This document shows, one piece after another, positions 1-47,180 of a stretch of 47,180 nucleotides of DNA (positions are counted from its first letter, which is position 1; every line of letters begins with the position of its first letter). The stretch is taken from the NCBI GenBank assembly GCA_947385775.1, contig CANDMI010000024.1, positions 1-47,180 on the forward strand. The letters are read 5' to 3'. The notes beneath the pieces are model-generated. The model made no database searches. It was not told the origin of the DNA and saw only the letters and a program-made list of their open reading frames with translations. This DNA comes from an uncultured Eubacterium sp. Its GTDB lineage: Bacteria; Bacillota; Clostridia; Lachnospirales; Lachnospiraceae. Both the position numbers and the translations under genes were made by a program.

Positions 1-96
1 GCTGCCTGTTTCCAGCGTCCGGTAGACAAAAAACCATTATTTTGCCGGATAACGCTCTATTTTAGAAGATTAGTAAGAAAAAGAAGGCTTGCAAAA

Positions 97-150
97 ACCA
101 GCCTGGAGAGGAAGCCGCCACTTACAGGCCGGACAAATCCCCTCTCCAAG
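97..150. repeat. Dispersed hairpin repeat, short copy
   Basis: An inverted repeat has arms at 102-111 (CCTGGAGAGG) and 141-149 (CCTCTCCAA). The left arm with its flank (AACCAGCCTGGAGAGG) recurs near 37147 and, with changes, near 46574. On the minus strand the hairpin lies just past the stop of the D,D-carboxypeptidase gene and is followed by a short T run, so it may also serve as that gene's terminator. Nothing else is recognisable in bases 1-191. Confidence 0.5.
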
Positions 151-191
151 CGTCCCGCTATCTAAACTTTCGCCTATCTATAAACAGTCCC

Positions 192-1460
192 TTAAAAAAA
201 CGGATCTAAATACCTCGCGAACACAAGCCGCAAATACCACCCCGTCGTCCGCGTCTTTATCTCACGGTCTGCCCAGATCGGCATCTGCGACACCACTTCC
301 CCGTTCACATAATAATCAAGCGTCCCCACCTGCTCTCCCATAGCTACCGGAGCGTCCAAAAGCTTTGGCAGCTTTGGGCTCATTTTTACCTTATCCGATT
401 TTGAAAGCAGCATTTCCTGCGCCTTTTGGCTTGCCCTTAACGGAAGCTCTATTTTTGTTTTCAGCAGGCGGTCTGTCCCCGCCCCGTTTTTCACCGGAAC
501 CGGGTTTGGCGCATAGTCATAATTGGTAATGTCCGTCTTTTGATAATTGTCCAGCCCATATTGAAACAGCTTCCTTGCGTCCTTCCATTTCCAGGTCTTG
601 TTTTTCGGCCATCCGCAGGCCAAAAGCGCGATCACAAACGTGCGCCCGCCGCTTTCCAAAGCCCCGGTATAGCAATATCCGGCGTTTCCGGTAAACCCGG
701 TCTTTCCGGTAAGCGCGCCGTCCATCATATGTAAAAACGCGTTATGGTTTTGGACGCTGAAGCTGCGGCTTCCATGGGACACGCCGCCGTCCCCGGAAAC
801 CTCCAGGTTTTGAAAGCTAACGCCCGCTGTCCTTGTGATCTTTAAAAATTCCTCTTTTTTTGGAGATAGTTTTATACAATATCTTAAGATATGCGCAAGG
901 TCTAACGCCGTAGTGGAATGCTCTTTTTTCACCGTCGTCCCATCCGCCCGGGCGACCTCCTTCGAAGCGTCCAGCCCGTTTGGCGTAATAAAATACGTGT
1001 CGTTACACCCGATCTCTTTCGCCTTTTCATTCATCATCTGCGCAAACCCCTCGACGCTGCCGCCTACATGCTCCGCGATTGCGGCGGCGGAATCGTTGTG
1101 GGATTCCAACATCAGGGAATATAATAAATCGCCCAGCTTATAATGTTCCCCCTGATGGATATGAAGCTTGACCTCCGGCATTTTCGCAGCGTATGGGGAC
1201 ACCTTTACAACGTCGTCCAAAGAAGCGTTTTCCAGTGTCAGGATACAGGTCATGATCTTTGTAGTGCTTGCCATCGGCATTATATTTTCTTCATCTTTTC
1301 CAAACAGCACGCGCCCGGAATCCGCGTCGATCAACACCGCCGAGCGGGAATAAAGCTCTGATTCTTTTAATCCGCTTTTTTGCTTATCCGCCAAAACCGG
1401 GGAACGCGAAAAAAGCAGCAGGGAAATTACAGCAAAAAGCATACAGAAAAATCGTTTCAT
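192..1460 (-). CDS. dacF: D-alanyl-D-alanine carboxypeptidase (DacF/PBP5-like)
   Basis: This is a penicillin-binding peptidase S11 protein of about 422 residues that would remove the terminal D-alanine from peptidoglycan pentapeptides outside the membrane. A signal peptide covers roughly residues 1-24. The three active-site motifs are visible: S65-T-T-K68, S120-H-N122 and K253-T-G255. A PBP5-type C-terminal beta domain and a final hydrophobic/basic segment that could anchor it to the membrane follow. I chose the ATG at 1460 rather than the upstream TTG at 1472 because a GGGG stretch precedes it and the signal peptide begins there. It lies downstream of scpA-scpB on the same strand, about 100 bases after scpB. 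That arrangement recalls the dacF region of spore formers, though the symbol is by resemblance only. Confidence 0.9.
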   Translation of the reverse strand: MKRFFCMLFAVISLLLFSRSPVLADKQKSGLKESELYSRSAVLIDADSGRVLFGKDEENIMPMASTTKIMTCILTLENASLDDVVKVSPYAAKMPEVKLHIHQGEHYKLGDLLYSLMLESHNDSAAAIAEHVGGSVEGFAQMMNEKAKEIGCNDTYFITPNGLDASKEVARADGTTVKKEHSTTALDLAHILRYCIKLSPKKEEFLKITRTAGVSFQNLEVSGDGGVSHGSRSFSVQNHNAFLHMMDGALTGKTGFTGNAGYCYTGALESGGRTFVIALLACGWPKNKTWKWKDARKLFQYGLDNYQKTDITNYDYAPNPVPVKNGAGTDRLLKTKIELPLRASQKAQEMLLSKSDKVKMSPKLPKLLDAPVAMGEQVGTLDYYVNGEVVSQMPIWADREIKTRTTGWYLRLVFARYLDPFF

Positions 1461-1561
1461 AAAATGCCCCAAAACAGTATTTACCCCATTTTATGCAAAA
1501 AAATATGCAATATTCATGTCCCTTGCAGCAGTTCCTCCGATGCGCTTATGACCGATTACCG

Positions 1562-2131
1562 CTACACCTTCATGCGCACTTCCATTTCCTGCTCGGCTTC
1601 TTTGCGCAGCGCCTCTAACTGTTCCGGCTCCGGTTTTGGCAGATCTTCAATGGAATGCATTCCAAAGCTGCGCAAAAATTCCTCCGTCGTTCCAAATAAA
1701 AGGGGCCGCCCCGGCGCGTCCAGCCGCCCCAGCTCGCAGACCAGCTTATAGTCGATCAGCTTGCTTACCGCATGTCCGCTGGATACGCCGCGAATTTTTT
1801 CGATTTCAAGCTTGGTGACTGGCTGCTTGTAGGCAATGATGGAAAGCGTTTCTAATAATACATCCGTAAGAACCTGTTTTTTTGGCTGCTTTGCAATCTT
1901 AACCAGATACCCATACAGCTCTTTTTTAGTGCACATCTGGTAAGCGCCGTCCAGCTCCATAATCTGAATGCCGCGGCCTTCCTGTTGATACCGCGCCATC
2001 ATCTGATCGATGATCTCCTTTGTCTTTCCACCGTCCAGCTCCAGCGCATTGGCGATCTTTTCCAAAGGCGCTGACTCGCCTATGGTAAATAAGATCGCTT
2101 CAATGGCGGCTTCGTATTCTGCTTGGTTCAT
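1562..2131 (-). CDS. scpB: Segregation and condensation protein B
   Basis: This 189-residue protein matches ScpB, the winged-helix kleisin-associated subunit of the Smc-ScpA-ScpB condensin that compacts and separates the bacterial chromosome. The N-terminus (EAAIEAILFTIGESAPLEKIA) and the central run LLETLSIIAYKQPVTKLEIE followed by an IRGV segment are family hallmarks, and so is the segment reading GRPLLFGTTEEFLRSFG. It lacks any membrane segment. It follows scpA by 47 bases and should be cotranscribed with it. An AGGAGTAAAGG ribosome binding site abuts the ATG. Confidence 0.96.
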   Translation of the reverse strand: MNQAEYEAAIEAILFTIGESAPLEKIANALELDGGKTKEIIDQMMARYQQEGRGIQIMELDGAYQMCTKKELYGYLVKIAKQPKKQVLTDVLLETLSIIAYKQPVTKLEIEKIRGVSSGHAVSKLIDYKLVCELGRLDAPGRPLLFGTTEEFLRSFGMHSIEDLPKPEPEQLEALRKEAEQEMEVRMKV

Positions 2132-2178
2132 CCTTTACTCCTGTTTTTATGTATACATCATGCCTTTTTCCATGTCTT

Positions 2179-2925
2179 CTAAGCTGCAATTTTGGATGTA
2201 ATGCGGATATCGTCAAACGCATGATCCTGCATGATCTCGATCTTTCCGGTTTTCATCAGCTCCAATACCGCTAAAAACGTAACTACAATCTGTACGCGGC
2301 CAGGCTGTCGTTTGAAAAGCCCACGAAAGCTGAATTTTTTATGGTTCGCCGCATACCGCTCCAAAACGGCTGTTTTTTCTTCCAGGGAAACCTCTTCTTT
2401 TTCAATCTTGCCAAATTTGGAACGCACGGGATCGATCTTTTCGGTCTGACGCTTTAGCATGGCTTCAAACACTTCATGCAGCTTTTGCAGCGTCAGCCCC
2501 TCCAGCAGGCTTTCGGTATCGATTGGCGGCTCGTAGGCGGCGACCTCCTTTGGAATCGTAGGCTCCTTGTACATCACCTTGTCCGCGTCCGCCTGGCGGT
2601 CTTTTAGCTGAAAAGAGATGCTTTTGTACAATTTGTACTCCAAAAGCTGCTGGACTAATTCCGCACGTGGATCTTCCTCCTCCTGCTCTTCTTCTTTTTT
2701 CGGCAAAAGCATTTTGGATTTGATATGCAAAAGCGTTGCCGCCATGACCATAAATTCACTCATTAAATTCAGATCCTGGCGGTTCATTTCATGAATGTAG
2801 TCCATGTATTGGTTTGTGATCTCCACGATCGGGATATCGTAGATCTCCACCTTGTTTTTTTCCAGCAAATGCAAGAGCAGATCCAACGGCCCTTCAAATT
2901 TTTCCAGTTTTACCTTCAATTCCAT
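2179..2925 (-). CDS. scpA: Segregation and condensation protein A
   Basis: This 248-residue protein is ScpA, the kleisin that bridges the Smc head domains in the chromosome condensation complex. The N-terminus reads KLEKFEGPLDLLLHLLEKNK and continues with the IPIVEITNQYM segment, both typical of ScpA. The C-terminus has the winged-helix part (VVTFLAVLELMKTGKIE). The middle is acidic and charged, as usual. It is the first gene of the scpA-scpB pair. The leader upstream of its GAGG ribosome binding site is occupied by a degenerate 13-base tandem array that reaches into the 3' end of the metallophosphoesterase gene. Confidence 0.96.
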   Translation of the reverse strand: MELKVKLEKFEGPLDLLLHLLEKNKVEIYDIPIVEITNQYMDYIHEMNRQDLNLMSEFMVMAATLLHIKSKMLLPKKEEEQEEEDPRAELVQQLLEYKLYKSISFQLKDRQADADKVMYKEPTIPKEVAAYEPPIDTESLLEGLTLQKLHEVFEAMLKRQTEKIDPVRSKFGKIEKEEVSLEEKTAVLERYAANHKKFSFRGLFKRQPGRVQIVVTFLAVLELMKTGKIEIMQDHAFDDIRITSKIAA

Positions 2926-2949
2926 ATTGTTAACCTCTATGCTAATTTC

Positions 2950-3072
2950 CGTTAATTTCTGTTGATTTGTGTTGATTTTTACGTTAACTTTTTATATTGA
3001 CTTTTTTACGTCAACTTTTTGTGGTCACTTTTTACATTGGCTTTTTGCGTTCACTTTTTTACTTGGACTTTT
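2950..3072. repeat. Degenerate 13-bp tandem array before scpA
   Basis: About ten units of 10-14 bases of the form (G)TTSACTTTTTRY follow each other, for example GTTAACTTTTTAT, GTCAACTTTTTGT and GTTCACTTTTTTAC. The array runs from the scpA leader into the last codons of the metallophosphoesterase gene, whose C-terminal VQVKK tail is encoded by it. No protein-coding role is otherwise apparent. Confidence 0.7.
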
Positions 3073-3935
3073 CCGCCCTTTTTGGGGCGCACCGTAATGA
3101 CGGCAAGCTCCGCCCGGTTAAAAATACGGATATGCAGCGTATGCGTCCCCAGCCCGCGGCTAATGTAAACCTTTCGCCCTGCAAAGGTAAACTCTCCGGC
3201 GTCATACTTTGGAAAGAGCATAAATTGGGGCGAGACGATGCTGCCAATCCCAGGCAGACGGATCAACCCCCCGTGGTTATGCCCGCATACTGTAATGTCA
3301 GCCCCCCACCTTGCGTACTGGAGGGCAAACGCCGGGTGGTGCGCCAAAAGAATCTGCAAATCCTTTTCGCCGGCATTTCCAAGATGATTTTTTAAATAGG
3401 ACGCTTCCAGCCTTGGCTTTTTCCATTTTTTGTAGCAGGTAAGAGGCAGCTCGACCCCGCTCACGCGCACCCTGCCCCCCGGCAGCTGGAAGCATTTATG
3501 CCGGTTATTTAAAATCACTACTCCGGCTTTTTCCAGCCGTTTGCAATAATGCTGGTACGCCTGACGGATTTCCTCTTTTATTATATCCTGCTGTACATGG
3601 CTTTCGTGATTTCCATTGCAAAATGCAACCGGAGCGATCCCAACCAGCTTTTCCGCCAGGCTTGCGGAAATGTCATATTTATCCATCGATGCGCTGACAA
3701 TTAAATCCCCTGGTATTAAAATCAGATCCGGCCGCTGCGCCATCACAGCGTCTAACAGGCGGACATTTTCTTTTCCATAGGAAAAAGAATGCAGATCCGA
3801 AATAACAACCAGTTTTACGTCTTTGTTTACTTTTTCAGTTGACATTTCATATTTTGTAACTTCAAACTTTTTTAGCTCCTGACGCTGCCAGACTGCATAT
3901 GCCAATGTGACGGCAGCCGCTATAAATCCAACCAT
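3051..3935 (-). CDS. Membrane-anchored metallophosphoesterase (YkuE/YaeI-like)
   Basis: This 294-residue protein carries the calcineurin-like phosphoesterase signature in order: SDLHSF near residue 47, GDLI near 75, GNHESH near 108, then AHHP and GHNHGG toward the C-terminus. These residues bind a dinuclear metal centre. One N-terminal hydrophobic segment (residues 2-15) suggests membrane anchoring with the enzyme domain beyond it. The arrangement fits the YkuE/YaeI group, which includes enzymes acting on lipid-linked pyrophosphates, but the substrate cannot be read from the sequence. The start is supported by a GGCGGGG ribosome binding site. It sits alone between scpA and a divergent D,D-carboxypeptidase gene. 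Confidence 0.88.
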   Translation of the reverse strand: MVGFIAAAVTLAYAVWQRQELKKFEVTKYEMSTEKVNKDVKLVVISDLHSFSYGKENVRLLDAVMAQRPDLILIPGDLIVSASMDKYDISASLAEKLVGIAPVAFCNGNHESHVQQDIIKEEIRQAYQHYCKRLEKAGVVILNNRHKCFQLPGGRVRVSGVELPLTCYKKWKKPRLEASYLKNHLGNAGEKDLQILLAHHPAFALQYARWGADITVCGHNHGGLIRLPGIGSIVSPQFMLFPKYDAGEFTFAGRKVYISRGLGTHTLHIRIFNRAELAVITVRPKKGGKVQVKK

Positions 3936-4288
3936 ATTCCCCGCCTTTTCCCGCTTTCTATTTTTATCTTCTATAATTTATCTCTTCTTTTTCAATTTCC
4001 AGTTTTCTGTTATTTCAAATCTTATCAATTTTCCGTTGTGTTAAATTGTTAACCATGAAACAGATATCGTTTTTATCAAAATTCAAGGCGTATTTCCATT
4101 GTCAACCTTTTCATATATCAGTTAACATACCGTCAAACACATTTTGCAACTATATTTAAATCATATTTTGTAAATACAATATGCTCTCATACATGCGTGT
4201 TTTCCACACTCAGATTATAATATCATAAAACTGGTATATTTTTCTACTTCTTTGACTAAATTATTAAAAAGTATTTTCAGGTATTATT
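3936..4288. other. AT-rich divergent intergenic region
   Basis: This 353-base gap separates two divergent genes, so it must hold promoters for both. A TATAAT is present on the plus strand at 4215-4220, but no convincing -35 element stands 16-18 bases upstream. The minus strand has several TTGA-type hexamers without well-placed -10 boxes. No RNA gene, repeat or small ORF with a good ribosome binding site was found. Confidence 0.4.
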
Positions 4289-5503
4289 ATGAAACGACTT
4301 CTTTCATTCATCCTGTCCTGCATCCTGGCTGCCTGCTTCGTATATTCCGGTTTCCTCTCCTGCCCCTACCCTCTCACTGTCCAGGCGGTGGAGGGCGGGC
4401 AGGACGCAGACAAAGCTTCCCTGAATACCGTTTCCCCAAGCGTGCTTTTAATGGAAGCCGAAACCGGGACGATACTCTACCAGAAAAAGGAGCATGATAC
4501 GCGCCCTCCTGCAAGCGTTACTAAAATTATGACCTTAAATTTGATTTTTGATGCGATTGAAAAAAAACAGATTTCCTTATCAGACGAAGTGACCGTATCC
4601 GAGCACGCGGCGGGCATGGGCGGCTCACAGGTGTACTTAGAGCCTGGCGAGGTGCAGACGGTAGAGACGATGATCAAATGCATCAGCATTGCCAGCGCAA
4701 ACGACGCATGCACCGCCATGGCGGAGTTTGTCTGCGGCAGCGAAGAGGAATTTGTCGCCCAGATGAACAAAAAAGCGAAAAAGCTGGGCATGAAAGACAC
4801 GCATTTTATCAATTGCTGCGGCTTAGACGCGGCCGGGCATGTGACAAGCGCGCACGATATCGCGTTAATGGCAAGGGAATTATCCGTCAAACATCCGCAG
4901 ATCCACGATTACTGCACGATCTGGATGGACAATATTGTCCACCACACCAAACGCGGCGATAAAGAATTTGGCCTGACAAATACAAACAAGCTGCTACGCC
5001 AGTACAAGTACGCCACCGGGCTAAAAACAGGCTACACTTCTGTAGCAAAATACTGCATCGCCGCAACCGCAAAAAAAGACGGGATAGAGCTGATCGCCGT
5101 GCTGATGGCGGCCCCGGACCCAAAAACAAGGGCCGCGGATTTACAGACGTTATTTAATTACGGCTTTTCCGTCTGTAAAATTTACAAAGACAAAAAGCCC
5201 TCTCCCCTTCCATCCCTCCCGGTCAAACAGGGGACGAAGGACACGGTGCCGTTAAAATATGAAGCCAAAATGGTCTATGTCAGCACAAAAGGCGAAGATT
5301 TAAGTAAAATCAAAAAGGTTTTAAAAATCCCAAAAGCTGCCGCCGCGCCGTTTCAAAAAGGCGATGTTGCGGGGCATATGGCGTATTATCTGGACGGCAA
5401 AAAAATCGGGCAGGTAAACGTCCTTTATACCGAAAGCGTAAGCCACGCGCTGTACCGGGATTATTACCTGGACTTATTGAAAAAGCTTTTTTTCCTATCA
5501 TAA
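4289..5503 (+). CDS. D-alanyl-D-alanine carboxypeptidase, second copy
   Basis: This 404-residue S11 peptidase has a signal peptide (about residues 1-33) and the active-site triad motifs S76-V-T-K79, S136-A-N138 and K246-T-G248. It would trim peptidoglycan stem peptides on the outer face of the membrane. The C-terminal part resembles a PBP5-like beta domain followed by a short hydrophobic end that may anchor it. It is related to, but clearly diverged from, the copy at 192-1460, so the window encodes two paralogues on opposite strands. The gene converges on the cardiolipin synthase gene with only 19 bases between stop codons. Its ribosome binding site (CAGGT) is weak. Confidence 0.92.
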   Translation: MKRLLSFILSCILAACFVYSGFLSCPYPLTVQAVEGGQDADKASLNTVSPSVLLMEAETGTILYQKKEHDTRPPASVTKIMTLNLIFDAIEKKQISLSDEVTVSEHAAGMGGSQVYLEPGEVQTVETMIKCISIASANDACTAMAEFVCGSEEEFVAQMNKKAKKLGMKDTHFINCCGLDAAGHVTSAHDIALMARELSVKHPQIHDYCTIWMDNIVHHTKRGDKEFGLTNTNKLLRQYKYATGLKTGYTSVAKYCIAATAKKDGIELIAVLMAAPDPKTRAADLQTLFNYGFSVCKIYKDKKPSPLPSLPVKQGTKDTVPLKYEAKMVYVSTKGEDLSKIKKVLKIPKAAAAPFQKGDVAGHMAYYLDGKKIGQVNVLYTESVSHALYRDYYLDLLKKLFFLS

Positions 5504-5522
5504 GCAAACATAACAGTGTATG

Positions 5523-7073
5523 CTACAAAAGCGGCGCAAACAGCTTCATCACCGTTTGCAGCGTACGCAGGAAAAATCCCGGCTCTTTCCAGTCCTCTAA
5601 CAAGATCTGGTGGGAGCAGGCAAAGGTTTGGAGCATATCTTTTTTCAGCTGCATGATCGCTTCATTTTGATAAAGCCACACGCCGCACTCAAAATGAAGG
5701 TATAAGCTGCGGTAATCCAGGTTGATGCTGCCTACCGCAGCTGTTTTGTCGTCGCACAAAAAGCATTTCGCATGGATAAAGCCAGGCGTATATTCGTAGA
5801 TCTTCACGCCGCTTTCTAATAGCGTCTTGTAATTGGAGCGCGTCATTAAAAAGATCAGCTTTTTATCCGGAATCCCAGGCGTGACCAGACGCACGTCAAC
5901 CCCGCTTTTTGCCGCATTGCAGATCGAAGTCTGCATTTCCTGGTCAATGATCAGATACGGCGTATAAATGTAAATGTAATCCTTGGCCTTTGCGATCATA
6001 TTTAAATAAACATTCTCACCTACATTTTCATTGTCCAGCGGCGTATCCCCGTAAGGCTGGACAAAGCCGTGCTCCTGCTCCAGCAGGTTTGGCCTCTCGC
6101 GCTGGTATTTCCTGCAATCGTCCTGTTCATGACAGATCGCGTCCCACATTTCCAAAAACATAGCGGTAAAATTCCAGACCGCGCTGCCCTTTAAGCGGAT
6201 TCCGGTATCTTTCCAGTATCCAAACCGTTCTTCCTTATTAATATATTCATCCGCGATATTCACGCCTCCGGTAAATCCCCAGATCCCGTCCACGACCAAA
6301 ATTTTGCGATGGTCGCGGTTATTCATGATAATGCTCATGATCGGGCGGAAACGGTTAAACACCGCACATCGGATGCCGATCTTTTCCATCCGTTTGATAA
6401 AATCCACCGGAAGCGTCCCGATGCAGCCGATATCGTCGTAAATTAGCCGCACCTCCACCCCCTGATCCGCCTTTCGTTTTAACGCAGCCATGATCCGGTC
6501 ATACATGATCCCAGCGTCAATGATAAAATATTCCAGGAAAATAAAACGCCTTGCCTGGTTGATCGCCTTTAGCATGTCCTCAAACATTTCTTCGCCGCAG
6601 GGGTAATATTTTGCCTGGGTATGCTCGTAAACCGGAAAGCCTGACCATTTCCAGATATACTCCGACTGGCGGTACGCGTCCATATCGCTCTGTTTTAAGC
6701 CCTCCATCGTCTTAGGCTCCTGCACCAGGTACGGCTCTATTTTTTTATTTACCTGTTCCATCGCTTCTGCGGTGGACTTCGTAAGCCCCGGCCTTCCGAA
6801 TACAAAATAAATTAAAATGCCAAGCAATGGGACGATCAAAAGCACAAACGTCCAGGCCAGCTTCGCCGCAACGTCCCCGGGCCTGCTGATAATATAGATC
6901 GCCGTTATGATGCCCAATATTTCTAACAGCATATTTGCAAAGCTGTACTGGACGCTGAACTGGTACAGCACAAAAAACAGCCAAGCAAACTGGATCAGTA
7001 TGCCCAGCCCTACGACGATCACACGGCTGAATATTTTTTGAACGACATGCCTTAAAAAGCGGAGTATTTTCAT
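5523..7073 (-). CDS. cls: Cardiolipin synthase (phospholipase D family)
   Basis: This protein of about 516 residues joins two phosphatidylglycerol molecules into cardiolipin at the membrane. Two or three hydrophobic segments fill the first 100 residues, including the PLDc_N element ending near FGRPG. The two HKD half-sites are present: one around DHRKILVVDG with GGVNIADEY after it, the other around HAKCFLCDDK with GSINLDYRS after it. I chose the ATG at 7073, which has a GGGGAAGG ribosome binding site, over the longer upstream frame. A strong promoter lies about 80 bases upstream. A second synthase is encoded at 21681-23261. Confidence 0.93.
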   Translation of the reverse strand: MKILRFLRHVVQKIFSRVIVVGLGILIQFAWLFFVLYQFSVQYSFANMLLEILGIITAIYIISRPGDVAAKLAWTFVLLIVPLLGILIYFVFGRPGLTKSTAEAMEQVNKKIEPYLVQEPKTMEGLKQSDMDAYRQSEYIWKWSGFPVYEHTQAKYYPCGEEMFEDMLKAINQARRFIFLEYFIIDAGIMYDRIMAALKRKADQGVEVRLIYDDIGCIGTLPVDFIKRMEKIGIRCAVFNRFRPIMSIIMNNRDHRKILVVDGIWGFTGGVNIADEYINKEERFGYWKDTGIRLKGSAVWNFTAMFLEMWDAICHEQDDCRKYQRERPNLLEQEHGFVQPYGDTPLDNENVGENVYLNMIAKAKDYIYIYTPYLIIDQEMQTSICNAAKSGVDVRLVTPGIPDKKLIFLMTRSNYKTLLESGVKIYEYTPGFIHAKCFLCDDKTAAVGSINLDYRSLYLHFECGVWLYQNEAIMQLKKDMLQTFACSHQILLEDWKEPGFFLRTLQTVMKLFAPLL

Positions 7074-7158
7074 AAAATGACTGCCTTCCCCTAATCTTAT
7101 ATAGGTTAAACTCTGGGGGTGAATAGATTCTTGGTTTATTTTGGTTGAAATAAATATT

Positions 7159-7187
7159 ATTATACTGCTCGTGGGGCGCGAAATCAA
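7159..7187 (-). promoter_or_regulatory. Sigma-A-type promoter for cardiolipin synthase gene
   Basis: On the minus strand TTGATT (7182-7187) is followed after exactly 17 bases by TATAAT (7159-7164). This predicts a start near 7152 and a leader of about 80 bases. Confidence 0.75.
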
Positions 7188-7222
7188 TGATCAATGAAAA
7201 TTTCCGGGCAGACATAATTATG

Positions 7223-7259
7223 AAAAAAGGCTATCACCTACACCATATAGGAGATAGCC
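7223..7259 (-). terminator. Intrinsic terminator after subtilisin-like protease
   Basis: On the minus strand GGCTATC-t-CCTA pairs with TAGG-t-GATAGCC around a short loop and is followed by TTTTTT. It lies about 90 bases beyond the protease stop codon and just upstream of the cls promoter, so it insulates the two genes. Confidence 0.85.
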
Positions 7260-7346
7260 AAAATCAATTTAAAGTTTCCGGCGACAAACAGCCAACATGC
7301 GAATCCTTTCACTGTCTCTTATCTGATTATAAACGCTACCTTGCCC

Positions 7347-8234
7347 TTACCTGCCGCCCAAAAGCTTCCAAACATCCAAAACCCCCCAGCAGGAATCCCT
7401 CGCGTGATCTCCAAGCTTTTTGTAAAACCGAAGCTTTAACTCCGACGGCTTCATATTCGGATACTTGTCAAACGCCAGCGCGCAGGCTCCTGACACGACG
7501 GACGTTGCCATGGAGGTGCCGCTTTTGACCTGGTAGCCATGATTTTCAAAATGGCAGCTTTTCACCTCCGTGCCAGGCGCTAAAATTTCCGGCTTGCATA
7601 CGCAGCATTCCGTAGGCCCTACGCCGCTGTATCCCGGATAAAGCCCTTTCCTGCGAACCATAAAATCTCTATCGTCGCTGCTTCCCACGGTAAGCACCGT
7701 GCTGCTGGCCCCTGGAATCGTTACGCTGCTTGTGGCGGGGCCGCTGTTTCCTGCGGCGGCCACCACAAACACGCCGCTGTCCCACATCCGCTCCACCCAG
7801 TCTATCAGCTGCTCGCGTTCCTTACCCTTAGATTTTGGCAGCATCCCAACCGAAATATTGGCGACCCGGATATGATATCTTGCGTGATTTTCAATGATCC
7901 ATTTGATCGCGTCAATCACATTTTCCGTATCCCCATTCCCTGTCCGGTCAAGCACCTTTAAAGCGATCAAAGAACTCCCCGGCGCCACGCCGCGATAACG
8001 CCCCCTGCTCATATGCCCGTTTCCCGCGATCACTCCCGCAATATGCGACCCATGCCCGTTGTCGTCATACGGCATGTTTTTGTGATTGCAAAAATCCCGG
8101 AACATCACAATCCGCTGCGCATAATCGGGATGCAGGGATATCCCGGTGTCCAAGATCGCAACCCCCACCCCCCTGCCTGTATATCCAAGCCTGTGAACCT
8201 GGTCACAGCGAATCAAATTCCGAACCCTGTCCAT
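7347..8234 (-). CDS. Intracellular subtilisin-like serine protease (S8)
   Basis: This 295-residue protein is a compact S8 peptidase. The catalytic residues are D29 (AILDTG), H61 (NGHGSHIAG) and S241 (SGTSMAT), with the oxyanion asparagine in AAGNSG at N163. There is no signal peptide, no long propeptide and no membrane segment, so it probably acts inside the cell, like intracellular subtilisins or AprX. I prefer the ATG at 8234, which has an AGGACG ribosome binding site, to the in-frame ATG 33 bases upstream, which has none. The gene appears to be monocistronic, ending at a strong terminator. Its physiological substrate is unknown. Confidence 0.92.
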   Translation of the reverse strand: MDRVRNLIRCDQVHRLGYTGRGVGVAILDTGISLHPDYAQRIVMFRDFCNHKNMPYDDNGHGSHIAGVIAGNGHMSRGRYRGVAPGSSLIALKVLDRTGNGDTENVIDAIKWIIENHARYHIRVANISVGMLPKSKGKEREQLIDWVERMWDSGVFVVAAAGNSGPATSSVTIPGASSTVLTVGSSDDRDFMVRRKGLYPGYSGVGPTECCVCKPEILAPGTEVKSCHFENHGYQVKSGTSMATSVVSGACALAFDKYPNMKPSELKLRFYKKLGDHARDSCWGVLDVWKLLGGR

Positions 8235-8491
8235 AATCCATCGTCCTGTAGCTTTTATTACTATCATAATATGGCGGATGCGAAAAAAAGTGAGGGTTCA
8301 ATTTTGAGTATAGCTAAGTGGACGCTGGATGATGGAATCGCGCAAATATAAAATTTTATCAGCTGTCATATCTTGCAAAATGCTGTCACTGTGATAATAT
8401 ATATATGGGTGTTACCAAAACGGGTAGCGGTTCGCCTTTTGCCAAAATGAGTACATTTTGAGAGCTTCCTGTATCAAAGGAGGGGATACAT

Positions 8492-8536
8492 ATGGAAAAT
8501 AAAGCGGAAGGTAAGCGCCATTGGTGTTCGAAATGA
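8492..8536 (+). CDS. 14-residue leader ORF upstream of membrane peptide
   Basis: A very strong ribosome binding site (AAAGGAGGGG, 8476-8485) stands six bases before this ATG. The ORF encodes only 14 residues (MENKAEGKRHWCSK) and stops at a TGA that overlaps the ATG of the next ORF in an ATGA. This implies translational coupling. It has no homologue that I recognise. It may be a control leader rather than a functional peptide. Confidence 0.5.
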   Translation: MENKAEGKRHWCSK

Positions 8537-8655
8537 TTTTGGAACTTGTCGGTATTGTAGTGACGGTCATCAGCATCATCGTCACAATAATCAGTATCCG
8601 GCAGACCAGAAGAAATAAAAGACATCAAAAAAGCAACCGCACCGACCAAAGTTAG
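8533..8655 (+). CDS. 40-residue membrane peptide, candidate type I toxin
   Basis: The peptide has one hydrophobic helix at residues 3-22 (rich in Val and Ile) and a strongly basic tail (RQTRRNKRHQK). This is the size and layout of toxins in type I toxin-antitoxin modules such as TxpA, BsrG or Fst, which insert in the membrane. It has no ribosome binding site of its own and is coupled to the 14-residue leader by an ATGA overlap. Its 3' end lies within a bidirectional hairpin, and a good promoter faces it from the other strand. The family assignment is inference from architecture; I see no clear sequence match to a named toxin. Confidence 0.6.
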   Translation: MILELVGIVVTVISIIVTIISIRQTRRNKRHQKSNRTDQS

Positions 8656-8665
8656 TTGCTTTTTT
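8627..8665. terminator. Bidirectional hairpin terminator in the toxin-like locus
   Basis: AAAAAAGCAAC (8627-8637) pairs perfectly with GTTGCTTTTTT (8655-8665). The U run on the plus strand and the matching A run before the stem make it work for transcripts in both directions. It overlaps the last codons of the membrane peptide. Confidence 0.75.
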
Positions 8666-8722
8666 GAGTTACTATAACTGAGGCGAACCGTTGCTTCACG
8701 GTAACGCCCTTTTCTATAAAAT

Positions 8723-8751
8723 ATGTTAGCGCTTCTCAATGCTTCCGTCAA
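8723..8751 (-). promoter_or_regulatory. Antisense promoter facing the membrane-peptide ORF
   Basis: On the minus strand TTGACG (8746-8751) is followed after 17 bases by TAACAT (8723-8728). A transcript would start near 8716, just before the right inverted-repeat arm, and run toward the 3' end of the peptide ORF to the shared terminator. That gives a small RNA of roughly 60-90 bases. No credible gene follows on this strand, so an antisense RNA is the simplest reading. Confidence 0.65.
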
Positions 8752-8811
8752 CAGCTTTTTCAAAATACTCAATCGCCTGTCCATCATCTCATTGCATAAG
8801 CGTCCGTCACT

Positions 8812-9165
8812 CTATTTCATATGCTTCTTAATACATTCCACGATCTCATTCTGAACCGGAAGAATCTTTTCGATTAAAACCTTCGCCTCCGCCGGGTTTC
8901 CCTTGCGCAGCAAATCTACGATCTGGGAATAAGCCTCATATACCGGCGTGATCGACAGATTCCCGGACGTGCCCTTGATCGCGTGGGTCTTTTCAATCGC
9001 CGGCGTGCAGTCCGCTTCATCAAAATCCGGCGTAATATAATTTGCGTCGATTGATTTTACATAAGAGCCTAGCAACCTCGTATAAAGCTTCTCATTCCCA
9101 TTAATCCGCTTCAGCCCTTCGTCCACATTAACTCCCAGGCTTTTTAAATCTTCAAATAAACTCAT
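8812..9165 (-). CDS. Histidine phosphotransfer (Hpt) domain protein
   Basis: This 117-residue protein is a stand-alone Hpt domain. The phosphorylatable histidine is H61 in the motif THAIKGTSGNL. Such proteins pass phosphate between receiver domains in multistep phosphorelays in the cytoplasm. The ATG at 9165 is preceded by AAAGGGGAG at good spacing; an upstream in-frame TTG is less likely. It is the last gene of the ten-gene chemosensory operon and is separated from the MCP gene by a hairpin. Possible partners are the stand-alone receiver at 13397, the receiver of the HD-GYP protein, or CheB. The region 8656-8811 downstream holds only the antisense promoter. Confidence 0.9.
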   Translation of the reverse strand: MSLFEDLKSLGVNVDEGLKRINGNEKLYTRLLGSYVKSIDANYITPDFDEADCTPAIEKTHAIKGTSGNLSITPVYEAYSQIVDLLRKGNPAEAKVLIEKILPVQNEIVECIKKHMK

Positions 9166-9182
9166 ACACAACTCCCCTTTCC

Positions 9183-9220
9183 AAAAAGCTTTGAATATAA
9201 ACCACTTATATCCAAAGCTT
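9183..9220 (-). terminator. Hairpin with T run between MCP and Hpt genes
   Basis: On the minus strand AAGCTTTG-g-ATATAA pairs with TTATAT-t-CAAAGCTT around a short loop and is followed by a T run. It lies inside the operon, so it probably acts as a partial terminator that lowers expression of the Hpt gene or stabilises the upstream message. Confidence 0.65.
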
Positions 9221-9283
9221 CCTATTCATAACGATATTGCAAACTTCCGCTGCCCGGGCAACCGCTGTGCCAGGCTTTTATAT

Positions 9284-10630
9284 TTAATACTTCCCGAAAT
9301 CATCCTCAAGAGAGATCACCTGCTCATTTGCGCTGCTGTCATAAGAGCTTGCTGCGCTTTTATAAGAGCTGTCCACCTTTCCTGCGCCAAGGTTATATAT
9401 CGAAAGCATATCCCGCATCCGGCTTGCCTGGTTGGAAAGCTCTTCGCTGGCCGCCGCGCATTGCTCGCTCGTAGCGGAGTTTGTCTGCACAACCTGGGAT
9501 ACCTGGGTGATTGCCTGTTCGATCTGCGCAACCGCCGTAGCCTGGTAGTTCGAAGAAGACGCGATGCCATTGATAATCCCTTCGCTTTGCTGTACCGCGT
9601 TTGTGATCGTGTCTAACGCTTTTGCGGTTTCATCTACAATATTCGACCCGGCGTTTACCTTGCTGATGGAATCTTCGATTAATTCCGCGGTTTCCGCGGC
9701 GGCGGACGCGCTCTTTGCCGCAAGGCTTCTTACCTCTTCCGCAACTACCGCAAAACCTTTTCCCGCTTCCCCTGCCCTTGCAGCCTCGACCGCAGCGTTT
9801 AACGCAAGGATATTGGTCTGGAACGCAATGTCGTCAATGGTTTTAATGATCTTGGAAATGCTCTCCGATGCATTGTTAATGTCCCTCATAGCGTCCATCA
9901 TTTCCTGCATCTGCTCATTGCCATGCTTTACATCGTCGATCGCACGCTCTACAAGGGCCGCCGCGGAATTTGCCTGCTCCGCGTTTTCCTTTGTTTTTTC
10001 CGCGATCTCGTCAATGGACGCCGTAATCTGCTGGATCGCGCTTGCCTGCTCGGTAGAGCCTTGCGCCAACGCCTGGCTTGCGCTTGCCACCTGTGAGGAG
10101 CTGATCGTAACCTGGCTTCCGGACTCGCTGATATTGGAAAGCGCATGGAAATTGTCATCTACAAGCTTCTTTAAGGAATTGCCAAGTAAATCCTCGCTTG
10201 ACTTTGGCGTTACATTCATCGTCAGGTTTCCGCTTGCAACCTCTTCCGCCACATGCGCCTGGTATTTAATGTTTTCAATGACATTGTTGTATTCGTCAAT
10301 CAACTGGCCAAATTCGTCGTTGCTGCGCTTTACAAGCTGGATATCTACACGGCCTGCCGCGATCTGCTTTGCCATGTCGGACAAATCATTTACAGATATA
10401 CGGATATGCTTGATCAAAGCAGTCGCCACTATCATCGTGATGATTACAGATATAATACATAATACAAAGGAAAAAATCGCGGCATTCTGGCTGTACCGTT
10501 CCGCTGCTTCCCCAGTATAATGGATTGCTTTTTTCGTTGCAAGTACATTACAGACAAAATTTATAAATGTTAACACAATCGGAACAAAAAAACCAATGAT
10601 CAATTTAAACCTTATCGACATGTTTTTCAT
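9284..10630 (-). CDS. Methyl-accepting chemotaxis protein
   Basis: This protein of about 448 residues is a chemoreceptor. Two membrane segments (about residues 7-30 and 48-70) flank a loop of only some 20 residues, so there is no sizeable extracellular ligand domain. A HAMP region with a second HAMP-like stretch follows, then the coiled-coil signalling domain with the conserved hairpin tip ([20 protein letters not shown]). The last 45 residues form a Ser-rich flexible tail without a NWETF-type CheR-binding end. I placed the start at 10630 because the longer frame runs back into cheW. It probably senses a membrane-derived or cytoplasmic cue and controls the CheA encoded upstream. Confidence 0.93.
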
Positions 10631-10661
10631 ATTATTTTTATACCTCTCATTCTTATTCGTT

Positions 10662-11186
10662 TCATATGACCGCTGATTCCGCGACCGCCAAGTCTTCCTC
10701 ATTTAACAGCTTTTCCGGATCCAGCAACAGCTTTACCGAGTCCCCCACCTTGCCAATGCCATAAACGTATTTGCGGTGTGTCTGTTCGGATTGGCGGACA
10801 TTTGGCGGCGGCAAAATGTCTTCTTCTTTGATCTCCACAACCTCTGCAATCTTTTCTACCACAAGCCCCACCATCATCGCATTAATATTAATTACGATAA
10901 TGCACGTTCTGTCTGTATATTCGATTGGCTCCTGATGGAAGCGGAGGCGTACATCCACGACCGGGATGACCTTACCGCGCAGGTTGATCAATCCTTTGAT
11001 ATAATCCTGGGTTTCCGGTACCTTCGTAATGGACTGAATCTGTATAATCTCATTGACACATTGGATTTTCAGCCCAAAATACTCACGTCCGGATTTGAAT
11101 GTCATATATTTCCCTTTTTGTTCATCGTGTTCATCACCGGAATCCGTCCCTTCCGCTAATGCAGTTGATTGGATTAACTCATTCAT
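10662..11186 (-). CDS. cheW: Chemotaxis coupling protein CheW
   Basis: This 174-residue CheW couples chemoreceptors to the CheA kinase. Recognisable segments are [33 protein letters not shown] and [11 protein letters not shown], which form the SH3-like beta barrels. A polar N-terminal extension of about 27 residues precedes the domain. The ribosome binding site AAAGGGACGG stands before the ATG at 11186. It follows cheA by about 30 bases. Confidence 0.95.
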
Positions 11187-11218
11187 TTTATCCCGTCCCT
11201 TTCTCTACTATTTGTCGT

Positions 11219-13366
11219 TCAGGCAATCAGCCCCGCGGCGTCCAAAATCAAAGCGATGCTGCCATCGCCAAGCTGTGTACAGCCGGACAGCCCCTTTACC
11301 TTTTTTACATAAGAAGGAATCGGCTTTACAACGATTTCCTGTTTTCCTACCAGCTTGTCGACAAACAACGCAATTTTCTGGTCTTCGACTTCTAAAATGA
11401 CCATCATCCCATCTTCTACGGACTCCTTGTAATCCGTCATCCCGTACCGCTTGCCAAGGCGGATCACGGAAAAACACTCCCCGCGCACCATCACATACTC
11501 CTCGCCGTCCGGCTCATAGACCATCATGTCTTCGTCAACCCGTACAAACTCCTTGATAACGCCGGATTCCATTACAAAAGAAGAACCGCCTGTTTCCATG
11601 ACAATGCCGTCGATAATCGCAAGGGTAAGCGGGATTTTCAGGCTCATAATGCTGCCTTTCCCCGGCGTGCTTTCAATGTCAAGCATACCGCCGACCGCCT
11701 GGATATTCTGCACAACCACGTCCATGCCAACGCCGCGGCCGGAATATTCCGTTACCTGCGTATTCGTAGAAAAGCCCGGAAGCGTGATAAACTGATACAC
11801 CTCTTTATCCGAATAGGAAGAATCCGGCCTTCCGTTATCCAAAAGCCCTTTTTCCCTTGCTTTCCTTAAAATCGTATCCCGGTCAAGCCCCGCGCCGTTG
11901 TCCTCCACGCTGATCCATACTTTTCCGGCCTCGGTTCTGGCGGATAAAGTCACCTTCCCTTTTTCCGTCTTGCCTTTCTGCGCCCGCTCCTCATTTGTTT
12001 CGATCCCATGGTCAACCGCATTTCTTACCATATGCATCAGCGGGTCTGAGATATGCTCGATCAGGTTTTTATCCACTTCAGTCTGCTCACCGACCATTTC
12101 AAACTCGATGTCCTTTCCAAGCTTCCTGGATACGTCAAACACGATACGGTTCATTTTCTGGAAGGTATTTGCCAGCGGCACCATACGCATCGACATAATT
12201 ACATTTTGTAAATCCGTTGAAATCTTGGATAACTGGGCCGCCGCTTTATTAAAATTATCTAGGTTCAGTCCAGGCACCTTTAAATCCTGGTTTTGTAAAA
12301 CTACCGACTCAGAAATAACCAGCTCCCCGATCAGCTCCATAAGCTGATCCATCTTCGTTACATTTACGCTGATAAACGAAGCCTTTTCCTGCTTCGGCTT
12401 ATCCTTAGCGAGTTTTTTCTGCCTGCCGGGGTCTTTGGACTTGATCACAAAATCGCCTGGGGCGATCTTATCCTTTGCAGGCTTAGCTTCGATAGCGGCA
12501 GGCTGGTCGGTGCGCGCTTCAATTTCCTCCACGCTGGATTCCAGGTCAATCTGGACGTCCGCATGGCCGTCATCCTGAAACCCTTTTAAAAATTCCTGGC
12601 CATTGATTTCAGAAATATCCACCTTTTCAACCGAGTAGCCCTCGCTTACGATCTCACGGACCTCTGCTTCCTCCGCCTGCGCCTGTAGCAGGATCTTAAA
12701 TCCATCCTTAATAATTACATCTGAACTGCTTTCATCGGATATAATGTCCTCCGGAAGATAAAGCAAATCCTCCGCAATCTCTTTTAACGCATACACGATT
12801 TTATACGCATGGATATTGGACATTTCCGTATCCTGATAAAAGTTTACAAAAATTTTATAAAAATGGCTGTCACTAGTGGCCACCGGGGCGATATAAAACT
12901 GCTTCGGCTCTTCATGAACCGGGGATTTTACATCCTTGCCAGCCTCTGCCGGATCGCCTCCTTTGATTTTCGTTAAAAATTTGTCTATTTCCTGGATGAT
13001 CGCGCTGGAATCGCCGTCTACTGGGTCGCCGTTTTGAATTTTCTCCATCTCGCCGGTAATAAAGTCAGCGACGTCCAATACATGCTCTACCAATTCCAAA
13101 TGTGGGACGTTTTCCGGATGGGATTCTCGCATGAAATAAAAGACATCTTCCAATTTATGTGCAACTGCCGTAATATCGTCAAACATCATAATCCCGGAAG
13201 ATCCTTTGATCGTATGCATCGTCCGGAATATCTCGTTAATGCTGTCCTCGTCAAAACAGTCCGCGTCCTTTTGATCCAGTACGATCTCCTGTAGCTGCTC
13301 CAACAACTGGCCGTTTTCCAGCAGGTACATATCCAGCATGTCTTCTGTATTAAATCCTTCTGCCAT
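11219..13366 (-). CDS. cheA: Chemotaxis histidine kinase CheA
   Basis: This 715-residue kinase phosphorylates itself and passes phosphate to CheY- and CheB-type receivers. The P1 domain carries the histidine at H51 (RTMHTIKGSSG). A P2-like region follows at about 165-275, then a charged linker, the P3 dimerisation region near 335-400, and the P4 ATPase domain with its N box (HMVRNAVDHGIE) and the DNGAGLD and GRGVGMDVV glycine boxes. The C-terminal P5 domain is CheW-like and binds receptors. All key residues appear intact, so it should be active. GGAGAGG precedes the ATG. Confidence 0.96.
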   Translation of the reverse strand: MAEGFNTEDMLDMYLLENGQLLEQLQEIVLDQKDADCFDEDSINEIFRTMHTIKGSSGIMMFDDITAVAHKLEDVFYFMRESHPENVPHLELVEHVLDVADFITGEMEKIQNGDPVDGDSSAIIQEIDKFLTKIKGGDPAEAGKDVKSPVHEEPKQFYIAPVATSDSHFYKIFVNFYQDTEMSNIHAYKIVYALKEIAEDLLYLPEDIISDESSSDVIIKDGFKILLQAQAEEAEVREIVSEGYSVEKVDISEINGQEFLKGFQDDGHADVQIDLESSVEEIEARTDQPAAIEAKPAKDKIAPGDFVIKSKDPGRQKKLAKDKPKQEKASFISVNVTKMDQLMELIGELVISESVVLQNQDLKVPGLNLDNFNKAAAQLSKISTDLQNVIMSMRMVPLANTFQKMNRIVFDVSRKLGKDIEFEMVGEQTEVDKNLIEHISDPLMHMVRNAVDHGIETNEERAQKGKTEKGKVTLSARTEAGKVWISVEDNGAGLDRDTILRKAREKGLLDNGRPDSSYSDKEVYQFITLPGFSTNTQVTEYSGRGVGMDVVVQNIQAVGGMLDIESTPGKGSIMSLKIPLTLAIIDGIVMETGGSSFVMESGVIKEFVRVDEDMMVYEPDGEEYVMVRGECFSVIRLGKRYGMTDYKESVEDGMMVILEVEDQKIALFVDKLVGKQEIVVKPIPSYVKKVKGLSGCTQLGDGSIALILDAAGLIA

Positions 13367-13396
13367 ATACCTCTCCTTTCCAGAGAATTTATATAT

Positions 13397-13789
13397 TTAA
13401 ATCAGGTTCAACTTGCGAAGAGCCTGTTCAAACCGGTCCTGGTTAATCGGTTTTCCGGAGTAAATAGTGCAGCCAAGCTCAAATGCCATTTTTACATTTC
13501 GTTCCTCATTCAGCGCAGTCGTCATAATGACCTTCGTCTGCTGGTCTTCCGGAATGTTGCGCTCCTTTTCCAGGTTTCGGATCGCTTTTAACGACTGATA
13601 GCCATCCATGACCGGCATCATGATATCCAGACATACAAGGTCATAAGGCTCATCATCCTCCAAAGCCATCATAAAAGCGTCCACCGCTTCCATGCCGTCT
13701 ACCGTTACATCACATTCCCCATACTTTGACAGAAAATTTACCATGAATTTCCTTGTGACAAAATCGTCCTCTGCTAATAAAATCTTCAT
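13397..13789 (-). CDS. Single-domain response regulator (CheY-like)
   Basis: This 130-residue protein is a lone receiver domain. The acidic pocket (AEDD, residues 7-9), phosphoacceptor D55 (CLDIMMP), T90 and K113 (SGKPI) are all present. It sits between cheB and cheA with an AAAGGAG ribosome binding site, so it is the likely output or phosphate sink of this CheA. Nothing shows whether it binds a flagellar motor, and no motor gene is in the window. Confidence 0.93.
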   Translation of the reverse strand: MKILLAEDDFVTRKFMVNFLSKYGECDVTVDGMEAVDAFMMALEDDEPYDLVCLDIMMPVMDGYQSLKAIRNLEKERNIPEDQQTKVIMTTALNEERNVKMAFELGCTIYSGKPINQDRFEQALRKLNLI

Positions 13790-13801
13790 ATCATTACTCC
13801 T

Positions 13802-14842
13802 TTACATTTTATTTAAAATTGAATAAGTCTTTTCCGCAATGTCAGAAAGCTTCATCTGGTATTCCACCGCTCCCAGGTCATAAGCGACCTTTGGCATTCC
13901 ATAGACGATGCAGGTGGATTCATCCTGCCCGATGGTCCTGGCTCCGGCTTTTCGCATCGCAAGCAGCCCTTTTGCGCCGTCGCCGCCCATGCCGGTTAAA
14001 ATAATGCCTACCGCGTCCTTGCCAACGCTTTTTGCGACAGAGTCAAACAATACGTCCACCGACGGGCAATGGCCGTTGACCCTTGGACCCTTGCGGCATT
14101 CCACCTGGTATCCCCCGTTGACCTTCACCACCCGCATATGCTGGTCGCCGCCTGGCGCCACCAATACATGCCCCTGGCGGACATAGTCCCCAGTCTGGGC
14201 TTCCTTTACGCGCACCCGGCATTCGTTATCCAGCCGCTTTGCGTACATCGCCGTAAACCCCGGCGGCATATGCTGTACGATCACAACCCCCGGGATATCC
14301 GGGCCAAACCCTTTTACTACGTCAAAGATCGCCTCCGTGCCGCCAGTAGAGGCGCCGATGGCAACGACCAGGTTATTTTTCTGGGCGTTTAAAGGCTTTG
14401 GCTCCTGCATCATAACTTTACGTTTTATATTGCTGATTTTTGCGGTGGAAGCGATCTTAATTTTTACCAAAAGCTCATTTCTTATAAAATCCACAAGCTG
14501 CCCCCGATTGGATATCGAAGGCTTCGCTACAAAATCAACCGCGCCGGCGTTCATCGCGTCAAACACCTTGTCGCTTAACGCGCTGATCACGACCACCGGA
14601 ATCGGGTACTGGGGCATCAGCTTTCGCAAAAATTCAATCCCACTCATCCTGGGCAATTCAATGTCTAACGTCATTACGTCCGGTTTATATTTTAAAATCG
14701 CATCCCTTGCTTCAAACGGGTCCTTTGCGGTCGCCACGACTTCGATCGCAGGATCTTTATTCAGATTCTGCACTAAAAGCTCCCGGAATACGATAGAATC
14801 GTCTACAATTAAAACTCGAATGGCGCGCATATATAAGATCAT
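13802..14842 (-). CDS. cheB: Protein-glutamate methylesterase CheB
   Basis: This 346-residue protein has an N-terminal receiver (phosphoacceptor D60 in TLDIELPRMSG) and a C-terminal methylesterase domain with the GASTGG serine motif near residue 163, the VQHMPPGF histidine segment and the LTGMGGDGA aspartate segment. It demethylates or deamidates glutamates on chemoreceptors to reset sensitivity. Its ATG overlaps the TGA of cheR in ATGA, which supports this start and translational coupling, although a second ATG 12 bases on is better spaced from the AAGGAAGG site. Confidence 0.95.
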   Translation of the reverse strand: MILYMRAIRVLIVDDSIVFRELLVQNLNKDPAIEVVATAKDPFEARDAILKYKPDVMTLDIELPRMSGIEFLRKLMPQYPIPVVVISALSDKVFDAMNAGAVDFVAKPSISNRGQLVDFIRNELLVKIKIASTAKISNIKRKVMMQEPKPLNAQKNNLVVAIGASTGGTEAIFDVVKGFGPDIPGVVIVQHMPPGFTAMYAKRLDNECRVRVKEAQTGDYVRQGHVLVAPGGDQHMRVVKVNGGYQVECRKGPRVNGHCPSVDVLFDSVAKSVGKDAVGIILTGMGGDGAKGLLAMRKAGARTIGQDESTCIVYGMPKVAYDLGAVEYQMKLSDIAEKTYSILNKM

Positions 14843-15654
14843 CCTTCCTTTTTTCTAAATATTGAGGGCTGGATCAGCTGAAACGGCGCCCAGTTTCTGT
14901 CAAGTGTTTCAGTCGTTCCGATAAACAAGTATCCTCCCGGCTCCAAGACGTCATACACTTTTTTCACCAGCTCTTTTTTTGTATTTTCATCAAAATAGAT
15001 CATCACATTTCGAAGGAAAACCGTATGCATCTTCCTTTTAAACCGAAACGGGGACATTAAATTAAACTGGCGGAAAATGACCTGGGATTTTAGTTCATCC
15101 TTCACCAGAAATTGCGTCCCACCGGCTATGGGCTTAAAAAAATGCCGTTTCCACTGGTCTGGTATCTTTTTTAGCTGGTCTGCGGTGTACACCCCGGCGA
15201 TCGCCTGCTTTAACGCTCCCGTGGAAAGATCCGTCGCCAGTATTTTCGTATCCCACTGGGCGCGCTCCAGACCAAAAAAATCCGCTAACACCATAGCGAT
15301 CATATAAGGCTCCTCCCCGGAAGATGCGGCCCCGCACCAAACGCGCACATCCTTTGTCCTTTTCTCCTTTTGCCGGATCCAGGGTAGGGTCTGGCGTCTG
15401 AAAAAATCAAAATGCTCAAACTCACGCATAAAATATGTATGATTTGTAGTCAAAAGATTGACTAACATTTTTTCCTGCGTGCCGGATTTGTCCCGCTCCA
15501 CCGCATTCATAAAGTCCGTAAAGCTTTTCCAGCCGCCGGATTTGATATAGTTTTCCAGCCTGCCGTTTACGATCACTTTTTTCTGGCTCATGTCAATGCC
15601 GTACTGTTGCTTTAAATGCGTGGCTATCCTTATAAATTCTTCATCCGTTATCAC
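14839..15654 (-). CDS. cheR: Chemotaxis protein methyltransferase CheR
   Basis: This 271-residue enzyme transfers methyl groups from S-adenosylmethionine to receptor glutamates. An N-terminal helical domain is followed by the family motif TNHTYFMRE (usually TNET.FFRE), the SAM-binding run WCGAASSGEEPYMIAM, ILATDLS, and FLRNVMIYFD. The start is a GTG at 15654 with AGGAG upstream. It is coupled to cheB by a 4-base overlap. Together with CheB it gives the pathway an adaptation system. Confidence 0.95.
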   Translation of the reverse strand: MITDEEFIRIATHLKQQYGIDMSQKKVIVNGRLENYIKSGGWKSFTDFMNAVERDKSGTQEKMLVNLLTTNHTYFMREFEHFDFFRRQTLPWIRQKEKRTKDVRVWCGAASSGEEPYMIAMVLADFFGLERAQWDTKILATDLSTGALKQAIAGVYTADQLKKIPDQWKRHFFKPIAGGTQFLVKDELKSQVIFRQFNLMSPFRFKRKMHTVFLRNVMIYFDENTKKELVKKVYDVLEPGGYLFIGTTETLDRNWAPFQLIQPSIFRKKEG

Positions 15655-15675
15655 TTTTTACTGACTCACTCCTAT

Positions 15676-16737
15676 CTAGCAAAATTGACGCGATATTTTA
15701 CAACAGATCTGGAAAATATCCGGATTAAATTTTACGCCGGAATCGGCTTTCATCCGCTCAAGAGCTTCCTCCCTGGAAAAACCCTCTCCCCCGGTCAGCG
15801 TGCAGTACCGTTCCACGATCGCGACGATCTGCGCGGCAAGTGGGATCTCCTCTTTCTTTAATCCGTCCGGGTAGCCGCTGCCATCCCAGTTTTCATGATG
15901 GGAATGCGCGATCTCTAACGATATGCTTATAAAATCATTGTAATCTGTATTTACATGCAGATCCGCCAAAAGCTGCGCGCCGATCTCGGTATGGCTTTGC
16001 ACAAGGGCTTTATCCTCTTTCGTAAGCCCTTCCTGCTTATTCAATACCTCCTTTGGTATCCCGATATTCCCTATGTCGCAAAGCGGCGCGGCGATCTCCA
16101 CCGTATCTATGTAAGAATCGGAAATCCGGTTTTCAAACGCCGGCGAAAGCTGCATTCCCTGCGCCAGTATCCGGCAGTTGTTTTTCAGCCGCTCCATATG
16201 GCCGCTTTCGTATCCATAATTTTTCGCCGCCATATTGGCAAGCGCGTATAAAATATTCTTTTTTTCCTGCTCGATCTGCTTTAGCTGCTCGCTGACGGAA
16301 ACCTGCAATCTCCGGTTCATCTCCATCAGGTCGCGCTTTGCCTGGTGCAGCTTTAAATGCACGCCCACCCGCGCCTGCACGATCTCCGGGATAAAAGGCT
16401 TTGTGATATAATCCTCCCCGCCTAACTTAAACCCTTCCACGATATCGTTTGGGTCGTCGTAAGCGGAAATAAAGACGATGGGGATATCCTTTGTGCGCGC
16501 ATTCGCCTTTAGCAGCCGGCACAGCTTATAGCCGTCCATGCCGGGCATGGAAATGTCTGTCAAAATAAGCTGCGGCCCGATCTTTCCCGCAAGCTCTAAC
16601 GCCTCATTCCCATCCTCCGCCAAAACCGGGCTGCATCCCATGCTCTTTATGATCTCTTCCAATATAAGCCGGTTCATTTCCACATCGTCTACGATCAAAA
16701 TCGTGACGCGGTTTTTGCCGATATTTTGATACAACAT
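15676..16737 (-). CDS. Receiver plus degenerate HD-GYP domain protein
   Basis: Residues 1-125 form a receiver with phosphoacceptor D61 (LTDISMPGMDGY). A coiled linker leads to an HD-GYP-type domain. The signature segments WDGSGYP (284-290), H249 and the H278-x-H-H281 cluster remain. However, the defining HD pair reads C220-D221 and the usual following lysine is N224 (LCDIGNIGIP). Canonical HD-GYP enzymes hydrolyse cyclic di-GMP with a metal bound by that histidine, so this one may be inactive or altered. The gene lies between a histidine kinase and cheR and has an AAAGGGG ribosome binding site. Confidence 0.9.
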   Translation of the reverse strand: MLYQNIGKNRVTILIVDDVEMNRLILEEIIKSMGCSPVLAEDGNEALELAGKIGPQLILTDISMPGMDGYKLCRLLKANARTKDIPIVFISAYDDPNDIVEGFKLGGEDYITKPFIPEIVQARVGVHLKLHQAKRDLMEMNRRLQVSVSEQLKQIEQEKKNILYALANMAAKNYGYESGHMERLKNNCRILAQGMQLSPAFENRISDSYIDTVEIAAPLCDIGNIGIPKEVLNKQEGLTKEDKALVQSHTEIGAQLLADLHVNTDYNDFISISLEIAHSHHENWDGSGYPDGLKKEEIPLAAQIVAIVERYCTLTGGEGFSREEALERMKADSGVKFNPDIFQICCKISRQFC

Positions 16738-16763
16738 GATTCACCCCTTTACGCCTGTTACGC

Positions 16764-18260
16764 TTAAGCATTCGCCTCGCCCAAAATCTCTTCTAATGTA
16801 TGGTACTGCGATATGACTTTCTCATAATTGGCTTTTTGCACCGCCATCTTAAGCCTTAATACCTCGCGGCTTATCTCCCGCGGCGCGTTTTCCGTAAGCT
16901 GGCGGATCGTCTCCATAAACATCTCGGCCTTTTCCCAGTTTTCCATTTCCACGCAAAGGACGAGCTTTGACATCGTCTTTTTCAGGTTGTTTATATTTTC
17001 CGCCGTGCCATAGTCTTTCATATGGTCGTATTCTTCGTCCCCATCCTGGCTTGGCTCTTTGTCGCCAGTGACTCCCATAAACTCAAGCCCCGGCGTAAGT
17101 ATCGCGCCTCCCGCCTCGTCCTGCTGGATCGCCCTTGCGTCCTCTTCACTGATTCCGACCCATATGGAAAACGAAAAGGTGCTCCCTTTGTTTTTCTCGC
17201 TTTCCGCCTCGATTCGTCCACCCATAAGCTCGACTAACTGCTTGCATATATTAAGCCCTAACCCGGTGCCGCCGTATTTTCTGGAAATCGACGCGTCCAC
17301 CTGGGAAAAGCTTTGGAACAATTTATCCTTATCCGCTTCGTCAATGCCAATCCCGGTGTCTTTTACGATAAAAAACAGTTCGATCTTATTATCCACCTGC
17401 GCCGTGCGCACCACCTCTACGGTGATTTTTCCTACCGCCGTAAACTTTTGCGCGTTGGACAAAAGGTTATTTAAAATCTGCACGATCCGAAGCTCGTCGC
17501 CGATCACGTTTTCCGGTATCTGGGGAGACACCGTCATAAAAAAGCCAAGCCCTTTTTCATTTAATTTATTCATATGCTGCGATCGGACATAGTCGAGCAT
17601 ATTCCGAAAATGGAACTTACGCGGCTCTAACGTAAATTTCCCCGCTTCCAGCTTGGAAAAGTCCAGGATATTGTTAATGATCTTGTTCATATCCCCGCAG
17701 CAGCGCTCGATCAACCTAAGCGGACGAAGAAGCTCCTTATCCGTAACCACGTCCAAAAGCTCTCTGACGTTGCCCAATACGCCGTTGACCGGAGTGCGCA
17801 GCTCATGCGTCACATTCGCCACAAATTCAGACTTCACCTTCATCGCGGCCTGCGCTTCCTCACGTATGCGCTCCACCTCTTTGGCTAAAAACTCTTTTTC
17901 CAGTATATCATTCGCCAGACATATGTATGCGCCTGGCTGCACCGTGCTTTTCAAAAGCCTTGCCTCCACCGGAAAACAAGTGAGGTTTTTACGGTATGCA
18001 ACCAGGTTATAGGTTTCATTTCCAAATGAACAGCCAGTCGTAAAGCCCACGCCGTCAGAGGGCGTAGAAGAACATTTTTGAAATGCGTTCGGGAAAATGT
18101 CCCAGATATCTTTCGCGGTCAGATCGTCACCATCTTCATATTCCAACTTTTTTTTTGCTTGAGCGTTTGCATAAGAAATCCTTCCGTCGGCGCCAAATAT
18201 CAGCGCCATTTCCAATGCATGCTCCACTACGGGCAGCTCAGCCGGATTTTGTCCTTCCAT
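16764..18260 (-). CDS. PAS-containing sensor histidine kinase
   Basis: This protein of about 498 residues lacks membrane segments. A PAS-like domain covers residues 10-115, a coiled coil follows, then the HisKA domain with H152 (NVTHELRTPVNG), and an ATPase domain with its N box (LNNLLSNAQKF), KDTGIGID and GGTGLGLNICKQL. A receiver is absent; instead about 120 C-terminal residues form a helical region that could be an Hpt-like module without an obvious phosphorylatable histidine. The start at 18260 has a clear GGAGGAG site. It probably phosphorylates one of the operon's receivers, the HD-GYP protein next door being the closest. Confidence 0.92.
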   Translation of the reverse strand: MEGQNPAELPVVEHALEMALIFGADGRISYANAQAKKKLEYEDGDDLTAKDIWDIFPNAFQKCSSTPSDGVGFTTGCSFGNETYNLVAYRKNLTCFPVEARLLKSTVQPGAYICLANDILEKEFLAKEVERIREEAQAAMKVKSEFVANVTHELRTPVNGVLGNVRELLDVVTDKELLRPLRLIERCCGDMNKIINNILDFSKLEAGKFTLEPRKFHFRNMLDYVRSQHMNKLNEKGLGFFMTVSPQIPENVIGDELRIVQILNNLLSNAQKFTAVGKITVEVVRTAQVDNKIELFFIVKDTGIGIDEADKDKLFQSFSQVDASISRKYGGTGLGLNICKQLVELMGGRIEAESEKNKGSTFSFSIWVGISEEDARAIQQDEAGGAILTPGLEFMGVTGDKEPSQDGDEEYDHMKDYGTAENINNLKKTMSKLVLCVEMENWEKAEMFMETIRQLTENAPREISREVLRLKMAVQKANYEKVISQYHTLEEILGEANA

Positions 18261-18345
18261 AAACACTCCTCCAAGATCGTACTTTAAGAATAAACTTACC
18301 ATTTTTTGATATCATTGTCAATTGATTTAGGTATAATGTTAATTT

Positions 18346-19212
18346 TTACCTAAAAACATAAAACGCCAGCCTGCCGTAACCTACGTCATACAAGATATGG
18401 TATGACGGGGCGCATTTTTCCGTCATTTCATACAACTGCCCATATAAGATCAGCTCCTCTTTATCTAGGAGGTACTGCTCCATAAACATCTTGTTCACCG
18501 CCGTCAGCTTCACAAGCTGGCAGAACATCTGCCTTGCCGCGTACGGTATGGATGCGTCCAGCTTTGGGTTTTCGATGCCAAGCATTTCGCCAAACATCTT
18601 TAAAATCGCCCGCTCCTCGATGCCTATCACAACCTGCACAGTTTCCTTGTTTGCGGAAACGTACCGCAAACGGCTGTAGATGCCATGGTCTAAGTCCCTG
18701 CCATCGTAGCTTTCGTCCAGGATTTCTGACTTGCCGGATAAAACCCGAAAAACCTGCTCCGCCGCCTTAGCGATGCCCCAGTCGGCCTCTTCTTTCCCGT
18801 AAATCCATCCACTGACCGGCTTTCCTACGATCGCCCGGTCCTCCACGAGGATATGTCCGGCAAACCATCCGACGCATACGCCGATAAAATGCCCTACCGC
18901 TTCCTTTGAATAGCCCTCCCGCTCCAACTCATCGTCAAGCGCTGGGATCGAGACGTCCCGCAGCTGGTCATGCAGCTTTTTGTGCATCTGGTAGCCCTCA
19001 TATCCCATATATTGCATGTAGCGTTCCTCAGACGCAAAATGATGCAGCGCGTATTTTCTTAAAAAATGAATGGTTTCCCGGCAGGCGTCTTTTTCCGTGC
19101 CTGTTTCATTCTGGCTTACCAGCGTCTTTAGCAGATAAAACATGCGCTGGTGCATATGGTCGATCTCGTCGATACCCAAATTGTACTGTTCGTGCCAAAG
19201 CATCTCTTTCAT
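18346..19212 (-). CDS. Hemerythrin-domain protein with possible CheX-like C-terminus
   Basis: Residues 1-135 match bacteriohemerythrin, with the iron ligands in order: H (DHMHQRMF), HHFASEERYM, HKKLHD and the final H-x4-D (GHILVEDRA). It should bind a di-iron centre that senses oxygen or redox state. Residues 160-288 look like a CheX/CheC-type fold (for example VQVVIGIEERAILKMFGEML), but this is only a resemblance. It is the first gene of the ten-gene operon, so it likely feeds oxygen or iron information into it. ATG at 19212 has AAAGGGG nine bases upstream; an in-frame GTG lies six bases further up. Confidence 0.88.
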   Translation of the reverse strand: MKEMLWHEQYNLGIDEIDHMHQRMFYLLKTLVSQNETGTEKDACRETIHFLRKYALHHFASEERYMQYMGYEGYQMHKKLHDQLRDVSIPALDDELEREGYSKEAVGHFIGVCVGWFAGHILVEDRAIVGKPVSGWIYGKEEADWGIAKAAEQVFRVLSGKSEILDESYDGRDLDHGIYSRLRYVSANKETVQVVIGIEERAILKMFGEMLGIENPKLDASIPYAARQMFCQLVKLTAVNKMFMEQYLLDKEELILYGQLYEMTEKCAPSYHILYDVGYGRLAFYVFR

Positions 19213-19235
19213 ATACACACACCCCTTTCTTCATT

Positions 19236-19415
19236 CCTGCCTTTTTATCATTTCAAAAAATATTATAATTTTCCACCCTGCTTTTTTATCCCTTCAAATA
19301 TTACATTATAATTTTTTGCCTTGCTTTTTATCATTTCAAAATTATATGATAATTTTTTCCTCTGTTTTTTATTATTTCAAAAATTATATTATAATTTTTG
19401 CTCTGCTTTTTTTAA
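19236..19415. repeat. 41-43 bp tandem array, four units plus a partial
   Basis: Units start at 19236, 19277, 19320 and 19361, with a partial unit at 19402. Each reads like CCTGCTTTTTTATC, then a TTTCAAA block, then ATTATAATTTTT, with scattered changes. The ATTATAAT blocks resemble -10 elements on both strands. The array lies in the leader of the chemosensory operon. Confidence 0.8.
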
Positions 19416-19474
19416 GCCTTTTTTAAATTTTTCATCCTGACTTTATTATTCCACACATAAATATAGATAATTTT

Positions 19475-19502
19475 ATTATAGCACACTGTATAAAAAAATA
19501 AA
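19475..19502 (-). promoter_or_regulatory. Extended -10 promoter for the chemosensory operon
   Basis: On the minus strand TGC-TATAAT (core 19475-19480) is an extended -10 element. A weak TTTATT (19497-19502) stands 16 bases upstream. A start near 19468 would give a leader of about 255 bases that contains the whole 41-base tandem array. Confidence 0.5.
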
Positions 19503-19597
19503 GGGATTTTATAAAATATTGTGCAGTTGCACAAGAATTTGCGTTACTGTATCGTCCTTGCTTCACTATAACAAATGTTACAGCTGCGGGAACTGTA

Positions 19598-19626
19598 TTG
19601 ACTTCCATCCTGTGCTATTATACAAT
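19598..19626 (+). promoter_or_regulatory. Sigma-A-type promoter for the SstT-like transporter
   Basis: TTGACT (19598-19603) is followed after 17 bases by TACAAT (19621-19626). The predicted start near 19633 gives a leader of about 110 bases before the ATG at 19744. Confidence 0.75.
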
Positions 19627-19743
19627 GAAAATGTTACGATTTCACAGATTAAAATGCTACCTTAAAAAAGTTCGGATCAAAAAATAAAAAAGAAGAACGT
19701 TCGGATAAAGGCGGCAAAAATCACAAAAGAAAGGAATCTGGAT

Positions 19744-20970
19744 ATGAAAAATATTTGGAAAAAATGGACAGGCATAAGCCTGGTCAAACGGATCATCGTG
19801 GGCTTAGCGCTCGGCGCGGCTTTGGCGTTTATCGCGCCAAATGCGTCCGCGATCGGGATCTTGGGAGACGTGTTTGTAGGCGCGTTAAAAGCCATCGCGC
19901 CGCTTTTGGTGTTTTTCCTAGTCATGAGCTCTTTATGCAACGCCGGAAAATCCCATAGCGGCACGATACGCACGGTCATCGTCTTATATATGTTCAGCAC
20001 CGTGCTCGCTTCCGTCATCGCGGTTTTCGCAAGCATGATCTTTCCGGTGGAAATGGCTTTAAAAGAAGCGGCGGACACCGCCACCGCGCCGCCACAGGGA
20101 ATCGCCGAAGTGCTAAGCTCCCTTTTGATGAACGTCGTGGCAAACCCGGTAGCCGCCCTTACAAACGCAAACTATGTGGGCATACTTTCCTGGGCGGTGC
20201 TTTTGGGCGTATCCTTTCGCGGCGCAAAAGACACGACAAAGCACATGCTTTCAGACATTTCCATCTGCATCTCCAAAGTCGTGGAAACGATCATCAACCT
20301 GGCTCCATTTGGGATTTTAGGTCTAGTTTACACAAGCGTGACCACAAGCGGCTTAGAAACGTTTACCGTATATGGAAAGCTTTTGGTTTTGTTAGTCGGA
20401 TGTATGCTCGGGATTTATTTTGTGACCAATCCTATGCTCGTATACTGGTGCATCCGCAAAAACCCGTTCCCACTGATTTTTAAATGCTTAAAAGAAAGCG
20501 CGATCACGGCGTTTTTTACAAGAAGCTCCGCCGCGAATATCCCGGTCAATATGCGAATCTGCGAAGAAATGGGGCTGGATAAGGACACCTACTCTGTGAC
20601 CATCCCTCTTGGCGCCACGATCAACATGGACGGCGCCGCGATCACGATCACGGTCATGACAATGGCGACCGCGCATACCCTTGGCATCGCGGTGGATTTC
20701 CCAACGGCGATCATGCTAAGCGTCCTGTCGGCTTTAGCGGCATGCGGCGCGTCCGGCGTGGCGGGCGGCTCCCTTTTGCTGATCCCGATGGCATGTTCTT
20801 TATTTGGCATCCCGGATACGGTTTCTATGCAAGTCGTCGCGGTCGGATTTATCATCGGCGTGATCCAAGACTCTGTGGAAACGGCGCTCAATTCCTCCTC
20901 CGACCTGTTACTTTCCGCGTCCGCGGAGCTTCGGCAATGGCGGCTTTCGGGAAAAGAAATCCCGTTTTAA
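19744..20970 (+). CDS. sstT: Sodium/serine-threonine symporter (SstT-like)
   Basis: This 408-residue membrane protein belongs to the dicarboxylate/amino acid:cation symporter family and most resembles the serine/threonine transporter SstT. It has about eight hydrophobic helices and two re-entrant segments. The serine-rich loop (FFTRSSAANIPVNM), the GATINMDGAAI substrate motif and the later GASGVAGGSLLLIP segment are visible. It would import serine and threonine with sodium. The start is supported by GAAAGGAATC. It is transcribed alone and converges on the DUF3793 gene with 11 bases between stops. Confidence 0.92.
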   Translation: MKNIWKKWTGISLVKRIIVGLALGAALAFIAPNASAIGILGDVFVGALKAIAPLLVFFLVMSSLCNAGKSHSGTIRTVIVLYMFSTVLASVIAVFASMIFPVEMALKEAADTATAPPQGIAEVLSSLLMNVVANPVAALTNANYVGILSWAVLLGVSFRGAKDTTKHMLSDISICISKVVETIINLAPFGILGLVYTSVTTSGLETFTVYGKLLVLLVGCMLGIYFVTNPMLVYWCIRKNPFPLIFKCLKESAITAFFTRSSAANIPVNMRICEEMGLDKDTYSVTIPLGATINMDGAAITITVMTMATAHTLGIAVDFPTAIMLSVLSALAACGASGVAGGSLLLIPMACSLFGIPDTVSMQVVAVGFIIGVIQDSVETALNSSSDLLLSASAELRQWRLSGKEIPF

Positions 20971-20981
20971 TATTTCCCGGT

Positions 20982-21587
20982 TCAAGCGCACGCGAGCACG
21001 TCCTCAATGGACGCGCCCTGCGCTAACAGCTGGATCAGCAGCTCCGCCGCCCGTTCGTAATACCAAAACAGCTTTCTTTTTCGCTCCGCGTCCTCATACA
21101 CTTTCCAATATCCCGCATACAGGCAGTTTTTTCCTTCGTTTTCCACAAATCCCCGCACATCCGAAACCGGATAGCCCAAAAACACCCCGATCTCATGTGG
21201 AAAGCCCGCGCCCTTTTCCCGATACGCCCCATAGCGCGTAGAAAGGGCGGACAAGAGTCCATGAAAAGAAAAGTCCGCGTATCCAAGCCCCGCAAGCAGT
21301 TGAACGACGGCGGGGTTTTTCAGATAAGACAAAAGCGGCTTTTTCCGGTATAAGAAAAAAACCGCTTTCTCATTTTTGGAAGCTTCCGGCTTTCCTTCGT
21401 AAAGCGACAGGCTTTTTATTTCCGTAAGCTTTAAAAGCTCCCCCGCGCGCCCGCTCTCTTTTTTTGGGAGCTGTAAAAGGTTGGATGGCTTTAGCCCTAA
21501 GATCACTGGGGCGCATTGCAGCGCAAGCTGTATTTCAATCGCTCCTATGTCCATATGCTGTAGCCTTATCCACGTTTCTGCCGTCAT
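20982..21587 (-). CDS. DUF3793 family protein
   Basis: This 201-residue protein matches DUF3793, a family of unknown function common in anaerobic Clostridia. Its markers are FPHEIGVFLGYPVSDVRGFV and, nearby, the YWKVYED segment. A His/Cys-poor N-terminal part includes CAPVILGLKPSNLL. There is no signal peptide or membrane helix. The ATG follows GGAGCGGAG. It stands alone, so context gives no hint of function. Confidence 0.85.
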   Translation of the reverse strand: MTAETWIRLQHMDIGAIEIQLALQCAPVILGLKPSNLLQLPKKESGRAGELLKLTEIKSLSLYEGKPEASKNEKAVFFLYRKKPLLSYLKNPAVVQLLAGLGYADFSFHGLLSALSTRYGAYREKGAGFPHEIGVFLGYPVSDVRGFVENEGKNCLYAGYWKVYEDAERKRKLFWYYERAAELLIQLLAQGASIEDVLACA

Positions 21588-21680
21588 AGTTTTCTCCGCT
21601 CCTGATTGTCTTATTGGTTAGTATGGCAAGATCAGGCGGGAATATACGCGGATGCGATTATGATTTATCTTAATTTTCTC

Positions 21681-23261
21681 CTACAAAAGCGGCGCGATCG
21701 CTTTTAACAGAGCTCCTGTCAGCTTCCTCGTCAATTTTTCCGCCTTAACCGTTTCATGCGTAACCGTCCGGCATTTTTGCAGCGTTTTTTGAAAATCCTC
21801 CTCTATCTGCGCAATGCAAGGCACGCCATAGAGCCATGCGGCGCATTCAAAATGATGGTATAAGCTCCGGTAATCCAAATTGATCGTGCCGACCACGCCC
21901 TCCCTGTCGTCGCTTACAAAGACCTTTGCATGCACAAACCCGGGCGTATATTCATAAATATGCACGCCGGAATCCAATAAGGACGCGTAATGCGTCTTTG
22001 CCAGGGCGTAAGGGCCAGGCTTGTCCGGAATCCCAGGAAGGATCAGCTTTACGTCGATGCCGCGCTCCGCCGCAAATTTTAAGGCTGTCTCCATCTCCCC
22101 ATCCAAGATCAGATACGGCGTCATAATATGCACGTATGTATGCGCCCGGTTTAAAATATCCATATAAACCCGCTCGCCCACCTTGTCGTCGTCTAACGGG
22201 CAGTCCCCAAACGGGATCACAAACCCAGGCGCATGCTCCTTAGGCAAGGCATGGTAAGACAAAAACCGTTCCGTCTCAAGCTCCCTTTCATCCATGCCCC
22301 ACATCTGCAAAAACAAAAGCGTAAAGCTTTTTGCGGCCTCACCTTTTAGCATCACCGCCGTATCCTTCCAATGCCCAAACCGCTCGATCTGGTTAATATA
22401 TTCGTCCGCCAGATTCACCCCTCCGGTAAACGCGGTATGCCCGTCGATCACCAGGATCTTTCGATGATCTCTGTAATTATAATGTGTAGACACAAACGGG
22501 ACGACTGGAGAAAACATTTTACAAAGGATGCCCAATTCCCTTAATTTTTTCGGATAATTATGAGGCAGGGTTGAAAACTCGCAAGTGCCGTCATACATCA
22601 GGCGGACATCGACCCCTTCTTTGGCTTTCCTTGCCAATATCTCTAATATCCTGCCCCACATCAGCCCTTCGTCTACGATAAAATACTCCATAAAAATAAA
22701 ACGCCTGGCCTGTTCCAGCTGGGCCAGCATTTCTTCCCACTTCTTTTCGCCCGAAGGAAAATAAGTGACCTCCGTTTTATCGTACACCGGGTGGCAGGCG
22801 TTTTGGTTTAAATAGCGCGCAAGGGCCGCCGCCCCTGGATTTTCTTTTTTTAACGCCTCAAACACCGCCAGATCCTGGGGAACGCATTCCTTTGTCTGGT
22901 CAATGATCTGCTCCACCCGCGCTTTCACCGCTTTATGCCCGATGTCGCTTTGGATATACCAATACAGCAACGCGCCAAACACGGGCAAAAGCATGATCAC
23001 CACAAGCCATGTGATCTTCGCCGTCGGGTCCAGACGGCTGTTTAAAAGGTACAGCGCCATACCAATGGTAAACAAAGCCGCGCCGCCGATCACATGCGGC
23101 AGCAGGTTTTCAAACCACTGAAACAGGTTGAATAAGGCGCACACCTGTAACGCCAATAGCGCCACGAATATCCCCAGCCGGCTGAACATCGCGTGCACCA
23201 GCCCTTTTTGTCCTTTTTTTAACAGCCGTATCCCTTTACCGCCCTTATCTATGATCTCCAT
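21681..23261 (-). CDS. cls: Cardiolipin synthase, second copy
   Basis: This protein of about 526 residues is a phospholipase D family cardiolipin synthase, paralogous to the one at 5523-7073. Hydrophobic segments fill residues 22-95. The two HKD half-sites are DHRKILVIDG followed by GGVNLADEY, and HAKVFVSDDR followed by GTINLDYRS. The start at 23261 is preceded by GGGAGG at 11 bases; the longer frame adds a basic stretch without a ribosome binding site. Having two such enzymes may allow condition-specific membrane composition. A TGC-TATAAT promoter lies upstream. Confidence 0.92.
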   Translation of the reverse strand: MEIIDKGGKGIRLLKKGQKGLVHAMFSRLGIFVALLALQVCALFNLFQWFENLLPHVIGGAALFTIGMALYLLNSRLDPTAKITWLVVIMLLPVFGALLYWYIQSDIGHKAVKARVEQIIDQTKECVPQDLAVFEALKKENPGAAALARYLNQNACHPVYDKTEVTYFPSGEKKWEEMLAQLEQARRFIFMEYFIVDEGLMWGRILEILARKAKEGVDVRLMYDGTCEFSTLPHNYPKKLRELGILCKMFSPVVPFVSTHYNYRDHRKILVIDGHTAFTGGVNLADEYINQIERFGHWKDTAVMLKGEAAKSFTLLFLQMWGMDERELETERFLSYHALPKEHAPGFVIPFGDCPLDDDKVGERVYMDILNRAHTYVHIMTPYLILDGEMETALKFAAERGIDVKLILPGIPDKPGPYALAKTHYASLLDSGVHIYEYTPGFVHAKVFVSDDREGVVGTINLDYRSLYHHFECAAWLYGVPCIAQIEEDFQKTLQKCRTVTHETVKAEKLTRKLTGALLKAIAPLL

Positions 23262-23358
23262 TTCACAAACCGCCTCCCACTTTTTTCTAAGCCCGCTTAT
23301 CCGTCGCTTTTTCCTTAAAGCTAAGCATAAAGCCAAGCATGCTTGAATATAACTAATA

Positions 23359-23367
23359 ATTATAGCA
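23359..23367 (-). promoter_or_regulatory. Extended -10 promoter for second cardiolipin synthase
   Basis: On the minus strand TGC-TATAAT (core 23359-23364) lies between the pnp stop and the cls start. The -35 position is poor. A 12-base palindrome, CAAGCATGCTTG, sits just downstream at 23334-23345 and could be an operator. Confidence 0.45.
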
Positions 23368-23421
23368 GTAAGCTTAGTGAAATGCTACACATAATTTCAA
23401 TTTCCGCGAATCTTCCTTATT

Positions 23422-25521
23422 TTATTTCCGATATTCCTTCGGCACATCCTTGATGCTAAAGCTCAACCGGCCCATTTTGTCTTTCCCAAGGCAGACCACC
23501 GTCACTTCATCGCCCAAGGTCAGCTCGTCCTCCACATGGTTGATCCTGCCCTTTGCGATCTTGGAAATATGCACCATTCCTTCTTTTCCTGGCGCAAATT
23601 CGATAAACGCGCCAAATTCCTTGATGCTTACGACTTTCCCGGTAAAAATCTGGCCCTGCTCAAAGTCCGTCGTGATGATCCGTATCATATCCACAGCCTG
23701 TTCCATCTGTTCACGGTCTGTGCCGCAAATGGAAACCGCGCCGTCGTCGGTAATGTCGATCTTTACGCCGGTGCGCTCAATGATCTCATTGATCGTTTTG
23801 CCCCTCTGTCCGACCACGTCTCCGATCTTTAACGGGTCGATCTGGATCTGGATGATCTTAGGCGCATACTTTCCGACTTCCTTACGCGGCTCGGAAATCG
23901 CCTTTGACATCACCTCGTCCATAATGTAGATCCTGGCCTCCCTTGTCCTTGCGATTGCCTCTTCCACGATCGGACGCGTCAGTCCGTGAATCTTAATGTC
24001 CATCTGGATCGCCGTGATCCCCTTATGAGTCCCGGTCACTTTAAAGTCCATATCGCCGAAGAAGTCCTCAAGGCCCTGGATATCCGTCAGCACAATATAA
24101 TCGTCGTCTGTCTCGCCTGTCACTAACCCGCAGGAAATCCCGGCTACCATGGACTTGATCGGCACGCCCGCCGCCATCAGCGACATGCAGGACGCGCAGG
24201 TGGAAGCCATAGACGTAGAACCGTTGGATTCAAACGTTTCTGACACCGCCCGGATCGCATATGGAAATTCCTCTGTGGAAGGAAGCACCGGTATCAACGC
24301 CTTTTCCGCTAACGCGCCATGACCGATCTCCCTTCGCCCCGGGCCTCTGGACGGCTTTGTCTCCCCTACGGAATAGGATGGGAAATTGTAATGGTGCATA
24401 TATCGCTTTGTTACGATATTTTCATCCAGCCCATCTACACGCTGTACCTCCGATAACGGCGCAAGCGTTACGATATCGCAAATCTGCGTCTGGCCCCTTG
24501 TAAACATCGAAGAGCCGTGAACTCTTGGAATCAGGTCTACTTCTGCCGCTAACGGACGGATCTGGTTGATATCCCTGCCGTCTGGACGTTTGCGGTCTTT
24601 TAAGATCATCTTTCGCACGGTCTTTTTCTGATATTGGTAAACCGCCTCCCCTAAAACCGCAAGCCATTCCTCGTTTTCCGCAAAGGCTTCCTCCAGCTTT
24701 TCTGTGATCTGGCGGATATTTTCTTCCCGAACCTGCTTTTGGTCGGTGAACACCGCCTCCTCCATTTCCATTGGCGTAACGATCTCTTTTATCGCCGCAA
24801 ACATTTCCTCCGGGATCGCAAAGCTTGTATATTCATGCTTCGGCTTTCCGGCTTCCTCAACCATTTGATTTATGAAAGCGTTGATGGTCTGGTTAATGTC
24901 ATGCGCCTTATAAATAGCGTCGATCATCACATCCTCCGGGATTTCGTTCGCCCCGGCTTCGATCATAATGACCTTTTCCATAGTGGAAGCCACGGTAAGC
25001 TGCAAATCCCCGTTGTCCCATTCCTCCTGGGAAGGATTTATGATCAATTCCCCGTTCACCATGCCAAGCTGCGTCATTGCGCACGGCCCGCAAAACGGGA
25101 TGTCTGAAATGCTTGCCGCGATCGCGGAGCCAAGCATTGCCGTAATCTCCGGGCGACACTGTGGGTCTACGCTCATGACCATGTTATTTAACGTCACGTC
25201 ATTTCGGTAATCTTTTGGAAACAGCGGGCGCATCGGGCGGTCAATTACCCTTGATGTCAAGATCGCGTTTTCAGACGCTTTTCCCTCCCGTTTATTAAAC
25301 CCGCCTGGAATCTTTCCTACGGAATATAATTTCTCCTCGTATTCTACGCTTAACGGGAAAAAATCGATCCCTTCCCTTGGCTTGTCCGAAGCCGTCGCCG
25401 TAGATAACACCGTCGTTTCTCCATACCGTACCAACGCCGCCCCGTTTGCCTGGGCGCAAACGCGGCCCAGCTCAACCGTAAGCGTCTTTCCGCCGATCTC
25501 CATTGAATAACTTTTATACAT
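23422..25521 (-). CDS. pnp: Polyribonucleotide nucleotidyltransferase (PNPase)
   Basis: This 699-residue enzyme degrades RNA 3' to 5' by phosphorolysis and is a degradosome component. Two RNase PH-like domains are present; the second contains FTRGQTQ and the GPGRREIGHGALAEKAL segment. A KH domain (GQRGKTINEIIERTGVKIDI, near 560-600) and an S1 domain (GKVVSIKEFGAFIEF, near 625-690) follow. Length and motifs are normal. It lies 59 bases after rpsO, with a hairpin between, the arrangement known from many bacteria. Confidence 0.97.
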   Translation of the reverse strand: MYKSYSMEIGGKTLTVELGRVCAQANGAALVRYGETTVLSTATASDKPREGIDFFPLSVEYEEKLYSVGKIPGGFNKREGKASENAILTSRVIDRPMRPLFPKDYRNDVTLNNMVMSVDPQCRPEITAMLGSAIAASISDIPFCGPCAMTQLGMVNGELIINPSQEEWDNGDLQLTVASTMEKVIMIEAGANEIPEDVMIDAIYKAHDINQTINAFINQMVEEAGKPKHEYTSFAIPEEMFAAIKEIVTPMEMEEAVFTDQKQVREENIRQITEKLEEAFAENEEWLAVLGEAVYQYQKKTVRKMILKDRKRPDGRDINQIRPLAAEVDLIPRVHGSSMFTRGQTQICDIVTLAPLSEVQRVDGLDENIVTKRYMHHYNFPSYSVGETKPSRGPGRREIGHGALAEKALIPVLPSTEEFPYAIRAVSETFESNGSTSMASTCASCMSLMAAGVPIKSMVAGISCGLVTGETDDDYIVLTDIQGLEDFFGDMDFKVTGTHKGITAIQMDIKIHGLTRPIVEEAIARTREARIYIMDEVMSKAISEPRKEVGKYAPKIIQIQIDPLKIGDVVGQRGKTINEIIERTGVKIDITDDGAVSICGTDREQMEQAVDMIRIITTDFEQGQIFTGKVVSIKEFGAFIEFAPGKEGMVHISKIAKGRINHVEDELTLGDEVTVVCLGKDKMGRLSFSIKDVPKEYRK

Positions 25522-25542
25522 TTTTTTCTCCTTATTTGGCTG

Positions 25543-25570
25543 AAAAAAGAGCGGAAAAATCCGCCCTTTC
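25543..25570 (-). terminator. Hairpin terminator between rpsO and pnp
   Basis: On the minus strand AAAGGGCGGA pairs with TCCGCTCTTT (one wobble or mismatch) around a short loop and is followed by more T. It probably ends most rpsO transcripts and lets some read through into pnp. Confidence 0.75.
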
Positions 25571-25580
25571 CTACAAAGAA

Positions 25581-25847
25581 TTATTTTCTTAAACCTAAGC
25601 GCTGAATTAAAGTACGGTATCTTTCAATATCAGTCTTTTTCAGATATGACAATAGCCCTCTTCTTTGACCTACCATTTTCAGCAGCCCTCTTCTGGAATG
25701 ATGGTCATGCTGATGTACTTTTAAATGCTCAGTCAGTTCGTTGATCCGTTCCGTCAAAAGCGCGATCTGCACCTCCGGTGAACCGGTGTCGTTTGGCTTG
25801 CGGCCGTACTCTTTCATTATGGTTTCTTTCTTTTCCTTTGATAACAT
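25581..25847 (-). CDS. rpsO: 30S ribosomal protein S15
   Basis: This 88-residue protein is S15, which binds 16S rRNA early in 30S assembly. The family segments [32 protein letters not shown] and the C-terminal [11 protein letters not shown] are intact and the length is standard. An AGGAGGA site precedes the ATG. A leader of about 80 bases precedes it and may fold (see below). Confidence 0.98.
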
Positions 25848-25865
25848 ATCTGTCCTCCTAATTTT

Positions 25866-25917
25866 TCTACCGCCCAGATACTCAGTAAAAGGCCGGAGAG
25901 TCCGTTTACCGGGTATG
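25866..25917 (-). promoter_or_regulatory. Structured rpsO leader, possible autoregulatory site
   Basis: On the minus strand GCCCATAC and GTATCTGGGC can close a stem of about eight pairs around an inner CCGG...CCGG hairpin, ending just before the ribosome binding site. S15 is known to repress its own message in several bacteria by binding such leaders. The link here is inference from position. Confidence 0.4.
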
Positions 25918-25936
25918 GGCTTTCTTACGCTTACTC

Positions 25937-25965
25937 AATATAGCACACCTTTTATAACTTGTAAA
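25937..25965 (-). promoter_or_regulatory. Promoter for rpsO
   Basis: On the minus strand TTTACA (25960-25965) is followed after 17 bases by TATATT (25937-25942), which is also preceded by an extended TGC. Start is predicted near 25930. Confidence 0.75.
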
Positions 25966-26036
25966 CACTTTTTCTGATATTTTTTCAGAAACACGTTGCA
26001 GGAAATCATTTGGCTACACTGCGACAGAAGGTCTTT

Positions 26037-27188
26037 TTATAACACGCGCCTGCAACAAACCGGCGTGCGATAAAACGCGTTGGACACCTTGATCCCGTCG
26101 CGGCTGTTGCTGGCATGCACGATCTGACCGCCGCCAATATAGATCGCAACGTGGCTGATATAGCCGCCGCTGCCATAAAAGATCAGATCCCCTGCCTGTA
26201 ATTCCCCAGTAGACACGCTTCTGCCGTAACCCGCCTGCGCGCTTGCAAGATGCGGGAGGTAAACGCCGTATTTTGCCATGATCTGCATCGTAAATCCAGA
26301 GCAGTCCACGCCATTTGTAAGGCTTGTCCCGCCCCATACATAGCGGCCGCCAACATAGCTTAACGCTGTCTGCGCGACGGAAGACTGCCCGCCGCCCTGG
26401 GAAGAGCCTGTGCTGTTTGAACCTTCTTTATATGTATCCGGCGTAAAAGGCATGGCTTTCTTTAATTCGTCCGAAAGCTCCACATACTTCGCGTTGACGT
26501 AGCCCTGATCCGAATCGATCTTAACCTTGATCCATTCTTTGCCTTCCTTTAAAACCTCTAACTCCTCGTCCTCTGTCACGATTGATAAAATCGTGCAGTC
26601 CGTGTTTGGCTTTTCACGGATATAGACCGTCATGGTGTTTACGGTAGCGGTCCTCTTTTTTAATTTCTCCGCCTGCTTTTTGGCTTCGCTTCCAGTCGTG
26701 ATAAACTCGCTTTTTACATATCCGCCTACCTTGCCTGAGGTGATATGGTACCAATCCCCTTCCTTACCGATGATCTCACAGCCCGCGTCCGCCGGTAGCT
26801 TGCCGATGATCTTTGCGTCCTCTTTCGCCTCAGAACGCACGTTTAAATAATTGTCCACATTCGCGATCCCTAGGTTTGTATAGCCGCAGATCGTGTCCGC
26901 TTTCTTTTTTTCTTCTTTTTTATCTTTATTATTATCCTTATGATCGGAATCCGCCTTACTTGATTTATCGTCTTTATCCGCTTTATCCTCTATTGAGCCA
27001 GCCGTATTTTTCTCCGCGCCCGTAACTGACACGCTGCCTGCCGCCAGCCTGCTTTCTTCTAAACAATCCGCTAACGCCGCGTTCACGCCCGCCCTTCCAG
27101 TCGCCGCGTAAATCGCCGATGTAGAGCAAAATGTAACCGCCAAGCTTGCTAACAACGCTGAACCAATCTGTAAAAATCTGTTTCTCAT
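26037..27188 (-). CDS. Secreted SH3b-NlpC/P60 cell-wall hydrolase
   Basis: This 383-residue protein has a signal peptide (about 1-28), a Lys/Asp-rich linker near 65-95, two bacterial SH3 domains (about 105-165 and 180-240), a Ser/Gly/Gln spacer and a C-terminal NlpC/P60 domain. The catalytic residues are C296 (DCSGFT), H346 (SHVAIYIG) and H358 (VHASN). Such enzymes cut gamma-D-glutamyl-diamino acid bonds in peptidoglycan. The end (PVCCRRVL) is slightly unusual with two adjacent cysteines. A consensus promoter stands upstream, so it is probably well expressed and monocistronic. Confidence 0.93.
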   Translation of the reverse strand: MRNRFLQIGSALLASLAVTFCSTSAIYAATGRAGVNAALADCLEESRLAAGSVSVTGAEKNTAGSIEDKADKDDKSSKADSDHKDNNKDKKEEKKKADTICGYTNLGIANVDNYLNVRSEAKEDAKIIGKLPADAGCEIIGKEGDWYHITSGKVGGYVKSEFITTGSEAKKQAEKLKKRTATVNTMTVYIREKPNTDCTILSIVTEDEELEVLKEGKEWIKVKIDSDQGYVNAKYVELSDELKKAMPFTPDTYKEGSNSTGSSQGGGQSSVAQTALSYVGGRYVWGGTSLTNGVDCSGFTMQIMAKYGVYLPHLASAQAGYGRSVSTGELQAGDLIFYGSGGYISHVAIYIGGGQIVHASNSRDGIKVSNAFYRTPVCCRRVL

Positions 27189-27280
27189 ACTGCGCCTCCC
27201 GCTATTCCTTATAATATATTAACCCACTTTTGTTTCATGATTTTGTAATATTTGTGACATTTCTTGTTCGATTTTGTTAT

Positions 27281-27309
27281 ATTATAGCAATAGCGAAAAC
27301 ACTTGTCAA
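27281..27309 (-). promoter_or_regulatory. Consensus promoter for the NlpC/P60 hydrolase
   Basis: On the minus strand TTGACA (27304-27309), 17 bases, TATAAT (27281-27286): both hexamers match the sigma-A consensus perfectly. The leader is about 85 bases and ends with a GGGAGG site. Confidence 0.88.
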
Positions 27310-27359
27310 TAATGTGTAATAATTTTGTAACAAAAATATTTTGATTTTTGAATGCCTTT

Positions 27360-27400
27360 TGGTTGACAATTTTTCATACGCTCCCCACTATTGTCAACCA
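27360..27400. promoter_or_regulatory. Perfect 11-bp inverted repeat after ribF
   Basis: TGGTTGACAAT (27360-27370) and ATTGTCAACCA (27390-27400) are exact inverted copies with a 19-base loop. It lies between the ribF stop and the NlpC promoter. No T run follows on the minus strand, so it is not a classical terminator there; it could be a processing hairpin or an operator. Confidence 0.6.
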
Positions 27401-27406
27401 CATAGT

Positions 27407-28315
27407 TTACATTCTGGAAAAATACAGCCTGCCGTAAGAAATATCCTGGGCCAGCTGGTTTTTAAGCTGCTCCAACCCATCGAATCTGCGCTCCGGTCGG
27501 ATAAAATGTAAAATGTTCACTATCACGTTTTTATCATAAACATTTTCACAGAAATCGTAAACATAGGTTTCCACCCCGACTGGATGCGTCCCGTCCACCG
27601 TCGGTTTTTTCCCGATATTGGTAATGCCGTTATATTTTTTTCCATTTAAGATCACGCTGGATAAATAAACGCCAAAGGGCGGCAGCAGCTTTTGCGGCTG
27701 GGGCTTAAGGTTAATTGTCGGAAAACCGATCGTGCGACCGATCTGACTGCCATGGACAACCGTCCCTTCTATAAAATAAGGATAGCCTAGCAGCTCGTTT
27801 GCAAGCTCTATATGCCCGGCTTCGATCTTACTTCGGATGTAGGTGCTGCTGACGTCCTCACTTCCATGGCGCATTTTTGGAATGACGCAAAGCTGGTAGC
27901 CATATTCTGCCGCATACCGCTCAAGCATATGGTGATCGCCCCTGCGGTTATGCCCAAAGCGAAAATCCTTGCCCACCACGATCCATTTGACGCAAAGGCG
28001 CCTGACCGCCTCTTCTAAAAACCGCTCCGCCTCCATTTCGATCAGTGGCTTTGCAAACGGGCATTCCACCAGGTAATCAACGCCCCGCTCTTTGAACATG
28101 CGCCTTTTTTCTTCGCTTGTGGTAATGACCCGATTCGCCCCGTTTAACGTCGGAAACCGAAATGTAAAAACTGCCGATTTTAAGCCCATTTTCTTTTTTT
28201 CGCCCAACGCGTCTAAAAGCAGTCCATGCCCACGGTGCAGGCCGTCAAATTTCCCAAGGGAAAGCGCGGTGTCCTCATTTAGCTGCAAGCGTTCAAAATC
28301 ATTTTCGTACTTCAT
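27407..28315 (-). CDS. ribF: Bifunctional riboflavin kinase/FAD synthetase
   Basis: This protein of about 302 residues makes FMN and then FAD from riboflavin. The N-terminal FAD synthetase domain shows SLGKFDGLHRGH and, later, the STYIRSKIEAG segment; the riboflavin kinase domain shows GTVVHGSQIGRTIGFPTIN and VETYVYDF. I chose the ATG at 28315, with GGAG 11 bases upstream; a longer frame from TTG would run into the 17-base tandem array. It is the last gene of the long translation operon. Confidence 0.95.
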   Translation of the reverse strand: MKYENDFERLQLNEDTALSLGKFDGLHRGHGLLLDALGEKKKMGLKSAVFTFRFPTLNGANRVITTSEEKRRMFKERGVDYLVECPFAKPLIEMEAERFLEEAVRRLCVKWIVVGKDFRFGHNRRGDHHMLERYAAEYGYQLCVIPKMRHGSEDVSSTYIRSKIEAGHIELANELLGYPYFIEGTVVHGSQIGRTIGFPTINLKPQPQKLLPPFGVYLSSVILNGKKYNGITNIGKKPTVDGTHPVGVETYVYDFCENVYDKNVIVNILHFIRPERRFDGLEQLKNQLAQDISYGRLYFSRM

Positions 28316-28334
28316 CTGCGGTTTTTCTCCTGCC

Positions 28335-28405
28335 AAAATCTTTATCAAAGCAAAATCTTCATCAAAGCAAGTGTCTTTATCAAAGCAAGAATTTTTATCA
28401 AATCC
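28335..28405. repeat. 17-bp tandem array between truB and ribF
   Basis: Four units of 17-19 bases (28335, 28352, 28369, 28387) read like AAAATCTTTATCAAAGC. They fill the space between the truB stop codon and the ribF ribosome binding site almost exactly. Confidence 0.8.
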
Positions 28406-29305
28406 TTATTTGAAAAACAGCTTAAACGGCTTATATTCCCTGCGCGCTTCCTCCAGCTCGTAAATGCCGATAAACTCCCCTTTGTAATAGACCCTAAGCT
28501 TTTCACAGTTCGTTTTGGCCGCGTTCGCTTCTATATAAAAAGCGCGCCTTGGAAGCCGGTTTCCATTTAATAACAGCTTTTCATATTCCTCTCTTGCCTG
28601 CGCAGGAGGATACGCCAAAAACAACTGGTCTGTTCCGATCAGACGCTCCTTTAGCTGTCCAAGCCCCGCAAGCTTTTGGATGTCCGAAAGCTTTAACGCG
28701 TCCGAGGCCTCGAATATGCCGGAACGGGTGCGCACAAGGCTTTCCATGCATCCACCGCAACCTAATTTTTTTCCAATATCATCACACAAAGTCCGAATGT
28801 ATGTACCCTTGGAGCAATGCACCCTAATCTTTACCCTGGGCAGGTCAACGTTTTCAACCGACAGGTCATAAATCTGCACGATCCTAGGCTTGCGCTCGAC
28901 TTCTATCCCCGCGCGGGCAAGATCGCACAGCTTTTTCCCATTTACCTTAAGAGCGGAATACATCGGCGGAACCTGGCTGTACTCTCCTACAAACGTCTCC
29001 GCCGCCTCTAAAATTTCCGCTTCGGAGCAAGTTACGCCGCACTCCCGCAAAACCTTCCCGGTTATGTCCTGTGTATCCGTTTCCTTTCCAAGCAGCAGCA
29101 CGGCCTCATACTCTTTATCCTTGTCGGTCAAAAGAGAGCATGCCTTTGTCGCCGTCCCAAGGCATACCGGAAGCGCCCCCTGCGCGTCCGGGTCTAAGGT
29201 TCCGGTATGCCCGATCTTTTTCTGGCGGCAGATCCCCCTAAGCTTTGCCACTACGTCAAACGACGTATAGCCTTTTTCCTTATAAACATTTAAAATTCCA
29301 TTCAT
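28406..29305 (-). CDS. truB: tRNA pseudouridine-55 synthase
   Basis: This protein of about 299 residues converts uridine 55 of tRNAs to pseudouridine. The catalytic aspartate lies in HTGTLDPDAQGALPVCLG, and the KEKGYTSFDVV and CSKGTYIRTLCDDIG segments are typical. Its ATG overlaps the TGA of nrnA (ATGA at 29302-29305), which fixes the start and implies coupling. The upstream-extended frame is an artefact of overlap with nrnA. Confidence 0.96.
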   Translation of the reverse strand: MNGILNVYKEKGYTSFDVVAKLRGICRQKKIGHTGTLDPDAQGALPVCLGTATKACSLLTDKDKEYEAVLLLGKETDTQDITGKVLRECGVTCSEAEILEAAETFVGEYSQVPPMYSALKVNGKKLCDLARAGIEVERKPRIVQIYDLSVENVDLPRVKIRVHCSKGTYIRTLCDDIGKKLGCGGCMESLVRTRSGIFEASDALKLSDIQKLAGLGQLKERLIGTDQLFLAYPPAQAREEYEKLLLNGNRLPRRAFYIEANAAKTNCEKLRVYYKGEFIGIYELEEARREYKPFKLFFK

Positions 29306-30297
29306 TTTACACCAGCTCGATTCAAAGGTTTGTTTATTTGCATTCTTATCTGATCTAAGATCGTCTCCAAGCACTTCTCCGGCGGCTGGTTTGTGGAAGC
29401 CCCCGCCGCGCGGATATGCCCGCCGCCCCCAAGCTTCATTGTAATCTGCGCGGCGTTCACATCGTCTGTGGACGTGCGCATACTGATTTTATAGCCGCCG
29501 CTTTCCTTTGGGTAAAATAAAATGGACGCAAGCACTCCCTTTGTAGAGCGCAGATGGGACACAATGCCTTCCAAATGCTTTGGCAGCGCGCCGCACGCCT
29601 CCATATCCTCTTTTGTGATAATGGAGGATATGCACTTACCGTCCAAATGCAGCCTGCTTTTTCGAATCGCGGTGGCTAAAATCAGGTTCTGCTCATAGGT
29701 CTTTTCCATATAGGTTTTGTCAACGATGCGCGGGAAATCGATTCCGGTATCCATCAAAAAGCCTGCGGCGCGCATTGTCTTTGACGAAGTGCAGGAATAC
29801 TGGAATATTCCGGTGTCATGCACGATGCCCACATAAATGCATTCCGCGATCGGCTTTGTGATCTTCTCTTTTTCCAACAGGTCAAAGACCAACTCCGAGG
29901 TGGAGCTTGCGTCTGGAAAGATGTAGCTTTCGTCTCCAAACCCGCCATTGCTGATATGGTGGTCGATGCATACGACGCGCTTTGCCCTTTGCAATAATTT
30001 CGCGGCGGCTCCAAGCCGCTTTGCGTCCCCGCAGTCCATGACAAACATCAGGTCATACTCCTTACGAAACAGGTCGCTTGTTGTTTCATCCAGAGTAATG
30101 ATCTCATCCGACCTTTCCAAAAATTTAAAAATATTTGGGATCGGCTCTAAAACCAGCTTCACATCCATGTCAGGATGATAAGCCTTTAAATAATTGTACA
30201 CAGCCAGGCAGGAGCCAATGCAGTCACCGTCCGGCTTGACATGGCCCGCGATAACCGCCGTCTGCGCCTGGCGCAATTGCTCTTCCAGATTTTGCAT
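29302..30297 (-). CDS. nrnA: Bifunctional oligoribonuclease/PAP phosphatase NrnA
   Basis: This 331-residue DHH/DHHA1 phosphoesterase degrades very short RNAs and 3'-phosphoadenosine 5'-phosphate. The metal-binding motifs HVKPDGDCIGS, VMDCGD and CIDHHISN are visible, and the C-terminal DHHA1 domain ends with KLGGGGHIRAAGA. It lies between rbfA (15 bases upstream) and truB in the usual Firmicute order. Confidence 0.93.
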   Translation of the reverse strand: MQNLEEQLRQAQTAVIAGHVKPDGDCIGSCLAVYNYLKAYHPDMDVKLVLEPIPNIFKFLERSDEIITLDETTSDLFRKEYDLMFVMDCGDAKRLGAAAKLLQRAKRVVCIDHHISNGGFGDESYIFPDASSTSELVFDLLEKEKITKPIAECIYVGIVHDTGIFQYSCTSSKTMRAAGFLMDTGIDFPRIVDKTYMEKTYEQNLILATAIRKSRLHLDGKCISSIITKEDMEACGALPKHLEGIVSHLRSTKGVLASILFYPKESGGYKISMRTSTDDVNAAQITMKLGGGGHIRAAGASTNQPPEKCLETILDQIRMQINKPLNRAGVK

Positions 30298-30312
30298 GGC
30301 GTTCCTTCCTGA

Positions 30313-30678
30313 TCAATCCTCCTTATTTTTCCCGGTCACCTGGTCAATAAGGCGTGACATATTGACCCCATATTCGATGGACTGGTCGATGATAAACGTG
30401 ATCTGAGGCGTGTTACGCAAATTTACGTTTTTCGCCAAAGTCCGGCGTATATAGCCTTCCGCGCTCCTTAAGCCCGTAAGCGTGTCTTTTTGCGCCTGGG
30501 CGTCCCCTAAAACGCTGATATACGCCTTGCAGGTTTTTAGATCCGGCGCGACCTCCACAGACACGACGCTGGTCATTTGGCTGATGCGCGGGTCTTTGAT
30601 CTCGTCATGTAGGATCGCGCTAAGCTCCCGTAACACTTCTTCATTGACACGTATATTTTTAATGCTATTTTTTCTCAT
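30313..30678 (-). CDS. rbfA: Ribosome-binding factor A
   Basis: This 121-residue KH-like protein helps mature the 16S rRNA 5' end. The start RVNEEVLRELSAILHDEIKDPRI and the later YIRRTLAKNVNLRNTPQITF are family markers. It follows infB by 45 bases. Confidence 0.96.
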   Translation of the reverse strand: MRKNSIKNIRVNEEVLRELSAILHDEIKDPRISQMTSVVSVEVAPDLKTCKAYISVLGDAQAQKDTLTGLRSAEGYIRRTLAKNVNLRNTPQITFIIDQSIEYGVNMSRLIDQVTGKNKED

Positions 30679-30723
30679 TCTCCTGCCTTTCCTAAGGTTT
30701 TTAAAGGAACTGTGAAAGGATTT

Positions 30724-33700
30724 TTAAGAACGCGGCACTTCCACCATTTTATACGCTTCAATCTGGTCAAACTCTGCGATATCGTTAAAGCCTTCAAATA
30801 CAAGGCCGCATTCATAGCCTGCCCGAACTTCCTTCACATCATCCTTAAAACGTTTCAAGGAAGCTAAATTGCCGTCAAACAGCTGCTCGCCTTCCCTTGT
30901 GACGCGGCATTTGCATCCCCGCTCGAACGTGCCGTCCAGCACATAAGAGCCAGCGATATTCCCAACGCCGGACGCTTTGAAGATCTGGCGCACCTCCGCA
31001 TGGCCGATGATCTTTTCCTCAAAGACAGGATCGAGCATGCCTTTCATCGCCGAAGAAACGTCCTCGATCGCGTCGTAGATCACCTTATACAAACGGATGT
31101 CTACGCCTTCCCTTTCCGCCGTGGTCTTTGCCACCGGATCTGGACGGACGTTAAAGCCGATAATGATCGCGTTGGACGCGGACGCAAGGTTCACGTCGGA
31201 TTCGTTGACAGAGCCTACCCCGCCATGGATGATCTTTACTACGACTTCCTCGTTCGACAGCTTTACCAAGCTTTGCTTTACCGCTTCCACAGAGCCTTGC
31301 ACGTCTGCTTTTACGATAATGTTTAACTCCTTTACATTGCCGGACTGGATCTGTGAAAACAGATCGTCCAGCGACATGCGCGAACGGGTGTCCTCCAACA
31401 GCTTTTCCTTGCTCGCGGAAATATAGGTCTGGGCGAAACTGCGCGCTTCTTTTTCCGATTCGCATACGACAAACGTCTCCCCCGCATCCGGGACATTGCT
31501 CAATCCTAAAATCTCCACCGGCATGGACGGCTTTGCTTCCTTTACATTGCGCCCTTTGTCGTCGATCATGGCGCGCACCTTGCCAAAGCTGCTGCCGCAG
31601 GCGATCGGCTGGCCCACCTTTAACGTTCCTTTTTGCACAAGCACGGTCGCCACCGCGCCGCGCCCTTTATCTAACTTCGCTTCAATAACAACGCCTCTTG
31701 CGTTGCGTTTTGGATTTGCCTTAAGCTCTAACACTTCCGCGGTAAGAAGGATCATTTCCAAAAGCTGCTCGATGCCCTCATGCGTATGGGCGGACACCGG
31801 AACAAAGATCGTGCTGCCGCCCCAATCCTCCGGAATCAGCTCATATTCGGAAAGCTCCTGCTTTACGCGCTCTACATTCGCATTCGGCTTATCGATTTTA
31901 TTGACCGCGACGATGATCTCAATGCCAGCCGCCTTCGCATGGTTGATCGCTTCGATCGTCTGCGGCATCACGCCGTCGTCCGCGGCCACAACTAAGATCG
32001 CGATATCCGTGGAATTTGCTCCGCGCATACGCATCGCTGTAAACGCTTCATGGCCTGGCGTATCTAAAAATGTAATGTTTTCCCCATTGCATTTTACGGT
32101 ATACGCGCCGATCGCCTGCGTGATGCCTCCGGCTTCCTTATCCGTCACCCTCGTATTTCGGATCGCGTCAAGCAGGGAGGTTTTTCCATGGTCTACATGA
32201 CCCATGACGCATACAACTGGCGGGCGGGACGTCATCTTGCTTTCGTCCTCTTCGCCCTCCTTTAACAATTCCGCGATCACGTCTATCTTTTCTTCTGGTT
32301 CCGCGATGCAGTTAAATTCTAACGCGATCTCCTCCGCATGCTCGTAATCGATATCCTGGTTTACCGTGACCATCGTGCCTTTTAAAAACAGCTTCTTTAC
32401 GATGATGGAAGGCTGAACCTTCATCTTATCCGCCAGCTCACGGATCGTCATATGCTCTGGCAGGGTAATGGAGCGAATCACCTCTTCCTTGGCTGCCGGA
32501 GCAGGAGCCGGGGCTTTCTTTTTATGCCCGCTGGTCTTTTCCAGGTTTACATAGCGCTCCTGCTTCTTGCCGCCCAGCTTGTCGTAATCTCTTGTATTGT
32601 TGTTTTTCTTTCTGCCGTTGTCTCTATCCCTAGCATCTCTGCTTTCCTTGCGGTATTCATCCGGCACGGATTTCGTCGCGTCCTTGCGGAAACGGTTTAC
32701 TTCTGAATCCTGCCTGCCTTTAAATTCCTTCTGGCGATTCGGATTGACTTTGCCACCGCCTTTATCACCGAAATTGTTACCGGTATTCGCTCGATTCTTC
32801 GAACGGCCTTTTTCACCTTTTTGTTCAAATCCCCCATTTTTTCCACCCCTGTCATTTCTGGAACGCTCTGGCGCCCCGTTTTTGGCATTGGCGTTGCTTC
32901 TTGAAAATACATTCCCCAAAATCTTCGCATGGCCGACGCTTTGACTCCCAACGCTGGCATGTTTTTCCATAGACTGCGTATTTTTTGCCGCGGCTGTTTT
33001 ATCCTGCGACTGGCCAGCGCCAGAAGTCGGTTTTTCCTGTGGGCGCTGCGGTTTTTCGATGGATTTTTCCGCTGATTTTTCCATCGGCTTTTCCTGCGGC
33101 TTTACAATCTCATCATCCGGCACATGCGCGGATGCCCTGTCATAATTTGGTCGGTCCGCGTTTGGACGGATCGGCACATGCGGCCTTTCCGCCTGAGGCT
33201 TTCCATTCCTCTGCCCCCGCTCCCCGGCCTGTTTATTTTTCGGCTTACGCCGCCCCTGCTTGCTGTACTGGGCGTTAAATACCGCTGTAATGCTGGATTT
33301 CTTTTTTGGGCGCGCTTCCCCTTCTTTTGCGTTTTCCTTTCCGCCCTCCTTTGCCGCCGCTTTCGCATCCGACTTTGCGGCAGGCTTTGCCTTTGGCCTT
33401 TGGCCTTTTACTTCTCCCTGCCTTTGCTTTGCAGGCTTCGCCTGGTTTTCGGCTTTTGCAGCGCTTTCTGGTTTGTTGGCGTTTCCAGTTTTAACAGGGC
33501 TTTCGGCTTTTCCTGCATTTTCTGGTTTTCCCGCGTTTTCCGCTTTTGCCGGGCTATCCGCTTTTCCCGCGTTTTCCGCTTTTGCCGGGTTTTCGGCTTT
33601 ACTGTGGCTGACGGTTTTTACAGCGCCATCTGCCTTCCTCGGATTTTCCGCCTTTGCGGCGTCCTCGGCTTTCCCCGGATTTCCCGCCTTTGCAGAACTT

Positions 33701-33900
33701 GCGTTTTTCGCGGTATTTCCCGCGATATCTCTGATTTTTAGATTTTTCCTGATATCAGCCTCATCTTCTTCTAATAACAGGTTGGAAGCGGTATAAGTTT
33801 TTTGTCTCTCATTCCCCTTCTTATTCATATAATCTACAATTAACCGGCTTGCTATTCCTAATTCTTTTGCTAGTTCATGTATTTTCTTCTGCTTTGCCAT
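30724..33900 (-). CDS. infB: Translation initiation factor IF-2
   Basis: This 1058-residue GTPase places initiator tRNA on the 30S subunit. The GTP-binding motifs [17 protein letters not shown] and NKIDK are present about residues 560-670, followed by domains II, III and the C-terminal tRNA-binding domain. The N-terminus has an IF2N domain (1-50), then a very long low-complexity region (about 55-470). Its first part repeats a KAENP/KAENAG-like five-residue motif; later parts are Lys/Gly/Arg/Asn-rich. A second IF2N domain precedes the GTPase. The length is above that of Bacillus IF-2. Confidence 0.97.
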
Positions 33901-33919
33901 ATACTAATCATTACCTCCA

Positions 33920-34237
33920 TTATTCAGTTTCCATTTTCATAAACTCCTTAATAATTGCCTTTGCCAGACATTCATCTACAACAGCCAGTGATGCGCGCAT
34001 CTGTTTCCCGATGCATTTTCCAAGGGTTTCCTTATCGGAATAATTATAATAAGGAACCTGGCGATATGCGCACATATCCGAAAAATGCTTTTTTGTATTA
34101 TCAGACGCATCGGAAGCGGCGATCACCAGATATGCCTTTCCTTGTTTTATCGCCTTTTCCGTTGAAAATTCTCCACTTACGATTTTTCCTGCTTTCATGG
34201 CTATCCCTGTCATAGACAATATTTTATCTGGCTTCAA
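33920..34237 (-). CDS. ylxQ: Ribosomal L7Ae-family RNA-binding protein (YlxQ)
   Basis: This 105-residue protein has the L7Ae/L30e fold seen in YlxQ: MTGIAMKAGKIVSGEFSTEK, then YLVIAASDAS and the VPYYNYSDKETLG segment. It likely binds kink-turn RNA. It overlaps ylxR by 14 bases. The start appears to be a TTG at 34237 with GAGGAG ten bases upstream; an ATG eight codons later lacks a site. Position between ylxR and infB is canonical. Confidence 0.93.
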   Translation of the reverse strand: MKPDKILSMTGIAMKAGKIVSGEFSTEKAIKQGKAYLVIAASDASDNTKKHFSDMCAYRQVPYYNYSDKETLGKCIGKQMRASLAVVDECLAKAIIKEFMKMETE

Positions 34238-34499
34238 TCTCCTTCATCTCCTCTCGCAACAATCCAATCACTTCTGGCGGGATCCCCGTCTTTAAAGACC
34301 GCTCCAGGCCCTTCGATTTAAGCGCAAGCTCCAGGCAGTCTTTCTTTTTACAAATATAAGCTCCCCGTCCATTCATTTTTCCGGTTTCATCCAGGCTGAC
34401 CCCCTGCTCCGCGCTTTTGACAACGCGTATCATATTTTTCTTTTCATTCGCCTGTCTGCATCCGACGCATATCCTGGAAGGGATTTTTTTTGCTTTCAT
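34224..34499 (-). CDS. ylxR: YlxR/RnpM family protein (DUF448)
   Basis: This 91-residue protein has the DUF448 signatures RICVGCRQ and GRGAYICKKKDCLELALK. The family binds RNA, and a Bacillus member was reported to modulate RNase P. The ribosome binding site is weak. It lies about 70 bases after nusA. Confidence 0.93.
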   Translation of the reverse strand: MKAKKIPSRICVGCRQANEKKNMIRVVKSAEQGVSLDETGKMNGRGAYICKKKDCLELALKSKGLERSLKTGIPPEVIGLLREEMKEIEAR

Positions 34500-34569
34500 A
34501 CAGATTCGACACCTTCTTTATTTTTATCCGAGCGATCGCCTGCCGCATCGTCTTTTTCACCCTCTTGCG

Positions 34570-36015
34570 TTAGCTTTCTTCCATGCTTTTTTCTATATTT
34601 TCTTCCACACTTTCTTCTACATTTTCTTCTATATCGTCTCCATAACCGCTGTCGTAATCTCCATTTTCATCCTCCGCGTTTTCTTCCCTGTTATCTGCGT
34701 CCATTTCATCGAGATCATCTATGTTATCTGTGGCATCTATATCATCTGCGTCATTTATATCAGTTCCGTCATCTTCGTATTCTTGCGCATCCTCTTCTGT
34801 ATAGCCATCCTGCTCATAGCCTTCTTCCGCATCGCCATCCTGTAGATATTCATCCTCTGCATAGTCTTCCTGCTCATAGTCGCCCTCCGCATAGTCGTCT
34901 TCAGCGTAGTCATCCTCGTAATCGTCGTAGCCTTCCTCCATATCTTCATAATCATTTTCATAATCAATGAAGTCTCCGGCTTCCCTAGCCTGGGTTTCAC
35001 TTTTTATGTCGATTTTAAACCCGGTAAGCCGCGCCGCCAAGCGGGCGTTCTGACCTTCTTTTCCGATTGCAAGGGACAGCTGGTAATCCGGGACGACGAC
35101 CTTCGCGCTCTTTTCCTCCCCGTCCGCAATGACCGAAATAACCTTTGCAGGGCTTAAAGCGTTTTCAATGAGCATCGCCGAGTTGTCATTCCATGTAATA
35201 ATGTCAATCTTTTCCCCCTGAAGCTCCTTTACGACGGCGTTTACCCTCGTGCCGTTCATGCCGACGCAGGCGCCTACCGCGTCCACGTCCGGATCGTTGG
35301 AATAAACCGCGATCTTCGTCCGGCTCCCGGCTTCCCTGGCGATGCTTTTGATCTCCACGATGCCATCACGAACCTCCGCCACTTCGGACTCAAACAAGCG
35401 TCTTACCAACTCCGGATGCGTCCTGGATACGAGCACCTTCGGCCCTTTGGATGTGGATTTCACCTCAAGGATATATAGCTTGATGCGCTCCGTTGGCTTA
35501 AAGCTTTCCCCCCTCACCTGCTCGTTTTCCGTTAAGATCGCGTCCACTTTCCCAAGGTCAATGCTGATGTTTCTTCCTATATAACGCTGCACGATCCCAG
35601 TGACAATGTCCCTTTCCTTGCTGTAAAATTCATCGCAGAGAATCTTCCTTTCTTCCTCACGGATTTTCTGTAGAATTACATTTTTGGCATTTTGGGTCGC
35701 AATGCGCCCAAATTCCTTGGATTTGATCTCTATATTTACAATATCCCCAAGATTGTAACTGCTATGGATCATTTTCGCATTTGCAAGGCTGATCTCAAGC
35801 ACCGGGTCGGTCACTTCCTCCACGACTGTTTTCCCCTGATAAACATGGTATTCACATGTTTCCGGATTCATATCCACCCTGACATTGTCGGACTTGCCAA
35901 AATGATTTTTGCATGCCGTGATCAGCGAAGTCTCTATCGCTTCAAGCAAAATCTCCTTGCCGATATTTTTTTCTTTCTCCAATATATTCAATGCCTCTAG
36001 TAACTCATTGTTCAT
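34570..36015 (-). CDS. nusA: Transcription factor NusA with long acidic tail
   Basis: This protein of about 481 residues has the NusA N-terminal domain, an S1 domain and two KH domains (for example VGACVGMNGTRVNAVVKEL and AIGKEGQNARLAARLTGF), and it modulates pausing, termination and antitermination. Bacterial NusA without the E. coli AR repeats usually ends near residue 350-370. Here about 131 further residues (351-481) are almost all Asp, Glu and Tyr, with an imperfect DYAEDDYAEGDYEQEDY-like repeat. I chose the ATG at 36015 because of a clear AGGAGG site. Confidence 0.95.
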   Translation of the reverse strand: MNNELLEALNILEKEKNIGKEILLEAIETSLITACKNHFGKSDNVRVDMNPETCEYHVYQGKTVVEEVTDPVLEISLANAKMIHSSYNLGDIVNIEIKSKEFGRIATQNAKNVILQKIREEERKILCDEFYSKERDIVTGIVQRYIGRNISIDLGKVDAILTENEQVRGESFKPTERIKLYILEVKSTSKGPKVLVSRTHPELVRRLFESEVAEVRDGIVEIKSIAREAGSRTKIAVYSNDPDVDAVGACVGMNGTRVNAVVKELQGEKIDIITWNDNSAMLIENALSPAKVISVIADGEEKSAKVVVPDYQLSLAIGKEGQNARLAARLTGFKIDIKSETQAREAGDFIDYENDYEDMEEGYDDYEDDYAEDDYAEGDYEQEDYAEDEYLQDGDAEEGYEQDGYTEEDAQEYEDDGTDINDADDIDATDNIDDLDEMDADNREENAEDENGDYDSGYGDDIEENVEESVEENIEKSMEES

Positions 36016-36074
36016 TCTTTCGATCCTCCTAAATCTGTTTGGCGCATTGCGCCAAAGCATTTTGGCTTTCCGGT

Positions 36075-36542
36075 TTAAAAATCAATCGCCTGGCGAATTA
36101 AGGCAATCTCGCTTTTTTGAAACGTCATTTCCGCGTCCTCTTCTATCTGGATAGTCACCGTCTGGTCCGTATACGCTTTCAGCCGCCCACAAAATTCCTT
36201 TTTATGCTCTATCGCACGGTAAGTGCGCACCTCTACGTCCTTTCCGATGTTCCTGACGTAATCTTTTTCTTTTTTCAACGGCCGCCCAAGCCCCGGGGAG
36301 CTGACCTCAAATGTATAAGAGCCTTCAATATAATCCAGCTCATCTAAAATCGGGTTCATCTGCTTTGCGACCGCCTCGCAATCGTTTATCGTAATCCCGC
36401 CCTCTTTGTCAATATAAGCTCGCAAATACCATGCGCTTCCTTCTTTCACATATTCCACATCTATCAGTTCAAACTGAAACCGCTCTAAAATCGGCAGCAA
36501 CAGCCGCTCTGTCTTTTCCTCATATTCTTCCCTTTTTGACAT
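36075..36542 (-). CDS. rimP: Ribosome maturation factor RimP
   Basis: This 155-residue protein assists 30S subunit maturation. FELIDVEYVKEGSAWYLRAYIDK starts the domain, and YTFEVSSPGLGRPLKKEKDY is the family signature. It is the first gene of the translation operon, 59 bases before nusA, behind a promoter and a strong leader hairpin. Confidence 0.95.
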   Translation of the reverse strand: MSKREEYEEKTERLLLPILERFQFELIDVEYVKEGSAWYLRAYIDKEGGITINDCEAVAKQMNPILDELDYIEGSYTFEVSSPGLGRPLKKEKDYVRNIGKDVEVRTYRAIEHKKEFCGRLKAYTDQTVTIQIEEDAEMTFQKSEIALIRQAIDF

Positions 36543-36576
36543 ATTGGCATCTCCTCATTCACTCATTACAACGCGA

Positions 36577-36606
36577 ATTGAGAGTGGACCGAAATCCACT
36601 CTCAAT
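36577..36606. promoter_or_regulatory. Perfect 12-bp hairpin in rimP-nusA leader
   Basis: ATTGAGAGTGGA (36577-36588) and TCCACTCTCAAT (36595-36606) pair without mismatch around a six-base loop. On the coding (minus) strand no T run follows, so it should not terminate. It lies in the leader between the promoter and rimP. Confidence 0.7.
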
Positions 36607-36631
36607 GAACAGCTACAATATTCTTATTTTT

Positions 36632-36660
36632 ACGATAACACTTTCTTCTATAAATTGCAA
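36632..36660 (-). promoter_or_regulatory. Promoter for the rimP-nusA-infB operon
   Basis: On the minus strand TTGCAA (36655-36660) is followed after 17 bases by TATCGT (36632-36637). It lies after the tRNA-Glu gene. Read-through from the tRNA promoter is also possible. Confidence 0.5.
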
Positions 36661-36686
36661 GCATTTACAGAAAAAGCCTTTTCAAA

Positions 36687-36758
36687 CAGTTCGTACGGGA
36701 ATCGAACCCGTGTTTCCGCCGTGAGAGGGCGGCGTCTTAACCTCTTGACCAACGAACC
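36687..36758 (-). tRNA. tRNA-Glu (anticodon CTC)
   Basis: The minus strand folds as a 72-base cloverleaf. The acceptor stem GGTTCGT pairs with ACGAACT with a G-U first pair, the anticodon stem CCGCC/GGCGG encloses loop CTCTCAC with anticodon CTC (36723-36725), and the T arm is ACGGG-TTCGAAT-CCCGT. The 3' CCA is not encoded. It resembles the usual Firmicute tRNA-Glu apart from the CTC anticodon. A TATAAT lies upstream at 36782-36787 on the minus strand. Confidence 0.93.
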
Positions 36759-36995
36759 ATTTTGCTCAAAATCAGAACAAAATTATAGTATCACAAGGGT
36801 TGGGAAAATGCAAGCGTTTTTTTACATTTTTTTCAAAATTTTTTTGAGCAGAGGAACAGGTAAGATAAAACGCTGCAATTATCATAGATAGCCGAACGCC
36901 GGGGGATGAAGGACGGGCCTGGCTGGTTTTCATATGTTAAACACAGTAAAACCTCTGCTATTATCCTCAACCTTAGATGATTTTATCTCACTTCT

Positions 36996-37120
36996 ATTAG
37001 GAAACAAAATAACGCCTGTCTGACTAGGACTTTTATAGGGAAAACAAAATAATGCCTGTCTGATCAGGATTTCTTATAGAAAAAACAGAATAGCGCCTGT
37101 CTGACAGATATCGCATACAA
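36996..37120. repeat. 40-bp tandem array, three units
   Basis: Three units starting near 37001, 37041 and 37082 share GAAAACAAAATAAYGCCTGT and then CTGA(C/T)-type ends with TTATAG junctions. Spacing is 40-41 bases with no spacer, so this is not a CRISPR array. Confidence 0.75.
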
Positions 37121-37142
37121 CAATTTCCGGTAACGCCAGTGA

Positions 37143-37390
37143 AAAACAGCCTGGAGAGGGGAGCTGCCCGGCCTGGCTGGGGCGTATGGAAGAATGTTTA
37201 GAAGTTCTTAGTATTCTGTTTGATAAACAGGCGGCGAAGCCGTAAGCGGGGCCTTTCGCTTCTGGCGCAGCCAGAGCGATTGAGGAGCCGCGTCCGTCCG
37301 GCTGTGAAACATAAAATCAGAATACTTAGAACTTCTTACATTCTGGAGTGGCCCAAGACAGGCCGAGCAGCTCCTCTCTCCAGGCGTTCG
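37143..37390. repeat. Large imperfect inverted repeat, dispersed family copy
   Basis: A left arm at about 37150-37225 and a right arm at about 37312-37385 are inverted copies over some 75 bases, with shared blocks such as CCTGGAGAG, GAGCTG, CGGCCTG, AGAATGT, AGAAGTTCT and AGTATTCTG. The loop holds CTGGCGCAGCCAG. The left arm and loop recur at 46563-46735. In one frame the left arm could encode QPGEG, then GRMEECLEVLSILFDKQAAKP, matching a frame in the other copy, so it may derive from coding DNA. Confidence 0.7.
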
Positions 37391-37489
37391 GCCAGCTAAA
37401 TCCCAAACAAATAGACTTCTATCCAATATTATGTTACACTATCCTTATCTTGCAAACATTTTTATCAGAGTTATCAAAGGGGGACTTCA

Positions 37490-38650
37490 ATGAAAATCAG
37501 AAAACAGAAAACGAACTCTGTCCAACAGCCGCAAAAATGGCCCAAAATTTTAACGGCGGCTATGGCGCTGCTTTTTATCCTGCATTCTCCGACTGCATCC
37601 ACACCCGCCGCGGCTCCCCAAAAAAATCCGTCTGACGCGGCCTTTCTGAAAAAAATCATAAAGGAACAGGAGGCATATGGCGTGGAAGGCATATCGGATA
37701 TGGATAACGCGCGCCAGTATGGATGGGAAAAAGACAAAAACGGTGAATTAAGGCTCTGTCGAATTTACTGGGAATATACGCCTATGCATGGCGCCATATC
37801 TTTAAACGGATTTCCAAAGCTAAAGTATCTGCACTGCCATAATTTATACCGCAAAGACGGAATCACAAGTCTGGACGTAAGCGAAAATAAAAATCTAGTG
37901 GAATTAGATTGCGCGGGAAATCAGTTAAAAAGTCTGGACGTAAGTAAAAACCGAAAGCTAAAAAAGCTTGTATGCTCTGATAACCTGCTAAAAGACCTGG
38001 ATGTCCGTAAAAACAAAAAACTGACAGAGCTTAATTGCTCTGAAAATAAGCTGACCCGCGTGGATATAAGCAAAAACAAGGCGTTGCTGGAATTTGACTG
38101 TTATAAAAACAACATTACATCGCTGGACGTTTCTAAAAATTCAAAACTCCGATACCTGAATTGCCGGGGAAATCATTTAAAAAGTCTGGATGTTCGAAAA
38201 AACAAAAAGCTAGACAGCCTGGTCTGCGCCTGGAACCAGCTAGAGGCATTGGATCTGTCGAAAAATAAGAAGCTAGACAGCTTAGCCTGCCATGATAATA
38301 AATTAAAACGCCTGGATATAAGCAAAAATCAAAAGCTTTCGAATTTACAATGCTCAAATAACGGCCTTCAAGCTTTCGATGTAAGCAAAAATCCAAAGCT
38401 GGAAACCCTAAATTGCTCCAAGAACGCCCTGACAAGCCTGGATATAAGCAAAAATCCAAAGCTGGAAACTCTGGATTGCTCGAAGAATAACCTGGCAAGC
38501 CTGGATATCCGTATGAATCGGAACTTAACCTATCTGAATTGTAAAAAGAACAGCCTGACAAGCCTGGACGCAAGCAATTCCCCATCATCCACGACGCTGG
38601 TCTGCGATGATGGCGTCGATGTTATTTTCCCCCAGCCGCTTTTGGACTGA
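37490..38650 (+). CDS. Secreted cysteine-containing leucine-rich-repeat protein
   Basis: This 386-residue protein has a basic N-terminus and signal peptide (about 1-45), a linker domain (50-105) and then about twelve repeats of exactly 21 residues up to residue 375. The consensus is LxxLxCSxNxLxSLDVSKNxK. The repeats are LRR-like beta-solenoid units known from surface proteins that bind proteins or glycans. There is no LPXTG anchor, membrane tail or cell-wall-binding domain, so it is likely released or loosely held. Each repeat has one cysteine, giving a regular ladder. RBS AAAGGGGG precedes the ATG. Its partner is unknown. Confidence 0.9.
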   Translation: MKIRKQKTNSVQQPQKWPKILTAAMALLFILHSPTASTPAAAPQKNPSDAAFLKKIIKEQEAYGVEGISDMDNARQYGWEKDKNGELRLCRIYWEYTPMHGAISLNGFPKLKYLHCHNLYRKDGITSLDVSENKNLVELDCAGNQLKSLDVSKNRKLKKLVCSDNLLKDLDVRKNKKLTELNCSENKLTRVDISKNKALLEFDCYKNNITSLDVSKNSKLRYLNCRGNHLKSLDVRKNKKLDSLVCAWNQLEALDLSKNKKLDSLACHDNKLKRLDISKNQKLSNLQCSNNGLQAFDVSKNPKLETLNCSKNALTSLDISKNPKLETLDCSKNNLASLDIRMNRNLTYLNCKKNSLTSLDASNSPSSTTLVCDDGVDVIFPQPLLD

Positions 38651-38690
38651 CGCTTTGAAAAACACCGCCCTGTTTTGTAAATATATGATA

Positions 38691-38719
38691 TTGCGAAGTA
38701 AGGAAAAAAATGGTAAGAT
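38691..38719 (+). promoter_or_regulatory. Promoter for the DUF4234-DUF2752 pair
   Basis: TTGCGA (38691-38696) is followed after 17 bases by TAAGAT (38714-38719), which has an extended TGG before it. Start is predicted near 38726, about 43 bases before the DUF4234 ATG. Confidence 0.65.
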
Positions 38720-38768
38720 GATACCGGTAACTACATAGCAGTATGAACATCACAAAGGAGGAGTTGTT

Positions 38769-39116
38769 ATGTATCAAGTACAACAGCGAAATATCGCACT
38801 GTGCATCGTCTTGTCGATCGTCACCTGCGGCATCTATGGCATATACTGGTTTATATGCCTTACAGACGACACCAATACGGTTGCGGGCGAGCCTGGCACG
38901 TCCGGCATCCTGGCATTTATCCTTACCATCGTCACCTGCGGCATTTACGGCTTATATTGGGCTTACAAATGCGGTGAAAAGCTGGACAAAGCCAAATCAG
39001 ACCGGGGAATGATCTCTTCCAACGGCGGGATTTTATATTTGATCCTGTTTCTGTTTGGCGGGCTTATCGCCTATGCGCTGATCCAAAACGAGTTGAATAA
39101 ACTGGCAAGCTTTTAA
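38769..39116 (+). CDS. DUF4234 family small membrane protein
   Basis: This 115-residue protein has three hydrophobic helices. The first two contain nearly the same motif, SIVTCGIYGIYW and TIVTCGIYGLYW, suggesting an internal duplication; this is the DUF4234 pattern. Its function is unknown. A very strong AAAGGAGGAG site precedes the ATG. The next gene starts 24 bases after its stop, so the two are probably one operon. Confidence 0.85.
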   Translation: MYQVQQRNIALCIVLSIVTCGIYGIYWFICLTDDTNTVAGEPGTSGILAFILTIVTCGIYGLYWAYKCGEKLDKAKSDRGMISSNGGILYLILFLFGGLIAYALIQNELNKLASF

Positions 39117-39140
39117 TCGCGATTATAATGGAAGATAAAA

Positions 39141-39524
39141 ATGGCGGATAAAAAAAATAAAATAGAACCAAAACGGCTTCGAAATATCCTGGCGCTTTTC
39201 CTTTGCTTAGCCGGGTATTACGGGATCGTAAGGCTTACCAAAAAAGGAATCCCATGCCCGTTTCATTCTATTTTCCACCTCAAATGCCCAGGCTGCGGCA
39301 TCACGCACATGCTCTTAGCCCTTTCACAAGGCAGATTTTTTATGGCTTTCCAGAGCAACCCGGTAATATTTTGCTTTTTGCCGTTTCTAGCATGGATTAT
39401 ATTAAAGGCTGTATGGAGTTATTTAACCTGTGTCAACGCAAGCTGGCAAACATGGGAAAATTACGGGATGCGGGCGCTTGTGGTCATATTGGCGGCATTT
39501 GGGGTTGTCCGAAATCTTATTTAA
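39141..39524 (+). CDS. DUF2752 family membrane protein
   Basis: This 127-residue protein has three hydrophobic segments and the DUF2752 signature CPGCGITH (about residues 50-57), with another cysteine before it (IPCPFH). The function of the family is unknown. GGAAG lies before the ATG. It is followed by a strong terminator, so the operon with DUF4234 ends here. Confidence 0.87.
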   Translation: MADKKNKIEPKRLRNILALFLCLAGYYGIVRLTKKGIPCPFHSIFHLKCPGCGITHMLLALSQGRFFMAFQSNPVIFCFLPFLAWIILKAVWSYLTCVNASWQTWENYGMRALVVILAAFGVVRNLI

Positions 39525-39551
39525 AACAAGCAGGAAGTTTCAAATCAAAGA

Positions 39552-39601
39552 CGGGCATACTGCAAACCAGATTAAAAATGGTGTGCGGTATGCCCGGTTT
39601 T
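39552..39601 (+). terminator. Intrinsic terminator after DUF2752 gene
   Basis: CGGGCATAC-t-GCA pairs with TGC-g-GTATGCCCG (39552-39563 with 39585-39596) around a loop, followed by GTTTTG. It separates the plus-strand pair from the convergent three-gene cassette. Confidence 0.7.
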
Positions 39602-39663
39602 GATCGATACGGCATATCATTCCACTAGAATAATTTAAAACAAACACGCTCTAGTTATATCTT

Positions 39664-40446
39664 TTATAATTTCGTGTTATATGTAATTGGGGGATGCAAC
39701 GAATCCCAGGCTTTTTCCAATTCCGCTTTATTCTGATCATACCACCTTTTTATGTCACGCTGAAAATCAGGCGGCATCCTCTCTCCGCTTCCAGTATAAA
39801 GCTCTCCTGTTTTCAATTCAAAAACAGCTTGATATTCAGAACAGGATACATGAAAATGAGGTGGATGATACTCAAATTCTTTCCCGCGAATTTCTATTAA
39901 ATATTTTTTATCAACCATCCATTTTTTTATTTCCGGCGAACGCTCCCACCATTTTATAGAATAGATGTTATCAAGCTCTATCTCATATCTTTCTTCATTC
40001 ATAAAAGCCGTTAGGCGCAGGCAATCCATTTTGTAAACGGGATGCTCAAAAGAAAGAATGGCGCCTTCGTGTTTACACGCTTCTGTAAAACAATTTTGCG
40101 CCGCGAACTTTTCTCTATATTCTTCATCAAATTTGTATTCAAATGAATCTTCGAGATTATTTTCATCTTCAGACCATATGACCGGCTTGCGATACAATTT
40201 TACTAAAGATAATTTTAATTTTGTCAGCGCCGGATTCCGTTCATTTTTGTGCGGCTGTATTTTTCCCAGGTTACAATCTTTGCATACTTCACAACTCCAC
40301 AGGGAATCTTTTTTCCAGATAACGCTTCCTTCCTCCGCTTCTATTTTATTTAAAACAGGAAGCGTATATGCCCTTAGAGAATCGAAAAACTCAGTTATAT
40401 GATTAAATTGCCCCCTTAATGAATATTCATTTACAAAATAATTCAT
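39664..40446 (-). CDS. Cassette protein with DUF4160-like C-terminus
   Basis: I do not recognise this 260-residue protein as a whole. The N-terminal part (NEYSLRGQF, then a helical segment to about residue 40) leads to a CxxCxxC cluster (C52, C55, C58). The C-terminal 70 residues resemble DUF4160, with a histidine motif H194-P-P-H-F-H199-V and then AVFELKTGELYTG and a helical WYDQNKAELEKAW end. It has no signal peptide or membrane helix. It is the third gene of the AT-rich cassette, 26 bases after the ATPase, with an AAGGAAG ribosome binding site. It could be an effector or a regulator of the system. Confidence 0.75.
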   Translation of the reverse strand: MNYFVNEYSLRGQFNHITEFFDSLRAYTLPVLNKIEAEEGSVIWKKDSLWSCEVCKDCNLGKIQPHKNERNPALTKLKLSLVKLYRKPVIWSEDENNLEDSFEYKFDEEYREKFAAQNCFTEACKHEGAILSFEHPVYKMDCLRLTAFMNEERYEIELDNIYSIKWWERSPEIKKWMVDKKYLIEIRGKEFEYHPPHFHVSCSEYQAVFELKTGELYTGSGERMPPDFQRDIKRWYDQNKAELEKAWDSLHPPITYNTKL

Positions 40447-40472
40447 GTTCTCTCATCTTCCTTATGGTATTT

Positions 40473-41624
40473 CTATAATCCAAGCATCCGATCCAGATCA
40501 ATATCAAACTGATCAAACAGATCGTTTATATCCAATTCGTTATTGGTCCCTATAACTTTCCCAAATTCACCAAATTTTATAGGATTGCATTGCGTATTAT
40601 AAGTTTTGTCAAGCACGAAGAAATTGACTTTTATATAATCTTCTTTCATGGTTTTGTTAGAAATCCCTACCCTTATCCCATTAAAAATATGATCGCTGTG
40701 TGTTTCCACAAAAAGCTGACGACCTGAGCTGCTGACAAAATATAAAAATTCACATAACCTGGACTGGGCTTTCGGATGGAGGTGGATTTCCGGATTTTCT
40801 ATTATAATCACATCATCTATATCAGAAGCCAGGCATGTAATTAAAATCGTTATTAAATAACTGATTCCAGATCCCACATTCACCGGCCTGCTATACATTA
40901 CTTCGGAATTCAAATTTGCCGGATTATTGTTATATTTTACCTGTAAGTAATTTGTTTTTTTTATATCTTTCACTAAAAGATTCGCGCCTATGATATAATT
41001 CAGCCAATAATTCACTTGTTCGTACAGACTGTTTGTTAAATTCTCTTTATTTTTCACTAATTTTTCATCTACAGGATCCGACTCATGATCCATCAGGTAA
41101 GAAAACGAATGTTCACCGTCAATTCCTAAATTATCATCATTCCCGAAATATTTTTCGTAAATATCCTGCGGGCCCAATCTGTTGCAGGATAAATAATGAA
41201 AACCATACTCCCAGTTAAGATGCGTCGCTTCAACTTCATTGTCAAGAACGCAACCATCGAAAATATCCATATCAACCACATCGTCTAAATCACTCCATTT
41301 TGTTGATACCTTTACATCGCAAAGTTTTTTCGAATTTTCGCTAAATTCAACCCATGCAGGCTCTTTATATCCGTTCTTCCATATCCAGATTTTAATATTA
41401 GAATCCTGCATAGAATAATTATGCGCTTCCCTATATTCCCCCAGCGATATTAACGGGCCATTTAAGCCGCTTTCATCGATACCATTTTGCGCATCTAAAA
41501 GCAACGCCTGCAAAAATGTTGATTTTCCTGCCGAATTTGTCCCTACAATTAAATTCAGCCTGCTGCATTCAATCGTTAAATCTTTAATTGATTTTAATGC
41601 TCTTATCCGCACTTTCGTAATCAT
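40473..41624 (-). CDS. AAA ATPase of the DUF3696/OLD-like type
   Basis: This 383-residue protein is an ABC/RecF-type ATPase. Walker A is GTNSAGKST (K34), the signature-like segment is NVGSGISYLITIL, and Walker B is DDVIIIENPEIHLHP near residue 270, followed by VETHSDHIFNGIR. These segments match the DUF3696 family, related to OLD nucleases, although no Toprim domain is apparent. The ATG overlaps the stop of the DUF262 gene (ATGA at 41621-41624), so the two are coupled. ATPases of this group act in phage defence systems such as Gabija and others; activity here is inference. Confidence 0.88.
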   Translation of the reverse strand: MITKVRIRALKSIKDLTIECSRLNLIVGTNSAGKSTFLQALLLDAQNGIDESGLNGPLISLGEYREAHNYSMQDSNIKIWIWKNGYKEPAWVEFSENSKKLCDVKVSTKWSDLDDVVDMDIFDGCVLDNEVEATHLNWEYGFHYLSCNRLGPQDIYEKYFGNDDNLGIDGEHSFSYLMDHESDPVDEKLVKNKENLTNSLYEQVNYWLNYIIGANLLVKDIKKTNYLQVKYNNNPANLNSEVMYSRPVNVGSGISYLITILITCLASDIDDVIIIENPEIHLHPKAQSRLCEFLYFVSSSGRQLFVETHSDHIFNGIRVGISNKTMKEDYIKVNFFVLDKTYNTQCNPIKFGEFGKVIGTNNELDINDLFDQFDIDLDRMLGL

Positions 41625-42757
41625 GTTTTAATCTCCTTAATCACTAAGTTCATCATTCGGAAACGTCCCTCAACGTTTGATACGCTATCCCGTCCATTTC
41701 CAATATAACCCGAAAAATCTTTACTATTAATCGTATTATATAGTTTATCCTTTAAAACGTCCTTTATTCCTTCTTTTTGCGTGGTTATATTGGTCATAAG
41801 AAATAACGTTGTTTCAAATAAATTCATATTTATCGGATGCGTCGCCGTTTTTCTAAACGCTAATTTTCCCAAATAAAAATACGAATTCTCCAAAGCGCTT
41901 TCCGTCTGTTTTTTTAGCTTCATTAAATCCATATCTGTACACGAATTTAAATATTTCAATGAAATTTCAATTAAATAATCAACATCTCCATTGTATTGAT
42001 AATCCTTTCCCCCAACAGAAAGCTTCCTATTAAGGTACAGATAGAACGCAAAAAAGCGTGTCAATAAATAAGCTCCTTTCATACGAAAATCTTTTTTGGC
42101 CTCAATGCGGGCAGCTTTTTGAAAACTCTCACCTTCTGTTATCTCATGGATCATTTCCATTCCTTTTCCCTGATACAGCGCATTCCGAATTTCCTGTTTG
42201 TTGAGCTTAGTCCCTCCACGATTTACCCGGTCAAAAATATCAAACAAAATTTTATCCGGCGTTGGCGGCAGAATAACATGAGCATATACCTGATAATCTT
42301 CCAATTGGGATTGATATATTCCCAATTCATCTTCAAGATCTTTGAATCTTTTCGTATTCAAAAAATCAAGGATCTTAAGATTTTTCATAGAAAACTCATT
42401 GTTTAAATACTCAAACAGTGCGGATAAGCGTTGTTTTCCATCTACAACCACATATTTCGAATTGTCTAATTGCTTAAAATAAAATATCGGCAATGGAAGG
42501 CCCATCAAAATACTTTCAATCAATTCACATTTTTGCTTTTCATTCCAAACTCTTTTTCTTTGAAATGAAACATCAAGAATTAGTTTTCCCTGCTTATACT
42601 TTCTTAGAAGTTCATATATGGAAAAATCTTTTTTCGTAACGCGCACTTCTTTAAAAACGTAAGAATTGGCAATTCCTTCGTACTCCATATTTTCTAATTC
42701 ATCCGCATTTTCTAATTCAATCTCATCTTCTGATTTTTTTTCTTCAAATTTTTCCAT
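41621..42757 (-). CDS. DUF262 (ParB/GmrSD N-terminal-like) protein
   Basis: This 378-residue protein has the DUF262 signatures: FQRKRVWNEKQKCELIESI (65-83), VVVDGKQRLSALF (103-115) and FDRVNRGGTKLNKQEIRNAL (175-194). This domain has a ParB/sulfiredoxin-like fold and is the N-terminal part of GmrSD type IV restriction enzymes, where it binds or hydrolyses nucleotides. The remainder is helical, and no GmrD-like HNH domain is visible. It is the first gene of the AT-rich cassette. AAGGTGAAAAT leads to the ATG. Only a weak promoter is seen between 42758 and 42855. Confidence 0.88.
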   Translation of the reverse strand: MEKFEEKKSEDEIELENADELENMEYEGIANSYVFKEVRVTKKDFSIYELLRKYKQGKLILDVSFQRKRVWNEKQKCELIESILMGLPLPIFYFKQLDNSKYVVVDGKQRLSALFEYLNNEFSMKNLKILDFLNTKRFKDLEDELGIYQSQLEDYQVYAHVILPPTPDKILFDIFDRVNRGGTKLNKQEIRNALYQGKGMEMIHEITEGESFQKAARIEAKKDFRMKGAYLLTRFFAFYLYLNRKLSVGGKDYQYNGDVDYLIEISLKYLNSCTDMDLMKLKKQTESALENSYFYLGKLAFRKTATHPINMNLFETTLFLMTNITTQKEGIKDVLKDKLYNTINSKDFSGYIGNGRDSVSNVEGRFRMMNLVIKEIKT

Positions 42758-42858
42758 ATTTTCACCTTAAACTATGACATTCACACACAGCTTGCATACC
42801 TGCCTGCTCCATTTCTACAGCATTACACCATTTTGCACCTTTCTTTATATACCGTTAA

Positions 42859-42890
42859 AAAGGCAGTGCCGCTTTAGGCCCTGCCTTTCT
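42859..42890. terminator. Terminator after FIST-GGDEF gene
   Basis: AAAGGCAG (42861-42868) and CTGCCTTT (42883-42890) form a stem with T runs on the minus strand, ending transcription of the GGDEF gene before the cassette. The symmetric A and T runs may let it work in both directions. Confidence 0.75.
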
Positions 42891-42908
42891 TATTCCCGCT
42901 ATCATCCA

Positions 42909-44681
42909 TCAATTGACCGCAACCCGGTTCTTCCCATCCTTTTTCGCTTCATAAAGCGCCGTGTCCACCCGCGTGCAAAGCGTATCGATCGTATCCTCCT
43001 CCATCGCCTGGGTCACGCCGATGCTGACAGTCTGCGAACGCATCACAGGATATGTCGTGGACGCAAAACAGCGTCGGATCAGCTCCGCGATCAAGGATGC
43101 CGCCGACCGGTCCGCTTCGGATAATAGCAGCATAAATTCCTCGCCGCCCCACCTTCCTGCCGAAAACTGGGTGGACGACTGCATCTGCTCATTGCGCAAA
43201 ATATCCGCAAGCGTAATGATGACCCGGTCGCCCTCCTGATGCCCGTAGGTGTCGTTGACCTGTTTAAAATTATCAATGTCCAGCATGACAAGGGAAAACT
43301 TCTTATTTAATACATTCCTAAGGCTTTCTGAAATCCGCCTTTGGATTTCCGCCCGGTTATAAAGCCCTGTCAGCCCGTCGGTAATGACCGCCTTTTGCAG
43401 ATTTTCATTTGCCAGCTTTAACTCTTCATTTTTCTCCGCCAGCTCTAAGGAAGTCGCGCTGATAAACGTGGCAAGCCTGGAAACAAGCGGCACTTTAGAT
43501 AGCTGCGTACGCCCTGTCGAAGACGCGGGCGCGCGCCCCTTTGCCTTTTGCCCCTCCCGCATTGCCGCGACCACAAGCGTGACGTTATGCTGGTTTAAGC
43601 AGCCGTTCGTCCGTATAAACTCCCCATGGGAAAAAAATCCAACGGAAGAAGCGATGTCCCGAAACGGCTCCAGCTCGTAGGTCGGCTCGTTGGACGTCCA
43701 AAACGTGCGCCTTGCCGCACACGAAAAAATATGCAAAAGATCCGGCGAAAACCCACGGATGCGCTCGCTGTCCTCCGCGATGCTCTCCACGATCGTCCTT
43801 GGATCCCCATAAGAAATCTGGACTGTGGAGCCAAGCTCGATATCCGAAGACATCGTAATCGAGCGGTCTTCATTGCTGGCCACTGGAACGCGCAGGATCG
43901 TCGTGTCGTTATGCTCGTAAAACAGCGGAAACTCCAATGTATTGTAAAAGAAATTTTCGTCGTTATTAATGTTTAGATATTTCCGGTAAACGTCATATGC
44001 CGGAATGCCGTCTAATTCCTGCAAAATGCTGCCGTCGGATTTCGTCACGCAAAATTTCCTGCCAAGAGGCTTCCAGCCGGTTATCTTAATCGCGTCAACA
44101 AAAAACTCTTCCCCGCCATAAAACACAACGAGGATGGAACTAGCTGAAAATTCACCCGCAGACGACCAGACGCAGGAAGCGTCGCTTGTAATGTCATCGC
44201 TGCACGCAACGCCGCCAAATATCTGTATGTCCCCGCGGATTTCCTTTAAGCCGTCGCAAAACCGCGTATATGAGCCTTCCGGTATCGTAAAATACATCTC
44301 TATCGCCTTAACCCACGGATTTGCCTTTGCCTCGTTGGCAATGCTTTCGGTTATCTCATCTACTGAAAGTTTTTCGCTGTCATACTGGAAAACTTGAAAC
44401 TGCGTAGACGCATAGTCAAATATGGTCGCCACAACGCTCATGCGCGGCGAAAGCTGGCAGTCCACGAGGTTGCCGCTTGTGGAACAGCCGATATAAGGCG
44501 TGCCTGGAAACACCTGTTCAATCGCTTCTCCAACCGGAGCCACCGCCCGCTCCTCCAAAATCTCAGAATAAATCTGGAACATCATCTTCGAAGCTTCTTT
44601 TTCCACGCACGTACGCTTAAAATCCTGCAATTGCTCCAGGAAGCTTTCCGTATCATTGTATGCAATCTGAATCTGTCTCAT
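42909..44681 (-). CDS. FIST-domain diguanylate cyclase
   Basis: This 590-residue protein has FIST N (residues about 30-225, with YIGCSTSGNLVD), FIST C (about 230-375, with FSCAARRTFW), a coiled coil, and a GGDEF domain with the active site GGEEF at 512-516 and DIDNFKQVNDTYGHQEGD. It should make cyclic di-GMP. The inhibitory I site (RxxD five residues upstream of GGEEF) is absent, as the segment reads SSTQFSAGRW. FIST domains are thought to sense small ligands. It lies downstream of the aldo/keto reductase on the same strand; AAAGGAG precedes the ATG. Confidence 0.92.
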   Translation of the reverse strand: MRQIQIAYNDTESFLEQLQDFKRTCVEKEASKMMFQIYSEILEERAVAPVGEAIEQVFPGTPYIGCSTSGNLVDCQLSPRMSVVATIFDYASTQFQVFQYDSEKLSVDEITESIANEAKANPWVKAIEMYFTIPEGSYTRFCDGLKEIRGDIQIFGGVACSDDITSDASCVWSSAGEFSASSILVVFYGGEEFFVDAIKITGWKPLGRKFCVTKSDGSILQELDGIPAYDVYRKYLNINNDENFFYNTLEFPLFYEHNDTTILRVPVASNEDRSITMSSDIELGSTVQISYGDPRTIVESIAEDSERIRGFSPDLLHIFSCAARRTFWTSNEPTYELEPFRDIASSVGFFSHGEFIRTNGCLNQHNVTLVVAAMREGQKAKGRAPASSTGRTQLSKVPLVSRLATFISATSLELAEKNEELKLANENLQKAVITDGLTGLYNRAEIQRRISESLRNVLNKKFSLVMLDIDNFKQVNDTYGHQEGDRVIITLADILRNEQMQSSTQFSAGRWGGEEFMLLLSEADRSAASLIAELIRRCFASTTYPVMRSQTVSIGVTQAMEEDTIDTLCTRVDTALYEAKKDGKNRVAVN

Positions 44682-44724
44682 ATGTACTCCTTTAACTGGT
44701 TTTTACGTCCGAAAAAGCCGTCTT

Positions 44725-45876
44725 TTAATATCCAAACACCTCTGCCGCCTTCCTCATTTTTTCCACTATCGAAACGCCAAACGGACAATTCGCTTCGCAT
44801 TTCCCACATTCCACACACTCGGACGCATGATGCTCAAGCAGCCTGTAATGGTCTGCAACCGTCTCCGGCACATCCCCCTTTGCGGCGCATAGATTCAGAT
44901 ATTTATTCACATCCGCCACGCAGATTCCCACGCTGCACGGCGCGCAATGGCCGCAGTACATGCAGTTTCCATGGAACTGAAATTTTTTCATTCCTGAAAG
45001 CGCCACAGAATAATCCCGCTCTTTTCTATCCGCTTTTTCGTACAACGCGGTTTTTTCAATTTCCTCCAATGAGCGGCATCCCGCCATCACAGAAACCACT
45101 CCCGGCCTTGTAAGGCAATATTCGAGACACTGGTATTCATGAAAAGCCACGCCAAAAGGCGAAAGCTTCGCGTCTAACATATCCCCGCCGCCAAACGCTT
45201 TCATAACGTCAATCGCGACATTTTCCTTCTCGCAAAGCTCATAAAGCCCTTTGCGCTGCGGGTTCATATTTGTAAAGCCCGCTGCGTAATTATCCGGTTC
45301 AAACAGCGCGTTCACATCCTCGTTCGGCGGCTGCATATCATACGCCGCATTGACGGAAAACATCAATACGTCAATATCCCCGCTTTCAACCGCCGCCCGC
45401 GCCACCAAAGGATTATGGGAGCTTAGTCCAATCCCCCGGATTTTCCCCTGCCGCTTTAATTCCTTGCAGTAATCGAGAATCTCCCCGTCAAAAACCTCTT
45501 TATAATCGCTTTCGCTGTCCACATAGTGGATCATGCCGATGTCTATGTATTCCGCCTTTGTCCGCGTCAACTGGTCTTCAAAAGCCGCCCTTGCTTTTTT
45601 TAAATCCCTTGTCCGCAAATACTGGCCATCCTCCCAAACGGCGCAAACATGCCCCTGCAAAACAAACCGATCCCTGCGCCCGTTTAACGCGGCTCCTAAA
45701 TGATCGCGAAAATCCGGGTTCGGGGCGTACATATCTATAAAATTAATGCCAAAATCCGCCGCCGCGTCGATCATCCGAATAAATTCTTCCCTGCTTTTTT
45801 CCAAAAAGCCTTCACACCCAAGCCCGATCTCACTGACCTCTAACCCCGGGCAGCGCTTTATCTTACGATATTTCAT
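44725..45876 (-). CDS. Aldo/keto reductase with C-terminal 4Fe-4S clusters
   Basis: This protein of about 383 residues has an aldo/keto reductase barrel (LEVSEIGLGCEGF; DMYAPN; IGMIHYVD; GIGLSSHNP) and a ferredoxin-like end with two Cys clusters: CMYCGHCAPC plus C near 330, and CVECGKCEANCPFG near 365. Such fused enzymes are common in anaerobes and are poorly characterised. I chose the ATG at 45876, preceded by GGAGG 11 bases upstream. It lies between a cupin and the FIST-GGDEF gene in one operon-like run. Confidence 0.9.
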   Translation of the reverse strand: MKYRKIKRCPGLEVSEIGLGCEGFLEKSREEFIRMIDAAADFGINFIDMYAPNPDFRDHLGAALNGRRDRFVLQGHVCAVWEDGQYLRTRDLKKARAAFEDQLTRTKAEYIDIGMIHYVDSESDYKEVFDGEILDYCKELKRQGKIRGIGLSSHNPLVARAAVESGDIDVLMFSVNAAYDMQPPNEDVNALFEPDNYAAGFTNMNPQRKGLYELCEKENVAIDVMKAFGGGDMLDAKLSPFGVAFHEYQCLEYCLTRPGVVSVMAGCRSLEEIEKTALYEKADRKERDYSVALSGMKKFQFHGNCMYCGHCAPCSVGICVADVNKYLNLCAAKGDVPETVADHYRLLEHHASECVECGKCEANCPFGVSIVEKMRKAAEVFGY

Positions 45877-45937
45877 CCTGATCCCATCCTCCAAACACCG
45901 CCGGGAAGCATTTATTCCCAGCGCATAAAAAAGCAAG

Positions 45938-46297
45938 TCATCCGTTTTCCAGCGTATTCATGATCAATGCCATCAATACAAGATCTTGATCCGACGCATT
46001 TTTTGTACTGTGCCCGTCCCCGTCTTTACACATATGCATATCGCCTTCGTGAAGGACGACCTCTTCTCCATTGTCATCCACGAAAGCTTCCCCGGACAGC
46101 ACCACGTACGCTTCAAACTCCCCGTTATGCCCATGATACCCGATGGACGCTCCTGGCGGGATCACAAGCCTGCTAAACACCCTGCCATGCCCCGGCGCCT
46201 CCTGCGGCAGCAGCCAGTCTTCAAACGTAACCTTCCCCTCGCCGCCCTGGGCGTTTTCCACCGTCCTTATCCTTATATCCGCTTTCCTCCTAACCAT
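45938..46297 (-). CDS. Cupin-domain protein
   Basis: This protein of about 119 residues is a single cupin barrel. The metal-binding motif 1 is G-Y-H-G-H-N-G-E-F-E (histidines and Glu) and motif 2 includes GDGHST. Its substrate is unknown. ATG at 46297 has AAGGGGG upstream. It is first in the cupin-aldo/keto reductase-FIST-GGDEF run and lies behind a strong promoter. Confidence 0.88.
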   Translation of the reverse strand: MVRRKADIRIRTVENAQGGEGKVTFEDWLLPQEAPGHGRVFSRLVIPPGASIGYHGHNGEFEAYVVLSGEAFVDDNGEEVVLHEGDMHMCKDGDGHSTKNASDQDLVLMALIMNTLENG

Positions 46298-46368
46298 AAA
46301 AAACAATCCCCCTTCTGTTGCATCCGTGATCATAATCTTCCTGATTTGTATTTAAGCCTGTTTTTTAC

Positions 46369-46378
46369 CAAGCGCTTG
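46369..46378. promoter_or_regulatory. Palindrome CAAGCGCTTG in cupin leader
   Basis: This perfect 10-base palindrome lies about 28 bases after the predicted start site of the cupin operon. Its position suits an operator for a repressor, but no partner regulator is in view. Confidence 0.4.
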
Positions 46379-46412
46379 ATTTATGGATTCTGGTAATTAC
46401 GGGCTTATTTAA

Positions 46413-46441
46413 ATTATACGCTGTAAACTTTGTTCTGTAAA
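46413..46441 (-). promoter_or_regulatory. Promoter for the cupin-AKR-FIST operon
   Basis: On the minus strand TTTACA (46436-46441) is followed after 17 bases by TATAAT (46413-46418). The leader to the cupin ATG is about 110 bases. Confidence 0.8.
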
Positions 46442-46562
46442 TACTTATAAAAATAATTTTTTTGGAAAGACGCTTTGTTTGAGGAACAGTTGAGATTTGT
46501 CCGTGAAAAAGCAAGAGATAACCTGCCTAATGAAAAAACGTATAAAAAATTTTATCGCCACG

Positions 46563-46735
46563 CTTTCGAAAATCAGCCAGGAGAGAGGATTTGCATGACC
46601 TTACGGGGGCGTTTGGAGGAATGTTTAGATGTTCTTCGTATTCTGTCCGATAAACAGGCGGCGCAGCCGAAGCGGCTCCTTTAGCCACTGGCGCAGCCAG
46701 GGGCGGACTAGGGGCCGCTTCCGTCTTTCCCAAAA
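46563..46735. repeat. Dispersed repeat, third copy (right arm missing)
   Basis: This stretch matches the left arm and loop of the element at 37143-37390: AGCCAGGAGAG, GGAATGTTTAGATGTTCTT, GATAAACAGGCGGCG and CTGGCGCAGCCAG all recur in order. No matching inverted right arm is seen. A plus-strand frame reading QPGER then GRLEECLDVLRILSDKQAAQP stays open here. Confidence 0.65.
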
Positions 46736-46742
46736 CCTGCCT

Positions 46743-47180
46743 TTATTTAAACTCTACAAGTTCCCCCACCGGAATCCTGTTTTTTCCATGCCTATCCTTA
46801 TCCGCCGCCATTTCCGCAGAATACCCAAGAGCCAAAATATTAATCGGCTCTAAATTTTCCGGCAACCCCAGCTCACGCTTTAAAACATCCGGTTTAAAAA
46901 AGCAGATCCATACACTTCCAAGCCCCAAGTCTGTAGCCGCAAGCATCATATGGTCTGTCAAAATAGAAGCGTCAATATCCGCCGTCACCATACCGTCAAA
47001 CGGCCGCTTCCACGCCTTACCTTTATCCACGCACACAACGATAGCCACAGGCGCGCCATAAATATTCGCTGACTTTGCAACTGCCGAAAGCCCTTCTTCG
47101 CTCTTTACAACAAACAGCCGCACCGGCTGCAAATTTGCCGCTGTCGGCGCGACATGCGCGGCTTCCAATATCATCTCAAG
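46743..47180 (-). CDS. Nitroreductase-family protein, 5' end cut by window
   Basis: The visible 145 or so codons encode the bulk of a nitroreductase-like FMN protein: APTAANLQPVRLFVV near the edge, then DASILTDHMMLAATDLGLGSVWIC and a closing LALGYSA segment. The open frame continues past 47180, and the typical N-terminal RRSVRxF region is outside the window. The product reduces a flavin-dependent substrate that cannot be named. It ends next to the third repeat copy. Confidence 0.88.
   Translation of the reverse strand, partial: LEMILEAAHVAPTAANLQPVRLFVVKSEEGLSAVAKSANIYGAPVAIVVCVDKGKAWKRPFDGMVTADIDASILTDHMMLAATDLGLGSVWICFFKPDVLKRELGLPENLEPINILALGYSAEMAADKDRHGKNRIPVGELVEFK

Follow-up and report, generated by a model that had tools for sequence, protein, structure and literature searches.

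A Menshen-type operon with a DUF4160 domain on its third protein in an uncultured Eubacterium sp.

Positions 39664-42757 of the 47,180-nt window (the whole stretch of DNA analysed) hold a three-gene cassette on the minus strand. It is probably a Menshen-type (NsnABC) anti-phage operon, in which NsnC would act as an effector bearing a DUF4160 toxin domain and bring about abortive infection. The three protein families, their order, the modular build of NsnC, the conserved DUF4160 motif and the lack of a detected DUF2442-like frame nearby are read directly from the sequence. Family membership favours a predicted role in phage defence and makes the third protein the candidate effector. As judged by these comparisons, the distinctive element is the third gene with its candidate DUF4160 effector half, while the operon itself is known Menshen. 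The latter is presumably what PADLOC lists as 'Nsn', and it was reportedly first described by Millman et al. 2022. Because Menshen is already known, the cassette extends that system; it does not add a new one. The features are as follows.

39544..39604, no strand assigned: terminator-like inverted repeat downstream of nsnC, 26-nt arms, 85% complementary
39664..40446, minus strand: nsnC, candidate effector protein, 260 aa, common N-terminal domain plus DUF4160 C-terminus (PADLOC NsnC)
39706..39870, minus strand: DUF4160 toxin-like domain, NsnC residues 193-247 (PF13711)
39850..39867, minus strand: HPPHFH motif, NsnC residues 194-199 (alignments A4, 8 sequences, and A7, 30 sequences)
39952..40446, minus strand: NsnC N-terminal domain, about residues 1-165, common to NsnC proteins with unrelated C-termini (alignments A2 and A6)
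40473..41624, minus strand: nsnB, AAA_15/OLD-like ATPase, 383 aa (PADLOC NsnB, Pfam AAA_15, alignment A1)
41621..42757, minus strand: nsnA, DUF262/GmrSD_N protein, 378 aa (PADLOC NsnA, Pfam PF03235)
42859..42888, no strand assigned: terminator-like inverted repeat upstream of nsnA, before the FIST-GGDEF gene, 12-nt arms, 92% complementary

The operon and its surroundings

The open reading frame list of the window gives three tightly packed, AT-rich frames, and from the coordinates nsnA and nsnB overlap by 4 bases and nsnB and nsnC are separated by 26. The GC content of the cassette is 34.8%, compared with 47.6% for the remainder of the window. This value is the minimum among 441 same-length windows stepped along the sequence, and those clear of the cassette do not fall below 42.8%. 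The neighbours on one side encode LRR, DUF4234 and DUF2752 proteins, and those on the other encode FIST-GGDEF, aldo/keto reductase and cupin proteins; a Pfam scan found no defence-type family in these six. The packing, the base composition and the unrelated flanks all agree with the original prediction. Its placement of the genes between two terminators is plausible at most, since the inverted repeats are present but neither was reported by a simple terminator scan, which returned a single other site, within nsnC (shuffle average 2.9). Among 12 other genomes of the same genus, a FIST match was found in one, a DUF2752 match in none and an aldo/keto reductase match in seven. With flanking genes this poorly conserved within the genus, an empty site is not definable.

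NsnA matches the PADLOC NsnA model PDLC03877 (1.1e-93, residues 6-376 of 378) and, as foreseen, the DUF262 family PF03235 (8.4e-24). Its residues 105-110 read VDGKQR (alignment A3), close to the (I/V)DGQQR given as the NTP-binding motif of GmrS in PMC10952713, where Menshen defence is also described as lost once the DUF262 gene is mutated or deleted. NsnB matches PDLC03878 at 6.9e-87 over residues 1-381 of 383 and profile positions 1-343 of 345. The model is thus matched end to end and contains no further domain. The ATPase had been assigned to the DUF3696 type; it matches AAA_15 (3.3e-25) and AAA_21 instead, and DUF3696 does not appear among its Pfam matches at E up to 1. The OLD-like Walker and NVGxGxS pattern is present as described, with Walker A GTNSAGKST, signature NVGSGIS, Walker B ENPEIHLHP and switch ETHSDH (alignment A1). 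The nearest solved chains by sequence are AriA of PARIS (1.3e-5) and an OLD enzyme (2.5e-4). A review ascribes an OLD-family Toprim domain, or predicted OLD nuclease, to the OLD-type component of Menshen; in the Pfam search at E up to 1, neither a Toprim domain nor the DUF1524/HNH half was matched in NsnA, NsnB or NsnC, and no nuclease domain was matched in NsnA or NsnB, the family name of DUF262 aside.

The gene order A-B-C is the same in seven loci (L037 and L052-L057, the copy in L054 being broken). In the best 80 of at least 564 NsnB loci, an NsnB frame is found in 79, NsnA adjoins it in 77 of these 79, and a downstream frame is present in 76 of the 80. Dozens of loci keep the order, and by their record titles they come from organisms of several phyla. 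The expectation that the genes co-occur was therefore borne out, but the claim that no named system contains the trio was not, given the matches to the PADLOC NsnA, NsnB and NsnC models. Among viruses, a scan with the NsnB alignment returned 23 loci at 25-32% identity and a single-protein scan with NsnA returned no match; NsnC has no match in plasmids and phages at E 1e-3.

NsnC and the exchange of its C-terminal domain

The match of NsnC to the PADLOC NsnC model PDLC03891 (5e-19) is confined to residues 1-167, and its N-terminal domain matches no Pfam family. The predicted DUF4160 tail was recovered at residues 193-247 (PF13711, 1.9e-10, above the model cut-off), while the NCBIfam model toxin_DhiT gives 1.8e-5 and 25 bits, far under its cut-off of 100. 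The domain is without profile positions 1-12 of PF13711 and is 27-34% identical to three stand-alone DUF4160 proteins. Nevertheless, P195, P196, H197 and H199 of the histidine motif named in the original prediction, together with W247, are invariant between NsnC and the stand-alone proteins (A4, n=8; A7, n=30). The CxxCxxC cluster singled out there is also present (C52, C55, C58), but of these positions C55 alone is common to the five intact NsnC proteins of the DUF4160 type, which makes a conserved metal site there unlikely. The AlphaFold2 model of NsnC has a mean pLDDT of 84.5 and a pTM of 0.67; in alignment A6, used for structure prediction, about five N-terminal residues of each stand-alone row are misplaced.

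For these five proteins, the matches to the NsnC models of PADLOC 2.0.0 stay within residues 1-185, and no model reaches the DUF4160 part. The cassette thus corresponds exactly to a named system as an operon, but not in the effector half of NsnC. The YoeB-type NsnC of locus L111 is likewise without a full-length match, which was obtained for 8 of 9 other NsnC proteins in one set and 3 of 3 in a second. Across the best 80 of at least 564 loci, NsnC consists of a constant N-terminal domain and an exchangeable C-terminus that falls into eight stable classes, including Gp49-type, YoeB-type, DUF4160 and unassigned domains. Two of them are Pfam toxins, namely Gp49 (RelE-type, 3e-11) and YoeB (5e-11). 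A class or the label 'single' was assigned to 72 of the 80 loci, and the class counts leave out L077, L095 and L153, which duplicate L055, L057 and the window. When clustering was repeated on the last 80 residues, the eight classes were kept and a two-member class dissolved; L087, a truncated frame, proved to have been grouped with the largest class on account of its N-terminal part alone. The DUF4160 class is identical in every clustering.

In the NsnB tree, the six DUF4160-type systems cluster together as a single group, next to systems of the Gp49 type. This tree has 87 rows, 75 of them labelled, and was obtained by a quick method with SH-aLRT support, not bootstrap. Thirteen changes are needed for nine labels, with a minimum of 8, the labels predating the last-80-residue recheck. 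Exchange of C-termini is thus real but not rampant; in one case the C-terminus differs between L117 and L120 despite very close NsnB proteins.

In two studies, one on Dickeya and E. coli (PMC8198452) and one on Thermus (PMC12724237), DUF4160 acted as a toxin that DUF2442 counteracted. A DUF2442-like frame lies beside stand-alone DUF4160 in 25 of 30 and 35 of 37 loci, and a stand-alone DUF4160-DUF2442 pair is present in the same genome as the cassette. Nothing resembling an NsnC is encoded by the 37 viral loci with DUF4160, and 36 of their frames have 71-108 residues. A viral frame of 371 aa (L195) was considered as NsnC-like and rejected: it ends in the domain of the 84-aa L205 and L207, and a start-codon artefact is presumed.

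Proposed mechanism, related systems and alternatives

The cassette shares with Menshen all three families, the gene order, the tight packing and the NsnC N-terminal domain, and differs in having DUF4160 at the NsnC C-terminus. Outside the DUF4160 group, the nearest NsnB proteins among the loci in the tree belong to Gp49/RelE-type Menshen of related Clostridia such as L074, whose C-terminal domain is PF05973 (Gp49). With the DhiTA (DUF4160-DUF2442) type II pair it shares the DUF4160 domain and the invariant PPHxH and W; in the cassette, however, DUF4160 is fused behind the NsnC N-terminal domain, and a DUF2442-like frame was found in none of the six DUF4160-type cassette loci, the window included. 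PARIS (AriA/AriB) is related through AriA, but the cassette is without a Toprim match and has an additional DUF262 protein. The missing Toprim match also separates it from the OLD, Gabija and PARIS nucleases.

In the proposed mechanism, NsnA, whose relatives are NTPases, would sense a phage-associated DNA state or protein, and NsnB would form a scaffold like AriA. The N-terminal domain of NsnC may dock on NsnA/NsnB and hold the DUF4160 domain idle. Upon infection, NsnC would be released or activated and its toxin domain would halt host growth, perhaps with translation or RNA as the target, as would be the case for RelE-type toxins in the same position. The fused domain and NsnA/NsnB may thereby substitute for the DUF2442 antitoxin. 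That the ATPase holds a toxin until infection is proposed by analogy with AriA, which sequesters and then releases a toxin, as stated in PMC11455837.

The DUF4160 domain could instead have been co-opted as a non-toxic sensor or docking module, with NsnA or NsnB doing the killing. The missing profile positions and the limited identity to stand-alone proteins are compatible with such a change of role, as are the relation of NsnB to OLD-type ATPases and the nuclease mentioned in the review. This explanation is nonetheless unlikely, as DUF4160 occupies the place of recognised toxin domains (Gp49, YoeB) in other NsnC proteins, its PPHxH and W are invariant, and the searches of NsnA and NsnB at E up to 1 returned no nuclease domain beyond the DUF262 name. 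GmrSD-like type IV restriction, in which NsnA would recognise modified phage DNA and the complex would cleave it directly, draws on the GmrS domain of NsnA and its VDGKQR motif. It has little probability, because the DUF1524 His-Me-finger nuclease of GmrSD is unmatched in all three proteins at E up to 1 and NsnC C-termini are of several classes, including two known toxin families, in place of a single constant nuclease. Finally, the six neighbours free of defence-type families would suit a chance or non-defensive neighbourhood. Such an origin is scarcely credible, given that the co-occurrence counts contradict it, the order persists in loci whose titles point to several phyla, and named defence models match.

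Significance of the DUF4160-type effector

A further, tentative proposal can be made. Menshen might have captured DUF4160 a single time, in a lineage of Clostridia with RelE-type (Gp49) effectors in its nearest relatives, and control by NsnA/NsnB without DUF2442 might represent an effector class not yet described, where the toxin-antitoxin partner is replaced by a fused defence domain. No literature link between DUF4160 and Menshen was found, which is a weak negative, as the main study of domain polymorphism in Menshen lay outside the search. That polymorphism is reportedly the subject of Li et al. 2025, which may already list a DUF4160 effector.

A defence system and toxin-antitoxin modules here draw on common warheads, the NsnC N-terminus being constant while Gp49-type, YoeB-type, DUF4160 and unassigned domains follow it. 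If the proposal is true, effector swapping could test both DUF4160 activity and the Menshen release step. The exchange of C-termini offers a clean experiment on the way in which Menshen restrains and fires its effector, and the cassette provides a natural context for finding the target of the DUF4160 toxin.

Identity and setting of the operon

Three minus-strand genes had been predicted at this end of the window, and the frames were located exactly there:

41621-42757, minus strand: nsnA, DUF262 protein
40473-41624, minus strand: nsnB, AAA_15/OLD-like ATPase
39664-40446, minus strand: nsnC, protein with a DUF4160 C-terminus

A 4-base overlap joins the first two genes, and a 26-base gap precedes nsnC. 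The original prediction knew of no named system with this trio, a view that has to be abandoned because each of the three has a match among the named PADLOC models (NsnA at 1.1e-93, NsnB at 6.9e-87, NsnC at 5e-19), which we take to be the Menshen genes. According to a review (PMC10952713), Menshen includes a DUF262 gene and a predicted OLD nuclease, one of its components is linked to an OLD-family Toprim domain, and defence is abolished by mutating or deleting the DUF262 gene. No Toprim domain is among the Pfam families listed for the three window proteins, yet NsnB matches its PADLOC model end-to-end (profile positions 1-343 of 345).

The cassette is AT-richer than its surroundings, as originally predicted, with a GC content of 34.8% versus 47.6% in the remaining window; the lowest value among same-length, non-overlapping windows is 42.8%. 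Among relatives, four intact cassettes were compared with their flanks: L071 (39.6% versus 51.4%), L072 (34.4% versus 49.9%), L052 (29.4% versus 33.7%) and L053 (28.8% versus 33.5%). Such lower GC would be expected of a mobile defence cassette. Of the two flanking terminators predicted, the inverted repeats are present on both sides, but a simple terminator scan listed neither. The six neighbours scanned encode LRR, DUF4234, DUF2752, FIST-GGDEF, aldo/keto reductase and cupin proteins; a 386-residue protein with many leucine-rich repeats lies at 37490-38650.

At the sequence level the operon is conserved. The A-B-C order recurs in seven fetched loci of other genomes (L037 and L052-L057, six of them fetched on an NsnC match), with nsnC broken in L054. 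An NsnB alignment scan of species genomes returned at least 564 relatives, and the analysis retained the best 80. Among these best 80, an NsnB frame is present in 79, and NsnA adjoins it in 77 of the 79; the exceptions are L108, which lacks an NsnB frame, L116 (NsnB frame starting at the contig end) and L143. A same-strand frame lies directly downstream in 76 of 80. Since this sample was picked by NsnB similarity, it measures operon conservation, not frequency. Starting from NsnA, the picture reverses: in 398 genomes of the phylum there are 26 NsnA-like places, and NsnB adjoins only in the window and L037; the DUF262 protein therefore also occurs in other pairings. Within the class, NsnB was found in 9/391 genomes (E 1e-30), three of which (the window's own, G762 and G873) have NsnA beside it within the short loci returned. 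At genus level, NsnB is present (E 1e-25) in 6 of 13 genomes, own included, each with at least one place where NsnA adjoins.

An exchangeable NsnC C-terminus

Judged by sequence, NsnC is modular. Its N-terminal domain, roughly 150 residues long and starting with an LNExSLxGQF-like motif, has no Pfam family listed and is retained, while the C-termini vary between loci. Eight classes (28, 12, 9, 6, 6, 4, 4 and 3 members) plus singles emerge when the last 80 residues are clustered; an earlier clustering on 115 residues gave nine, of which eight are stable. Pfam matches above cut-off identify Gp49 (RelE/HigB type) in L074 (3e-11), YoeB in L111 (5e-11) and DUF4160 in L071, with none in the other seven of ten class representatives scanned. 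The latter include the recurrent classes of L093, L126, L138 and L124 (28, 12, 4 and 3 members). Classes without a Pfam match at that level may represent further unassigned effectors.

The window belongs to the DUF4160 class, together with L052, L053, L054, L071 and L072. This type occurs in 4 of 200 family genomes, own included, and one of the four is broken; it accounts for 2 of 72 labelled loci within the best 80 of at least 564 NsnB relatives. In L054 (4489-6720, genome G451, contig C29) the cassette is decayed, with two stops in nsnC, an nsnB frame of only 248 residues and nsnA open. At the eight other NsnB places in the genus, NsnC is of another type in five and is not recognised in three, and an HPPHFH-type motif occurs in none of the eight regions. 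No NsnC model in PADLOC 2.0.0 reaches the DUF4160 end: in all five intact members the match stays within residues 1-185, whereas other NsnC proteins match over their full length in 8/9 and 3/3 cases (two sets), the exception being YoeB-type L111.

An unrooted NsnB tree of 87 rows, built by the quick method with SH-aLRT support, places all six DUF4160 systems together (support 100) and inside a 14-member set, likewise with support 100, whose remainder is seven Gp49-type systems and one unlabelled. On this unrooted tree, the simplest reading is a single event in which DUF4160 took the place of a Gp49-type toxin, the presumed direction of the change. Over the whole tree, 13 label changes are needed, compared with a minimum of 8 and with 43 for shuffled labels. 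Consequently, the effector end and NsnB have mostly stayed together, yet several exchanges have occurred, as between L117 (YoeB) and L120 (another class), whose NsnB proteins are very close. These exchanges fit the title of a 2025 paper that is said to treat Menshen domain polymorphism. Menshen itself is already known, and judging by that title its domain polymorphism has been published. A link between DUF4160 and Menshen was not found in the literature searched, a search outside which that paper, the likeliest place, lies.

DUF4160 as the probable warhead

DUF4160 is probably the warhead of the window's NsnC, because position, toxin reports and motif conservation agree. The domain occupies the place of recognised toxin domains in other NsnC proteins. 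In one experimental report, DhiT, a DUF4160 protein, inhibits growth of Dickeya and E. coli, and its DUF2442 partner neutralises it (PMC8198452). In another, a DUF4160/DUF2442 pair confers plasmid stability in Thermus, a plasmid without the DUF2442 gene giving no transformants; caution is advised by this second report's lack of effect in E. coli (PMC12724237). In sequence alignments, PPHxH and a tryptophan are invariant among 30 proteins (27 stand-alone, 3 NsnC) and again in a second alignment including two further NsnC proteins.

Stand-alone DUF4160 loci mostly have a DUF2442 match, in contrast to DUF4160-type cassettes. A DUF2442 profile, built from seven seeds lying within the same 30 stand-alone genome loci, matched anywhere in the locus in 25 of those 30 and in 35/37 viral loci, but in 0/6 cassette loci with the threshold relaxed to E 10, the L052 contig ending 274 bases past nsnC and limiting the search there. 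In the window's own genome, a DhiTA-like toxin-antitoxin pair lies at L070 (contig C51, 7587-8410), where a stand-alone DUF4160 gene precedes one for a DUF2442-HTH fusion; two more DUF4160 places occur in this genome.

Related cassettes and proposed mechanism

A two-gene cassette, with a gene for an NsnA-like DUF262 protein first and one for a HEPN (RiboL-PSP / MAE_28990) protein second, lies in the window's own genome (L040, contig C18, 4255-6010) and recurs in L041-L044, L046 and L047, with no strong NsnB match within the fetched regions. Of the neighbours scanned, the one in L040 and six of seven others carry HEPN (the miss being L048), and the L040 HEPN protein matches no PADLOC family at E 1e-4. 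In a genome of the same genus (L280, G969 contig C1, 2771-7113), an NsnA-like protein, a shortened NsnB-like ATPase (267 residues) and an 839-residue PglZ-domain protein stand in a row. NsnB relatives also occur on 23 viral contigs (L230-L252), at 25-32% identity.

In the alignment, the Walker A, signature, Walker B and switch motifs of NsnB are all intact, and its nearest solved chains are AriA of PARIS and an OLD enzyme. AriA, as described in PMC11455837, holds a toxin sequestered and frees it on sensing a phage protein. From the intact motifs and this kinship with a toxin-sequestering ATPase, a model of sensing scaffold and release is proposed. NsnA and NsnB would form the sensing scaffold, on which the N-terminal domain of NsnC would dock; infection would then free or activate the DUF4160 domain, which would act on its target and arrest the cell.
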